A stretch of 51,026 nucleotides of DNA from Sebaldella sp. S0638 (GTDB lineage Bacteria; Fusobacteriota; Fusobacteriia; Fusobacteriales; Leptotrichiaceae): contig NZ_JAMZGM010000021.1 in NCBI RefSeq assembly GCF_024158605.1, positions 1 to 51,026 on the forward strand, given 5' to 3'. Every line of letters begins with the position of its first letter. Position 1 is the first letter of the stretch. The translations under genes were made by a program, and so were the position numbers. Shown here piece by piece: positions 1-51,026 of the stretch. The notes beneath the pieces were generated by a model. That model was not told the DNA's origin, ran no database searches, and worked only from the letters and a program-made list of their open reading frames with translations.

Positions 1-394
1 AATAGATAAATCAATATATGAAAAACAAATCTTTTATTATATCAGATTTAATTTACAGACTTTCTTGCACACTCCCTGTACAGGATCCAATCCTTTTAGT
101 TTAACTCTTCAAAAAAGTGTAATTTTTATCTTTTTGATTCTATATTTGAAACTCTGATTGAATAATCCGTCTTAATACACATTTTTTCTTTGTATCATCA
201 TTTTTAATTTCTGAAATAAAACCATAAAATTTCAAAAAATCATTTTCTAATATATCAATTTTATTAGAAAACCTTTATTTTCATTAATATATCACTATAA
301 TCCAAGTTATATTGGTAGTTTCTTTTTTAAAATGTTTCTTTATAAAAAAATATACTCAAAGTCATATTTTTTATATATTATTTATTATTTTTTA
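1..394. other. AT-rich intergenic DNA, no gene seen
   Basis: The first ~390 bases hold no open frame of useful length, tRNA or clear hairpin terminator. The stretch is very AT-rich and precedes the promoter of the FtsL-like gene. A gene ending left of the window cannot be excluded. Confidence 0.5.
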
Positions 395-428
395 TTTACA
401 TTTTTTAAATTTTATGCTAATATGTAAA
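395..428 (+). promoter_or_regulatory. Promoter of the FtsL-like gene with a TTTACAT/ATGTAAA dyad
   Basis: TTTACA (395-400), a 17-bp spacer and TAATAT (418-423) form a sigma70-like promoter about 70 bp before the start codon. TTTACAT (395-401) and ATGTAAA (422-428) are inverted copies that bracket the promoter. The same half-site recurs before the hydrogenase operon and in the 13.6-14.4 kb gap. Promoter assignment is by pattern only. Confidence 0.45.
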
Positions 429-494
429 CATAAAATATAAAAAAATACTATTTATCAAATAAAAGCTTTATAAATAAAATTTCTGGGAGGAAGA

Positions 495-905
495 ATGCAT
501 TTTGACGATAACGCAGAAATCATTAATCCGGTACTGAAAATTATCAGAGAATACGAAATGATTGAGAAAGCAGAACTCGCACACTATAACTTTCAAAAAG
601 AGCAAAAGAAAAGACTGAAAAGAAAATTCAAAAAATCAAAACAATATAAAGTATTAAAAACCGCCGCGATATATATAGGAATATTTATGATGATTTCAGC
701 TTTCAAGATGAATGCAGTATACGCTGTTATGGATCTGAATATGCAGCTGAAAATACTTGATTCGGAAATTACTGAATCGGAAAAGGTTTTGAACAGCTTC
801 AACATGTCTGATATCTATCAGATGGATCTCGCAAAAGTAAAAGACACTTCCAAAAAAATGGGATTTACAGAAGACAAAAAAGTTGCCTATGTTTATTTTA
901 AATAA
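495..905 (+). CDS. FtsL/DivIC-like bitopic membrane protein
   Basis: A 136-residue protein with a strongly basic cytoplasmic N-terminus (runs of K/R at about 36-50), one hydrophobic segment at about 55-75 and a short extracytoplasmic helix. The C-terminal pattern of an acidic residue, then KKMGF, then a hydrophobic AYVYF end resembles the end of FtsL, which bridges FtsB/FtsQ and FtsWI at the septum. The SD GGGAGG lies 5 bases before the ATG. There is no mraW or ftsI neighbour to the right, and the left side lies outside the window. It could be another single-pass coiled-coil protein; the FtsL call rests on topology and the C-terminal pattern only. Confidence 0.4.
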   Translation: MHFDDNAEIINPVLKIIREYEMIEKAELAHYNFQKEQKKRLKRKFKKSKQYKVLKTAAIYIGIFMMISAFKMNAVYAVMDLNMQLKILDSEITESEKVLNSFNMSDIYQMDLAKVKDTSKKMGFTEDKKVAYVYFK

Positions 906-938
906 ATAATTAATTTGGTTTTGTTCATGTTCGAAAGG

Positions 939-960
939 ACCGGCTTTCACATATGCCGGT
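939..960 (+). terminator. Weak hairpin after the FtsL-like gene
   Basis: ACCGGC (939-944) and GCCGGT (955-960) form a 6-bp stem with a 10-base loop. The following bases are A-rich and not a good U tract, so this is a weak terminator or just a hairpin between two transcription units. Confidence 0.3.
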
Positions 961-1102
961 TAAAGTATAAAATTTACAGACCTCGGAAAATTTAGTCCTC
1001 TAAATATTCAGGGGTATTTTTTTATAACATAGCTTTTCCTTATTCAAAAAATTAAAAAAATTTGTGCTGTAATTGAATACTAATAAATGAAAGGAGCTTA
1101 AT

Positions 1103-1786
1103 ATGAAAATACTGATTGTTGAAGATGAAATTATGATTGCAGAGGCTGTTGCCCATATATTGAAAAAAAATAACTACAGTGTTGATATAGCCGCTGACGG
1201 GGAATCAGGGCTGGATTTTGCTTTATCAGGTATTTACGACATTATTATTCTGGATATTATGCTTCCGAAAAAGGACGGCTTTAGCGTACTGCATTCTCTG
1301 CGGGACGCCAAAATACCAGTTCCGGTTATTATGCTCACTGCCAAAAATCAGACACAGGATAAGATAAAAGGGCTGGATTCCGGAGCAGATGATTACTTGG
1401 AAAAACCCTTTGAAATGGACGAGCTTTTAGCAAGACTGAGAGCTTTGTCACGGAGAAAAGGAGAATTTGCTTATAACGGAATTCTTCAATACGGGGATAT
1501 AACCCTTAATCCACATCAATTACTGCTCACATCCAAAGACAAAGAAACAAAACTTACGCCAAAAGAAGCTCAGGCTCTGGAACTGCTCATTGCCAATAAA
1601 TATATTACTGTTTCCAAAGATATAATGATAGAAAAATTATGGGGTTATGAATCAAATGCAGAAGACAACCATGTAGAAATCCATATATCTTTACTGCGTA
1701 AAAAGTTAAAGCAGATTAACAGTACGTTGACAATAAAAGCAATTAGAGGATTAGGATATATTCTGAATTATCCCGGGGAGGTATAG
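1103..1786 (+). CDS. OmpR/PhoB-family response regulator
   Basis: A 227-residue two-domain regulator. The receiver domain (about 1-115) shows acidic residues E7, D8 and E9, phospho-acceptor D51 in the ILDIMLP context, T79 and K101. The C-terminal winged-helix DNA-binding domain (about 130-224) ends with the recognition helix around HVEIHISLLRKKL and the wing RGLGYIL. The SD AAGGAGC precedes the ATG. The kinase follows after two bases, so the pair is co-transcribed. A likely target is the protease gene 1.3 kb downstream, whose promoter has an 11-bp-period direct repeat typical of this regulator family; that link is inference. The input signal is unknown. Confidence 0.93.
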   Translation: MKILIVEDEIMIAEAVAHILKKNNYSVDIAADGESGLDFALSGIYDIIILDIMLPKKDGFSVLHSLRDAKIPVPVIMLTAKNQTQDKIKGLDSGADDYLEKPFEMDELLARLRALSRRKGEFAYNGILQYGDITLNPHQLLLTSKDKETKLTPKEAQALELLIANKYITVSKDIMIEKLWGYESNAEDNHVEIHISLLRKKLKQINSTLTIKAIRGLGYILNYPGEV

Positions 1787-1788
1787 AA

Positions 1789-3084
1789 TTGCTCACAAAA
1801 CTTAGAAACAGATTTTTCCTGCTAATGACAGGTTTTTCGGTAATATTTCTTATCACAGCATTTACAGCTGTTTATGCTGTATCTTATTTCAAAACTTCAT
1901 CTGAAATCAATGAAAAGCTTAATTTTACCGAAGTATTGGAGATTAATACTGATAAAGAAGTATCTCTCGGCGGCGAAAAAACCACTGCTCTGGTGGTCAG
2001 CAGAGTCTTCCCCAATCTGGGAGTTTATTTTAATCTGATTGTAGATAAAAATGGGAAAATACTGGTAATTGATTCTGCACTGGAATTCCCCGCCGATGTT
2101 TATGAAAAAGTGGGATTTGATGCATGGACACATAATAACAGACAAACAATAAAATTCGCAGACAGATTATGGAAATATAAAATAACACCTTCTGTAACTC
2201 AGATAATAATAGATAACGGCAGTTCCTCAGATCATACCGATACTGATGAAACTTATCAGATTCGCTTTTTGGATGTGACCGAATCTATGGAAAGCCTGAA
2301 TACTCTCAGAAATACATTGTTATTAACTGGTTCTGCTCTGCTCTTAGCTTTTTTCTTTATGAGCCTGTACTTTTCCAATCGTGCAGTAAAACCAATGCAG
2401 GCTGTATGGGATAATCAGCAACGCTTTCTTGGTGATGTTTCTCATGAGCTGAAAACACCTTTAAGTATTATTACGGCAAATATCGGAGTATTGTATGCAA
2501 ACAAAGAAGAAACTGTGGAAAGTCAGATCAAATGGCTTGACTATATCCTAAACGGAACAAAGCGAATGTCAGAATTAGTTCAGAACATGCTGACTCTCTC
2601 CAAAATAGAAACTGAAAATACATTTTCAATTAAGACTCCGGTTAACATAAGCAGCACTCTGGCTGAAACCGTTAATTCTTTTGAAGCTGCGGCAAATACC
2701 AAAAATATTAATATAGAAGAAAATATAAGCGGAAATATTTCAGCGACCGCTTATCCAGGCTTAATAGAACAGGTAATTTATATTCTGCTCGATAATGCAG
2801 TACGCTATACCCCGTCAGGAGGAATTATCAGCATTATACTGCACAAAGAAAAGTCCGCTGCTGTACTGACAGTTCAAAACAACGGAGCCGGAATTCCAAA
2901 AGAGGATCTGCCCAAAATATTTGACAGATTTTTTCGTTCAGATATTTCGAGAACTAACAGCGGCGACAGTTTTGGACTCGGTCTGCCTATAGCAAAATCA
3001 GCAGTTGATAAACTAGGCGGTAAAATTGAAGCAGAAAGTACAGAAAATGAAAAAACAACTTTCACTGTTAAGATTCCACTCTAA
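1789..3084 (+). CDS. Sensor histidine kinase, partner of the OmpR-type regulator
   Basis: A 431-residue membrane kinase starting at TTG. The SD GGGGAGG ends 7 bases before it, inside the end of the regulator gene. Two membrane segments (about 9-31 and 174-195) flank a ~140-residue extracytoplasmic sensor region without a recognisable domain. The HisKA H-box holds H219 (VSHELKTP). The ATPase domain has the N-box (LLDNAVRY), the G1 box (NNGAGIP) and the G2 box (FGLGLPIAK). No HAMP domain is obvious between the second membrane segment and the H-box, which are only about 23 residues apart. It phosphorylates the upstream regulator; its ligand is not evident. Confidence 0.93.
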   Translation: MLTKLRNRFFLLMTGFSVIFLITAFTAVYAVSYFKTSSEINEKLNFTEVLEINTDKEVSLGGEKTTALVVSRVFPNLGVYFNLIVDKNGKILVIDSALEFPADVYEKVGFDAWTHNNRQTIKFADRLWKYKITPSVTQIIIDNGSSSDHTDTDETYQIRFLDVTESMESLNTLRNTLLLTGSALLLAFFFMSLYFSNRAVKPMQAVWDNQQRFLGDVSHELKTPLSIITANIGVLYANKEETVESQIKWLDYILNGTKRMSELVQNMLTLSKIETENTFSIKTPVNISSTLAETVNSFEAAANTKNINIEENISGNISATAYPGLIEQVIYILLDNAVRYTPSGGIISIILHKEKSAAVLTVQNNGAGIPKEDLPKIFDRFFRSDISRTNSGDSFGLGLPIAKSAVDKLGGKIEAESTENEKTTFTVKIPL

Positions 3085-3099
3085 TTTTTTTTGATATTC

Positions 3100-3129
3100 A
3101 AGGTTCCCTAAAGGTTTGATTGTTATAAT
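3100..3129 (+). promoter_or_regulatory. Promoter with 11-bp direct repeat before the aspartic protease
   Basis: AAGGTT occurs at 3100-3105 and again at 3111-3116, an 11-bp period. TATAAT (3124-3129) follows, and no good -35 hexamer is present. Direct half-sites one helical turn apart in place of a -35 are the usual arrangement for activation by an OmpR/PhoB-family regulator, and such a regulator lies just upstream. The link is inferred. Confidence 0.5.
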
Positions 3130-3160
3130 ACAGTATAAACTCAAATAAAGGAGAACCCGA

Positions 3161-4669
3161 ATGAAAAAAAATATTTTATTAAGACAAATTATGTCTGGTT
3201 TCATTTTCTGTATTTTTATTACAGGAATAACAGCCAGCAGTGAGATTCACGCTTCAGCTGTACCGCTTCAGGTTCAGCAGTCTGAAAATTCCGGGAACAT
3301 CGTAAGTTTAAATAACCCGCAAATACTAAGTCCGCTGGAAAAAATACCAACCCGCCAAAGTATCATGACTGAGATTGAAGAACTTAAAACAAAACTAAAT
3401 AAAAATCCTAAAGATACTGATACACAGCTGGCATATGCCAGAAAACTATTTCAGCTTGGAAATTTTCCTGAATCCAAAAAAATTCTTGATCCGGTTTTGA
3501 AAAAAGAAAAATTTTCAGACGAAGCACTTTATCTTTCAGCTCAAATTGAGTATGTTACAGGAAATTATAAAGAAGCAGAAAAACTATATGACAAATTAAA
3601 TGAAAGCAGTTCAAAAGACTATGAAACAAAGGCGCAAACAGGACTTTTATATATCTACTACCAGACAAACCAATTTGATAAAGCCAAAAATCTTACAGCT
3701 GATCTGGAAAAAAACATGGATGAACCTTTAAAGGAAATGATGAAAGGATTTCAGAATAATAAGCCGTATAAAATCAGCTGGAACGGAAATTCTGAAATAA
3801 AAATTCCGTTTATTGCTAATGAACCGTTACCTGTAGTCGAAATGCAAATTAACGGAAAGAAAATCAATGCAATTATTGATACTGGTGCATCTGATTTTTA
3901 CATTGACGAAGAAACTGCCGCTGCATTGAATATTCACACACTATCCGTTAATACAGGAAAATATGCCGGCGGAATAGAAGTAGAGACTAAATTTGGAATG
4001 GCTGATTCTTTATCACTTAACGGAGTCAGAATAGAAAATATTCCTGTGGTGATAGCATCTATTAACCAGTTCTCAGCTTTGTACGATAATATAGAAATCA
4101 GCGGAATTATTTCCACAGGAATACTCAAACAGTTTTTAGCAACAATGGACTATCCTGACAGCCGGCTTATTTTAAGACCTAAAAATGCACAGGGTAAATC
4201 TCTGCTGCAGCAATATCTGGCAAAGCAAAATAAAGTATATGAAATTCCTTTCACCCTTTCCGCTGCTCATTTTATGACAGCTAAAGGCAGTATTAACGGA
4301 AAAGATTCTCTAAACTTTTTTATGGATTCTGGTCTTGCTGATGAAAAATCCGGACTTATATTACTGGAGCAAACAATGGCTTACACAGGTATTCCCATGC
4401 CCAAAACAACAAAAGGATCGTCTGCTGACGGCAGCGGAGGATTAGGTGGAAATGATTTTGAGGTAGGTGAGTTTATCGTTAATAAATTCAGGCTTGGGAA
4501 ACTGCCTGCTGAGTATAATGTATGGTCTTTATATGGTATTTTGGAATCATCATTTAATTATGAAGAACCCAATGGCTTTATCATGGACGGACTTATCAGC
4601 CATAACTTTTTGAAAAAATACAGCTGGACAATAAATTTTGATACTATGAAAATGATTTTCACACAGTAA
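3161..4669 (+). CDS. Exported TPR/retropepsin-like aspartic protease with two catalytic motifs
   Basis: A 502-residue protein with a basic N-terminus and a hydrophobic segment (about 5-26) that looks like a signal peptide, possibly cleaved near the HASA sequence. Residues about 65-190 form helical TPR-like repeats. A first retropepsin-type site, IIDTGAS with D240, lies in the middle. A second, FFMDSG with D389, lies 149 residues later, so both catalytic lobes of a pepsin-like active site may be supplied by one chain. It probably acts in the periplasm or on the surface. The SD AAAGGAG lies 7 bases before the ATG. It follows the two-component genes and has its own promoter. Its substrate is unknown. 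Confidence 0.75.
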   Translation: MKKNILLRQIMSGFIFCIFITGITASSEIHASAVPLQVQQSENSGNIVSLNNPQILSPLEKIPTRQSIMTEIEELKTKLNKNPKDTDTQLAYARKLFQLGNFPESKKILDPVLKKEKFSDEALYLSAQIEYVTGNYKEAEKLYDKLNESSSKDYETKAQTGLLYIYYQTNQFDKAKNLTADLEKNMDEPLKEMMKGFQNNKPYKISWNGNSEIKIPFIANEPLPVVEMQINGKKINAIIDTGASDFYIDEETAAALNIHTLSVNTGKYAGGIEVETKFGMADSLSLNGVRIENIPVVIASINQFSALYDNIEISGIISTGILKQFLATMDYPDSRLILRPKNAQGKSLLQQYLAKQNKVYEIPFTLSAAHFMTAKGSINGKDSLNFFMDSGLADEKSGLILLEQTMAYTGIPMPKTTKGSSADGSGGLGGNDFEVGEFIVNKFRLGKLPAEYNVWSLYGILESSFNYEEPNGFIMDGLISHNFLKKYSWTINFDTMKMIFTQ

Positions 4670-4772
4670 TTTTTTGAATAATTCAGAGCCAAATAATTTA
4701 AAAAGGGTAGTACAGAAATTATAATACTCATATCTAATATTATAAATTCCCAATACTATCCTGATAAAAAGT

Positions 4773-4814
4773 CAATAATGATAAATACCACTATTTATTC
4801 ATTATTGCTTTTTT
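4773..4814. terminator. Bidirectional terminator between convergent genes
   Basis: CAATAATGA (4773-4781) and TCATTATTG (4799-4807) are perfect inverted copies. A T tract follows on the plus strand (4808-4814) and another on the minus strand. It separates the protease from the convergent minus-strand gene and overlaps the stop of the latter. Confidence 0.6.
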
Positions 4815-5261
4815 TAATTCTTTTATTTCCTTTTTCTGTTTGTATGCTTTTATTTCTTGATTTTTATACATTAATTCCAAAACAAAACATCTGTATGTAC
4901 TTTCAAAATTTTTTAAAATAATTATATTTTTCATAACCATTTCATAAAAATCATAATCCGCCGGTTCTTTCATTTCCAGATCCTCAGAAAATTCAGCAAG
5001 CTTTTTAGCCCGCTTCATAAGCTTTCTTACAACATTTTTATATAAATCAGTCATTTTATTAATTTTCTTTGTTAACTGTCCAAGTTCTTTTCCGGATTTC
5101 CCCTTTAAATTTACCAATAATAACCGCAGTTTCTTTTCTCCAAGTTTTTCCATTTTTCTTATTTCTTTATAAATCTTAATATTATTTATCTCCATAAATC
5201 TGGATTCAATTTCCGGATTTATACCTGATTCCCGGTCTTCTCCCGCTATTTCCTCTGCCAT
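4791..5261 (-). CDS. Small charged helical protein, unknown function
   Basis: A 156-residue, lysine- and glutamate-rich protein predicted to be almost entirely helical, with no signal peptide or membrane segment. The C-terminus (about 125-156) is a charged amphipathic helix. The SD GAAGGAG lies 8 bases before the ATG. It is the last gene of a minus-strand group after the AddB-like nuclease and the NUDIX gene (30-base gap). I do not recognise a family. Its position suggests co-expression with the nuclease, but nothing in the sequence gives a catalytic role. Confidence 0.6.
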   Translation of the reverse strand: MAEEIAGEDRESGINPEIESRFMEINNIKIYKEIRKMEKLGEKKLRLLLVNLKGKSGKELGQLTKKINKMTDLYKNVVRKLMKRAKKLAEFSEDLEMKEPADYDFYEMVMKNIIILKNFESTYRCFVLELMYKNQEIKAYKQKKEIKELKKAIMNK

Positions 5262-5291
5262 AACTTATTCTCCTTCTATAAAAATATTCTG

Positions 5292-5756
5292 CTATTCATA
5301 AAAAGTCACGCTGTAGTCCTTCATTCTTTCATTTTCATCATATATAAATTTAGCAGAAAACATTCTGTCCTCAAGCATCCATCTCATGAAAAGCTCGTCG
5401 CCCTCCCACATATCCAGATCAAAAAGTTTGCTGTCCTCTATCCATTTCAGGTCTCCCTCGGGAGATTCTATAAGCTCGCCGGAAAACTTTTCTACAACAT
5501 AAAGATAGCCGTACCAGTCTTCACTGCTGTTAAAATCAGGAAATGTAAGAAGCCCTCTTAATTTCAGTTCTTCTGCCTTCAGTCCTGTTTCCTCAAAAAC
5601 TTCTCTTACTGCGCACTCTTCCGGCGACTCCCCTTTTTCTATCTTTCCGCCTACCCCTACCCATTTTCCTTCATGCATGTCATTTTCTTTTTTGGTTCTG
5701 TGAAGCATTAATGTTTTCCCGTCTTTTTTTATATAACAGAGTGTTGCTAATTTCAA
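5292..5756 (-). CDS. NUDIX hydrolase (MutT-like, 8-oxo-dGTP diphosphatase type)
   Basis: Carries a full NUDIX box, from GGKIEKGESPEE to REVFEETGL, matching GX5EX7REUXEEXGU. Such enzymes hydrolyse nucleoside diphosphates linked to another group. The order of elements (LCYIKKDGKTLML, then GKWVGVGGK) is close to bacterial MutT-like 8-oxo-dGTPases. The start chosen is TTG at 5756, because AAGGAG lies 9 bases before it and the protein then begins MKLATLCYI, a normal family N-terminus. An ATG at 5810 would add 18 residues but has no good SD and overlaps the upstream nuclease gene. It sits between that nuclease and a small helical protein. Confidence 0.85.
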   Translation of the reverse strand: MKLATLCYIKKDGKTLMLHRTKKENDMHEGKWVGVGGKIEKGESPEECAVREVFEETGLKAEELKLRGLLTFPDFNSSEDWYGYLYVVEKFSGELIESPEGDLKWIEDSKLFDLDMWEGDELFMRWMLEDRMFSAKFIYDENERMKDYSVTFYE

Positions 5757-5793
5757 TAGTTTCAACTCCTTTTCGATTTTTTGCCCAAAATTT

Positions 5794-8355
5794 TTATTTC
5801 GTATTATCATATCTCATTCTGCAAATTTCCCTGTACTCACAGAAACGGCAATTCTTCGGGTCGTCTGTCCGTCTGTATTTATCCGACTTCTCAAAGTCAT
5901 CTATTACATCTTTCATATCACTCATGGTCAGGAAATCTTTTCCGTCATCCTTATCAATAACATCCATATTCAAAACATCATAAATTATCTTTTCTGCACT
6001 TTCATTTTCATAAATCAGATTTGAGTAAAAGTAAAGCTGCCCCAGTTTTCCTTTTCCTGATTTAAAATCTATAATAAAATGTTCTTTCTCAGTTTCTATA
6101 AGCAGATCGAGCTTTCCTACTATTTTCACATTATCCGTAATCTGTCTTTCCTTTTTGAATTCAGGCTCAAAAACTATAATTTTATCCTTTATTTTTCGCT
6201 CCAAACTCCTGAAAAATTCCGTAACACTTTCAGTTACTATAGGGAATATTATTTCCTCATAATAATTGCCATATTTTTTTGATATCTTTTCAGACTCGCT
6301 TTTTATTACATCTTTTATTGTTTTCTCTACTTCTGTACTGTTTACATCAAACTTCATTGTATCTATAATCTTGTCTTTCTGAGCAACAGATATCCTTTCA
6401 AATACCTCATGTATAAGAATACCCAAGGATTTTGATGTTATTTTTTCCTGAGGTTCTATGAATTCTTTCAGACCAATCATTTTTTTCAGATAAAATCTGT
6501 AATGACATTCCTTCAAATCTCTAAAATCATAAGCCCCGATTTTCAGTTCCCTGTCCGGCCCTGATTTATACAGGGTATCGTCTCTGTTCCCCTTATATTC
6601 TATTCTTTTTTCATCAAACATTTCTTTCAAAATATCAGCAATATTTGACTCATTAAACATAATCTCATTAAATTTCAGATTATTTTCTATTCTTATTTCT
6701 TCTGCTAGTGAACTGACAAAGATATTCTGATCCTGTATCTCTAAAGAGTATATATCTATTAACTTTGCACTGTTCAAAAACCTGAAAATCCTGAATTTCT
6801 CAAATTTTTTCAGCTCTTCTGTGCTGGGAAGTCCGTTCAGCTCACGTTCTCTTTCCCCGAGAAAAAATAAATTCTCATTTATATCATAAAGATTTTTTTC
6901 ATGAATATTAAAAAGTACAATTTTTTCTTTTTCTTCATTTCTAAAGCTTTTAAAATCATCAAGCATTATCTCCTGAGAATCCTCTTTTATATTCAATGTC
7001 ACTTCTTTAAAATCAAAATATTTCAGTATTATTTTCAAAAAATTCGCACCGTTCGGTTTAAAGTAACTATCCCAGTCCCTGTGTATTTTCAGCTTTTCTA
7101 TTGCCTCTATTTCATTTAAAGCTTCATAATATTTATCGAGATCATCAGTGTATCTGTTATCCAAAAGCATAGATTTATTGAATTTTTCCATTACTTCTAG
7201 GACTTCAAGGAAGTTATCCGTATTAAATATATTTTCCAGATCAGAAAATATTGCAGATATTTTTCCCTTAAAAATGTCGCTTACATTCAGATGCTTTACA
7301 AGATTTCTGGTAATGTAAATATAGTCATACTGTATTATTTTATCTACAGTCTCGGTAAAATAAACATCTATTTTATAATAAGCCGCAAAAACTTTGTTTG
7401 ATATTGCATTTCTGAATTTCTTGAGATTTATGTTAAAATCCTCTGTATGTGATTCCTTACTTTCCAAAAGGTCGAGAATATATTTAAAAAAAGTATAGAA
7501 TCTCGTGTTTTTCAGATAAATTCTGCTCTTTACATTTGCCTTACTCTGAGACAGCAGATTAAAATAAATCTCATTTTCCAGATCAGGAACAAGCAGATTC
7601 AGATTTTCCATATCTTTATTTCTTTCAAGAATATCAAAAACGTTAAGTATCTCATTATCACTTTTATAAAGTGATATTTCCTTATCTTTATCAAAAACCA
7701 TTCTAGCTTTTTTTATTTTTAACTCAGCGTTATCATAATCTTCTTCATCAATCTGATTTACTATTTCTACGGAAAATTCCTTTTCCAGACTTTTGGCTGT
7801 CTCTTTCTCAAAAACAGTGAAATTAAAGTGATTAACAAAAACTATATCATTATATCCTTTTAAAAATAAGGTACTAAAATTTTCAGGACTTTCAAGGAAA
7901 AGTTTATTAGTGTAATCTAATTCTGAAAGTTTTTTTTCATATTTCACTTTCATTTCCTCAAGAATTTCGTAGACTTTTCTTTTATTTTCACTTTTAAGAG
8001 CAAGTTTTTTTATTCCCCATTCCTTTAATTCTTTATAGAAATTCAAAAATGAAGAGGCTATATCAATAGAATCAAAATAATTTTCTATCTTAAAAAAGTC
8101 TCTTTCTCTCTCATCAAGTATTTCATAAAATAATATCTGTTCCTTCTCCTCTTTAAGCATTACTTTATCTGTATAAAACAGCTTTTCCCTAAGTTCCCCT
8201 ATAAATATAAAAAGGTTTTCACGTGTAATATCTTCATTTTCATATAACTTCTCAAACTCAGCTTTATCCGAAGGACTGGAAAAAACAAATACTGTATTTT
8301 TTTTATTCATATATTCTGAAAAATCTCCAAAATATCCTATATTGCTTATTTTCAT
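5794..8355 (-). CDS. AddB/RexB-like PD-(D/E)XK nuclease with Fe-S cysteines
   Basis: An 853-residue protein. The C-terminal ~250 residues form a RecB-type nuclease: GKLDLLIE and IIDFKSGKG give the D and D-x-K catalytic residues, and QLYFYSNLIY is the Q-x3-Y motif. One cysteine in LKECHYRFYL and three in CRFCEYREIC make the four-cysteine pattern that holds a [4Fe-4S] staple in AddB. The N-terminal half resembles a degenerate helicase; no Walker A GKT is visible, as expected for the RexB type. AddB normally works with AddA in double-strand break repair, but no addA lies in this window. The SD GGGAG lies 5 bases before the ATG. Confidence 0.75.
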   Translation of the reverse strand: MKISNIGYFGDFSEYMNKKNTVFVFSSPSDKAEFEKLYENEDITRENLFIFIGELREKLFYTDKVMLKEEKEQILFYEILDERERDFFKIENYFDSIDIASSFLNFYKELKEWGIKKLALKSENKRKVYEILEEMKVKYEKKLSELDYTNKLFLESPENFSTLFLKGYNDIVFVNHFNFTVFEKETAKSLEKEFSVEIVNQIDEEDYDNAELKIKKARMVFDKDKEISLYKSDNEILNVFDILERNKDMENLNLLVPDLENEIYFNLLSQSKANVKSRIYLKNTRFYTFFKYILDLLESKESHTEDFNINLKKFRNAISNKVFAAYYKIDVYFTETVDKIIQYDYIYITRNLVKHLNVSDIFKGKISAIFSDLENIFNTDNFLEVLEVMEKFNKSMLLDNRYTDDLDKYYEALNEIEAIEKLKIHRDWDSYFKPNGANFLKIILKYFDFKEVTLNIKEDSQEIMLDDFKSFRNEEKEKIVLFNIHEKNLYDINENLFFLGERERELNGLPSTEELKKFEKFRIFRFLNSAKLIDIYSLEIQDQNIFVSSLAEEIRIENNLKFNEIMFNESNIADILKEMFDEKRIEYKGNRDDTLYKSGPDRELKIGAYDFRDLKECHYRFYLKKMIGLKEFIEPQEKITSKSLGILIHEVFERISVAQKDKIIDTMKFDVNSTEVEKTIKDVIKSESEKISKKYGNYYEEIIFPIVTESVTEFFRSLERKIKDKIIVFEPEFKKERQITDNVKIVGKLDLLIETEKEHFIIDFKSGKGKLGQLYFYSNLIYENESAEKIIYDVLNMDVIDKDDGKDFLTMSDMKDVIDDFEKSDKYRRTDDPKNCRFCEYREICRMRYDNTK

Positions 8356-8466
8356 TCTATCTCCCGTATTTTTTCATACAGCTTTCCAGCTGTAAATTTA
8401 TTCGGATTTTATTTATAAATATTACATATATGATACCATAAATTCAGCTAAAATATAACAGCAAAA

Positions 8467-8505
8467 AAACTTCCCGCGGCAAAATCTGTTTACCGCAGGA
8501 AACTT
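8467..8505 (-). terminator. Terminator downstream of the azoreductase
   Basis: On the minus strand a 9-bp stem with one mismatch (genomic 8471-8479 with 8493-8501) is followed by seven T residues. It lies 100 bases after the azoreductase stop and before the nuclease gene, so the two are separate units. Confidence 0.7.
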
Positions 8506-8605
8506 TCTGTATACCTTTATTTTCCCCTATCCCAAATCTGTATGATGTTTATAAATTGTCCTGTTGATTCCACCCTTAAATTATTCTTTATTACATTTTC
8601 TCATT

Positions 8606-9199
8606 TTAAAAAACTTCTGCCTTTTTTTCCAATTCCGGCTTTATTTCATCAAATCTTTTATTTAATGTATCTGTATCATATACATTAGTTCCTTCTAAAA
8701 CTGCAGAATCCGTATCCAACCCGAAAAAGTCCTTAAAAATGAGATTTAGGTACTTTATTCCGTTTTCCATAGATTTCATAGGTTCTTCTGAATAAATTCC
8801 GCCTCTTCCCATAAAAAGCATCATCTTTTTCCCGGCTATAAGACTCTGAAAGCCTTTTTCAGTATATTTAAAAGTTTTTCCTGCAATCAGCAATCTGTCA
8901 ATATATGCTTTTAATATTGACGGAATTGAGAAATTCCAAAAAGGAGCAGCTATAATAAATTTATCATATTCCAAAAACTGATTGGCATATTTTTTTACTT
9001 CTGTCTCTTCCGGCATAGGCATTCTCACAAGTTCCTCTGCATTTAGCGCCTGAATCCCCTCATTATAAAGATCTAACTCTTCAACTATATCATCAGGATT
9101 GAATTTTTTATAATTCTCCAAAAATTTTTCCGACATCTTTAGGCTCCAAGAATCCTCAACAGATTTCGGAGTTGATTTTATGTACAGTATCTTGCTCAT
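8606..9199 (-). CDS. azoR: FMN-dependent NADH:azo/quinone reductase
   Basis: A 197-residue flavodoxin-fold enzyme of the AzoR family. The N-terminal beta-strand ILYIKSTP with the following SWSLKMSEKF binds FMN phosphate, and the APFWNFSIPSILKAYIDRL segment is the family signature that contacts FMN. It reduces quinones and azo or nitro compounds with NADH and often defends against electrophiles. It is transcribed divergently from an HxlR-type repressor 134 bp away, an arrangement typical of redox- or quinone-sensing control. Length matches the family (about 200 residues). Confidence 0.92.
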   Translation of the reverse strand: MSKILYIKSTPKSVEDSWSLKMSEKFLENYKKFNPDDIVEELDLYNEGIQALNAEELVRMPMPEETEVKKYANQFLEYDKFIIAAPFWNFSIPSILKAYIDRLLIAGKTFKYTEKGFQSLIAGKKMMLFMGRGGIYSEEPMKSMENGIKYLNLIFKDFFGLDTDSAVLEGTNVYDTDTLNKRFDEIKPELEKKAEVF

Positions 9200-9261
9200 T
9201 TCCTACTTCCTTTCTTTTATAAATGTGTTATAATAATGTTATCTTAAAAAGGAGCTTTTGT

Positions 9262-9275
9262 AAAGTAAGCACTTT
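9262..9275. promoter_or_regulatory. Candidate HxlR operator in the azoR/hxlR divergent region
   Basis: AAAGT (9262-9266) and ACTTT (9271-9275) are inverted around four bases. On the minus strand this dyad overlaps TTTACA, a possible -35 of azoR. A second imperfect dyad, TTAGTTATC/GATACTAA, lies at 9276-9304. HxlR-type regulators commonly bind short AGTA/TACT-type dyads next to such genes. Binding is inferred. Confidence 0.4.
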
Positions 9276-9333
9276 TTAGTTATCTGATATCAAAAAGATA
9301 CTAATTAATTTTACTGTGAAAGAGGTATAAAAT

Positions 9334-9660
9334 ATGTATGAAGATTCAAAAACCTGTCCTGTAGAAACAACATTACTGCTTATTAATAATAAATGGAAAA
9401 TAAGAATTATTGGTTCTCTGTTAAACGGAACGCGAAGATTTAACGAAATCAGAAGAATTCTTGAGGATATTTCCCAAAAAGTTTTGACTCAAAATCTACG
9501 TGAAATGGAAAGAAACGGACTAGTTAACAGAGAAATTTATCCCGAAATCCCCTTAAAAGTAGAATATTCCCTGACAAAACTGGGTTATTCTCTAAAGCCT
9601 ATTTTAGACGAAATGGTGGAATGGGGAATTAAATATGAAAAAAACTTGCTGGATAAATAA
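9334..9660 (+). CDS. HxlR-family winged-helix regulator
   Basis: A 108-residue protein with the full HxlR layout. CPVETTLLLINNKWK has the conserved N-terminal cysteine (Cys9) near the first helix. The next part is GTRRFNEIRRIL, then the recognition helix SQKVLTQNLREMERNGLV, then the wing PEIPLKVEYSLTKLG. Members often sense electrophiles or oxidants through that cysteine and repress a neighbouring reductase. Divergent azoR is therefore the likely target. A GAAAGAGG SD lies before the ATG. Confidence 0.9.
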   Translation: MYEDSKTCPVETTLLLINNKWKIRIIGSLLNGTRRFNEIRRILEDISQKVLTQNLREMERNGLVNREIYPEIPLKVEYSLTKLGYSLKPILDEMVEWGIKYEKNLLDK

Positions 9661-9663
9661 AAA

Positions 9664-9694
9664 ATGCAGAATACTCCAAACTTGTATTCTGCAT
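9664..9694. terminator. Bidirectional terminator between hxlR and the beta-glucosidase
   Basis: A perfect 11-bp inverted repeat (9664-9674 with 9684-9694, arms ATGCAGAATAC/GTATTCTGCAT) with a T-rich tail on both strands, between two convergent genes. Confidence 0.8.
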
Positions 9695-9704
9695 TAATAC
9701 TTTT

Positions 9705-11153
9705 TTACTTATATACAGGTACCAGATCCCTGAAATAAAAATAATTATTATCACTTAATTCCCTAAACCATTTCCCTGATTTTTTCATCTTTCTGTTTCT
9801 GGAATCTTCCAGATTTATTTCCACAAGACCATATCTGTTCTTAAAAGCATTTGCCGGTGATACACAGTCTGTAAATGCCCAAAGCATATATCCCTTGCAG
9901 TTTGATCCTTCATCTATTGCTTTCAAAAGCCATGCCATATGCTCGGATATAAAGTCTATTCTGTAGTCATCCTGTATTACTCCATCTTCATTTTTATATT
10001 TATCCTCGCCTTCCACGCCCATTCCGTTTTCAGAAATCATCCATTCCACATTTCCATATTCATTTTTCATTCTCATTGCCATATCATACATAATTTTAGG
10101 ATATATCTCCCACCCTCTGTGCGGATTCATTCTTTTCCCCTGTATTTCATGATGATCAAAATAATAAGAAGGATGAAAAGGCACTTCTGGATTCCATGCA
10201 GAGTTTCTAGCTTTTATTCTTACGGGAAAATATAGATTCAGCCCCAGAATATCCACAGTATTCTTTTTTATTACTTCCAATTCTTCTTCTGTATAATCAA
10301 AGAGACAGTTATGCAGATCCAGCACTTCAAAAAGTTCCTTTGGTATCTCGCCTTTTACTGCGGGATCCATAAAAATTCTGTTATAAAACAGGTCAAACAT
10401 GTCAGCTGCCTTCATATCATGCGCAGATGACGATCTCGGATAAGTCATTTCCGGGTTCAAAACCACGCCTATTTTGCTTCCCGCTTTTTCTCCGTAGTTT
10501 CCTCTCCTAAAAGCTTCCACTGCTTTTGCAGTAGCGAGAATTTTATTGTAATTCCACTGCATTGCCAGCTTCGTATCCTGTTTAAACGGGAATCTCTGTG
10601 CATCAAGTATTGTTCTTGTCTGTAAAACTATAGGCTCGTTAAATGTAAACCAGATTTTTACCCTGTCCCCGTATCTTTTGAATGCTTCCACAGCATATTT
10701 CACATAAAGATCTATTACATGTTTGGAACCCCATCCACCGTATTTTTCAAATAAAGCAGCGGGATACTCATAGTGTTCCAGACAAATCATAGGTTCTATA
10801 CCATTTTTTATCATTTCATTTATTACACTGTCATAAAAAGCAGCCCCGTCTTCATCTACTTCACCTGTCTCAAAGTCTTTTATAAAACGGCTCCAGTCTA
10901 TAGAAGTTCTATATGAACGAAGACCGCATTCTTTCATAAGTCCTATATCTTCCTTATATCTGTTATAAAAGTCTGTTGCCACAGCAGGTCCGTAACCGTT
11001 ATGCCATAATTCAGGAGTAGCCTTATACCATAAATCTATAAATGTATCATGTCCTATTTTCTTTCCGCCCCATCCCTCAGTCTGCCAGGCTGATGAAGCA
11101 GCCCCGAGAATGAAGTCTTCTGGAAGCTTATACTTTTTCATATTATTATCCAT
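9705..11153 (-). CDS. Family 1 glycosidase, probably 6-phospho-beta-glucosidase
   Basis: A 482-residue GH1 TIM barrel. The acid/base glutamate lies in FTFNEP and the nucleophile in ISENGMG. The C-terminal substrate loop reads SPANAFKNRYGLV. This is not the S-x-K-R-Y form of the BglA/LacG type, so the phosphate specificity is inferred from the adjacent PTS genes rather than read from this loop. It would cleave phosphorylated cellobiose-type sugars to glucose and glucose-6-phosphate. It is the last gene of the PTS operon, separated from the IIB gene by a 91-base gap that holds a hairpin. Confidence 0.85.
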   Translation of the reverse strand: MDNNMKKYKLPEDFILGAASSAWQTEGWGGKKIGHDTFIDLWYKATPELWHNGYGPAVATDFYNRYKEDIGLMKECGLRSYRTSIDWSRFIKDFETGEVDEDGAAFYDSVINEMIKNGIEPMICLEHYEYPAALFEKYGGWGSKHVIDLYVKYAVEAFKRYGDRVKIWFTFNEPIVLQTRTILDAQRFPFKQDTKLAMQWNYNKILATAKAVEAFRRGNYGEKAGSKIGVVLNPEMTYPRSSSAHDMKAADMFDLFYNRIFMDPAVKGEIPKELFEVLDLHNCLFDYTEEELEVIKKNTVDILGLNLYFPVRIKARNSAWNPEVPFHPSYYFDHHEIQGKRMNPHRGWEIYPKIMYDMAMRMKNEYGNVEWMISENGMGVEGEDKYKNEDGVIQDDYRIDFISEHMAWLLKAIDEGSNCKGYMLWAFTDCVSPANAFKNRYGLVEINLEDSRNRKMKKSGKWFRELSDNNYFYFRDLVPVYK

Positions 11154-11195
11154 ATCTTCTCCTTACTATTTTTTATCAAAATTTTGTATACTTAA

Positions 11196-11231
11196 AAGGA
11201 GATATTCCAGATACCACCGGATAATCTCCTT
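11196..11231 (-). promoter_or_regulatory. Intercistronic hairpin between PTS IIB and the beta-glucosidase
   Basis: AAGGAGAT (11196-11203) and ATCTCCTT (11224-11231) pair perfectly around a GC-richer loop. On the minus strand a short TTTTAAG follows, so it could act as a partial terminator or an mRNA processing or stability element that sets the enzyme-to-transporter ratio. Confidence 0.45.
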
Positions 11232-11244
11232 ACTCCTGTTATCT

Positions 11245-11553
11245 CTATTCCCCGAGCATATCCAATGCCATTTTCAATACTTTCGGCCCGTTGCACATAC
11301 CGTAGTCTACCATTGGTATTGCCTCTACTTTCAAATTATATTTAGCAGCTTTCTGCTTCATGGCATCCAGCTGGAATTTTATCTGCGGCCCTATTAATAC
11401 CACATCTGCATCCTGCATATTTCTGTCAGCAGCATCAGTAGACACAGCCCATATTTTAGTTTCCAGCCCTTGTTCTTTGGCTGCCTTTTCCATTTTAGTA
11501 ACCAGCAGGCTTGTTGACATACCTGCGGAACACACTAGTAATATTCTTACCAT
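11245..11553 (-). CDS. celA: PTS lactose/cellobiose-type EIIB
   Basis: A 102-residue cytoplasmic phosphocarrier. The phosphocysteine Cys8 lies in LLVCSAGMSTSLL, the P-loop of EIIB-cellobiose. Length and the QIKFQ...KAAKYNL core match the family. It passes phosphate from an EIIA to the sugar bound by the IIC encoded just upstream (28-base gap). No EIIA of this family is encoded in the operon, so it must come from elsewhere in the genome. Confidence 0.93.
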   Translation of the reverse strand: MVRILLVCSAGMSTSLLVTKMEKAAKEQGLETKIWAVSTDAADRNMQDADVVLIGPQIKFQLDAMKQKAAKYNLKVEAIPMVDYGMCNGPKVLKMALDMLGE

Positions 11554-11581
11554 ATTTACACCACCTTCTTAATTATCTGAA

Positions 11582-12928
11582 TTATTCCTTATGTTCGCTT
11601 AAATGCAATGCTTCTTCCTCAGCTTCCTGCTTTTGCAGGTACAGATCCCACGCTTTCAGGAACGGCCAGTATATCAGTGCGGAGACTGCTATATTTACTG
11701 CCTGAAGAATAACTGCTCTCCAGTCGCCGTTTGTAGCGAGAAACCCTGAGAAGAAACTCGGAACTGTCCATGGTACTGCTATTCCCGCAGGAAAGTTTAC
11801 AAGTCCAAGTGCCATTGATATATATGTTATTGCACCCACTGCCATTGGTGCCAGAACGAATGGTATCATCATTATAGGATTCATCACTATTGGCACACCA
11901 AAGATAATCGGCTCGGAAATATTAAAGATCGCAGGCCCTATTGCCAGTTTTCCTATTGATTTCATTTGTTTTGATCTTGCTATTATAAATATACATATTA
12001 TAAGACCAATTGTAGCACCACATCCGCCCAGCCCGTTTACAAAGTTATCATGAAACTGCTTTGTAACAATATTCGGCAGCGGCAGCCCGGCTTCTAGAGC
12101 CTGACGGTTTTGATCCATTGCAGGAAGAAGTATGGAATCCATGACTCCGAATACTACCCTTGTTCCGTGTATACCCATTGTCCAGAATAAATGATACAGG
12201 AATATAGTTCCCAATGCCCCTCCAAATGACAGACCTACTTTAGACAGCGGTGTTGCTACGAATTTTGTTATAAAGGCAAAGATTGTTTCGTATTCAGTGC
12301 TTTCAAAGAATAATCTTATGCACCAGAATAATAAAAGTATAACCAGACACGGTACTATTGCCGTGAAAGATTTTGACACTGCCGGCGGTACAGATTCCGG
12401 CATCTTTATTACAAAATTTTTCTTAACTATAAACATAAAGATTTCAGTGGCTATAAATGCTGTAATTATAGCTACCATCAGACCGCCCGCCGAAAAGTTT
12501 CCTGTCGGCCACACTCTTCCAAGGCTTAGTTTTTCACCTGATTCCAGTATTACATTATTGACAGTATTTACAGGTATCAACAGCAGATATGCCGCCAGTG
12601 ATATTGCAGCTGCGGAAAAAGCATCCATATCCTTTTCCTTTGCTATCTGATACGATATAGACATTACCGCAATTACAGCTACTATGTCAAATGTTACTCT
12701 TACTGGATATAGTATCTTTGTCAGTACATCCGGACCAAATGTTGCTGTCATCCATTCAGCATAACCTGGTATAGGAACATTTCCAAGAATCATAAAAACA
12801 GAACCTACTATAATAAGCGGCATCGTAACGGCAAGACCGTCTCTCAAAGCTCTGATATATCTCAGAGAAGCTATTTTGGCTGCTACAGGCATAGCATACT
12901 TTTCTAAAAAATTAATTACAAAGTTCAA
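11582..12928 (-). CDS. celB: PTS lactose/cellobiose-type EIIC permease
   Basis: A 448-residue polytopic membrane protein with about ten hydrophobic segments. The HDNFVNGLGGCGATIGL and FNISEPIIFGVPIVMNP segments are signatures of the EIIC-Lac/Cel family. The start is TTG at 12928 with AGAGGTGG 5 bases before it; no ATG fits the N-terminus. It transports and helps phosphorylate beta-glucosides. It is first of a three-gene operon (IIC, IIB, GH1), and a strong promoter lies at 13042-13069. Confidence 0.94.
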   Translation of the reverse strand: MNFVINFLEKYAMPVAAKIASLRYIRALRDGLAVTMPLIIVGSVFMILGNVPIPGYAEWMTATFGPDVLTKILYPVRVTFDIVAVIAVMSISYQIAKEKDMDAFSAAAISLAAYLLLIPVNTVNNVILESGEKLSLGRVWPTGNFSAGGLMVAIITAFIATEIFMFIVKKNFVIKMPESVPPAVSKSFTAIVPCLVILLLFWCIRLFFESTEYETIFAFITKFVATPLSKVGLSFGGALGTIFLYHLFWTMGIHGTRVVFGVMDSILLPAMDQNRQALEAGLPLPNIVTKQFHDNFVNGLGGCGATIGLIICIFIIARSKQMKSIGKLAIGPAIFNISEPIIFGVPIVMNPIMMIPFVLAPMAVGAITYISMALGLVNFPAGIAVPWTVPSFFSGFLATNGDWRAVILQAVNIAVSALIYWPFLKAWDLYLQKQEAEEEALHLSEHKE

Positions 12929-13041
12929 ATATTACCACCTCTTCATGATTTTGTGAGAAAATATTTTTCGGAATTTTTTTTGTAATTATATCGATTATTA
13001 TGAAAAAATACCAAAAAAAGAAAAAAATTTCCTTCTTTAAA

Positions 13042-13069
13042 ATTATACTTTATTTTTTTAAAATGTCAA
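13042..13069 (-). promoter_or_regulatory. Strong promoter of the cellobiose-type PTS operon
   Basis: Minus strand: TTGACA (genomic 13064-13069), a 16-bp spacer and TATAAT (13042-13047). Both hexamers are perfect. The leader before the TTG start is about 110 bases, with no evident terminator or antiterminator between. Confidence 0.8.
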
Positions 13070-13212
13070 TATCCCTTTCAAATTTTTTTCTCTAGATCAT
13101 GATTTCACTTTAAATACAATTATTCACCATCAGCCTTTCCGCTTTTATAGTTATTTTTAAAATTATAAAATTTTTTTCACTTTTTGAAAATATGGAAAAA
13201 ATTTTCATTTAA

Positions 13213-13236
13213 TAGAAAAAGCTGTTCAAAACAGCT
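13213..13236 (-). terminator. Minus-strand intrinsic terminator
   Basis: AGCTGTT (13220-13226) pairs with AACAGCT (13230-13236), and on the minus strand the stem is followed by TTTTTCTATT. It protects the cellobiose promoter from leftward read-through. Confidence 0.6.
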
Positions 13237-13309
13237 CTTATAGGTTTATATATTAGAAATTCAGACTTTTTATTCCTTAAAACAATATTCTTTCAGATAA
13301 AATTTCGTG

Positions 13310-13582
13310 AAAATAAAAGGCTGTTTCGGCATAACCAAAACAGCCTATTTCCTTAAGGGGTATTAAAGGAAATTTAAAATGAAGAAAAAAGCTTTTATCT
13401 AAAAGACCTGTATATTATATGTATTCTTTCTTTGAGAGCTCTTTATTTAAACTTAGAATCATGTTAGGACATATATTCTATTTACTGTTATTATTTGCTT
13501 TCATCACTTTTTATTTTCTTTTTATCAGGAAATATAAGTTAGAATATTACTTTTATTTCTAATTTACTTAAATTTTCTATTT
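13310..13582 (-). ncRNA. Possible small RNA upstream of the cellobiose operon
   Basis: A minus-strand -10 TATAAT (13589-13594) with TTGAAA at 19-bp spacing (13614-13619) points to a leftward transcript. It would stop at the terminator 13311-13346: arms AGGCTGTTT/AAACAGCCT, then a T-rich tail. No open frame lies between. TAGAATAT (13540-13547) and ATATTCTA (13473-13480) pair around a 59-base loop. That loop length and a GATGAAAG octamer inside it recall the RNA at 25.5-25.7 kb, but the promoter block is different. This is speculative. Confidence 0.3.
13311..13346 (-). terminator. Minus-strand intrinsic terminator
   Basis: A 9-bp perfect stem (13318-13326 with 13338-13346) and an 11-base loop, followed on the minus strand by TTTTATTTT. 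It must end a leftward transcript that starts in the 13.4-14.6 kb gap, or be a second stop after nrdG. Confidence 0.7.
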
Positions 13583-13595
13583 TTATCTATTATAC

Positions 13596-14403
13596 TAGTT
13601 TACAAATTTATAATTTCAATAATTTTGTAAACTAAAAATATATTTAAACGCTTATTTTAGATGAGATAAATTACTTTTATATAAAATGAAATTTTAAAAT
13701 ATTAAAAATTATTCTCTATTGTTAATTATCTTATTTATCATATTTTAAATATGAATATTTTATTTCTGATGCTGATTTTTATTGTTCCCTAAATTAAATT
13801 ACCTCCTATTCTTTATATATCAATTTATAGTCGTAATAGTTTTTTTAAATAATTAACGTAATTCCTCCGCTTTCACTTAAGAAAACCGGTTTTTTTAAGT
13901 TTTTAAACGATAATTTTCCTTTAAATCTTATGCTATTTCTATATTTCAAAATTATACAAGATATATTTACTCATTTTCAAATAGACTCAAAACGACGTTT
14001 CCAAAGGATTTTTCTATATTTTTAGTTTACAAATTTCTTTATAAAATCCTTTATTTACACATCTATAATAAATTACATTTTTGTAAACTAAAAATCAATT
14101 AAAACTCATTATTTATATAGTTTACATCAATTATTATACTTTTTGATTTATTATATAATAATCTTTGAATCACTTTATTTTACTCACTACTCACTATTTT
14201 AAGTTTACAATTTTATTTCATATTCAGTTTACAATATTTCATATTCAATTATTTTTGTAAACCAAAAACATATAAAAATTCATATGAACATTGTATTTAT
14301 ACAAATATTTATATATGAATTTATAATAATCTCTGCTAAAATAATTCTCATATTTCTACAATCATTATTTACAAATATTTCTTTTTTTATTTTTTGTAAA
14401 CTA
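13596..14403. repeat. Cluster of inverted GTTTACAAA/TTTGTAAAC motifs
   Basis: Perfect 11-bp arms TAGTTTACAAA and TTTGTAAACTA face each other at 13596-13606/13624-13634 and at 14023-14033/14080-14090. Partial copies lie at 14118-14125, 14201-14210, 14226-14234 with 14254-14264, and 14393-14403. The right-hand copies share the tail AAAAATATATT or a close variant. Spacing is irregular, so this is not a CRISPR. It may be an operator array; the first dyad overlaps a possible minus-strand promoter. Confidence 0.6.
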
Positions 14404-14586
14404 AAAATATATTCTAACCCTTTATTTCAAGTGTATTCAACTAAATAAAATTATCATAATTTTATGCTTTACGTAAACATCTCAGTCAAATACTTCCCGT
14501 GATAAGATTTTGGCAAGCCCCAGCAGCACAAAATCACGTTATTTTCTTCATTTTCTAAAAGACACTGCCAAATATCCGGCTACAAA

Positions 14587-14612
14587 CAAAAAACGGCTCT
14601 AATAAGCCGTTT
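14587..14612 (-). terminator. Terminator of nrdDG
   Basis: AAACGGCT (14591-14598) pairs with AGCCGTTT (14605-14612) around a six-base loop. On the minus strand the stem runs into TTTTTTGTTTG, directly after the nrdG stop codon. Confidence 0.85.
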
Positions 14613-14614
14613 CT

Positions 14615-15106
14615 CTAAAATTCTATTTTATTATCTTTTATATATTCTTTTACGTTTATTATTCTTTGATTTCTGCTTCCCCTAAAACTCAGTTCTTCTG
14701 AATGAAGTTCCTGAATAAAACGTCCGTCTACGACAACATCAATATATTTCAAACATTCTTTTTTGATACTGTCAAGAAGCAGCTGCTCCATTGTATACCC
14801 TGTATAACACCAAATATCAATATCGCCTGTTTCTTTTCTAAGTCTTACAAGAAAATCCAAAAACTCTTCTGCGTTATAAAAAGGATCTCCGCCGCTGAGT
14901 GTTACACCGCTCAGCATTTTATTGCCGTTTATCTCGTCTGCTATCTTTTTGAAATACTCACTGTCCATGACATCTCCGTTATCCGGATTCCATGAGTCTT
15001 CATTATGGCATCCCGGACATGCATGGGAACATCCTGAAAAATATATTGAATACCGGAACCCCGGACCATCAGATATAGTTTCCCTGAATATTTTTAATAT
15101 TCTCAT
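14615..15106 (-). CDS. nrdG: Anaerobic ribonucleotide reductase activating enzyme
   Basis: A 163-residue radical-SAM protein. The cluster motif is Cys26-x3-Cys30-x2-Cys33 in SGCSHACPGCHN, and the SAM-binding GG motif is LSGGDPFY. It makes the glycyl radical on NrdD with SAM and reduced ferredoxin or flavodoxin. Its ATG overlaps the nrdD stop by four bases, so the two are translationally coupled. Length and motif spacing match NrdG. Confidence 0.96.
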   Translation of the reverse strand: MRILKIFRETISDGPGFRYSIYFSGCSHACPGCHNEDSWNPDNGDVMDSEYFKKIADEINGNKMLSGVTLSGGDPFYNAEEFLDFLVRLRKETGDIDIWCYTGYTMEQLLLDSIKKECLKYIDVVVDGRFIQELHSEELSFRGSRNQRIINVKEYIKDNKIEF

Positions 15107-17265
15107 TTAGACACTCCGTGCTTTATCCTGTCCTTTTCTTCAGCTTTCTTAAATGAATTCCAGCTGTCAAGATCTCCTGTTAGATATCCTGTTATTCTTC
15201 TTGTTCTGGAAATTTCCTCGCTTCCGCATATAGGACATTCTATTTCAATAAGACTTTCAAATCCGCATGACTTACATCTGTCTATAGGATGGTTAATAGA
15301 ACCGTAACCTATGTTATTATCTTTCATAGCTTTTATTATCTGTAGAATTACTACAGGATTCTTTTTTGCCTCTCCGTCTAATTCTACATATGTAATGTGT
15401 CCGCCTTTTGTAAGCTCATGAAATTTTCCTTCTTTCTCTATTTTTTCAAGAGCCGAAATTTCAGATTTTACATCAATATGGAATGAATTTACATAATATT
15501 CTCTGTCATTTACATCTTTGATTTCACCAAATCTTTTCTTATCAATAGTTGTAAATCTTCCTGACAGACTTTCTGCCGGCGTAGCCAGTACAGAGTAGTT
15601 CAACTTATATTTTTCCTTATATTTATCCACTGTTTCATTCATTATTTCCAAAGCTTTTATCAAAGTATCGTATGACTTCTTGCTGTCTCCGTGACCTTTA
15701 CCAGTCAGAGCCACCATAGCATTATGACCTCCGATAAATCCTATTCCCAATGTTCCTGAATCCAGAACCGTACCTACTTCATCATTACCCATAAGAGTAT
15801 TTCCGCCTTTCCAGATGTTGTTTCTCATCATGAAAGGAAACTGTTTTGCAAGTGCTGTTCTTTGAAACAGGTATCTTTCTTTCAATTGTTCCGCAACGAA
15901 CTCTGTATACTCCTGAAGTTTCACTAAAAATCTTTCAATTGCTTTATCTTCAAGTGATTGTGCATCTATTCCGCTGTTTTCTGCCAGAATTTCATTTTTT
16001 GCTTCTACTGCGAGTCTTGGAAAATTAATTGTAGTAAATGACAGATTTCCTCTTCCTATAGAAGTTTTCTCTCCTACTACATTTTCAAAAACTCTTGTTC
16101 TGCATCCCATTGTTGCCACTTCATGTTTATATCTGTTCGGATCATCCATTTTCCATAGTTCGTGCTTATTATATGTAGCATCAAGAAATACGAAATTAGG
16201 GAATAATCTTTTTGCTGTTGTTAAAGTTGTTTTTATTAATAAGTCAAAGTTTGGAGTTTTGTACTTAAGTTCTCCTTTTATTGCCTTATCCCAGTTTTTA
16301 AGAGCTAATTCGTAATCTTCTTCTGAATAATTAAGCCCTTCTTTTACCTTAAAAATCTGAATAGGGAAAATAGGTGTTTCTCCGTCTCCCAGTCCTGCAA
16401 TTGTTGCATTCAGCAGTTCATTTATAAGCATTCTTCCTTCAGGTGATGTATCAGTACCGTAGTTTATCGAAGAAAATACTACCTGATTTCCTCCACGTGA
16501 ATGCATAGTATTTAAGTTATGTATAAATCCTTCCATTGCCTGGTAAGTTTCATATTTAGTATCATAATACGCTACATGTATTGCTTTTTCTACTTCGTTC
16601 ATTGTCAAATTCAGCTTAGACGACAAAATTAGCTTCTTCTCATCAGTTACTACAATCGAGTCTATTAATTCCACGAGAAGATCTTTTAACTCCTGATTTG
16701 CTTCTTCCACATAATCAGATTCAAGATATGCCAAAACTCTGTACTTCAAGTGTCTTCTAAAAGATTTCAGTACTCCTTTTGCCATAAAAAAATCAAATGC
16801 CGGTATCGATTGACCTCCATGCTGCTCATTTTGATTTGTCTGAAATATGATTGTAGCCAGTGTAGCATACGTTGATATACTTTTAGGCTGTCTTATGAAT
16901 CCGTGCTTTGATTTAAATCCGTTTTCAAAAAGGTCTTCCAGATCATACTGAACACAAGTTGTAGTTTTCGTAGGATAATAATCCAAATCATGTATATGGA
17001 TATATCCTTCCTTATGAGCATCAGCATATTTCGGTGTCACCAGATACTTCAGGGCATAATCCTTTGATGTTTCAGAAGCAAATTTCATCATTTGTCCTGC
17101 GGGAGTATCAGATGACATGTTAGCATTTTCATTGTTGGTATTATTTTTTTCTACATTTATAATACCGTCAAAAATCTCTTTAAAATTATTTTTTATTGTC
17201 GAAAATCCTTCGTATTCCGTTACTCTTTCTTCATCATTTTTATTTATATACACCATTCTATCCAT
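15103..17265 (-). CDS. nrdD: Anaerobic (class III) ribonucleoside-triphosphate reductase
   Basis: A 720-residue glycyl-radical enzyme that converts NTPs to dNTPs without oxygen. The C-terminus has a four-cysteine zinc site (CKSCG and CPICG) and the radical site RRITGYL with Gly693. The substrate region IFQTNQNEQHGGQSIPAFD is typical of NrdD. The chain opens almost directly in the catalytic barrel: I see no N-terminal ATP-cone of ~90 residues, so dATP feedback may be absent or different. The SD GAGGTC precedes the ATG. Two NrdR boxes lie over the promoter, and the nrdG gene overlaps the 3' end. Confidence 0.96.
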   Translation of the reverse strand: MDRMVYINKNDEERVTEYEGFSTIKNNFKEIFDGIINVEKNNTNNENANMSSDTPAGQMMKFASETSKDYALKYLVTPKYADAHKEGYIHIHDLDYYPTKTTTCVQYDLEDLFENGFKSKHGFIRQPKSISTYATLATIIFQTNQNEQHGGQSIPAFDFFMAKGVLKSFRRHLKYRVLAYLESDYVEEANQELKDLLVELIDSIVVTDEKKLILSSKLNLTMNEVEKAIHVAYYDTKYETYQAMEGFIHNLNTMHSRGGNQVVFSSINYGTDTSPEGRMLINELLNATIAGLGDGETPIFPIQIFKVKEGLNYSEEDYELALKNWDKAIKGELKYKTPNFDLLIKTTLTTAKRLFPNFVFLDATYNKHELWKMDDPNRYKHEVATMGCRTRVFENVVGEKTSIGRGNLSFTTINFPRLAVEAKNEILAENSGIDAQSLEDKAIERFLVKLQEYTEFVAEQLKERYLFQRTALAKQFPFMMRNNIWKGGNTLMGNDEVGTVLDSGTLGIGFIGGHNAMVALTGKGHGDSKKSYDTLIKALEIMNETVDKYKEKYKLNYSVLATPAESLSGRFTTIDKKRFGEIKDVNDREYYVNSFHIDVKSEISALEKIEKEGKFHELTKGGHITYVELDGEAKKNPVVILQIIKAMKDNNIGYGSINHPIDRCKSCGFESLIEIECPICGSEEISRTRRITGYLTGDLDSWNSFKKAEEKDRIKHGVSK

Positions 17266-17272
17266 AACGACC

Positions 17273-17288
17273 TCACTATATATTGTTT
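17273..17288 (-). promoter_or_regulatory. NrdR box 1
   Basis: TCACTATATATTGTTT matches the NrdR consensus ACACwATATATwGTGT at 14 of 16 positions. It lies 16 bases from box 2, three helical turns centre to centre (32 bp), the usual paired arrangement. It sits between the -10 and the nrdD start. Confidence 0.8.
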
Positions 17289-17298
17289 TATTTAATAT

Positions 17299-17327
17299 AT
17301 AATACCACCATATATAGTGTTTTGCAA
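17299..17327 (-). promoter_or_regulatory. nrdD promoter with NrdR box 2 in its spacer
   Basis: Minus strand: TTGCAA (17322-17327), a 17-bp spacer and TATTAT (17299-17304). The 16-bp NrdR box 2 (17305-17320, 14 of 16 to the consensus) fills the spacer, so NrdR bound with dATP/ATP would block RNA polymerase. No nrdR gene lies in the window. Confidence 0.8.
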
Positions 17328-17411
17328 ATAATATCTTAGAATTTAAAATAATAATTTTTTTGAATTTTTCAAGTTATTATTTGATTAAAATTTTTTTATT
17401 TCCATAAATAA

Positions 17412-17525
17412 AGACCTGCCATATTTATATTTTTTTCTTTTAAATTTTTAATCATTGTATGCATAATATTTTTTAATTACTTTTTATTCATAAATGATAA
17501 ATTTAATAATATAATCGGCAGGTCT
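17412..17525. repeat. 9-bp inverted repeat closing a 96-base AT-rich loop
   Basis: AGACCTGCC (17412-17420) and GGCAGGTCT (17517-17525) are perfect inverted copies, GC-rich in an AT-rich gap between nrdD and mngB. The loop holds no open frame. It may be a large terminator-like fold after mngB or the ends of a tiny element; no target duplication is evident. A short ACGG/CCGT hairpin lies next to it at 17536-17548. Confidence 0.45.
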
Positions 17526-17560
17526 CAAAATTTATACGGCAAAACCGTTTTATCCTTTGT

Positions 17561-20182
17561 TTATCTGGATAAAGCCATAGTTTTTACCTGACATGGTTTT
17601 AGAACAATATCCGTACTATCCAGATCATTTAGTTTATCTTCATTTAAATTTGTTTCATATATATTCTTTATATTAGTATCCAAAATAAATGAATCCTGTA
17701 TATTTTTATTAATATTTGGATTATATATCCTTACCAGCAGAGCATCTTCTTTTTCTGCTTTTTTCACTGCACTGAGAATACTTCCCTCTATTTTTTTGCT
17801 AAACAGCGAATATTTCTCAGGTGTATTAAACCCTGCTGGATTTAATCTCATGGCATTATAAGGAATTTTGTTATAAACATAAACCGGAGTGACATACTCT
17901 TTTCCTTTTTGCGGAGCCAGTCCGTCTATTTCATTTCCGCTGTGTGTAAATATGGCAAATTCAAATGTTAATTTACCAAGCATCTGTGAATCAGGGGTTT
18001 CTAGCTTTATTCCAGACGGTCTTCCCGGTCTGTAATACATCTCTTCTTTCCCCAGAAGTCCTATTCCTCTGAATAATGTAAGTGCTATCTCGCTAAAATC
18101 TTCTCCTGTTATCTCATATTCACGAAGTCCGTTTGTCAGCAGTGACATACCCGAATTCCCGTCATTCAAATCTGCAAAAGACATCATTTGATATACAGGA
18201 ACCGGTTTTTCCTTCCAATTCTCCGTTTCCCATACTTCATTTGCAGTATCTATAACCGGTCTTTTTATAGTTCCGAACTGATTATCCGACACAGATTCTG
18301 TACTTTTATATCCTGTAGGAACTATGAATCTGACTCTGTGATCTTTCGACTGATTATCTATTTCTGTTTTTACTTCCACTTTATCAGAATTTTTTCTTAA
18401 TTTTATTTCTGTAGAAACCATCATTTTTGAATCTTTTATTTTATTTTTTCTGCTGTCAAGATCCTTTGGTATTTCCATTTCATATGAAACATATATTGTT
18501 TCAGCAAACGAAGTATGTTCAAATTTTATTTCTGCATCTATATCTTTATTTGTAACTATAAAATCATCTTTCAAAGGTGAATAATCATATTCATCCCCGT
18601 CGTCAGAACCGTCTTCTGCCATAAGCAGTTCCTTGTATTCCTTCATCAGCTTTTTATCAAAAAGATTTATAGTTCCGTTTGAATTAACTGTAATCTTATA
18701 ATATTCATTCTCAATAAAAGCTTTTTCTTCTTTTGTTTCTTTCAACCCTTCATTGCCTGTATTATACTTAATATAATATGTCTCATAACCCACGGCAGGA
18801 ATATTTTCTGCCAAAAACTGTATTGAAAACTCATGGAACGGATCATAATTTCCGTAATGTACTATTTGTCTGTCTATCAGTCCCGGATCCAGTTCTTTTT
18901 TCTCCTTTATATAATAGGGAATTTCTTCTCCTTTTTTATTATATATAGTGAAATTCCCGCCTCTCAGCCTTATTTTTGTTTCTATAGTCTCTGTACGCTC
19001 ATACGGCAGAAGGTTAAATGCTGTTAGTTTATCCATTCCGTCTTTATCTTCTATTGCATCCACGATTTTTCTCATATAAAAATCTATCAGCTTATCAGCT
19101 TTATCATGAGCCAGTTCAAATCTTGCCATTATTTCCCTGTGCACCTGATCTGTACAGCAGCAGCTGATACTGTCATGTGCATGATTTTTCATAATTTCCT
19201 TCCACATAAGCTCTATCAGCCCGTGATGATACTCAAAGCCAAGTGAATAAGCTATAGAAGCAAGCGGTTCCAGAATATTTGTTATTTTATTTTCTATAGT
19301 AACATTTGCGATTTTTATATCCATTCTTGTTGATGATATAGTTCTATGCACTCTCATATACTTCGGATCATTAAATTCGCCTTTTATTACATCAAGCTTT
19401 TCCCTGTTTTTTTCCAGTTCTGCAAATATATTCTCATATCTGCTAATAAAAAAATCTTTGTCAGGGTATATTTTTTTCATCATATCCATTACTTCAAATA
19501 TATTTTGCTGAAGCGGCATCTGGTCATGCCCGTTTGGAAGTATAATATTCTCAGTTACTGCTCCTCTCTCCAGCACTGGAAAATATTTATCCAGCCTGTC
19601 TTTCAGCTCTTCCTCGTTAAGCGGCAGATATTTTCCTATTGCATATCCCAAAGGCAGTATCTGTGCAGTAACTTCACTTCCGTCATTAGACTGCCATAAA
19701 AATTCCGTTTTATTTGTTCCGTGTCTTTCAGAACATCCTCTCCAAAAAACCGTATCCTTTATACCAAACCCGTTCAAAATCTGCGGCAGCTGCGCACTCT
19801 GCCCGAAGGAATCGGGAAGATATCCTATTTTCATATAATCCCCGAATTCCTCTGAATCTTTTATACCATAAAGAAGGTTTCTAACTATTGATTCTCCCCC
19901 TACCATCATTTCATCTGTCTGAGTGTACCAGGGACCGATTATAAGCTTTCCTTTTTGTACCAGATTTTTTACTCTTTCCCTGTTTTCAGGCTTTACATCA
20001 AAGTAATCCTCAAGAATAGCTGTCTGCCCGTCCAGCATATAATACTTATAATCTTCGTCATTCTCCAGTCTTTCAAGTATTTCTTCCATATTATTTACCA
20101 GAAGAATTCTTGATTCCTCTGTCGTAAAATACCACTCTCTGTCCCAATGCATATGGGGTATTACATGTACTTTCCAGTCCAT
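17561..20182 (-). CDS. mngB: Family 38 alpha-mannosidase, probably mannosylglycerate hydrolase
   Basis: An 873-residue GH38 enzyme (E. coli MngB is about 877). The N-terminal metal site is PHMHWDREW, and the nucleophile is Asp124 in YLPDSFGQ. The family's helical three-bundle and beta domains follow. It splits 6-phosphomannosyl-glycerate into mannose-6-phosphate and glycerate in the cytoplasm. Specificity is inferred from the neighbours: a ~636-residue PTS IIABC of MngA length and a HutC-type regulator in the E. coli order mngR-mngA-mngB. The SD AGGAGG lies 10 bases before the ATG, 34 bases after mngA. Confidence 0.88.
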   Translation of the reverse strand: MDWKVHVIPHMHWDREWYFTTEESRILLVNNMEEILERLENDEDYKYYMLDGQTAILEDYFDVKPENRERVKNLVQKGKLIIGPWYTQTDEMMVGGESIVRNLLYGIKDSEEFGDYMKIGYLPDSFGQSAQLPQILNGFGIKDTVFWRGCSERHGTNKTEFLWQSNDGSEVTAQILPLGYAIGKYLPLNEEELKDRLDKYFPVLERGAVTENIILPNGHDQMPLQQNIFEVMDMMKKIYPDKDFFISRYENIFAELEKNREKLDVIKGEFNDPKYMRVHRTISSTRMDIKIANVTIENKITNILEPLASIAYSLGFEYHHGLIELMWKEIMKNHAHDSISCCCTDQVHREIMARFELAHDKADKLIDFYMRKIVDAIEDKDGMDKLTAFNLLPYERTETIETKIRLRGGNFTIYNKKGEEIPYYIKEKKELDPGLIDRQIVHYGNYDPFHEFSIQFLAENIPAVGYETYYIKYNTGNEGLKETKEEKAFIENEYYKITVNSNGTINLFDKKLMKEYKELLMAEDGSDDGDEYDYSPLKDDFIVTNKDIDAEIKFEHTSFAETIYVSYEMEIPKDLDSRKNKIKDSKMMVSTEIKLRKNSDKVEVKTEIDNQSKDHRVRFIVPTGYKSTESVSDNQFGTIKRPVIDTANEVWETENWKEKPVPVYQMMSFADLNDGNSGMSLLTNGLREYEITGEDFSEIALTLFRGIGLLGKEEMYYRPGRPSGIKLETPDSQMLGKLTFEFAIFTHSGNEIDGLAPQKGKEYVTPVYVYNKIPYNAMRLNPAGFNTPEKYSLFSKKIEGSILSAVKKAEKEDALLVRIYNPNINKNIQDSFILDTNIKNIYETNLNEDKLNDLDSTDIVLKPCQVKTMALSR

Positions 20183-20216
20183 AGTCTTATTGCCTCCTGT
20201 TTCCTTATGAAATCTA

Positions 20217-22127
20217 TTATTTTGAAATACTTTTCTTATACTTATGCCCTTTTAAGATTAATAGTAAAACAGTTGAAATAGCAGTTCCTATTAGTGCTGC
20301 TACCAGCCATAAAACTCCTCCTGCAAGAGAACTTTCCGCTCCGTCCATATTCATAAACAGCATAGAAAGTATTCCTGCTCCGGGAACCCCAAGCCCGAGT
20401 TTGAAATATACTACCATTGCTCCTGTAACCATTGATCCCGCTACAAATGCTCCCAAAACCCTGAAAGGATCATTTAACGCCACAGGAATCGCACCTTCTG
20501 TAATTCCAGCAAGTCCCAGTATCCATGTAGAATTTCCCAGCTCTCTTTCCTCTTCCAGAAAATAATGCGGTTTCAGCTTAGTCACCAGTGTCGTTGTGAA
20601 TGCCGACACCATTTTTACAGATGCAAAAGCTGCATAAGGCACGAGATTCCCGTTCCCCATTGCTCCTAGACAGAAAGCATAGGCTGCTTTATTCACCGGT
20701 CCTCCGAGGTCAAATGAAACCATTGCTCCCACTATTGCCCCGAGTAAAATTGCATTTGCTCCCTGCATTGCATTCAGCCAGTCCGTCAGCGCTGTATTCA
20801 GCCATGCCACCGGTTTCCCCACTACAAACATCATAAGTGTTCCTACTACAAATGTCCCTAATACTGGATACAAAAAGAAATTAAAGAAACCATGAAGCGT
20901 TTTTCCGCCTTTTATATTAGCTTTGATCCACTTCATTATATAACCTGCAAGGAATCCTCCGACTAATCCTCCAAGAAATCCTGAATTAATAAGGTTCGCT
21001 GCGAATCCTGCCGCAAATCCCGGTGCAAGACCCGGCTTATCAGATATTGAAAACGAAATATACGCTGCAAGTACCGGTACCATTAATGTTCCAAGCAGTC
21101 CACCGCTTAATTTTCTGTACATCCAAAGCCATGAATTTTCCTGATCCCATAAAGCTTCCAGATGAAGTGTCTGCTTCATAAGTGTAGCTATGGCAAGAAG
21201 CATTCCTCCCGCGACAATAAGGGGTACTATATATGATATTCCTGTTAAAATTGCTCTTTTTGATTCTTCTCTGAATGAAAGCTTTCTCTCAGGTTCCTGT
21301 ACTGCTGTATAAGCACTTCTTCCTTTTTTAGCAATTTCAAGTGCTTTCTTTATAAGACCCTCACCATTCTTAATCGGTTCCGCAACAGGTACTTCTATAC
21401 TTGGAATTCCTGTGAATCTTTCCTTTTCTTTTACTGCTACCTCAACTGCAAATATTACTGCTTCTGCTTTGGCAAGCTCTTCATTAGTGAATCTTCCTTC
21501 TATTCCGTTTGCTCCCTGTTTCTCTGTTCTTACATTTACATTAAGCTTTCTCCCGGCTTTTTCCAAAGATTCCGCTGCCATATATGTATGTGCTATTCCT
21601 GCGGGACATGCAGTAACCCCGAGTATTAATCTTTCTGCATTAGTATCTTTGTTTTCTTTTTTTACTTCCTCTTCCGAAAGTAGTTCCAGAAATTTTTCAC
21701 TGCTGTCAGCTTTCAAAAGTTTTTCTATTAATTCTTCATCAGCAAGTTTTGACGTAAGTTTAGTCAATATTTCAATATGAGTACTCCCGGCTTGTGAATC
21801 CGGTACTGCTATTAAAAATATAAGTTCCGCATCTTCTGAATCCTCATCTATTTTTTCCCAGTCTTTAATGGGAGTTTTCACTGTAGCAGCAGCAAAACAC
21901 GGCTCTAGTACATACGCTGACTTCCCGTGCGGAATAGCAAGTTTCATACCGACATTTGTTGCCCCTTGCTTTTCTCTGGCTTCTACATCTTTAAGATAAC
22001 CCTCTTTATCGCTTATCTTTCCGCTTTTAAAAAGCTTTTCAGCCAGAGCTTCCAGCGCTTCCTGCTTTGATTTGTAATCAGCTTTCAGGATTATCAAATC
22101 TTCTCCCGTTAATTTTTTCAAATTCAT
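20217..22127 (-). CDS. mngA: PTS fructose-family EIIABC, mannosylglycerate transporter
   Basis: A 636-residue fusion of EIIA (about 1-150, phospho-His67 in IPHGKSA), EIIB (about 165-265, phospho-Cys174 in VTACPAGIAHT) and EIIC (about 285-630, about nine membrane segments, TEGAIPVALND motif). It imports and phosphorylates its sugar. The start is the ATG at 22127, because AAGGAGG lies 5 bases before it; a longer frame to 22148 has no SD. Length equals E. coli MngA (638), and the next gene is the matching glycosidase. Fructose cannot be excluded from the protein alone. Confidence 0.88.
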   Translation of the reverse strand: MNLKKLTGEDLIILKADYKSKQEALEALAEKLFKSGKISDKEGYLKDVEAREKQGATNVGMKLAIPHGKSAYVLEPCFAAATVKTPIKDWEKIDEDSEDAELIFLIAVPDSQAGSTHIEILTKLTSKLADEELIEKLLKADSSEKFLELLSEEEVKKENKDTNAERLILGVTACPAGIAHTYMAAESLEKAGRKLNVNVRTEKQGANGIEGRFTNEELAKAEAVIFAVEVAVKEKERFTGIPSIEVPVAEPIKNGEGLIKKALEIAKKGRSAYTAVQEPERKLSFREESKRAILTGISYIVPLIVAGGMLLAIATLMKQTLHLEALWDQENSWLWMYRKLSGGLLGTLMVPVLAAYISFSISDKPGLAPGFAAGFAANLINSGFLGGLVGGFLAGYIMKWIKANIKGGKTLHGFFNFFLYPVLGTFVVGTLMMFVVGKPVAWLNTALTDWLNAMQGANAILLGAIVGAMVSFDLGGPVNKAAYAFCLGAMGNGNLVPYAAFASVKMVSAFTTTLVTKLKPHYFLEEERELGNSTWILGLAGITEGAIPVALNDPFRVLGAFVAGSMVTGAMVVYFKLGLGVPGAGILSMLFMNMDGAESSLAGGVLWLVAALIGTAISTVLLLILKGHKYKKSISK

Positions 22128-22137
22128 AATTCCTCCT

Positions 22138-22147
22138 TGTATAGACA
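22138..22147 (-). promoter_or_regulatory. HutC-type operator next to the mngA SD
   Basis: On the minus strand this reads TGTCTATACA, which contains GTCTATAC and so fits the HutC-subfamily consensus GTnTAnAC exactly. It abuts the AAGGAGG of mngA. A second identical 10-mer lies 65 bp upstream. Confidence 0.6.
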
Positions 22148-22202
22148 TGTTTAACTTTCTTAAAAAAATTGTCTTTTTATGAATAAAATCAGCATCTTAT
22201 CC

Positions 22203-22212
22203 TGTATAGACA
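22203..22212 (-). promoter_or_regulatory. HutC-type operator downstream of the mngA promoter
   Basis: A second TGTCTATACA, identical to the site at 22138-22147. MngR would bind both and hinder transcription until the inducer (probably the 6-phosphomannosyl-glycerate) is present. Binding is inferred. Confidence 0.6.
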
Positions 22213-22257
22213 ACTTGTTTTTCCCTAAAAAATAAAGAAGAAAAACTTCTTTACTTA

Positions 22258-22285
22258 TATATACCACATTTTCAATATTTGTCAA
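22258..22285 (-). promoter_or_regulatory. mngA promoter overlapping the mngR stop
   Basis: Minus strand: TTGACA (22280-22285), a 16-bp spacer and TATATA (22258-22263). It lies across the end of mngR, so mngAB can be transcribed separately from the regulator. Confidence 0.65.
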
Positions 22286-22991
22286 TATCTTTTTTTAAAA
22301 TTTCCAAAAATTTATATTTTTCCTGATTATAATAAGCCTTTGTATACTCGAATATTTCATCATTTTCAAGCACCGCTGTATTTTCCAGCTTAAATACCGG
22401 TATATTTTCTTTTATATTAAGCAGTTCCTTTATATCTCTGTTCGGCAGTACACCCATGTATTCTTTCTGCATTTCTTTTATCTTGTAATTCTCGCTTAAT
22501 GCGTAATTATACTTAGATTCAAAGAATTCATTTAATTTTTTTTCGTTTACAAATTTCTTGGGGATATATGTTATTTCCACAACCACAGGTTCTTCATTAA
22601 TAAATCTTAGTCTTTTCAGATATACTATGCGTTCATCCTTGTTTATATTAAGTTTTTTGCTGATCTGATCAGACGGGAAACGTTCCTCATACAAAAGAAC
22701 ATGAGTAACTGCATTTAGATTTTCTCTTTTTGTTCTTTCGCTGAACCCTATTGCCTCATTCAAATAAATTATATGCTTATTTTCATTATTTTTTACATAG
22801 GTACCTTTTCCTTTTATTTTGTACAGATAATTTCTCTGAACGAGATTTTCAATGGCTTTTCTGCATGTCATACGGCTCACTCCGAATTTTTTTGCCAGCT
22901 CATTTTCAGATTCTATTTTTTCCTCTGATAAATATACGTCACTTTTTATATTATTTAAAATATACTCTTCTATTTTATCGAATTTCATCAT
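22272..22991 (-). CDS. mngR: GntR-family regulator, HutC subfamily (MngR-like)
   Basis: A 239-residue repressor. The N-terminal winged helix (about 1-70) has LAKKFGVSRMTCRKAIENLV and a GKGTYVKN wing. The C-terminal UTRA effector domain (about 90-235) shows PVVEITYIPKKF and the final YTKAYYNQEKYKF. It stands directly upstream of mngA and mngB, and two HutC-consensus sites lie between it and mngA. It most likely represses the pair until the phosphorylated substrate accumulates. The first ATG pair is used; the SD is weak. Confidence 0.88.
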   Translation of the reverse strand: MMKFDKIEEYILNNIKSDVYLSEEKIESENELAKKFGVSRMTCRKAIENLVQRNYLYKIKGKGTYVKNNENKHIIYLNEAIGFSERTKRENLNAVTHVLLYEERFPSDQISKKLNINKDERIVYLKRLRFINEEPVVVEITYIPKKFVNEKKLNEFFESKYNYALSENYKIKEMQKEYMGVLPNRDIKELLNIKENIPVFKLENTAVLENDEIFEYTKAYYNQEKYKFLEILKKDIDKY

Positions 22992-23099
22992 ATTCTTAAT
23001 TTTTCCCTTTATTTTTATTATATGCCATATGGGAGTTTTTTTCCAGTGTTTTTATAGTTGATTATTTTCGGGTTATTTCTGAGCTTTAATACTATGTCG

Positions 23100-23588
23100 T
23101 TATAGGAGTAATTCTATTTTTCTGTTATCCAGGGAATTTATGTCTATTTGATCTATAATATTGATTGTTACTGTATGCTCTCCATCTTCCATTCCGTATT
23201 CATCAATAACAGAGATTTTTATTTCTTCATCTCCCAGCTCTTTTACATATCCTGTTAGAGAGCTTTTATCTTCATCAAAATATAAAGTGATCAAAAGTTT
23301 CTTTTTCTTTGCTATTTTCAGTGTATCTGTCAGCAGATCTTTTTCTTTTGTATTGTTGATTTCAATATTTTTTTCCAAGTAATGTAAATTTTCGGCTATC
23401 TTCTTTATTTTCTTTAAATAAAGTGTGTTTCTCTCAATTTTTATGATATCTGATAATCTTCTTAATATATATCCGTCATTTAAGCCTTCTGGAGAAACTG
23501 CCCTTATTCTTATAATATTATCTTTTACCATATCTACATAACCGACAAAAAGGCTGTTCAATTTACTTTCATTGAAGTAAAATTTCAT
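23100..23588 (-). CDS. Protein with two tandem Sm-like/SH3-like repeats, unknown function
   Basis: A 162-residue protein made of two related halves. Residues about 1-50 (FVGYVDMVKDNIIRIRAV, then GLNDGYI, then DIIKI) line up with about 100-155 (LTGYVKELGDEEIKISVI, then GMEDGEH, then DQIDI). A charged helix, about 55-90, joins them. The strand pattern G-Y-V...I-x-I...G-x-x-DG suggests small beta-barrels. No signal peptide is visible. It heads a leftward group of four small genes, three of which resemble immunity proteins. I do not recognise a characterised homologue. Confidence 0.65.
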   Translation of the reverse strand: MKFYFNESKLNSLFVGYVDMVKDNIIRIRAVSPEGLNDGYILRRLSDIIKIERNTLYLKKIKKIAENLHYLEKNIEINNTKEKDLLTDTLKIAKKKKLLITLYFDEDKSSLTGYVKELGDEEIKISVIDEYGMEDGEHTVTINIIDQIDINSLDNRKIELLL

Positions 23589-23665
23589 TATTTAATTTAC
23601 ATTCTTCTATTTCTTTTTTAGTATGTTCATTTCTTTTCCTCCATATGCTTTTTTATTAATCGCTG

Positions 23666-24181
23666 CTATTTCATATATAATATTTCTTCCAGAGAAGGCA
23701 CTTCCGGATTATCTTCATAAGGCAAGTCCACATAAATATCATCTAAATACTTTATTCTGCCTTCTTTTTCAAAATAAATTGTTATATCTAAATTAGTAAA
23801 GTCATATGAACCGCCATATTCATGTTCTTCATATTCAAACTCAAATTCTTTATTTAATTTTTTATGATGATATCTGATTTTTGTCAAAACTTCTCTTATA
23901 TCTTCACCATTTTTTATTTTTAATCCATTTTCCAAATATAATTCTTTCACTATAAAACTCAAAGAGTGAAAATCAACCAAATCTCTTTCTAAAAAATAAT
24001 TAGTTCTATAGAAAATTCGAAGTTCCAATTCGGAATATACAAAATATACATTAAAATCTTTGTATTCACTATCTCTTTCTATTTTTCTTTCATCTGGTTC
24101 TCCAAATGCTTTTATTATTTCTTTCAAATCAATTTTCTCTATTCCGTTAATTCCATAGATATTATTTAATGTGAATTTCAT
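23666..24181 (-). CDS. Small acidic protein, candidate immunity protein
   Basis: A 171-residue soluble acidic protein, rich in E, D, Y and F, ending in a VPSLEEILYMK tail. The start is the ATG at 24181, because AAGGAGG lies 5 bases before it; the frame extends 17 codons further without an SD. It lies 52 bases after the next gene upstream. Size, acidity and neighbours are typical of immunity genes for contact-dependent or secreted toxins, but no motif proves this and no toxin is encoded nearby. Confidence 0.55.
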   Translation of the reverse strand: MKFTLNNIYGINGIEKIDLKEIIKAFGEPDERKIERDSEYKDFNVYFVYSELELRIFYRTNYFLERDLVDFHSLSFIVKELYLENGLKIKNGEDIREVLTKIRYHHKKLNKEFEFEYEEHEYGGSYDFTNLDITIYFEKEGRIKYLDDIYVDLPYEDNPEVPSLEEILYMK

Positions 24182-24233
24182 CGTTTCCTCCTTATTTTCA
24201 CTATACCAAATACAAAATCCAGATTTTTTCAAT

Positions 24234-24677
24234 TTATACTTTTTGTAAAAAAAGAATTGCTTTATCCAAAGCTTCTTCTGGTGTTAATAATATACTTGAG
24301 TACCTGCTGAAACCAGTGAATTCTTCCGGGTAACTATATTTTGCATTAATATACTCCAATTTTCCCCGCAATTCATCACCAGATAGTTTTTCTGCTCTTA
24401 ATTCCAGCAAATCTGCCAGTCCTATTTTCTTTATTTCTTCTGCGCTTTCTTCAGCAGTTATTGTTTTCTTTTTATCATAAACAATATTTCTAAATATCTC
24501 ATAATCATAGAGCTTCCCGCCTGCCAGTATTTCTATATCATCTTCATAGTATCCGCTCTTCATTAATTTAGCACTAAAATCAATTAATTGCAATTTATCT
24601 ATAAAATCATAACAATAAGCTACTATTCCTGTCTTTAATTCTTTACTGACTTCAAAAAGCCATTTGATTTCTTTCAT
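24234..24677 (-). CDS. Small soluble protein, candidate immunity protein
   Basis: A 147-residue helical protein that opens WLFEVSKELKTGIVAYCYDF and contains no membrane segment. The SD AGGAG lies 8 bases before the ATG. I cannot name its family. It sits between a DUF2185-type protein and another small acidic protein in the same orientation, so a related role (toxin immunity) is a reasonable guess. Confidence 0.5.
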   Translation of the reverse strand: MKEIKWLFEVSKELKTGIVAYCYDFIDKLQLIDFSAKLMKSGYYEDDIEILAGGKLYDYEIFRNIVYDKKKTITAEESAEEIKKIGLADLLELRAEKLSGDELRGKLEYINAKYSYPEEFTGFSRYSSILLTPEEALDKAILFLQKV

Positions 24678-24736
24678 AATTTTCTCCTAATCCCCTTATC
24701 TTCAAACAAATAACCTGAGTAAAAATTTTAATAAAA

Positions 24737-24770
24737 CAAAAAAAGTCCATAAAATAAAGGCAATGAACTT
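24737..24770 (-). terminator. Terminator after the DUF2185 gene
   Basis: On the minus strand AAGTTCAT and ATGGACTT pair (genomic 24763-24770 with 24743-24750, one G-U), followed by seven T residues. It ends the DUF2185 unit before the next small gene. Confidence 0.6.
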
Positions 24771-24842
24771 TTCCCAAGAGACTTTCACTTAATAGCACTG
24801 TCCAAACAATAACCATCCAAACCACAAATATAATTTTCTTCT

Positions 24843-25193
24843 TTAACTATTTATTATTTTTATCATTTCAATAATAGAAAACTCTTTCTCAACATTAAAA
24901 TCATAAAAACCAACATGAATATCATTCTCATACAACCAACATAAATCAGTTCCATAGGGTGCACTAAAAATATCCAAAATTACAGGATTTATATTATGCA
25001 TAGATTTCGCACTTAAAATTATAAAATTATCAGGATTGCTAACATATTCTTCATCTTCATCAATCGCATAAAAATTCCAGCCATTCAGCTGTTGAATTGA
25101 ACTCTCTTCTCTAAATGAATATTTTATTGGTTTCCCGTAAAGAATATTCTTAGAAACTATAAAACCGCCATAAAGTTCACTTTTTATCCCCAT
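24843..25193 (-). CDS. DUF2185/Imm33-like protein
   Basis: A 116-residue protein. The segments GGFIVSKNIL, the YSFREES region, NGWNFYAIDEDEEYVSNPDNF and LDIFSAPYGTDLCWL follow the order seen in DUF2185 proteins, many of which are immunity proteins (Imm33) beside polymorphic toxins. The start is the ATG at 25193, because GGAGGAG lies 8 bases before it. No toxin gene is adjacent. It is separated from the following immunity-like genes by a terminator. Confidence 0.65.
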   Translation of the reverse strand: MGIKSELYGGFIVSKNILYGKPIKYSFREESSIQQLNGWNFYAIDEDEEYVSNPDNFIILSAKSMHNINPVILDIFSAPYGTDLCWLYENDIHVGFYDFNVEKEFSIIEMIKIINS

Positions 25194-25448
25194 TTTCAAA
25201 CTCCTCCACAATTTTTAAAATATCATTTCTGCCAGAATAACTAAATTTCATAATTCTCTATTACCTTTTTTGATTATTCCATATTCCTCTTTAGAAGTCA
25301 AATAATTCTAGTCTTTGTTAAGAAAAAAACTAAGTCAAAAAGTATTTCAATTTTATCGACTTTAAAACTATTAAGATTTAAAATATAAATATAATTTCTA
25401 TCTGAAAATACAAAAGTTTGAAGTTATTAGACCTCACTTCCAACCCAC

Positions 25449-25705
25449 AAAAAAAGACTGCCTTAGCAAAGACAGCCTGAAAGTTTAAAACAAAATTTCT
25501 GGAGAGATTTTAGCACCCGGCCTCATGACCGGATACAAGTGTTTTAAAATTAACAGATACTTATTAGTCCTAATTTCAGTTAAACAAAACACTGGTGTTA
25601 ATAACACATTGACTTTTTTCCCTACAGTATAAAATATTTATCCCGATACTTTCATCCCAAAAAACTCCAATTTTTTTAAAATTATCATAAACTTTTATAC
25701 TGTTT
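25449..25705 (-). ncRNA. Structured intergenic RNA, member 1 of a pair
   Basis: A minus-strand RNA of about 255 bases. The 5' stem CAGTATAAAA (genomic 25693-25702) pairs with TTTTATACTG (genomic 25625-25634) around a 58-base loop containing TTGGAGTTTTTT. Next come an AGUGUUUU/AAAACACU stem extended by UUAAC/GUUAA, and a CCGGUC-AUGA-GGCCGG hairpin. The 3' end is a 10-bp terminator (25456-25479) with seven Us. A TATAAT and a TTCACA direct-repeat block shared with the RNA at 31.9-32.1 kb precede it. No open frame is conserved; a four-codon ATG frame is present. Confidence 0.65.
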
Positions 25706-25708
25706 GAT

Positions 25709-25746
25709 ATTATAATACTACTTCTATGTGAACTTAATGTGAATAA
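25709..25746 (-). promoter_or_regulatory. Promoter and TTCACA direct-repeat box of RNA 1
   Basis: Genomic 25726-25746 reads on the minus strand TTATTCACA, TTAAG, TTCACAT: two TTCACA units 11 bp apart (N5 between). A TATAAT -10 lies at genomic 25709-25714. The box matches that of RNA 2 at 19 of 21 positions and lies at the same distance (23 nt) from the RNA's first stem. The period suits an OmpR/PhoB-type regulator. Confidence 0.55.
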
Positions 25747-25758
25747 TAAAAATATTTT

Positions 25759-26775
25759 TTATATTTTCATATCCCCTTGTTTTATAAGTCCCATTTTTCT
25801 CATAACACCAGATACTAAAAGAGCTATTACAGCAGGAAATACAAAATGCAGAAGAATCATAGGAAGAAGTGACTTCTCCCCCATTACTTCAAATGTGGTG
25901 AACTGCCCCACTAGACCGCTTGTCCCCATTCCTGCTCCGATTTTATTATTTTCCATCTTAAATATTGCCGCCCCTACACCTCCGAGTATTACCGATGCTA
26001 CCATCGGCGGTACCAGAATAAGAGGATTTTTTATGCTGTTAGCCATCTGCAGCTTTGAAGTTCCCACTCCATGCGATATAAGTCCGTTAAATCCGTTATC
26101 CTTATATCCTGCCACTGCGAAACCTATCATATGACATGCACATCCTATAGTTGCCGCTCCTGCTGATAATCCCGACAAACCAAGGGATATTGCCACAGCT
26201 GCACTGCTTATCGGAGAAGTTATTATAATTCCCATTATTAGTGCTACAAGAATTCCCATAGGCAGAGGATTCAAATTCGTAGATTTATTTATTATGTTTC
26301 CTATAAGCATCATAAATCTGCTTATATACGGCGAAGCAAACACGCTTACTACTCCTCCGGTTATTATGGAAATACCCGGAACAACAATAATATCACACTT
26401 AGTTTTACCAAATACCACTTTTGAGGCAAGTGCTCCGGCTACACTGGCTGCAAGTGCTCCCACAGGTTCACCCGATGCAAGTATATACGAACTTCCCCCG
26501 TATTTAATGGTTCCTGCTCCGAGCATACCGCATACTACAGATGCAAAAACTCCTAAAGGCGGTGCTTCAAGTGATAATGCCACTCCTGCTCCAATGGCCG
26601 GCCCCATCATATACTGCGCTACCTGCCCGAACATAATTAATTCCTTGATATGCAGATATGTCCCTATCTGCTTAAGAATAACCCCTGTTACCAGCGATGC
26701 CATTAACCCTAATGCCATTCCGTTCAAAATTTTTACCAAAGTATTGTTCAAAAATCCTGTTTCCTGTTTTTTCAA
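25759..26775 (-). CDS. PTS_EIIC_2 (PfoR-like) membrane protein
   Basis: A 338-residue polytopic protein with about ten glycine-rich hydrophobic segments (LNGMALGLMASLVTGVI, then GPAIGAGVALSLEAPPLG, then GLVGQFTTFEVMGEK). This pattern belongs to the PTS_EIIC_2/PfoR group. It has no EIIA or EIIB partner here. The start is TTG at 26775, because AAGGAG lies just before it; an ATG at 26799 would put this SD inside the gene. It follows niaR in the same operon, which raises the possibility of nicotinate-related transport rather than sugar uptake. That is inference from context alone. Confidence 0.8.
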   Translation of the reverse strand: MKKQETGFLNNTLVKILNGMALGLMASLVTGVILKQIGTYLHIKELIMFGQVAQYMMGPAIGAGVALSLEAPPLGVFASVVCGMLGAGTIKYGGSSYILASGEPVGALAASVAGALASKVVFGKTKCDIIVVPGISIITGGVVSVFASPYISRFMMLIGNIINKSTNLNPLPMGILVALIMGIIITSPISSAAVAISLGLSGLSAGAATIGCACHMIGFAVAGYKDNGFNGLISHGVGTSKLQMANSIKNPLILVPPMVASVILGGVGAAIFKMENNKIGAGMGTSGLVGQFTTFEVMGEKSLLPMILLHFVFPAVIALLVSGVMRKMGLIKQGDMKI

Positions 26776-26809
26776 TTTTCTTCTCCTTTTGTATATCAAA
26801 AATTTTATA

Positions 26810-27319
26810 TTATAATATTAGATATCCCTTTTTTAATAATTCACTTTTTATCTTTTCAAAACTTTCTTTATTCATTGTCTCAATTGTATGCATATGAAGT
26901 CCGTCAGTAAGTGAACACAACGGCTCTACACTTGATGATCCCAGCTTTTCCATAAACTGCTCTATGTCGCCCATATTTCCTATATTCAAATTTCCTTTTA
27001 CTTCACCATAAACACCGTGTTCTACTGATACATCCAAAATTTTCCCGCCATAATTCACTATAATTTCCAATTCATCCTCCAGTTCATATTTCCCCGAATG
27101 ACGGCAGACTATTGTATTCACTATTCCCTCATGTCTGAGTTTTATATAACCGTTAGGAGTCGCTATGATATCTTCCCCTGTTGCTCTCAAAAGAGATATA
27201 TCCTGTACTATAACCTGTCTTGAAACATTAAACTTTTTTCCTAAAATACTGCCTTTTACACTCTCGGAAGATTCATTTAATATTTTCAGTATTTGGTTTC
27301 TTCTTTCCTGATTATCCAA
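26810..27319 (-). CDS. niaR: NiaR-type niacin-responsive repressor (HTH_11 + 3H domain)
   Basis: A 169-residue regulator. The N-terminal winged helix has LGKKFNVSRQVIVQDISLLRA, and a 3H domain (about 75-165) follows with its metal-binding histidines in CRHSGKY, VEHGVYG and TDGLHMHTIE. NiaR represses NAD-precursor genes when nicotinate is bound. The start is TTG at 27319 with GAGGTG before it; no ATG fits. The next gene in the operon is a PTS_EIIC_2 membrane protein, its likely target along with itself. A promoter lies at 27374-27402. Confidence 0.88.
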   Translation of the reverse strand: MDNQERRNQILKILNESSESVKGSILGKKFNVSRQVIVQDISLLRATGEDIIATPNGYIKLRHEGIVNTIVCRHSGKYELEDELEIIVNYGGKILDVSVEHGVYGEVKGNLNIGNMGDIEQFMEKLGSSSVEPLCSLTDGLHMHTIETMNKESFEKIKSELLKKGYLIL

Positions 27320-27373
27320 CTTTACACCTCATTTCACATTGTCTATTCTTCTGTCTTGTCACCTATGTTATTT

Positions 27374-27402
27374 AATTTATCATATTTTGGATATTTTTTC
27401 AA
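27374..27402 (-). promoter_or_regulatory. Likely niaR promoter
   Basis: Minus strand: TTGAAA (27397-27402), a 17-bp spacer and TAAATT (27374-27379). The leader between it and the TTG start contains GACA/TGTC-type repeats that could be the NiaR operator, but I cannot fix the site. Confidence 0.45.
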
Positions 27403-27477
27403 TTTTTATTTTTTCTTATGTATGTATAAAAAAAACTTTACATAATGATATTTTTCTCTATTACATGACAAATCTGA

Positions 27478-27491
27478 TTTACATATGTAAA
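27478..27491. promoter_or_regulatory. Perfect palindrome TTTACATATGTAAA upstream of hydC
   Basis: A 14-bp perfect palindrome 18 bp before the -35 of the hydrogenase promoter and about 75 bp from the niaR promoter. The half-site GTAAA recurs elsewhere in the window. The bound regulator is unknown; an activator or redox regulator is possible. Confidence 0.5.
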
Positions 27492-27509
27492 CCAAAGGAA
27501 TATTTGTCC

Positions 27510-27539
27510 TTGACAATGAAAAAATTTTGAGACTATAAT
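27510..27539 (+). promoter_or_regulatory. Promoter of the hydCBA operon
   Basis: TTGACA (27510-27515), an 18-bp spacer and TATAAT (27534-27539), both hexamers perfect. AAGGA/TCCTT inverted bases (27495-27511) run into the -35. Confidence 0.75.
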
Positions 27540-27621
27540 TTATTACAACATACATTTTACTTAACAGAAAATAAATATGTACTTTTTATAATTCTTTATT
27601 TGAAAAAGGTGGCTGATAATT

Positions 27622-28098
27622 ATGTGTCCGAACCGACTAAAAGAAAATGGATTCAGAGAACTGGAAGCATTCATAAATTCACTGGATACAAAGGAGGGAG
27701 CATTAATCACAGTTTTACACAGAGCTCAGGAAATCTTTGGTTACCTCCCCAAGGAAGTACAGGAATTCATAGCTGATAAACTTAATGAACCCCTTGCCAG
27801 TGTTTATGGCGTTGTTAGTTTTTATACTTTTTTTACTATGATTCCCAAAGGAGATATTGCGATATCTGTCTGTATGGGGACAGCCTGTTTTGTCAGAGGT
27901 GCTGAAAAAGTCCTTGATGAATTCCAGAGCAGGCTTGGAATAAAAGCTGGGGAAACCTCTCCCGACGGAAAATTTTCTCTGGATGTTCTGCGTTGTATAG
28001 GTGCCTGCGGAATTGCTCCTGTAGTATTGGTAAACGGTAAAGTATACAAGAAAGTAGAAGCAGGAGAAGTAAAAAATATTGTAAGCGAATATATGTGA
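27622..28098 (+). CDS. hydC: NuoE-like 24-kDa subunit of electron-bifurcating hydrogenase
   Basis: A 158-residue thioredoxin-fold subunit. Four cysteines in the order C84-x4-C89 (SVCMGTACFV) and C125-x3-C129 (RCIGACGIAP) ligate one [2Fe-2S] cluster, as in NuoE and HydC. The helical N-terminus (FGYLPKEVQEFIADKL) is typical. It passes electrons inside the HydABC complex, which oxidises NADH and reduced ferredoxin together to make H2. The SD AAGGTGG precedes the ATG. It is first of three genes; its stop lies 14 bases before the start of hydB. Confidence 0.93.
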   Translation: MCPNRLKENGFRELEAFINSLDTKEGALITVLHRAQEIFGYLPKEVQEFIADKLNEPLASVYGVVSFYTFFTMIPKGDIAISVCMGTACFVRGAEKVLDEFQSRLGIKAGETSPDGKFSLDVLRCIGACGIAPVVLVNGKVYKKVEAGEVKNIVSEYM

Positions 28099-28112
28099 AG
28101 GGAGTGAAGTGT

Positions 28113-29957
28113 ATGCCCCGTGATGAACTCATTGAAAGACTCGAAGATATGAGGAGCAGTATTTCCAAGGAAAGAAATTACAAAAAGCAGGTACTTGTCT
28201 GCTGTGGAGTAAACTGCCTCACTTCAGGAAACGACATAATTCTGGAAAAATTCCAGAGCAGAATAAAAGAAATGAATCTGGACAGTGAAATTAACGTGAC
28301 CAAAACAGGCTGTTTCGGATTTTGTGCCAGAGGCCCTATTGTAGAAATCCTTCCGGACAAAATCTTTTATACTGAAATAACACTGGACGATGTTGATAAA
28401 ATTATAGATAAACACCTCTTAAAGAATCAGGAAATCGAAGAACTTTTATACACCAATCCACTCACCAAAGAAAAAATTGGCAAACCAAAACACATGGACT
28501 TTTACAAAAAACAAAAAAAAATCGCACTTAGAAACTGCGGTATTATTAATCCTGAAAGCATTGATGACTATGTTTTGGCAGATGGTTACACTGCATTAGA
28601 CAAAGCTCTGAAAATGACTCCTGAAGAAGTCGTGGAAATTGTGAAGAATTCAGGACTAAGAGGGCGCGGAGGTGCCGGCTTTCCCACAGGAAAAAAATGG
28701 GAAATAGCTCTTCATAATGAAGCTCCAGAAAAATATGTAGTCTGTAATGCTGATGAAGGTGATCCCGGTGCATTTATGGACAGGTCTATTCTTGAAGACG
28801 ATCCTCACTCAATAGTGGAAGCTATGGCTATCTGCGGTTATGCCATAGGTGCTGAATATGGTCTTGTATATATCAGGGCAGAATATCCAAATGCTATGAA
28901 AGTGATTGCTAAAGCTATAAAAGATGCAAGAAGCCATGGATTTCTCGGAAAAAATATTTATAATACTAACTTTAGTTTTGATATTCAGCTCAAATACGGT
29001 GCAGGTGCTTTTGTCTGCGGTGAAGAAACTGCTCTTATCCGTTCTATGATGGGAAAAAGAGGTGAACCTGTGAACAAACCTCCGTTCCCCGCAGAGAGAG
29101 GTTACAAAAATTCTCCTACCAATGTCAATAATGTAGAGACTTTGGCTAATATCCCCGTTATTATAAAAAGGGGAGCCGAATGGTTCAGATCTTTTGGTAC
29201 TGAAAATTCACCTGGAACAAAAGTATTTGCCCTTGCGGGAAAAATCAACAATACCGGTCTTATAGAAGTTCCTATGGGAACTACATTAAGAGAAATTATA
29301 TACGAAATAGGCGGAGGCATTAAAAACGGAAAAAGATTCAAAGCCGTGCAGACAGGAGGTCCGTCAGGGGGATGTCTTACTATTGATGATCTTGACACTT
29401 CTATAGATTTCGACAGTCTTACGGCTAAAGGTTCTATGATGGGTTCCGGAGGTATGATTATCATGGATGAAGATAACTGTATGCCTGCCATGGCAAAATT
29501 TTATCTGGATTTTACAGTTGATGAATCCTGTGGAAAATGTACTCCGTGCAGAATAGGAAATAAAAGGCTTCTTGAAATATTAAAAAGAATAACAAGCGGT
29601 GAAGGAACTGAAGATGACCTGTATACACTGAAAGAGCTTTCACTTATTATAAAAGATTCTGCTTTATGCGGCCTTGGGCAGACAGCGCCGAATCCTGTGC
29701 TTTCCACCCTTGATAAATTCTGGGATGAATATATTGCCCATGTAAGAGATAAAAAATGCCCTTCCGGACAATGCAGGGCTTTAATAAAATATGTAATTAA
29801 TAATAAGTGTATAGGATGTACACTGTGTGCAAGAATCTGTCCGGAATCCTGCATTACAGGAAGCCCGAAACAAAGACATTATATAGATACCGAAAAATGC
29901 ATTAAGTGCGGTTCTTGTTATGAAGCATGTAAATTTCACGCAATTGACAGAGTCTAA
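28113..29957 (+). CDS. hydB: NuoF-like flavin subunit of electron-bifurcating hydrogenase
   Basis: A 614-residue multi-cofactor protein. Order: an N-terminal thioredoxin-like [2Fe-2S] domain (CCGVNC and TGCFGFCARGP); the 51-kDa NADH/FMN domain (GLRGRGGAGFPTGKKWE); a [4Fe-4S] site (CGKCTPCR); a C-terminal two-cluster ferredoxin domain (CIGCTLCARICPESC and CIKCGSCYEAC). It binds NADH and splits electrons between the two donors in the bifurcating complex. The ATG at 28113 is chosen because AAGGGAG lies 8 bases before it; a GTG at 28095 is possible but has no SD. A 57-base gap separates it from hydA. Confidence 0.93.
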   Translation: MPRDELIERLEDMRSSISKERNYKKQVLVCCGVNCLTSGNDIILEKFQSRIKEMNLDSEINVTKTGCFGFCARGPIVEILPDKIFYTEITLDDVDKIIDKHLLKNQEIEELLYTNPLTKEKIGKPKHMDFYKKQKKIALRNCGIINPESIDDYVLADGYTALDKALKMTPEEVVEIVKNSGLRGRGGAGFPTGKKWEIALHNEAPEKYVVCNADEGDPGAFMDRSILEDDPHSIVEAMAICGYAIGAEYGLVYIRAEYPNAMKVIAKAIKDARSHGFLGKNIYNTNFSFDIQLKYGAGAFVCGEETALIRSMMGKRGEPVNKPPFPAERGYKNSPTNVNNVETLANIPVIIKRGAEWFRSFGTENSPGTKVFALAGKINNTGLIEVPMGTTLREIIYEIGGGIKNGKRFKAVQTGGPSGGCLTIDDLDTSIDFDSLTAKGSMMGSGGMIIMDEDNCMPAMAKFYLDFTVDESCGKCTPCRIGNKRLLEILKRITSGEGTEDDLYTLKELSLIIKDSALCGLGQTAPNPVLSTLDKFWDEYIAHVRDKKCPSGQCRALIKYVINNKCIGCTLCARICPESCITGSPKQRHYIDTEKCIKCGSCYEACKFHAIDRV

Positions 29958-30014
29958 CTCTGAGATGGACTTGATTTTACATTATTAACAGAACCACTAA
30001 AAAGGAGGATATTT

Positions 30015-31778
30015 ATGAAACATGATTTAATCACTCTGACTATAGATCACAAAACTGTGGAAGTACCGGAAGGTACTACTATACTTGCAGCAGCCAAAAG
30101 TGTCGGTATCAGTATTCCTACTCTCTGTTACCTGAATCTTGCAGACTTTGGCTGTGTAAATACCCCGTCTTCATGCAGGATGTGCCTTGTAGAAGTAGAA
30201 GGCAGAAGAAATCTCGCCCCTGCATGTGTTACTACTGTTACGGACAAAATGGTAATCAGCACTAATTCCGTGAGAGCATTAAAAACCAGAAAGACTATGC
30301 TGGAGCTGCTTCTTTCAGACCATCCCAAAGAATGCCTCACATGCCAGAAATCCGGAAACTGTGAATTACAGAATCTTGCTGACAGATTTTCTATAAGGGA
30401 TATAAAGCTGAAAGGTGAGCAATCTACTTACAGGCTTGATATATCCAAGTCTCTTATACGTGACATGGACAAATGTATAATGTGCCGCCGTTGTGAGACA
30501 ATGTGTAATGAAGTCCAGACTGTAGGAGTCTTATCAGCAATTAACAGGGGCTTTGAATCTGTTATTGCCACTGCTATGGAAATCAATCTAAACGACTCTG
30601 TATGTACATACTGCGGTCAATGTGCTGCTGTGTGTCCTACAGGAGCTTTAGTGGAAAATGACTCTACATGGGATGTTGTCACAGCTTTGGGAGACCCTGA
30701 AAAAACAGTAATTGTTCAAACAGCTCCTTCTGTAAGAGCGGCTCTGGGAGAAGAATTCGGATTAGAGCCCGGTACGCTTGTTACGGGAAAAATGGTAGCA
30801 GCTCTTCGAAATCTTGGTTTTGATAAAGTATTTGATACCGACTTCGGTGCTGATCTTACTATTATGGAAGAAGCTTCCGAATTTTTAGACAGATTAACAC
30901 GTCATCTTGCAGGTGACACCAGTGTAAAGCTCCCCATTCTTACTTCCTGCTGTCCTGCATGGGTAAACTTCTTTGAACACAATTTCAGCGATCTTTTGGA
31001 TGTTCCTTCTACTTCAAAGTCTCCTATGCAGATGTTCAGTGCTGTTGTAAAAAATGTCTATGCTCAGGAGCTTGGCGTTGACAGAAAAAATCTTGTTGTT
31101 GTTTCGGTTATGCCTTGCCTTGCCAAAAAATATGAAGCAAGCAGGGATGAATTTTCAATAGGAAATGATTATGATACTGATATTGTTCTTTCTACAAGAG
31201 AACTTGCCAAATTAATAAAGCAGTATAATATAGAATTCAGTCTGCTGGAAGATGAAGAATTTGACAATCCCCTTGGCGAATCAACTGGTGCAGGTGTTAT
31301 TTTCGGAAGAACAGGCGGAGTTATTGAAGCAGCTCTGAGAACAGCTGCTGACTGGTACACTAAAGAATACCTGAAAGATATTGATTATACTCAGGTCAGA
31401 GGATTCGAAGGAGTACGGAGTGCTGATGTAAAAATCGGAGATCTGGATCTGAAAATAGGTATAGCCCATGGCCTTGGAGATGCAAGAAAACTTCTTGAAG
31501 AAGTGAGAGCTGGTAAATCTGTATATCATGCTATAGAAATAATGGCATGTAAAGGCGGATGTATCGGAGGCGGCGGTCAACCTTACCACCATGGAAATAC
31601 TGCTATCTTAAAGAAAAGAACCGAAGCACTTAAAATAGAAGATGAGTCTAAAAAAATAAGAAAATCTCATGAAAATCCTTTTATTATAAAACTATACAAA
31701 GAATACTTCGGTGAACCGCTCAGCCACAGATCCCATGAATTACTGCATACAAGATATTTTAAAAAACATAAGATATAA
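30015..31778 (+). CDS. hydA: [FeFe]-hydrogenase catalytic subunit
   Basis: A 587-residue H2-forming enzyme. An N-terminal [2Fe-2S] domain (about 1-80, GCVNTPSSCRMCLVEVEG) comes first, then a His-ligated [4Fe-4S] (HPKECLTCQKSGNCELQ). Two [4Fe-4S] clusters follow (CIMCRRCETMC and CTYCGQCAAVCP). The H-cluster motifs are L1 TSCCPAWV, L2 MPCLAKKYE and L3 MACKGGCIGGGGQP. All expected cysteines are present, so it should be active once HydEFG mature it; none of these is in the window. The SD AAGGAGG lies 6 bases before the ATG. The terminator at 31783 ends the operon. Confidence 0.96.
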   Translation: MKHDLITLTIDHKTVEVPEGTTILAAAKSVGISIPTLCYLNLADFGCVNTPSSCRMCLVEVEGRRNLAPACVTTVTDKMVISTNSVRALKTRKTMLELLLSDHPKECLTCQKSGNCELQNLADRFSIRDIKLKGEQSTYRLDISKSLIRDMDKCIMCRRCETMCNEVQTVGVLSAINRGFESVIATAMEINLNDSVCTYCGQCAAVCPTGALVENDSTWDVVTALGDPEKTVIVQTAPSVRAALGEEFGLEPGTLVTGKMVAALRNLGFDKVFDTDFGADLTIMEEASEFLDRLTRHLAGDTSVKLPILTSCCPAWVNFFEHNFSDLLDVPSTSKSPMQMFSAVVKNVYAQELGVDRKNLVVVSVMPCLAKKYEASRDEFSIGNDYDTDIVLSTRELAKLIKQYNIEFSLLEDEEFDNPLGESTGAGVIFGRTGGVIEAALRTAADWYTKEYLKDIDYTQVRGFEGVRSADVKIGDLDLKIGIAHGLGDARKLLEEVRAGKSVYHAIEIMACKGGCIGGGGQPYHHGNTAILKKRTEALKIEDESKKIRKSHENPFIIKLYKEYFGEPLSHRSHELLHTRYFKKHKI

Positions 31779-31782
31779 ATAC

Positions 31783-31815
31783 AAAACAGCTGTCTTTTTA
31801 GCGGCTGTTTTCTAT
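31783..31815 (+). terminator. Terminator of hydCBA
   Basis: AAAACAGCTG (31783-31792) pairs with CGGCTGTTTT (31802-31811), one G-U, followed by TCT and T/A bases, five bases after the hydA stop codon. Confidence 0.75.
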
Positions 31816-31869
31816 ATATACCATGATTTTCAGTTTAAATTCTGTATTCACTAAAAATATCAGAATATT

Positions 31870-32090
31870 ATAAAAAGAGGCCTGGCAGCATTAGTACCAG
31901 CCTCTCTAGATGTAAACTTAGGAGATAAGGTTCTTTGCAGCTGTTTCGGAATCCTTATATTAATTCCAAAACATTCTGTTTCGAACCAGCTTTCTTTCCA
32001 TTTACTAGCAGTATAATGTTTATTTCTTTTGAAAACTTTTTTACTAAAAACTCCTGGATTTGTGTAAAATTAAAATATTATACTGCTCCT
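31870..32090 (-). ncRNA. Structured intergenic RNA, member 2 of a pair
   Basis: A minus-strand RNA of about 220 bases. The 5' stem AGCAGTATAAT pairs with ATTATACTGCT (genomic 32077-32087 with 32007-32017, 11 perfect pairs) around a 59-base loop containing CCAGGAGTTTTT. A hairpin AGCUG-G-UUCG/CGAA-A-CAGCU follows, with a GGAAU/AUUCC inner stem. The terminator AGAGG-CUGG/CCAG-CCUCU (31876-31905) has five Us. The gap between hydA and glycerate kinase holds no gene. The same architecture occurs at 25.45-25.71 kb. Confidence 0.65.
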
Positions 32091-32093
32091 ATA

Positions 32094-32129
32094 TATCATA
32101 TAATTTCAATGTGAAAATAATGTGAATAA
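32094..32129 (-). promoter_or_regulatory. Promoter and TTCACA direct-repeat box of RNA 2
   Basis: Genomic 32109-32129 reads on the minus strand TTATTCACA, TTATT, TTCACAT: TTCACA twice with N5 between. It differs from the box of RNA 1 at only two of 21 positions and is followed by a TATGAT/TATATA -10 region. The AT-rich ~20 bp upstream are also alike in the two loci. It lies 162 bp after the glycerate kinase stop. Confidence 0.55.
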
Positions 32130-32290
32130 ATAAAAATTTATTTTATATTTAACAGTCCGCATTATTATTTATATATTTATCAAAAAATCTTATATCTACC
32201 TGTATCCCATAAAAAAAGAACTGTCTCAAAATAATTCTTTCATTTCAATAATCTTATATCAAAATCTATTTTGAAGCAATTCTTTATATA

Positions 32291-33436
32291 TTATTTTTTT
32301 TCATTTGATTTTATAACTCTGAATATTTGTTCAGCTGTTTTTTCCACTAATCTCTGTGCATTTTTTGTGTCCATTGCCTCATTAAGAGTCATCGGCGAAT
32401 CTATTATTGAAAAAGCTGCTGTAATTCCACATTCATATATATTCCCGATCTCGTCATCAACGCTTCCGCCGATTGCTATAACGGGAATTCCATACTTTTT
32501 CGCCAGCTTTGCCACACCGGAAGGTGTTTTTCCCATTGCTGTCTGAAAATCTATTCTTCCTTCTCCTGTAATAACATAGTCCGAACCTTTTATACTTTTT
32601 TCCAGTTCTATTTTCTCAGTTATAATATCTATTCCCGGTTTTAATTCCGAATTGAAAAAAGCCATAAATGCACCTCCGAGCCCGCCTGCTGCCCCTGCTC
32701 CCGAAATATTGGAAATATCAGTTTTTTTTATGTTTTTTATTACATTTGAAAAATTTTCCATACCTTTATCAAGTATTTTTATCATCTCTTCAGTAGCGCC
32801 TTTTTGTTTTCCATACACATAGGCGGCACCATTAGATCCGTAAAAAGGGTTATCCACATCACATGCTATCAAAAATTTTGCCTCGGATACTTCTTTCATT
32901 ACTTTATTATCTCTAAAGCTTTTTATCTTCAGGAGATTTTCTCCGTTTGGATTTAACTCATCCCCGTTTTCATCCAGAAATATATATCCAAGAGCTGAAA
33001 GCATTCCTATTCCTGCATCATTGGTAGCACTTCCGCCTATTCCTATTATAAACTCACGGCATCCTTTTTCAAGAGCATCTTTTATCAATTCCCCTGTTCC
33101 GAATGTAGTGGCTTTCATAGGATCACGTTCGTCTGAATCAAGGAGGGGCAGACCGCTTGCTGCTGCCATTTCTATTACAGCTGTTTTCCCGTCTCCGGAA
33201 ATACCGTAAAATGAATCTACATCACGCATTAATGGGTCTTTTACCTTTATATTGACCATTTTTCCGTCCAAGTTATCTATCAGCGCTTTTACTGTACCTT
33301 CTCCACCGTCTGCAAGAGGGATTTTTAGGAATTCGGCATCTTTATATACCTTTTTTACACCTTTTTCAAAAGCTTCTGACACTTCCAACGATGTCATACT
33401 GCCTTTAAATGAATCTATTGCTGCTACTACTTTCAC
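32291..33436 (-). CDS. Glycerate kinase, GarK/GlxK type
   Basis: A 381-residue enzyme. DSFKGSMTSLEVSEAFEKG, IPLADGGEGTV, GIGGSATNDAGIGML, SGAGAAGGLGG and TGEGRIDFQTAMGKTP are signatures of the glycerate 2-kinase family. It phosphorylates glycerate with ATP for entry into lower glycolysis. It may take up the glycerate released by MngB 12 kb away. The start is GTG at 33436 with AAGGAGG before it. A promoter lies at 33473-33501. The FCD regulator gene is directly upstream on the same strand and may control it. Confidence 0.94.
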   Translation of the reverse strand: MKVVAAIDSFKGSMTSLEVSEAFEKGVKKVYKDAEFLKIPLADGGEGTVKALIDNLDGKMVNIKVKDPLMRDVDSFYGISGDGKTAVIEMAAASGLPLLDSDERDPMKATTFGTGELIKDALEKGCREFIIGIGGSATNDAGIGMLSALGYIFLDENGDELNPNGENLLKIKSFRDNKVMKEVSEAKFLIACDVDNPFYGSNGAAYVYGKQKGATEEMIKILDKGMENFSNVIKNIKKTDISNISGAGAAGGLGGAFMAFFNSELKPGIDIITEKIELEKSIKGSDYVITGEGRIDFQTAMGKTPSGVAKLAKKYGIPVIAIGGSVDDEIGNIYECGITAAFSIIDSPMTLNEAMDTKNAQRLVEKTAEQIFRVIKSNEKK

Positions 33437-33472
33437 TTTTTACTCCTCCTTATTGGAATATAATATTCTTAA

Positions 33473-33501
33473 TTTATAAGCTAAATTTCTTATTTTGTCA
33501 A
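33473..33501 (-). promoter_or_regulatory. Promoter of the glycerate kinase gene
   Basis: Minus strand: TTGACA (33496-33501), a 17-bp spacer and TATAAA (33473-33478), 36 bases before the GTG start. Confidence 0.7.
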
Positions 33502-33558
33502 TTTAATTCTGTATTTTTGCTATAATAGAATCATTAATTTCAATTAGGAGCAGAAATT

Positions 33559-34233
33559 TTACATATTTTCTTTAACTTCATTTATTGAACTTTCTACATG
33601 TCTTATAGAAAAGATTTTTGCCGTCTCAATGTCATTCTCTCTTATAGCATTAAGAATTTTTATATGCTCTTCGAGTCTTTCCTGATTTTCGCTGTTTCCT
33701 CTTTCGATATTTCTTCGTCCGTGAATTTTCAGCAATTGCGATATTATGTCATACAGTCTTGTCATTAGTTCATTATCAGTACATTCTGCAATTTTCTTAT
33801 GGAATTCCATATCCCATTCATAAAATTCCTTGTTTAAATCCTTATATTCCATCATCTTTTCTACTATTGGTATAAGTTCCGCTGTTAAAATACTGCAATT
33901 ATTCGCCATCGCCACACTCACTGCCAATGGATCCAGAGCTTTCCTCACTTCCAGTATTTCCAGATATCCGTCCAAATTAAGTGAAATATTCGGTATGATA
34001 TCATTAAAATAAATATTAGGTGTAAGATTATTTACGTAAGTCCCCCCACCTTGTGTTCTTGAGAGTATATTCAAAGCAACAAACTTTTTTATTGCTTCTC
34101 TCACCACTGAACGGCTAACGCCCAGCTCTTTGGAAAGAGATATTTCCGGCGTTATTTTGTCACCGACATCCCATTCGCCCGTTAAAATTTTTTCCTGTAC
34201 ATAGTTAAATACTTTTCCAACCTTATCATCCAT
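33559..34233 (-). CDS. GntR-family regulator, FadR/FCD subfamily
   Basis: A 224-residue regulator. The winged helix (about 1-70) has LSKELGVSRSVVREAIKKFV and TQGGGTYV. The C-terminal FCD helical domain (about 90-215) shows the metal and effector residues EVRKALDPLAV, WDMEFHKKIAECT, and the last histidine in IRHVESSI. FCD regulators bind small acids such as lactate, gluconate or glycerate-related compounds. With glycerate kinase as the next gene downstream (122-base gap), control by a sugar acid is likely but not shown. The SD AAGGGAG lies 7 bases before the ATG. Confidence 0.9.
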   Translation of the reverse strand: MDDKVGKVFNYVQEKILTGEWDVGDKITPEISLSKELGVSRSVVREAIKKFVALNILSRTQGGGTYVNNLTPNIYFNDIIPNISLNLDGYLEILEVRKALDPLAVSVAMANNCSILTAELIPIVEKMMEYKDLNKEFYEWDMEFHKKIAECTDNELMTRLYDIISQLLKIHGRRNIERGNSENQERLEEHIKILNAIRENDIETAKIFSIRHVESSINEVKENM

Positions 34234-34359
34234 AGTTTTTCTCCCTTAAGTTTAAATAAATTATAGTTCCGGATTTTAAAATATCTAAGTAAAAAATTTT
34301 CCTAATACAAAATGACCTGATAACCCTAAATTTTAAAATAAGATCACCATAGATTTAAC

Positions 34360-34388
34360 ATAATTAAAAAATTACGCTCTATTGTCAA
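34360..34388 (-). promoter_or_regulatory. Proximal promoter of the FCD regulator
   Basis: Minus strand: TTGACA (34383-34388), a 17-bp spacer and AATTAT (34360-34365), about 120 bases before the ATG. Confidence 0.5.
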
Positions 34389-34549
34389 ATATATCTAGTT
34401 AAATTTTTTATGTTATGTAATCACCTCCTTGTTTAATTCCTTGTTATCTTAAAAAATTTATTAACTATTGACATGTTTTTCTAAAACAGTTTTTTATTTT
34501 GGGATGAGATTTTTTTATTATAATTTCGTCTATTTACATATATAATCAT

Positions 34550-34578
34550 AGTATAAACATATATTATTATATTGTCAA
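34550..34578 (-). promoter_or_regulatory. Distal promoter upstream of the FCD regulator
   Basis: Minus strand: TTGACA (34573-34578), a 17-bp spacer and TATACT (34550-34555). It would give a ~310-base leader for the regulator gene or drive a small RNA. Confidence 0.55.
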
Positions 34579-34830
34579 TAGAAATTTGCCATATGTTTCT
34601 GATAAAAGTTATATCTGTTCAATTTTCAATTTTCCTTTGTAATGATTCCACTAAAATTGTTTACATATTTCATTGTTTTTTTATAAAAACTAACAATAAA
34701 ATTATATTTTCTCAGTTTTTATCATATGGCCTTTTCTATTATTTTCAAGCCCGGACTTTGTCTGCTTAAAACCCATCCAGTGTATAATGATTACACAGCT
34801 GCTGCTTTATAACATATCTTCGGTTTTATA

Positions 34831-35811
34831 TTACAGATACTTATCTTCTTTCATGAGATAATTCTGTACATAATCCTTTATCCCCTCTTCCAAAGATGTA
34901 AATCCTGCATTGTATCCGGCTTTTTTCAGTTTTTCCATCTTTGCTTCTGTAAAATACTGATATTTTCCTCTTAAATCTTCAGGCATATCTACGAATTTTA
35001 TTCCGTTGATATCCCCGTTCATTGATTCCACGGTTAATTTTGCCAGTTCGTAAAAAGCTCTTGCTCCGCCTGTTCCCAGATTATATACCCCGTTAGGTGC
35101 TCCTTCTTCTTTCATAAGGAAATACATTACGTTTGTAACATCTTTTATATATACAAAGTCTCTAAGCTGATACCCGTCCTTATATCCTTCTTTATGTGAC
35201 TTAAAAAGTTTTACGCCTTTTTCTGCATTATATTGGTTAAATGCGTGAAAAACCATACTCGCCATTCTCCCCTTATGATATTCCTGAGGTCCGTATACAT
35301 TAAAGAATTTCAATCCGAACCATTTTTTCGGAGTTTTCTTCTGCTTTAATGCCCACACATCAAAAATCTTTTTTGAATAACCGTATTTATTCAGAGGTCT
35401 TAATGTAGTATGACCTTCGAGATCTATTTCATCATCATATCCAAGCTCGCCGTCTCCATATGTAGCAGCACTGCTTGCATATACGAAAACCGCATCTTTT
35501 TTTATTGCATAATCCCAAAGCTTTTTAGTATACTCATAATTGTTGTCCATAAGGAAATCCATATCTTTTTCAGTTGTTGCCGAACATGCTCCCATGTGGA
35601 TAATTGCCGTTATTTTTTCATCTGTTGTTTCCAGATAATTAAATAATTCATCTTTATCTACCCAGTCGTAATATTTTCTCTTAGCGAGGTTCAGCCATTT
35701 ATCTTCTGTTCTGAGTTTATCAGAAACTATTATATCTTCCATTCCCATTGTATTCAGCTGCCATACAAAAGCACTTCCTATAAATCCTGCAGCTCCTGTC
35801 ACTATTATCAT
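34831..35811 (-). CDS. hldD: ADP-L-glycero-D-manno-heptose 6-epimerase
   Basis: A 326-residue short-chain dehydrogenase-type epimerase. The NADP-binding GAAGFIGS motif is at the N-terminus. The catalytic pair is in YGYSKKIFD (Y-x3-K), the FFNVYGPQEYHKGRM substrate loop follows, and MGACSATTEKD is typical of HldD/RfaD. It makes the heptose of the LPS inner core, which indicates a Gram-negative-type envelope. The SD GGGGAGG lies 7 bases before the ATG, and the start is only two bases after the stop of the Rcl-like gene, so the two form an operon. Confidence 0.95.
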   Translation of the reverse strand: MIIVTGAAGFIGSAFVWQLNTMGMEDIIVSDKLRTEDKWLNLAKRKYYDWVDKDELFNYLETTDEKITAIIHMGACSATTEKDMDFLMDNNYEYTKKLWDYAIKKDAVFVYASSAATYGDGELGYDDEIDLEGHTTLRPLNKYGYSKKIFDVWALKQKKTPKKWFGLKFFNVYGPQEYHKGRMASMVFHAFNQYNAEKGVKLFKSHKEGYKDGYQLRDFVYIKDVTNVMYFLMKEEGAPNGVYNLGTGGARAFYELAKLTVESMNGDINGIKFVDMPEDLRGKYQYFTEAKMEKLKKAGYNAGFTSLEEGIKDYVQNYLMKEDKYL

Positions 35812-35813
35812 TC

Positions 35814-36230
35814 TTATACCTCCCCGGCAAATATTTTGGCTAATCTTTCCAGTGCTTCATTTATATCACTATATTCAAGTATTTTTATCTTATGGTTTCC
35901 TCTGATCATTGCGGATAATTGCTTCTCCGAACTTTGGTCATAAAGACATATTATATTCTTATCCATTGCATCGGCATAACCTATTTCATATCCCACTCCT
36001 ATAGAAAGTATTGATACTTCGGCTACCATTACGTCACTTTCTCTCAGCCAGTTTATATCCTGCTCATAAATCTCCCTGTCTGTCTGATGATACACGAATT
36101 TTTCTTCATCAGGCTCTGATATATGCTCTGTAAGAACCTTTCCGTATTCTTTTAATCTTCCTATTATCATCTCAAATTCTTTTCTTTTTTCTCTTCCGCC
36201 TCTTACTGAGCCTGCAAAATATATTTTCAT
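35814..36230 (-). CDS. Rcl/DNPH1-like nucleoside 2-deoxyribosyltransferase-fold hydrolase
   Basis: A 138-residue protein. It starts MKIYFAGSVRGG, the substrate-loop signature of the Rcl family; the DINWLRESDVMVAEVS and SIGVGYEIGYADAM segments hold the catalytic glutamate and the phosphate-binding region. Rcl-type enzymes cleave the N-glycosidic bond of deoxynucleoside 5'-monophosphates, clearing damaged or excess nucleotides. It is transcribed just before hldD. The precise substrate cannot be read from the sequence. Confidence 0.82.
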   Translation of the reverse strand: MKIYFAGSVRGGREKRKEFEMIIGRLKEYGKVLTEHISEPDEEKFVYHQTDREIYEQDINWLRESDVMVAEVSILSIGVGYEIGYADAMDKNIICLYDQSSEKQLSAMIRGNHKIKILEYSDINEALERLAKIFAGEV

Positions 36231-36265
36231 ATTCTATTACACCTTCCCGTTTCCATACATTTAGT

Positions 36266-36291
36266 TAAAAAGGAAGATTTGAAACTCTTCC
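36266..36291 (-). terminator. Terminator after the PHP gene
   Basis: GGAAGA (36272-36277) pairs with TCTTCC (36286-36291) around eight bases; on the minus strand TTTTTAA follows. It separates the secA-PHP unit from the Rcl-hldD pair. Confidence 0.55.
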
Positions 36292-36324
36292 CTTGGCATA
36301 TGATCCTTAGTTTGATTCAAAATA

Positions 36325-37164
36325 TTAATGTTTATTTTTTTGTTCATAAAGCTCATCCCAGATGTAAAAAAGTTCTTTTGGTGCGTAATTATCTCCTATA
36401 TCCACGCCTTTTCTGTTTTCACCGTGAAAATCCGATCCCGCACTTTTTATAAGAGAAAATTTTTCTGATGTTTTTTCAAAGTATTTTATATCCTCTTCTG
36501 AAAATAACGAGTAGTATGTTTCTATTCCGTCCAGTCCGTTATCTTTCATATCTTTTACCAGCTGGACAAAAGCATCTTCATCCAGTCCTATAAGCTTCGG
36601 GTGGGCTAAAAACGCCAACCCTCTGCTCTTTTTTATTATTTCAATTCCGTCAAAAGGATTCATGTTCGATTTTGGAACATAGGCAAGGCCGTTTGAGCCG
36701 AGATATTTTTCGAATGCTTCTTTTACATCAGCCACATATCCCTTTGCTATCAAAGCCCTTGCAAGATGTGTCCTGCTTATAATCTCCCCTTCTGCCTCAC
36801 GGAATGTATCTTCTTTTGTAATTTCTATCCCATGGTCATTCAGTATCTTTATGGCTTTTTCATTTCTGTTGATTCTTGCCTGTTTCATTTCTTTGGAAAA
36901 TCTTATCAGGTTTTCATCGTTTTCATCTACGAAGTAGCCGAGTATATGTACTTCTTTCCCCATGTATTCCGTGGATATTTCTATCCCGCTTATGAATTTT
37001 ATGTTATTTTCCATGCATTCTTTTCTAGCCTCGCCAAGCCCTTCCACAGTGTCATGATCAGTAAGCGACAATATTTTTATGCCCTTTTCCACAGCTCTTT
37101 TTACTAATTCGGGGACAGTGAAAGTTCCGTCTGAATACAGCGAATGCATATGGAGATCAGTCAT
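36325..37164 (-). CDS. PHP-domain phosphoesterase (RNase AM/YciV type)
   Basis: A 279-residue metal-dependent phosphoesterase. The PHP motifs are in order: DLHMHSLYSDGT, SLTDHDTVEG, the H of VHILGYF, AFLAHPKLIG, and AGSDFHGENRK near the end. Close relatives (TrpH/YciV, RNase AM) hydrolyse 3',5'-nucleoside bisphosphates and trim RNA 5' ends. It follows secA after five bases, so it is co-transcribed with it. The length matches that subfamily. Confidence 0.88.
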   Translation of the reverse strand: MTDLHMHSLYSDGTFTVPELVKRAVEKGIKILSLTDHDTVEGLGEARKECMENNIKFISGIEISTEYMGKEVHILGYFVDENDENLIRFSKEMKQARINRNEKAIKILNDHGIEITKEDTFREAEGEIISRTHLARALIAKGYVADVKEAFEKYLGSNGLAYVPKSNMNPFDGIEIIKKSRGLAFLAHPKLIGLDEDAFVQLVKDMKDNGLDGIETYYSLFSEEDIKYFEKTSEKFSLIKSAGSDFHGENRKGVDIGDNYAPKELFYIWDELYEQKNKH

Positions 37165-37169
37165 TGTTA

Positions 37170-39842
37170 TTACCTTCTTCCTTTATGATTCTGTCTTTCC
37201 AGTTCTCTTCTTTTCTTTCTCGAAACATTAAGCATTTCACTTTCAGCCTTTTCAAGTGCATCTCCCACTTCTTCGGCTTCTTCTATCTCCTGATGTACAG
37301 ACTCTAATCCCTGTGCTCTTTCCTCCGCTTCCATCTCTTCTTCAGTTTTGAATCTCAGCTTCATCAGGAATGAGCTTACTTCTCTCTTTATACCGTCTAT
37401 CATTTCATTATAAAGATCAGTACTGATTATTTTATATTCATTAATCGGATTCTTTTGCCCGTATGATCTCAGATATATTCCTTCTCTCAGTTCTGTAAGG
37501 TTTTTCAGATTTTCTCTCCATCTCTGATCCAGTACTTCCAGCATTATGTATCTTTCTACATCTCTGAACTGTTCAGAACCAATTTCTCTCTCTTTATTAT
37601 TATATCTGTCAAGAAGATCCTGAATAATTTCAGCTTTCATTTTATTTCTTTCCATATCAAGGTACAGTTCAGGTACATGATAGTTATAGCTGTCTCTAAG
37701 ATTATCCACCAGATAATCAAAATTCCAGTCATCTCTTGAGTCTCCTGAAAGTGCATTATCTATGAAGTCCTCTACAGTTTCTTTCATCATGGAAATAATC
37801 AGGTCTTTCAGATCCTCATTTCTCAGAACAAGGTCTCTTTGTGCATATACTACTTCTCTTTGTTTATTATTAATATCATCATATTCAAGCAGATTTTTTC
37901 TTATTGAAAAGTTTCTGCTTTCTACTCTTTTTTGTGCTCCTTCTACTGCTCTTGTGATGAATTTATTTCTTATTTCCTCGTGTTCTTCTACTTTTAACGA
38001 AGCCATCATGTTTTGCAGTCTGTCTCCGCCGAACAGTCTCATTAGATCATCTTCAAGTGACAGATAAAATTCAGATGCTCCCGGATCTCCCTGACGTCCT
38101 GCCCGTCCTCTAAGCTGGTTATCTATACGTCTGCTTTCATGTCTTTCTGTTCCTAATATAAATAGTCCCCCTGCTGCTACGACTTTTTCCTTGTTTTCCT
38201 CACATTCTCCCTGATACTGATCTACCAGTTCTCTGAATTCAGGAGTTCCTCTGTCTGTAGTTTTTAATGCAAGAGATTCCGGATCTCCTCCCAGTTTTAT
38301 ATCCGTTCCTCTTCCTGCCATATTTGTTGCTATTGTTACTGCTTTATATCTACCTGCCTGTGCTATTATTTCCGCTTCTCTTGTATGCTGCTTGGCATTC
38401 AGGACATCATGCGGGATTCTTGCTTTTTTCAGCAGTTTTGACAGATCTTCGGAGTTCTGTATCGAAGCTGTTCCCACCAGTATCGGCTGTCCGTTCTCGT
38501 AAAGTTCTTTTATTTTTTCTACTATTGCATCGTATTTTGCTCTTTTTGTAATGTAAATAACATCAGAAAAATCTTTTCTTATAACAGGTTTATTCGTAGG
38601 TATTGCTACAACACCCAGTTTATATATCTGCTTAAATTCATCTTCCTCAGTTTTTGCCGTACCCGTCATTCCTGACAGTTTCTCATACATTCTGAAGTAA
38701 TTTTGAAGTGTAATTGTGGCAAGTGTCTGGTTTTCCCCTGCTACTTCCAGATTTTCCTTTGCTTCAATTGCCTGGTGAAGACCGTCTGAATATCTTCTTC
38801 CTTCCATTAGTCTTCCTGTGAATTCATCTACTATTATTACTTCGTCATCTTCATTTATTATATAATCCCTGTCCAGTTTGAACAGTTCCTTAGCTTTCAG
38901 TGCCTGAGCCAAAAAGTGCGTAAGCTCTACGTGTTCAGGTGAGTAAAGGTTTTCTATATTAAGTATTCTTTCTACGTTTTTTATACCTTTCTCAGTCATT
39001 GTTACATTGTGCTGTTTCTCGTCTACTTCATAATCTTCGTAATCTTCCTCAGGTATAACAGTATTTTTCTTATCTTTTATTTTTTCTGTTTTCACACTTC
39101 TTTTCAGCTGTAATACTACTTTGGCAAAAACATTATACCAGTGTGTAGTTTCTTCAGCTGCTCCTGAAATTATCAGAGGGGTTCTTGCCTCATCTATCAG
39201 AATCGAATCTATTTCATCGACTATTGCATAGTGATGTACTCTTTGTACTTTTTCTTTGATATTATGAACCATATTATCCCTTAAATAATCAAAACCAAAT
39301 TCATTATTCGTACCATAAGTAATATCAGATGCATATGATCTTTTTCTGTCTTCGTTTGATATACCGTTTACTATTACACCTACAGACAGTCCCAGAAAAT
39401 TATAAAGGGGTCTCATTATTTCCATATCCCGCTGTGCAAGATAGTCATTTACAGTTATTATATGCACACCCTTGCTTGTAAGTGCGTTAAGATAAATAGC
39501 AAGTGTCGCCATCAGGGTTTTTCCTTCCCCGGTTTTCATTTCTGCTATTCTTCCGCTGTGAAGAATCATTCCACCAATAAGCTGTACATCATAATGACGC
39601 ATTCTAAGTACTCTTTTTGCACCTTCTCTTGCCACGGCAAACGCTTCCGGCAGTATATCATCAAGGTCTTCTCCGCCTTCAAATCTTATTTTGAATTCTT
39701 CTGTTTTTCCTTTTAGTTCAAAATCTGTAAGCTTTTCTATTTTTGGTTCGAGGGCATTTATCGCCTCTACTTTTTTCATTAATTTTTTTACTTCTCTCTC
39801 GTCAGAAGTCCCGAATATTTTGTTTGCGACTGCGTTTAACAT
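37170..39842 (-). CDS. secA: Preprotein translocase ATPase SecA
   Basis: An 890-residue motor of the Sec pathway, at the membrane with SecYEG. The Walker A is MKTGEGKT (Lys108), the DEAD motif is VDEID, and the [14 protein letters not shown]-type motif VI reads [16 protein letters not shown]. The central insert [20 protein letters not shown] lies in the first nucleotide domain. The C-terminus ends [16 protein letters not shown] with no Cys/His zinc finger, so it lacks the SecB-binding tail seen in E. coli SecA. The SD AAAGGAG lies 6 bases before the ATG. The PHP gene follows. Confidence 0.97.
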
Positions 39843-39901
39843 CTCTTCTCCTTTAGGTTTTATTTTTTTAGTAATTATTATACAACAAAATAAAGGAGTC
39901 T

Positions 39902-40273
39902 CTATTCCAAACTTCTTTCCATCACTTCCTGAAGCTTTTTATTTTTTATGTCTTCATTCTTATTTATATATATTAATTTTTCAGTCTCTTTTTTTGAACT
40001 TATAAAATAATCCCTGAAATCTACAGGTTTTATACTGACTTCTGCATAATAATCGTCATGCAGGTCTTTCAGGTCGTCTATGCTAAGATTGTCTTTCTTT
40101 ATATCTTTTATCTTAAGTATAAGTCTTTTCAGCTCTTCCTCATTTAAACCCGATATAAACTCCAGCTTTTCCCTATGTATAATTAAACCCTGACTTTTTC
40201 CAGCATAATTATTCGTGTAGCTCAAAAGGAACAACACTAATGATGCCAAAAACAAGGCTTTCTTACTTTTCAT
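39902..40273 (-). CDS. Small exported or membrane-anchored protein, unknown function
   Basis: A 123-residue protein with a short basic start and one hydrophobic segment (about 5-22) that looks like a signal peptide or anchor. A charged, helical rest with many K, E and D follows. No cysteine forms a lipobox. It lies 59 bases before secA on the same strand, so it may share the secA transcript. I do not recognise a family. Confidence 0.6.
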
Positions 40274-40611
40274 GTTTTACCTCTTTTTTCTTTATTAATT
40301 GCTCAAAATCAGGCAATATGCACCAATGCTAAAACATATGCCCCTTATCTCTTTACTAAAACATAAGTCTGCAGCTGAGACAAGGTATTACTATTTTATC
40401 ATTTATTAATAAATTTGTATAGTTAAATAGTGAAATTATTATGATTTTCAAAGAAAAAACTATATTTTTTTAATAACAAACAATATTTAATAAAATATTC
40501 TGATAATTTAACAATTACTCCTTTTACATTATTTAGTAAAATGTTTTTATAAATTTGTTTTAATTTTTCTGCATAATATTTAATTTCGAACTTCTTATTA
40601 TTTGGCTGTCC
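40274..40611. other. AT-rich gap, no gene seen
   Basis: About 340 bases between two small minus-strand genes. A direct repeat CTAAAACATA occurs twice (about 40331 and 40357). No tRNA, terminator with a clear U tract, or open frame is visible. Confidence 0.5.
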
Positions 40612-40938
40612 TTATCCTACAAGAATAAATACCGTTAGTATTATAAAATAAAAAATATCAATAATTATAGTGAATTTCATACTTTTCTTTTTTATAAAAA
40701 GAAATTTTATAATCAGCACCAAAAGTGATATTCCTGTTAAAAAAACCGCTATCTTTGTATTTATTCTTTCCATACCATAGACAGCTATAAATATCAGTGC
40801 AAAAAACATATAAAAACCCACTGTTGCTGTACTTAGTAAAAAATCAAATATTTTCGCAAATGGTTTTCCGTCATTCGTTTTGTACATAAAATATTTTACA
40901 ATATATAATAAAAAAAATATTCCTATAATCCTTATCAT
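40612..40938 (-). CDS. Small polytopic membrane protein, unknown function
   Basis: A 108-residue, very hydrophobic protein with about four membrane segments, beginning MIRIIGIFFLLYIVKYF and ending in a hydrophobic helix. The start at 40938 is preferred because GAGG lies 11 bases before it and the protein begins at a membrane helix. The frame runs open 30 codons further upstream. No conserved motif is recognised. It stands alone between gaps. Confidence 0.5.
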   Translation of the reverse strand: MIRIIGIFFLLYIVKYFMYKTNDGKPFAKIFDFLLSTATVGFYMFFALIFIAVYGMERINTKIAVFLTGISLLVLIIKFLFIKKKSMKFTIIIDIFYFIILTVFILVG

Positions 40939-41088
40939 TTTAATTTTAACCTCTTTCTTTATAAAATAAAAGCTTATGTTCATTTTATCATATAATATCA
41001 GTAATATAAAAGAAATTTCCGGCAGCAAAAAATTTTATGATATAATAAATTAAAAAGATTATCTTCTCCATTTCCAAGTAAATTATCA

Positions 41089-41119
41089 TTGACTTTCCCC
41101 TAACTGGAAAGTGTATAAT
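41089..41119 (+). promoter_or_regulatory. MerR-type promoter with 19-bp spacer and dyad
   Basis: TTGACT (41089-41094) and TATAAT (41114-41119) are 19 bp apart, two longer than normal. A perfect dyad ACTTTCC/GGAAAGT (41092-41098 with 41106-41112) sits in the spacer. This is the classic target that MerR-family regulators twist to activate, and the next gene encodes such a regulator, so it is self-regulated. Confidence 0.75.
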
Positions 41120-41159
41120 CTAATCATAACCCGGGAAAATAAATTAAGGAGGTTCTAAT

Positions 41160-41966
41160 TTGCTGCCTATAGGTATTTTTTCAAAATTCAGCAATGTAAC
41201 TACTAAAACATTAAGATATTATGATGAAATCGGTTTATTGAAACCTGTATATATCAACGATGAAAACGGATATCGGTATTATAAGGCTGAGCAGCTCGTA
41301 ACTGTACTGCTGATCAAAAAATTAAAATTATATGGTTTTTCACTGGAAGAAATTTCCAAAACATTGATAAATTCTGGTGATAATACTCTTTTCCTTTTAT
41401 ATATGAGAAAAAAACAGGAGGAAATGAGGAAAAAATTAAAAGATTATACAGCTATCCTTGCCAGTCTGGACAAGGATATCCAAAATCTGGAAAGGGGAAT
41501 AAATATTATGGCATATTTAGATGATATTCAGGTAAATCTCGTCGAAACCCAGCCTAAAAATATTATTTTTATAAGAGAAAAAATAAATGTAAGTGATTAC
41601 GGGAAATATTTAGGGAAACTTTATGAAACAATTATGGCAGAGAAATATAAAATAACCGGTGTTCCTTTATCTATATTTCACGACAGAGAATTTAACCCGG
41701 AAAATTATGATATAGAAATAGCAGTTCCTGTAGAAGAAGAAACAGAAAAAACCCGTGAGCTTTCAGGTGGTTTATGTGCAACAGCACTTTTCAAAGGACC
41801 ATATTCTGAACTCACTTCTGTTTACACCAAGCTAAATCAATGGATAGAAAATGAAGGATATAAAATTATAAACGCTCCTTATGAATTATATCTTACAAAT
41901 CCCGGAACCACAGCACCGGAAAATTATATGACAGAAATATACTGTCCTGTGGAAAAAATAACTTAA
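41160..41966 (+). CDS. MerR-family regulator with GyrI-like effector domain
   Basis: A 268-residue regulator. The N-terminal MerR helix-turn-helix has FSKFSNVTTKTLRYYDEIGLL and the YRYY wing. A coiled-coil dimer helix (about 85-115) is next, then a GyrI-like small-molecule domain (about 120-268, ending TEIYCPVEK). This matches BmrR/TipA-like multidrug-sensing activators. The start is TTG at 41160 with AAGGAGG 7 bases before it. No efflux pump lies next to it. The promoter at 41089-41119 suggests autoregulation. Confidence 0.9.
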   Translation: MLPIGIFSKFSNVTTKTLRYYDEIGLLKPVYINDENGYRYYKAEQLVTVLLIKKLKLYGFSLEEISKTLINSGDNTLFLLYMRKKQEEMRKKLKDYTAILASLDKDIQNLERGINIMAYLDDIQVNLVETQPKNIIFIREKINVSDYGKYLGKLYETIMAEKYKITGVPLSIFHDREFNPENYDIEIAVPVEEETEKTRELSGGLCATALFKGPYSELTSVYTKLNQWIENEGYKIINAPYELYLTNPGTTAPENYMTEIYCPVEKIT

Positions 41967-41979
41967 TTTTCACCAAATC

Positions 41980-42007
41980 AAAAGGGCAGTTTTTAGCTGC
42001 CCTTTTT
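41980..42007. terminator. Bidirectional terminator between merR and DJ-1 genes
   Basis: AAAAGGGCAG (41980-41989) pairs perfectly with CTGCCCTTTT (41997-42006) around seven bases, giving a T tract on both strands between convergent genes. Confidence 0.85.
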
Positions 42008-42029
42008 ATCAAATCTTATTTTTCAAAAC

Positions 42030-42554
42030 TTACAAAGCCCATATAAAGTATGGAATCATTTCCATTGCACTTTCCTCTGTCTTTGCAGTAAATACATTCT
42101 GAGATATCATAGAACTGTTATCTGTGGCAGTTCCGCTGTTTACAGCTGCTTTAGCATATGGGTGCAATGCGACTTTCTTATCTTTTATCACACCTGCTAT
42201 TTCAAATATTAAGCCTGCCGCACAGTGTCCTGCTAGTTTTTTGTTCAGTTCATTGAATTTTGCTATTATCTCAAACATATCTTTATATTCAGTCTCTTCT
42301 TTATGCTTTGCAAATTCCTTGATTGCATCTCCGCATGCGAATACCACTCCGTCATACTCTGTTTCGTGTCCTTTCAGATCACCGATTACTCCGTCTAATT
42401 CTAAAGCCAGTCCCGAATTAGTCTTTACATTTTTTGTACTGTTCACGGCAAATGTCTTATACTCCACACCATTTTCAAAAAATGCTTCCAGATATGCGAA
42501 TAATCCATAACCATTTACGGGATTCGGAACTAGTACTGCTACTTTTTTTCCCAT
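42030..42554 (-). CDS. DJ-1/PfpI-superfamily protein
   Basis: A 174-residue protein of the DJ-1/PfpI fold. The nucleophile-elbow cysteine is Cys111 in AGHCAAGLIFEIAG, and VAVLVPNPVNGYGL forms the first strand and loop. Members include glyoxalase-, chaperone- or amidase-like enzymes that answer carbonyl or oxidative stress. It follows the nitroreductase gene (105-base gap) and lies in the Rrf2-headed group. The actual reaction is not known. Confidence 0.82.
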   Translation of the reverse strand: MGKKVAVLVPNPVNGYGLFAYLEAFFENGVEYKTFAVNSTKNVKTNSGLALELDGVIGDLKGHETEYDGVVFACGDAIKEFAKHKEETEYKDMFEIIAKFNELNKKLAGHCAAGLIFEIAGVIKDKKVALHPYAKAAVNSGTATDNSSMISQNVFTAKTEESAMEMIPYFIWAL

Positions 42555-42659
42555 TACAAAACCTCCTGACCATATTTTTATCTATATAAATCTGCTTCTT
42601 TTTACAGCAGTATATTCTGCCTGCCGCAGCTTTATATCTTTTTTTATCACTGTTATTTT

Positions 42660-43265
42660 TTAATAAAGTTTTACTACTTCGCTGAAGTCCAGAAATTTTC
42701 TGTCTCCAGGAGTTTCATCAGCAAGTCCGAAAGGCATTTGTGCTCTTAATCTCCATGTAGAAGGTACATTCCATTCCTGCTTTACAGATGCATCAATCAG
42801 CGGGTTATAGTGCTGTAATGATGCTGCAAGTCCTTCTGTATGTAACAGCATCCATACTGCATACTGTAACATTCCGTTTGCCTGCTCAGCCCATACAGGA
42901 AAGTTATCCGCATATAACGAGAAGTTATCCTGCATATTTTTTGTTGTAGTGTCTTCTTCAAAAAACATTACTGTACCAAATCCTGAGGCAAAACCGTTTA
43001 ATTTATCTTCTGTCGGCTTAAAATCCTGACCTTCGGGCAATGTTTTCTTTACTTCTGCTTTAGCTATATCCCAAAGTTTTTTATTTTCATCTCCAGTTAC
43101 TACGATCATTCTTGCACTCTGCATACCAAATGCAGAAGGCGTATAAAGTGCCACTTTTAAAATTTCTTCAATTTTTTCCTTTGTCAAATTTTCAGGTTTT
43201 TTCAAATTTCTGATTGATCTACGTTCCTTAATTGCATCTGCAATACTTTTAGAATTCATTGACAT
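42660..43265 (-). CDS. Nitroreductase-family flavoprotein
   Basis: A 201-residue FMN enzyme. The RRSIRNLKKPENLTKEKIEEIL N-terminus, the ALYTPSAFGMQSARMIVV motif and the GLAASLQHYNP segment are typical of the YdgI/HinP-like nitroreductases. They reduce nitro or quinone compounds with NAD(P)H. It stands between the Rrf2 regulator (48-base gap) and the DJ-1 gene, so it is probably part of a redox-stress operon. The SD AAGGGAG precedes the ATG. Confidence 0.9.
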   Translation of the reverse strand: MSMNSKSIADAIKERRSIRNLKKPENLTKEKIEEILKVALYTPSAFGMQSARMIVVTGDENKKLWDIAKAEVKKTLPEGQDFKPTEDKLNGFASGFGTVMFFEEDTTTKNMQDNFSLYADNFPVWAEQANGMLQYAVWMLLHTEGLAASLQHYNPLIDASVKQEWNVPSTWRLRAQMPFGLADETPGDRKFLDFSEVVKLY

Positions 43266-43313
43266 TCTAAATCACTCCCTTAATTAAGTTTTATTTTAAA
43301 AGTTACAAACATT

Positions 43314-43727
43314 TTATAACATGTCCAGAATATCTTTTATGGTTACTTCTTTAAGAACCTGTTCCATTGCTTCCTGAGCTTTTGAAAGAAATATTTCCAG
43401 TACCCCCTGTATTTTTGCACCTACAGGGCATTCTGCATTGGCATTCTCATGAATACTGAACAGTTCACCAGCAGAAACTACATCTCCGGCCTTGTATACA
43501 TCATATAAAGATATTTCTTTGGGTGCTTTCAAAAGATGTGCACCGCCTGTACCGCTTTTCACGTCTATTAATCCCGCTTCTTTTAGTTTCCCCATAATTC
43601 TTCTTATGACCACAGGATTGGTATTTACGCTGCCGGCAATAAACTCAGAAGTAAATATTTTGTCTTTTCCGCATTCCAGCAGCACTAATATGTGAATTGC
43701 CACGCTAAATCTACTGCTTATTTTCAT
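43314..43727 (-). CDS. Rrf2-family regulator (YwnA/CymR-like)
   Basis: A 137-residue regulator. It begins MKISSRFSVAIHIL, the usual Rrf2 N-terminus. The winged helix has FIAGSVNTNPVVIRRIMGKL and the wing AGLIDVKSGTGGAHLL. A single cysteine in AECPVGAK replaces the three-cysteine Fe-S site of IscR/NsrR. That suggests a thiol-based sensor like YwnA. The start is the ATG at 43727, because GAGGTGG lies 5 bases before it; an upstream extension would read through the operator. The promoter contains a perfect palindrome, so autoregulation is likely. Confidence 0.88.
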   Translation of the reverse strand: MKISSRFSVAIHILVLLECGKDKIFTSEFIAGSVNTNPVVIRRIMGKLKEAGLIDVKSGTGGAHLLKAPKEISLYDVYKAGDVVSAGELFSIHENANAECPVGAKIQGVLEIFLSKAQEAMEQVLKEVTIKDILDML

Positions 43728-43740
43728 TTTTACCACCTCT

Positions 43741-43778
43741 GATGTAACTATTATAGTTACATCTAATAAAAAAGTCAA
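43741..43778 (-). promoter_or_regulatory. Rrf2 operon promoter with a perfect palindromic operator
   Basis: Minus strand: TTGACT (43773-43778), a 17-bp spacer and TATAAT (43750-43755). GATGTAACTA-TTA-TAGTTACATC (43741-43763) is a 23-bp palindrome with 10-bp perfect arms centred over the -10. Binding by the adjacent Rrf2 protein would block initiation. Confidence 0.75.
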
Positions 43779-43930
43779 GTTATTTTTTTATATACAAATA
43801 AATTATACTGTATTTCAATTATAAAATTCTATTCAAACATAAGAAAATACTTGCTTAACACTTTATTTGAAACTACAAATTCAAATAAAAATATTTATAT
43901 ATATTTAAAAAATTTAAATTTTTCTGTTTC

Positions 43931-43961
43931 AAAAAGAAAAGCCGGATCAAATAATCCGGCT
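43931..43961 (-). terminator. Terminator of nifJ
   Basis: AGCCGGAT (43940-43947) pairs with ATCCGGCT (43954-43961) around six bases; on the minus strand TTTTCTTTTT follows. It lies 10 bases after the nifJ stop. Confidence 0.85.
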
Positions 43962-43970
43962 CTCTCTATA

Positions 43971-46900
43971 TTAATTTTGTGAGTAATCAAGTGATGCCAA
44001 TCTCTTATAGTAATTCCATCTGTCTTGAGCATTTCTCTTATTTTGTGCAAATAATTCTTTTGCTCTTTCAGGGAATTCTCCTGCAAGAATTGTATATCTT
44101 CTTTCTCTTTTCAAGTAATCCTCGAATTTATCCCAGTCAGGATCTTTACAATCTATTTGTAATGGATTCTTACCTTGTTCAGTTAATCTTGGATCAAATC
44201 TGAAAATTGGCCAGTATCCTGCTTCAGTAGCTAATTTTTCCTCAGTCTGAGATTTTCCCATACCTTCTTTGATTCCGTGTGCTATACATGGTGAGTATGC
44301 TATTACAATTGATGGTCCTGGATAAGCTTCAGCTTCTTTGAATGCTTTTAGTGTCTGGTTCTGGTTTGCACCCATAGATATCTGAGCTACGTAGATATTT
44401 CCGTAAGTCATAGAAATAGCTGCCAGGTCTTTTTTCTTAGTTGGTTTTCCAGAAGCTGCGAATTTCTCCACAGATGCTGCCGGTGATGATTTAGATGCCT
44501 GTCCTCCAGTGTTTGAGTAAAGCTCTGTATCTAATACAAGAACATTTACGTTTTCTCCAGATGCAAGTACGTGGTCAAGACCTCCATAACCTATATCATA
44601 TGCCCATCCGTCTCCTCCGAATATCCATTGTGATTTCTTAACAAGATATTGTTTTAGAGAAAGGATTTCTTTTGCTCCCTGTCCGCTTTCTTTTTCTAAT
44701 AAAGAAACTATTTTATTTCTTAATTCTTTTGTTTTATCTCCGTCTTGCTTATTCTCGATCCATTCTTTGTATAATCCTTGTAATTCAGGAGATACTTCGT
44801 TCATAGTATTATTCATTATTACTTCAATTCTGTTTCTAAGAGTTTCTACTCCTAAGAACATACCGAATCCGTACTCAGCATTGTCTTCAAATAATGAAGA
44901 TGCCCAAGCTGGTCCTTCTCCGTCAGCATTTGTAGTATAAGGTGTTGCTGGTGCAGATCCTCCGTAAATAGAAGAACATCCTGTAGCATTGGCTACCATC
45001 ATTCTGTCACCAAATAACTGTGTAACTAATTTTACATATGGAGTTTCCCCACATCCTGCACATGCTCCTGAGAATTCAAATAACGGCTGTGCAAACTGAG
45101 AAGATTTTACATTGTCTTTCCCCATAATGTGGTCTTTGTAGCTTACTTTATCAAATAAGTATTCTGCATTTTCTTTTTCGCCTTTATCTATTTGTGATTC
45201 GATAGGCTCCATTTTTATAGCTTTTCCTTTTGGTGCAGGACATACGTTTACGCATGATCCGCATCCTGTACAGTCTAGCGGTGAAACCTGTATTTTGTAC
45301 TGTAGTCCTTCAAGACCTTTACCCATAGCTTTTATAGTAGTTAATCCTTCTGGTGCAGCTGCAAGCTCCTCTTCATTAATTAAGAAAGGTCTTATTACTG
45401 CGTGAGGACAAACAAAAGCACACTGGTTACACTGTATACAATTTTCAGGTACCCATTCAGGAACATTTACTGCTATTCCTCTTTTTTCATATGCAGTAGT
45501 TCCGTTTTCAAATGTTCCGTCTTCATATCCTAAGAATGCTGATACTGGTAAGTCATCACCTTTTACTGCATTGATAGGTTCTGCTATTCTTTTTACGAAT
45601 TCTGGTTTTCCGCTGTCTACTATTTCTTTATCAACAGGAAGATTTGACCATGCAGGATCTACTGTTACTTCTACAAGTCCGTCTGTTCCTTTGTCTACAG
45701 CTGCCCAGTTCATTTTTACTATATCCTGTCCTTTTGCACCATATGTTTTTTCGATGTATTCCTTCATGTATGTTTTAGCTTCGTCATAAGGTATTACATT
45801 AGTCAGTTTGAAGAATGCAGACTGCATAATTGTATTTGTTCTTGTTCCCAATCCTACTTCTTCAGCTAAAGCTGTTGCATTTATGATATAAAATTTTGCT
45901 TTTCTGTCAGCAAGTAATTTTTTAGTTTCATTTGGCAGGTGCTCTACTACTTTATCTGCTTCCCAGATACTGTTTAGTAAGAAAGCTCCTCCTTCTTTAA
46001 GACCTGTTAACATGTCATATTTTCCTAAGTATGCAGGAACCGAACATGCTACGAAGTTTGCTTTTGTAACTAAGTATGTAGATCTAATAGGATCTTTACT
46101 GAATCTAAGGTGAGATCTTGTTACTCCTCCTGATTTCTTAGAGTCATATGCAAAGTACCCTTGTGAGTATAATGGTGTTTTATCCCCGATGATTTTGATT
46201 GAGTTTTTGTTAGCTCCTACTGTACCATCTGATCCCAGTCCGAAGAATAAACACTCTGTTACATCTGCATTTCCTGTGAAAACAGGTTCAGCAAGCGGTA
46301 ATGATGTGAATGTAACATCATCTATTATTCCTATAGTAAACTGATCTTTTGGTTCAGGCTGCTTTAAGTTATTGTAAACTGATACTATCTGTTCAGGTGT
46401 AGTATCTTTTGAAGATAATCCATATCTTCCTCCTACTATGATCGGAGCATTTTCTTTTCCGTAGTAGATAGATTTTACATCAAGATATAAAGGTTCTCCT
46501 GTAGCTCCAGGTTCTTTAGTTCTATCTAATATTCCCACTCTTTTTACACTTTTAGGCATTGCTTCAAAGAAGTATTTTTCAGAGAATGGTCTGTATAAGT
46601 GAACACTTAGTAATCCTACTTTTTCACCTTTTGATACTAAAAGATCAACTGTTTCTTTTATAGCTTCTGTTACTGATCCCATTGCTATTATTACATATTC
46701 CGCATTTGGGTCTCCGTAATAAACAAATGGTGCATATTCTCTTCCAGTTACTTTTGAGATTTCCTTTAAATAGTGATTCATAATGTCAGGTACTGCATCA
46801 TAGAATTTATTTTGTACTTCTCTTGTCTGGAAATATATATCATCATTTTCAGCAGTTCCTCTTGTTACCGGATGCTCAGGATTTAATGCATTTTCTCTGA

Positions 46901-47507
46901 ATCTTGTTACTGCTTCCATGTCAATTAAGTCTTCATATACTTTATAATCCATTACTTCTACTTTTTGTATTTCGTGTGAAGTTCTGAATCCGTCGAAGAA
47001 GTGTAAAACTGGAACTCTTGATTTTATTGCTGCTAAGTGTGCAACACCAGCTAAATCCATTACTTGCTGAACTGAACCAGTTGCCAGCATAGTCCATCCG
47101 GCTTGTCTTGCAGAGTAAATATCAGAATGATCTCCAAAGATTGACAAAGCCTGAGCTGATAGTGCTCTAGCACTTACATGCATTACTCCAGGTAGTAATT
47201 CCCCGGCTATTTTATACATATTAGGTATTTTTAATAATAAACCCTGTGATGCTGTATAAGTAGTCGTTAAAGCTCCTGATTGCAGTGATCCATGTACAGT
47301 TCCTGCTGCCCCTCCCTCTGATTGCATTTCCGCCATTTTAACCGGTACACCGAACAGATTTTTTTTACCGTATGCTGCCCATTCATCTGTGTATTCAGCC
47401 ATTGGTGAAGATGGTGTTATTGGATAAATTCCGGCAACTTCTGTAAATGCATAACTTGCATATGCTGCTGCTTGGTTTCCATCCATAGTTTTCATTACTT
47501 TAGCCAT
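43971..47507 (-). CDS. nifJ: Pyruvate:ferredoxin (flavodoxin) oxidoreductase
   Basis: A 1178-residue single-chain enzyme. The N-terminal pyruvate domain reads YPITPSSPMAE. The CoA-binding and gamma domains follow. A two-[4Fe-4S] ferredoxin domain has CIQCNQCAFVCPH and CTGCGSCVNVCP. The thiamine-diphosphate domain has SGACAGCGETPY and FGGDGWAYDIGYGG. It turns pyruvate and CoA into acetyl-CoA, CO2 and reduced ferredoxin in the cytoplasm, and is the likely source of reduced ferredoxin for HydABC. A promoter and inverted CTTTGAA repeats lie upstream. Its length matches the NifJ family. Confidence 0.97.
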   Translation of the reverse strand: MAKVMKTMDGNQAAAYASYAFTEVAGIYPITPSSPMAEYTDEWAAYGKKNLFGVPVKMAEMQSEGGAAGTVHGSLQSGALTTTYTASQGLLLKIPNMYKIAGELLPGVMHVSARALSAQALSIFGDHSDIYSARQAGWTMLATGSVQQVMDLAGVAHLAAIKSRVPVLHFFDGFRTSHEIQKVEVMDYKVYEDLIDMEAVTRFRENALNPEHPVTRGTAENDDIYFQTREVQNKFYDAVPDIMNHYLKEISKVTGREYAPFVYYGDPNAEYVIIAMGSVTEAIKETVDLLVSKGEKVGLLSVHLYRPFSEKYFFEAMPKSVKRVGILDRTKEPGATGEPLYLDVKSIYYGKENAPIIVGGRYGLSSKDTTPEQIVSVYNNLKQPEPKDQFTIGIIDDVTFTSLPLAEPVFTGNADVTECLFFGLGSDGTVGANKNSIKIIGDKTPLYSQGYFAYDSKKSGGVTRSHLRFSKDPIRSTYLVTKANFVACSVPAYLGKYDMLTGLKEGGAFLLNSIWEADKVVEHLPNETKKLLADRKAKFYIINATALAEEVGLGTRTNTIMQSAFFKLTNVIPYDEAKTYMKEYIEKTYGAKGQDIVKMNWAAVDKGTDGLVEVTVDPAWSNLPVDKEIVDSGKPEFVKRIAEPINAVKGDDLPVSAFLGYEDGTFENGTTAYEKRGIAVNVPEWVPENCIQCNQCAFVCPHAVIRPFLINEEELAAAPEGLTTIKAMGKGLEGLQYKIQVSPLDCTGCGSCVNVCPAPKGKAIKMEPIESQIDKGEKENAEYLFDKVSYKDHIMGKDNVKSSQFAQPLFEFSGACAGCGETPYVKLVTQLFGDRMMVANATGCSSIYGGSAPATPYTTNADGEGPAWASSLFEDNAEYGFGMFLGVETLRNRIEVIMNNTMNEVSPELQGLYKEWIENKQDGDKTKELRNKIVSLLEKESGQGAKEILSLKQYLVKKSQWIFGGDGWAYDIGYGGLDHVLASGENVNVLVLDTELYSNTGGQASKSSPAASVEKFAASGKPTKKKDLAAISMTYGNIYVAQISMGANQNQTLKAFKEAEAYPGPSIVIAYSPCIAHGIKEGMGKSQTEEKLATEAGYWPIFRFDPRLTEQGKNPLQIDCKDPDWDKFEDYLKRERRYTILAGEFPERAKELFAQNKRNAQDRWNYYKRLASLDYSQN

Positions 47508-47558
47508 TTCTTTTCCTCCCTAGATTTATATATAAAAATTATTATTACGTTCATAAAA

Positions 47559-47588
47559 ATCATACTACTAATTTTGCTGTTTAGTCAA
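47559..47588 (-). promoter_or_regulatory. nifJ promoter
   Basis: Minus strand: TTGACT (47583-47588), an 18-bp spacer and TATGAT (47559-47564), about 50 bases before the ATG. Confidence 0.65.
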
Positions 47589-47599
47589 GCAGATTTTTT

Positions 47600-47657
47600 G
47601 TTCAAAGCCCCTGTTTTGAATACTTTGAACCGTATATATTTTGAACTTCAAAGTATT
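47600..47657. promoter_or_regulatory. Three alternating CTTTGAA/TTCAAAG sites upstream of nifJ
   Basis: TTCAAAG (47601-47607), CTTTGAA (47623-47629) and TTCAAAG (47647-47653) lie about 22-24 bp apart. They form two overlapping dyads: GTTCAAAG/CTTTGAAC, and an 11-bp perfect AATACTTTGAA/TTCAAAGTATT. They sit just upstream of the nifJ -35. This looks like an operator array for an activator or repressor of nifJ; the protein is unknown. Confidence 0.6.
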
Positions 47658-48149
47658 ATTTTTCTAAAAGCTAGATATTTAGAGCCGCCTGTAAAATCGA
47701 CCTTGTTAATTTCTTAACTTTATTTCTGACTTTCATAATTATACTTTTTTTTTATAAATAAACCCAAATGTATTTATTTGATTTATGTTTCAAAATTTAG
47801 CATAAGTCCTGTATATAATTAATGATATTTAAAATCCGAAACATCAGAATTCTTACCTAAAATTCTCTATGTCAGGGGATTTATATTTTCATCTGTTTTA
47901 TCAGACCTAAAATACTAAATTCACAAAGAACAATCGATATAATATTTTTCACATCAATTAATTAATTGTATAATATTTCGCAAGAAATTTCAACTTAAAT
48001 TTGTATGTGAAAGTGTTTTCATTTTTACTTTCATTTTTTAAAAATATTTTTTAATGAAATTCACAATAAGGAATTTATCTTGCACGCATTTTTCTGATTT
48101 CACAAATTATTGTATTCTTATTTTAAACTTATATTTACCTTAGATAATA
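47658..48149. other. AT-rich gap between divergent nifJ and htrA
   Basis: About 490 bases without an open frame, tRNA or clear hairpin. Several TTCACA/TGTGAA words occur (near 47920, 47950, 48005, 48060, 48098), but not at an 11-bp period. Confidence 0.45.
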
Positions 48150-48178
48150 TTGACATTTAGGCACTTATAATTTAAACT
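48150..48178 (+). promoter_or_regulatory. Candidate htrA promoter
   Basis: TTGACA (48150-48155), a 17-bp spacer and TAAACT (48173-48178), about 70 bases before the start codon. The -35 is perfect and the -10 weak. Confidence 0.4.
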
Positions 48179-48247
48179 TATTGTACAATATGCATAATGG
48201 AGTTCTGCTCCAAAAAGTATACAGGTAATATAACGGAGGTATTTTAT

Positions 48248-49648
48248 ATGTATTTTAAAAAGTCACTTTTAGCAGTGGTATGTGCTTTATTCTTATTCAG
48301 CTGCTCTAATTCGAAAGCAGACAGCCAGACCACAATGACTTCTTCCAGTCCTGCAGCATCTAAAAATGCTATTGAGACACAGAATGAATTTGTGAATGTT
48401 TCTAATAAGCTTAAGGATTCTGTAGTAAACATAAGAACTAAAAAAACTGTTTACGTGAATTATTACAATCCTATTGAACAGTTTTTATACGGAAGATCGG
48501 AACCCAGAACTGAAAAGAAGGAATCTGGCTCGCTTGGTTCAGGATTTATAATTACTAATGACGGTTATGTTATGACAAATAACCATGTTGTTAACGGAGC
48601 CGATGAAATTTTTGTAAAATTTTCTGATGGAAGAGAACTAGAGGCGAAGCTTGTAGGCAATGATCCTGAAGTTGATATAGCAATACTGAAAATACAGTCT
48701 AAAGAGACATTTAAGCCTGTGGAATTCGGTAATTCAGATGGTATAAACGTTGGTCAATGGGCTATTGCTTTTGGAAATCCTCTTGGCTTAAATGATACAA
48801 TGACTGTTGGTATAGTAAGTGCAAAAGGAAGAAGCTCATTAGGAATTGAGAAAATAGAGAACTTTATACAGACAGATGCTGCGATAAATCAGGGAAACAG
48901 CGGCGGTCCGCTTGTTGATATAAGCGGAAAAGTAATAGGTATTAACACTGCAATTTATTCTCCGTCAGGAGGAAGTATAGGAATAGGATTCGCAATTCCG
49001 GCAAATCTTGCTGTAAACATCAAAGATTCTATTATCAGAACAGGTAAAGTGGAACGTGCATTCTTAGGTACAGAACTGCAGGATCTCACTCCGCAGCTGG
49101 TTAAACAGTTTAACCTCAGCACTTCAAACGGAATTCTTGTAACAAATGTATCTGAAGGTTCGCCAGCAGAAAAAGCTGGTTTGAAATCAGGAGATGTTAT
49201 TACACAGATAGATAATTCAAAAGTTAACAGTGCAAGCCAGCTTGTAGCACAAATAGCCTCTTTGAGAATCGGGAGTAATATTTCCATCACTTATATAAGA
49301 GACGGAAAAACTTACAAAGCAAATACAGTATTGACAAAAAGAGCTGATACACCGGTTTCTCAGGCATCATTTTCAGGTTTATCATTAAAAACACTTACTA
49401 AACAAGATATTCAAAAATACGGATATCCTGCTAATATGACAGGACTTCTTGTTTCAGGTGTTGTTGGTAATACAGAAGCTGCACAGATAGGCATACAGCC
49501 GGGAATGATAGTAAGAAGCATAAACAGAGTCCCTGTTAATACAGTGGAAGAGTTCAAAAAAGTGTATGACAGTGTCCAAAAAGGAGCAAGTATGCTGATT
49601 TTAATAGCCACTCCTAACGGTTCGCAATACATTACATTAAGTAAGTAA
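48248..49648 (+). CDS. HtrA/DegP-type serine protease, probable lipoprotein
   Basis: A 466-residue protein. An N-terminal signal with Cys19 in LFSC fits a lipoprotein signal, so it is probably anchored in the outer or inner membrane. The trypsin-like domain has His113 (NNHVVNG), Asp143 (EVDIAIL) and Ser218 (GNSGGPL). Two PDZ domains follow (about 275-365 and 375-460). It degrades misfolded envelope proteins. The start is the ATG at 48248, because GGAGG lies 8 bases before it; an upstream ATG at 48197 would add 17 residues and spoil the signal. The terminator at 49659 follows. Confidence 0.93.
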   Translation: MYFKKSLLAVVCALFLFSCSNSKADSQTTMTSSSPAASKNAIETQNEFVNVSNKLKDSVVNIRTKKTVYVNYYNPIEQFLYGRSEPRTEKKESGSLGSGFIITNDGYVMTNNHVVNGADEIFVKFSDGRELEAKLVGNDPEVDIAILKIQSKETFKPVEFGNSDGINVGQWAIAFGNPLGLNDTMTVGIVSAKGRSSLGIEKIENFIQTDAAINQGNSGGPLVDISGKVIGINTAIYSPSGGSIGIGFAIPANLAVNIKDSIIRTGKVERAFLGTELQDLTPQLVKQFNLSTSNGILVTNVSEGSPAEKAGLKSGDVITQIDNSKVNSASQLVAQIASLRIGSNISITYIRDGKTYKANTVLTKRADTPVSQASFSGLSLKTLTKQDIQKYGYPANMTGLLVSGVVGNTEAAQIGIQPGMIVRSINRVPVNTVEEFKKVYDSVQKGASMLILIATPNGSQYITLSK

Positions 49649-49658
49649 ATCATATACA

Positions 49659-49683
49659 GCGGGTTTTTTTTACCCGCTTTTTT
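49659..49683 (+). terminator. Terminator of htrA
   Basis: GCGGGT (49659-49664) pairs with ACCCGC (49672-49677) around seven Ts, followed by TTTTTT. Confidence 0.85.
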
Positions 49684-49730
49684 ATTTCCTTATTTTCAAG
49701 TGTATTTTCCGTGAAAATTCACCGTATTTA

Positions 49731-49740
49731 TGGTATAATT
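49731..49740 (+). promoter_or_regulatory. Extended -10 promoter of the flavoprotein gene
   Basis: TGGTATAAT (49731-49739) is an extended -10 (TGn-TATAAT); no clear -35 is needed in that class. It lies about 30 bases before the start. Confidence 0.5.
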
Positions 49741-49772
49741 TTAAAAGATATTATTATAATTAAGGAGTTATG

Positions 49773-50837
49773 ATGTACGATATAGCAATAATAGGTCTGG
49801 GACCTGCCGGTTCCACACTGGCAAGGATGCTTGATAAGAATCTCAAAGTAATTGCCATAGACAAAAAAACAGAAGAAGAAAATAAAGGGTTTCAAAAACC
49901 GTGCGGCGGACTTCTTTCCCCTGATGCACAAAAAATGCTTATACAGTTTAACCTTACCCTCCCTGTAAATATTCTGTCAAACCCTCAGATTTTCGGAGTA
50001 AAAACTATAGATGCTGGTTCAAACCTGCTGCGTAATTACCAGAGAACATATGTTAACGTAGACCGTCATAAATTTGATCTGTGGCTGCAGTCACTGATCC
50101 CGGATAATATAGAAGTAAAAAATCATTCTTTCTGTAAAAGTATAAAGAAAACTGAAAATGGTTATCTTGTCACTTTTGTAGAAAATGAAAAGGAAAATAC
50201 CATATCTGCAAAGTATATTGTAGGTGCTGACGGAGCTAATTCCATTGTAAGAAATACTGTTTACGGGAAAAATAAAATACCGCAGTATACATCTATTCAG
50301 CAATGGTTTAAGGATATAAATCCTAATCCTTTTTACTCATGTATATTTGATGAAGACACACTGAAAACATGTGCATGGAGTATATCTAAAGATGGTTATT
50401 TTATATTCGGCGGTGCATTTACCATGGAAAAATCAAGAGAAAATTTTGAAAAATTAAAGGAGAAACTAAAAAAGTTTGGTTTCAATTTTGGTGATGTGTT
50501 GAAAACCGAGGCGTGTCTTGTTTTAGCACCTAATAAATTTTCAAATTTCTGCTGTGGAAAAAACGGTTCTTTTCTTATAGGTGAAGCTGCGGGGTTTATC
50601 AGTCCCAGCTCATACGAAGGGATAAGTTATGCCTTTGACAGTGCATACATATTGAGCAGAATTTTTAATTCAAAAATTAGTAATCCAAATCAAAAATATA
50701 AATCGAAAACATTGAAAATACGTTTGAAAGTTTTCAGCAAAATTATAAAAGCCAAAATTTTATATAACCCTTTTCTTAGAAAAATGATTATGAAAAGCGG
50801 AATCAGCAACATTTCAGTAATTGATGAAAATAAATAA
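49773..50837 (+). CDS. Geranylgeranyl-reductase-family FAD protein
   Basis: A 354-residue flavoprotein. The FAD dinucleotide motif is GLGPAGSTLARML, CGGLLSPDAQKML follows, and GADGANSIVRNTVYG and LIGEAAGFISPSSYEGISYAF are the second and third FAD motifs of the PHBH-like geranylgeranyl reductase family. Members reduce polyprenyl or quinone-linked double bonds, or act as lipid dehydrogenases. The second of two ATGs (49773) is taken because AAGGAG is 5 bases before it; the first would leave only two. The substrate is not evident. It is a single gene with its own terminator. Confidence 0.85.
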   Translation: MYDIAIIGLGPAGSTLARMLDKNLKVIAIDKKTEEENKGFQKPCGGLLSPDAQKMLIQFNLTLPVNILSNPQIFGVKTIDAGSNLLRNYQRTYVNVDRHKFDLWLQSLIPDNIEVKNHSFCKSIKKTENGYLVTFVENEKENTISAKYIVGADGANSIVRNTVYGKNKIPQYTSIQQWFKDINPNPFYSCIFDEDTLKTCAWSISKDGYFIFGGAFTMEKSRENFEKLKEKLKKFGFNFGDVLKTEACLVLAPNKFSNFCCGKNGSFLIGEAAGFISPSSYEGISYAFDSAYILSRIFNSKISNPNQKYKSKTLKIRLKVFSKIIKAKILYNPFLRKMIMKSGISNISVIDENK

Positions 50838-50845
50838 AATTTCAG

Positions 50846-50871
50846 ACTGCCCTTTTAAGGGTAGTTTTTTT
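50846..50871 (+). terminator. Terminator of the flavoprotein gene
   Basis: ACTGCCCTT pairs with AAGGGTAGT (one G-U) around a two-base loop, followed by seven T residues. The remaining bases to the window end show no gene. Confidence 0.8.
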
Positions 50872-51026
50872 ATCTGGAAATTCTAAGGAACCGGACACAC
50901 AACTGACATATTCATTGTATATAATAAATATAACCAGAAAATACACTATATTTAGACCAGTTATAAAATGTCAAGGAAAAAAAGAAGAATTTTTAAATAA
51001 AAAAATGAGTATCACAAAATAGACAG

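Follow-up and report, generated by a model that had tools for sequence, protein, structure and literature searches.

Two related candidate small RNAs of Sebaldella and their putative envelope-stress two-component regulon

To our knowledge, most of what is known about small RNAs in Fusobacteriota concerns FoxI and FoxJ, which are under sigma-E control. These two RNAs of Fusobacterium nucleatum repress envelope proteins, for example the porin FomA (PMC11005410). In Streptococcus, the csRNAs of CiaRH are described, in the excerpts available of PMC3091779 and PMC4507080, as several stand-alone RNAs per genome that answer to a single response regulator by way of a direct-repeat box and contain C-rich segments with complementarity to Shine-Dalgarno sites. 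In the Cpx response of E. coli, the cpxP mRNA gives rise at its 3′ end to CpxQ, which lowers CpxP (PMC4817254).

Here we describe two loci, A and B, in a 51,026-nucleotide stretch of Sebaldella sp. S0638 (the window; contig NZ_JAMZGM010000021.1). From the sequence analysis we consider it probable that they encode paralogous trans-acting small RNAs, the noncoding repressing arm of a Sebaldella envelope-stress two-component regulon. Like the csRNAs as the excerpts present them, A and B are stand-alone RNAs with a direct-repeat box and a C-rich anti-Shine-Dalgarno stretch. However, the CiaR box reads NTTAAG-N5-TTTAAG and that of A and B TTCAC-N6-TTCACAT, the phylum is another, and the csRNAs are given as 51-202 nt compared with about 220 and 257 nt predicted for B and A. 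The csRNA nonamer quoted there, [A/C]UCCUAAA[A/C], is approached by B of genome G003 (CUCCUAAAU, 8/9) and B of the window's own genome, G000 (CUCCUAAGU, 7/9), with no match in A; the excerpts make no mention of a GGAGUUUUU hairpin for csRNAs, and A and B have no Rfam match. The likeness to FoxI and FoxJ lies in the phylum, in more than one RNA per envelope-stress response, and in C-rich seeds (PMC11005410, in part); it is one of description rather than sequence, and those RNAs are driven by sigma E, whereas A and B have a putative two-component box. Like CpxQ, as far as the source text goes, they would be the RNA arm of a two-component envelope-stress response that includes a CpxP/Spy-type protein, and B may likewise lower that protein; unlike CpxQ, A and B each have a promoter of their own and in G003 lie away from the Spy-like operon. 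The regulator, too, differs from CpxR, scoring 128.8 bits against an equivalog cut-off of 341.

If true, our reading would add a second, independent RNA-brake route, via a two-component system, to the surface-stress response in Fusobacteriota, with a design close to that of the csRNAs, although kinship to them is unsupported by any test here. It supplies a regulon for testing, comprising the box, regulator, kinase, Spy-like protein, and candidate genes. We found no literature linking "Sebaldella" with "sRNA", and as far as could be found an RNA arm of the surface-stress response appears new for Sebaldella. In the retrieved text naming both "Sebaldella" and "response regulator", each term occurred once only.

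Anatomy and distribution of the two RNAs

Both loci are on the minus strand between genes, and direct reading of the two gaps agreed with an earlier sequence-only reading that had placed no gene in either. That reading had also noted a common promoter block, which is indeed identical at 19/21 positions (TTATTCACATTAAGTTCACAT in A, TTATTCACATTATTTTCACAT in B) and in both loci is separated by 23 bases, counted from its last base, from CAGTATAA (25725-25703 and 32108-32086). The similarity stands, with one qualification: the block is a regulator-like box upstream of the inferred start, outside the RNA. At locus A, the box is the direct repeat TTCACATTAAGTTCACAT (TTCAC-N6-TTCACAT; 25726..25743), followed 8 bases downstream by a −10 element, TATTAT (25712..25717), and a probable start near 25705. 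At locus B, we found the box TTCACATTATTTTCACAT (32109..32126) and the −10 element TATGAT (32095..32100), with a probable start near 32090-32087. Both boxes belong to a genome-wide pattern, and both promoters fit the regulator box plus a TANNNT −10 element.

The predicted RNA A spans about 257 nt (25449..25705) and RNA B about 220 nt (31872..32090), and both appear noncoding. They share a 5′ hairpin, CAGTATAA...TTATACTG, enclosing the motif GGAGTTTTT. As had been proposed, the stem of A pairs CAGTATAAAA with TTTTATACTG (25702-25693 with 25634-25625; hairpin 25625..25702) around a loop of 58 bases, that of B pairs AGCAGTATAAT with ATTATACTGCT (32087-32077 with 32017-32007; hairpin 32007..32087) around 59 bases, and the loop motif is present in both (25668-25660 in A, 32054-32046 in B). 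The GGA within it is predicted to be unpaired with a probability of at least 0.97 in A of the window and of at least 0.93 across the RNA A loops from G000, G001, and G003; it is less exposed in the predicted folds of A of G002 and B of G003 (G001, G002, and G003 being the other three Sebaldella genomes). Each RNA has its own intrinsic terminator, again as claimed, with one terminator-like site per scanned region against a shuffled average of 0.1; they lie at 25449..25478 in A and 31874..31907 in B, where a T run falls within and after the 3′ side of the hairpin. The two RNAs fold more stably than all 200 shuffles of each (z −3.40 for A, −4.72 for B), scores to which the terminators contribute.

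Directly 5′ of the terminator in A lies a putative seed, AAATCTCTCCAGAAATTTT (25492..25510), identical in G003 and variant in G001 and G002; that of B, CCTTATCTCCTAAGTTTAC (31912..31930), is near-identical in G003. UCUCC or a close variant precedes the terminator in 6/6 RNAs. The mean unpaired probability of the putative seed is 0.3 in B of G000 and about 0.6 in the other B (G003) and in two A folds (G000 and G003); in the remaining predicted A folds, those of G001 (seed sequence UCUCU) and G002, it is mostly paired.

RNA A occurs in 4/4 Sebaldella genomes and RNA B in two of the four, G000 and G003, the G003 copy being 77% identical over 263 bases. These related, stand-alone, apparently noncoding copies bear out the suggestion of a small-RNA family. 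Promoter, hairpin, and loop motif are retained across the four species and the 3′ domain is divergent; within G000, A and B agree at 60/90 aligned columns of the 5′ hairpin and 99/183 of the 3′ domain. Pairing was said to be kept despite different bases, and this holds at the stem ends only. Seven of the 10 pairs are invariant; of the remaining three, one is changed on both sides and two deviate only by unpaired cells. No measure was clearly better than shuffling, the best being the covariation score (65/500 shuffles as good). Of the refuting outcome named in the sequence-only reading, a lack of further copies with covarying stems, half applies: there are further copies, but their stem varies too little to reveal covariation. 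We found no reading frame of at least 8 codons common to A and B or to all four A copies, and a small-protein gene was rejected on this ground. A 10-codon TTG frame is common to three A copies.

A model of block plus hairpin, built from the same six matches that it returned, gave strong matches (E 1.2e-14 or better) in 4/96 genomes of the order, all Sebaldella. With stricter filters and E up to 0.05, this search found neither A nor B in the 92 other genomes, and we rejected a spread through the order. An exact-pattern scan of the genome collection returned five matches. Two were real, L194 being G002's own contig and L192 the sequence of G001's A; the three in unrelated bacteria look like chance, with no box in the 120 bases before the match. 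The window has 0 Rfam matches at gathering score, in keeping with the earlier view that these are not 6S, tmRNA, RNase P, SRP, or a riboswitch, and a permissive scan of the six loci returned a flanking tRNA as the sole match above cut-off; Rfam families were rejected as the identity of A and B.

The promoter box and its company

Across the four Sebaldella genomes, the box with its −10 element was counted 26 times (12, 9, 3, and 2 sites), compared with one site for the reversed control; the family's 29 other genomes have a single site, in one genome. Nineteen sites precede coding genes, six are A or B, and one has no ORF. Signal-peptide-like starts follow 18/19 coding sites, compared with 52/386 sampled genes; the coding sites are not independent, since orthologues are included. 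In 4/4 Sebaldella genomes, a box lies ahead of a Spy/CpxP-like gene, which is followed by genes for a regulator of the OmpR type and a histidine kinase (domain assignments come from the G000 proteins only), and A and B carry the same box as this operon of the regulator itself. The Spy-like protein of G000 scored 26.8 bits against Metal_resist (Pfam cut-off 29.2), and a box-driven protein of G004 scored 35.7 bits against LTXXQ, above the cut-off of 24.3. An orthologue of the kinase, at E 1e-40 or better, was found in 4/33 family genomes, and these are the four with RNA A. The G003 copies of A and B are at 3.82 Mb and the Spy-like operon of that genome at 1.24 Mb.

The shared block appears to be the binding-site-like box of a regulon whose other members are secreted proteins and a Spy-like gene with a two-component system of the OmpR type. 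This gives the RNAs a context that the sequence-only reading missed. The box, its regulon company, and the co-occurrence make it most likely that the small RNAs A and B belong to a two-component system that answers envelope stress and regulates its own operon. PhoB-type regulators bind over the −35 region. We propose that the histidine kinase would sense surface stress and the OmpR/PhoB-type regulator would bind TTCAC-N6-TTCACAT over the −35 region, activating the operon that encodes it together with the Spy/CpxP-like protein and the kinase, and also RNAs A and B and the genes for outer-membrane and secreted proteins. The layout of each RNA would be 5′ hairpin, divergent middle, C-rich UCUCC seed, and terminator, the common hairpin presenting GGAGUUUUU as a stability or helper-factor module. 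The seed would cover ribosome-binding sites of envelope-protein mRNAs and, by blocking their translation, give an activator a repressing arm; B may feed back on the Spy-like operon.

Putative seeds and candidate targets

A and B likely act by translational repression through the UCUCC stretch before the terminator. Both candidate targets, a giant surface-type gene for A and the Spy-like mRNA for B, were chosen post hoc. The A seed was predicted to pair with the ribosome site of the giant gene at −19.2 (G003) and −19.6 kcal/mol (G000), with 1 and 0 of 1000 shuffled seeds and 4 and 5 of 386 starts as good, respectively. When a longer A segment was run against the 386 sampled starts, the giant gene was absent from the ten best listed. 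We do not call the giant proteins autotransporters, since the pieces tried had no Pfam match. With the ribosome site of the Spy-like gene (AAAUUUAUGAGGUGA; −11.2 to −13.7), the B seed could form two runs of 7 pairs separated by one mismatch in both genomes that have B; this site is altered, and pairing weaker (−8.2 to −11.0), in the two genomes without B. For B and the Spy-like mRNA, an equally good energy was reached by 127 and 105 of the 386 sampled starts and, among 1000 shuffles, by 108 and 29. Across 16 regulon leaders, the mean fraction of shuffles with equally good duplex energies was 0.34-0.52 in eight segment-genome sets. Among the 64 tests, the B seed with the Spy-like leader stood out in both genomes, as did the B loop with two G000 leaders (0/60 shuffles); the latter was not repeated in G003, where the counterpart of one leader gave a fraction of 0.32.

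Wider searches gave little. Neither seed preferred secreted over other starts among the 386 sampled (23/48 and 16/48 shuffles as strong). Pairing through GGAGUUUUU, raised as a possibility in the sequence-only reading, was not supported either: the A loop showed no secreted-gene preference among these starts (15/48 shuffles as strong), and the B loop, one of four segments tested, showed a weak shift only (2/48). Long complements to the B seed numbered 25 in the four genomes against 40 for the control (12 against 10 in G002 alone); two are RNA B, and of 20 others inspected, none precedes a secreted-type gene. One complement precedes a 206-aa gene of non-secreted kind. The 15-mer from the A seed had three matches, two of them RNA A itself and the third, with a mismatch, elsewhere; one of these three loci was inspected. 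The ribosome-site sequence GGAGAGATT occurs at 28 places, 20 of which head an ORF of at least 60 codons, and just 4 of those 20 look secreted by eye. A ribosome-site pattern for B gave 58 sites against 35 for controls.

Alternative readings

That target tests were mostly negative would suit box-driven noncoding transcripts without regulatory function. Against this, the four species keep promoter, hairpin, and loop motif despite divergence of the 3′ domain, and each RNA has its own terminator; we regard the absence of function as decidedly unlikely. The structured 5′ region followed by a terminator could also recall a cis-acting leader, a riboswitch or attenuator of a downstream gene. However, locus B faces a convergent gene (30015-31778, plus strand), on which ground we rejected this highly improbable reading; this flank recurs after B in G003, no minus-strand ORF of at least 60 codons begins until 238 bases past the A terminator (25211), and the window has no Rfam match.

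Two further readings concern the loop. The RNAs could belong to the same regulon and yet act by binding or titrating a protein through the GGAG hairpin instead of by antisense pairing, which we think unlikely. The hairpin is the part that A and B have most in common, and its GGA is predicted to be exposed in three A loops; but exposure is lower in A of G002 and B of G003, and each RNA has a single conserved GGAG, not many. The classical GGA reader, CsrA, was found in 0/4 Sebaldella genomes, two of them 86-87% complete, and in 3/14 control genomes; a CsrB-like sponge was rejected for this lack of CsrA.

In the other reading, the shared hairpin would be a decoy ribosome-binding site (GGAGUUUUU) whose loop GGAG masks the UCUCC seed of its own or the sister RNA, to be released by a target or helper protein. 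Such a closed/open toggle would leave one stress sensor with two tunable brakes, one acting on its own operon; we find this very doubtful. A seed CUCC and a loop GGAG occur together in 5/6 RNAs, but in the five RNAs other than A of G002 the pairing of loop and 3′ domain was no better than in shuffles (75 to 189 of 200 as good). RNA A of G002 differs, with a 10-base perfect match of AGGAGUUUUU with AAAAACUCCU between loop and 3′ domain, away from its UCUCC (3/200 shuffles).

Loci A and B and their copies

Reading the two minus-strand loci directly, we found every feature that a sequence-only reading had named for RNA A (~257 nt, 25449..25705) and RNA B (~220 nt, 31872..32090) in its place; both loci are intergenic and each has a separate terminator, as claimed. 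That reading had recognised no known RNA family, and Rfam likewise gave no match in the window at gathering score. The host genome (G000) comprises 4.27 Mb in 292 contigs. The RNA A box lies 15 bases beyond the stop codon of a PTS EIIC gene (25744-25758), so that read-through from this gene may also transcribe the RNA A sequence. An Imm33-type immunity-like gene (24843-25211) lies downstream of RNA A.

We built a model of the box and 5' hairpin (R1) from six sequences, which recovered A in all four Sebaldella genomes (G000-G003; the G002 copy is on contig C23) and B in two. Across 33 genomes, R1 also returned 14 weaker matches, with E of at least 0.0365; six were protein-gene box sites already present in the scan for the box plus -10 element, and of eight that were read, four held a near-box and four were apparently chance. 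With stricter filters and E up to 0.05, R1 found nothing beyond the Sebaldella copies of A and B in 96 genomes of the order. In G001 and G002, both 86-87% complete, the 700 bases that follow the glycerate kinase gene hold no B. A second glycerate kinase gene in G000 (L199, C77:1394-2527) encodes a protein 89% identical to the one beside locus B, and no copy of B was seen in the bases read downstream of it.

The 5' hairpin is the part common to A and B (60/90 columns identical in G000). Their 3' domains diverge (99/183 columns), an identity that we would expect to be close to chance for an AT-rich pair. The proposal of a conserved stem with covarying pairs held in part: copies exist in related genomes, but covariation of the stem was slight. 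We favour the hairpin as a stability or helper-binding module; a bolder, unlikely reading would be a decoy ribosome-binding site that holds the seed shut.

A probable regulator box shared with secreted-protein genes

A first similarity search placed the block ahead of the RNAs also ahead of a protein gene. The pattern TTCAC-N6-TTCACAT-NNNA occurred at 14 places in the four Sebaldella genomes (reversed control, 0), with a TANNNT -10 element exactly 8 bases 3' of the box in all 14. Dropping NNNA, we counted 26 sites with box and -10 in the genus (12 in G000, 9 in G003, 3 in G002 and 2 in G001; control, 1). Elsewhere in the family, the pattern scan gave a single site, in G004, which belongs to a different genus; the other 28 genomes had none. 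The repeat has a period of 11 bases and occupies the position of a -35 element; a direct repeat replacing the -35 element is the layout of PhoB-type regulators. The shared block is probably a regulator box.

In all four Sebaldella genomes, one copy of the box stands ahead of the gene for a small, secreted Spy/CpxP-like protein, behind which come an OmpR-type response regulator gene and then a histidine kinase gene. Pfam, run with the G000 proteins, supported the Spy assignment weakly, the Metal_resist match being just under cut-off. The response regulator matched 103 NCBIfam models; as none of the 25 matches listed passed its cut-off, we name it OmpR/PhoB-type and no more finely. A kinase orthologue was present in 4/33 family genomes, exactly the Sebaldella ones. 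In G004, the box and -10 stand ahead of a protein with a clear LTXXQ match in Pfam (L033, C32:5004), yet no close kinase orthologue occurs in this genome.

Box genes also include a DKNYY and a TPR protein over the Pfam cut-off and, under it, an OmpA-like, a beta-barrel-like and a two-partner-secretion-like protein, tested on their first 110 residues or fewer. Applying a simple hydrophobicity rule to the 21 of 27 box sites left after removal of A and B, we found an ORF at 20 and a signal-peptide-like start in 19 of these (18/19 in Sebaldella alone). As background, sampled from G003 in 20 stretches of 20 kb at even spacing, 52 of 386 genes passed the same rule. In this comparison, start codons were chosen by slightly different rules, naive gene calling admitted a number of false ORFs, and several of the box sites were mutually orthologous. 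Overall, our firmest result is that the RNAs go together with an apparently autoregulated two-component system and a regulon of secreted proteins.

Proposed mode of action and candidate targets

A putative seed, a C-rich stretch, precedes each terminator (AAATCTCTCCAGAAATTTT in A, TATATCTCCAAAAGTTTT in A of G002, AAATCTCTCTGGAAATTTT in A of G001 and CTTATCTCCTAAATTTAC in B of G003). By analogy with csRNAs, FoxI/FoxJ and CpxQ, A and B would be controlled by the OmpR/PhoB-type regulator, and the same precedents would have them repress through this seed. We consider it probable that A and B are paralogous trans-acting small RNAs forming the noncoding arm of a Sebaldella envelope-stress regulon. 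In predicted folds, the stretch is unpaired at ~0.6 in A of G000, A of G003 and B of G003, at 0.3 in B of G000, and is mostly paired in G001 and G002. This limited exposure slightly weakens the trans-acting explanation and slightly strengthens an alternative that we judge unlikely, in which RNAs of the same regulon bind or titrate a protein through the GGAG hairpin instead of pairing antisense. We found no paper on an sRNA in Sebaldella, and, judged by title, the matches listed from the Fusobacterium sRNA and two-component literature include no two-component-driven RNA in this phylum.

Target tests for antisense pairing were mostly negative and left two candidates, both chosen after looking, which we treat as leads. 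For A, they are very long surface-type genes starting MWKNKKK (L113, 1-9647, minus; L150, from 1513); the one in the G003 stretch runs to at least 3,215 codons, and the pieces tried gave no Pfam match. In G003 and G000, the A seed matches their ribosome site, TGGAGAGATT(T), by perfect complementarity over 10-11 bases, with duplex energies of -19.2 and -19.6 kcal/mol, respectively. As good an energy was reached by 4/386 (G003, whose gene is one of the 386) and 5/386 (G000) sampled starts and by 1/1000 and 0/1000 shuffled seeds; the gapless score was weaker, with 12 and 14 of 386 starts and 17 and 9 of 1000 shuffles as good. The ribosome-site pattern occurred at 28 places in the four genomes versus 7 for the control; 20 of the 28 head an ORF of at least 60 codons, and 4 of those 20 look secreted by eye.

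For B, the candidate is the Spy-like mRNA, where UUAUCUC/GAGGUGA and UAAAUUU/AAAUUUA flank one mismatch (G003 seed). Both genomes that carry B have this pairing. The other two, which lack B, have an altered AAAUUUA half and pair less strongly (-8.2 to -11.0 versus -11.2 to -13.7). Its gapless score was reached by 8/386 sampled starts and by 15/1000 (G000) and 3/1000 (G003) shuffles, and its energy was ordinary (127 and 105 of 386 starts, 108 and 29 of 1000 shuffles as good).

Leaders of other box-driven genes

Two very similar box-driven leaders lie on one G000 contig (L051, C55:257; L053, C55:16639); behind one of them is a gene for a 442-aa protein without a signal-peptide-like start, the sole exception among the tested box genes. 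Three box-driven secretion-type genes (L055, G000:C85; L057, G000:C98; L056, G003:C1:4133335) have leaders of ~150-200 nt that hold a second, consensus-like -35/-10 pair. The L055 and L057 leaders, which resemble an attenuator or some other structured RNA, have in common ATTACTAA(A/G)TATCTCATTTAT; GTTACTT or GTTGCTT comes next, and then a T run ahead of the start codon.
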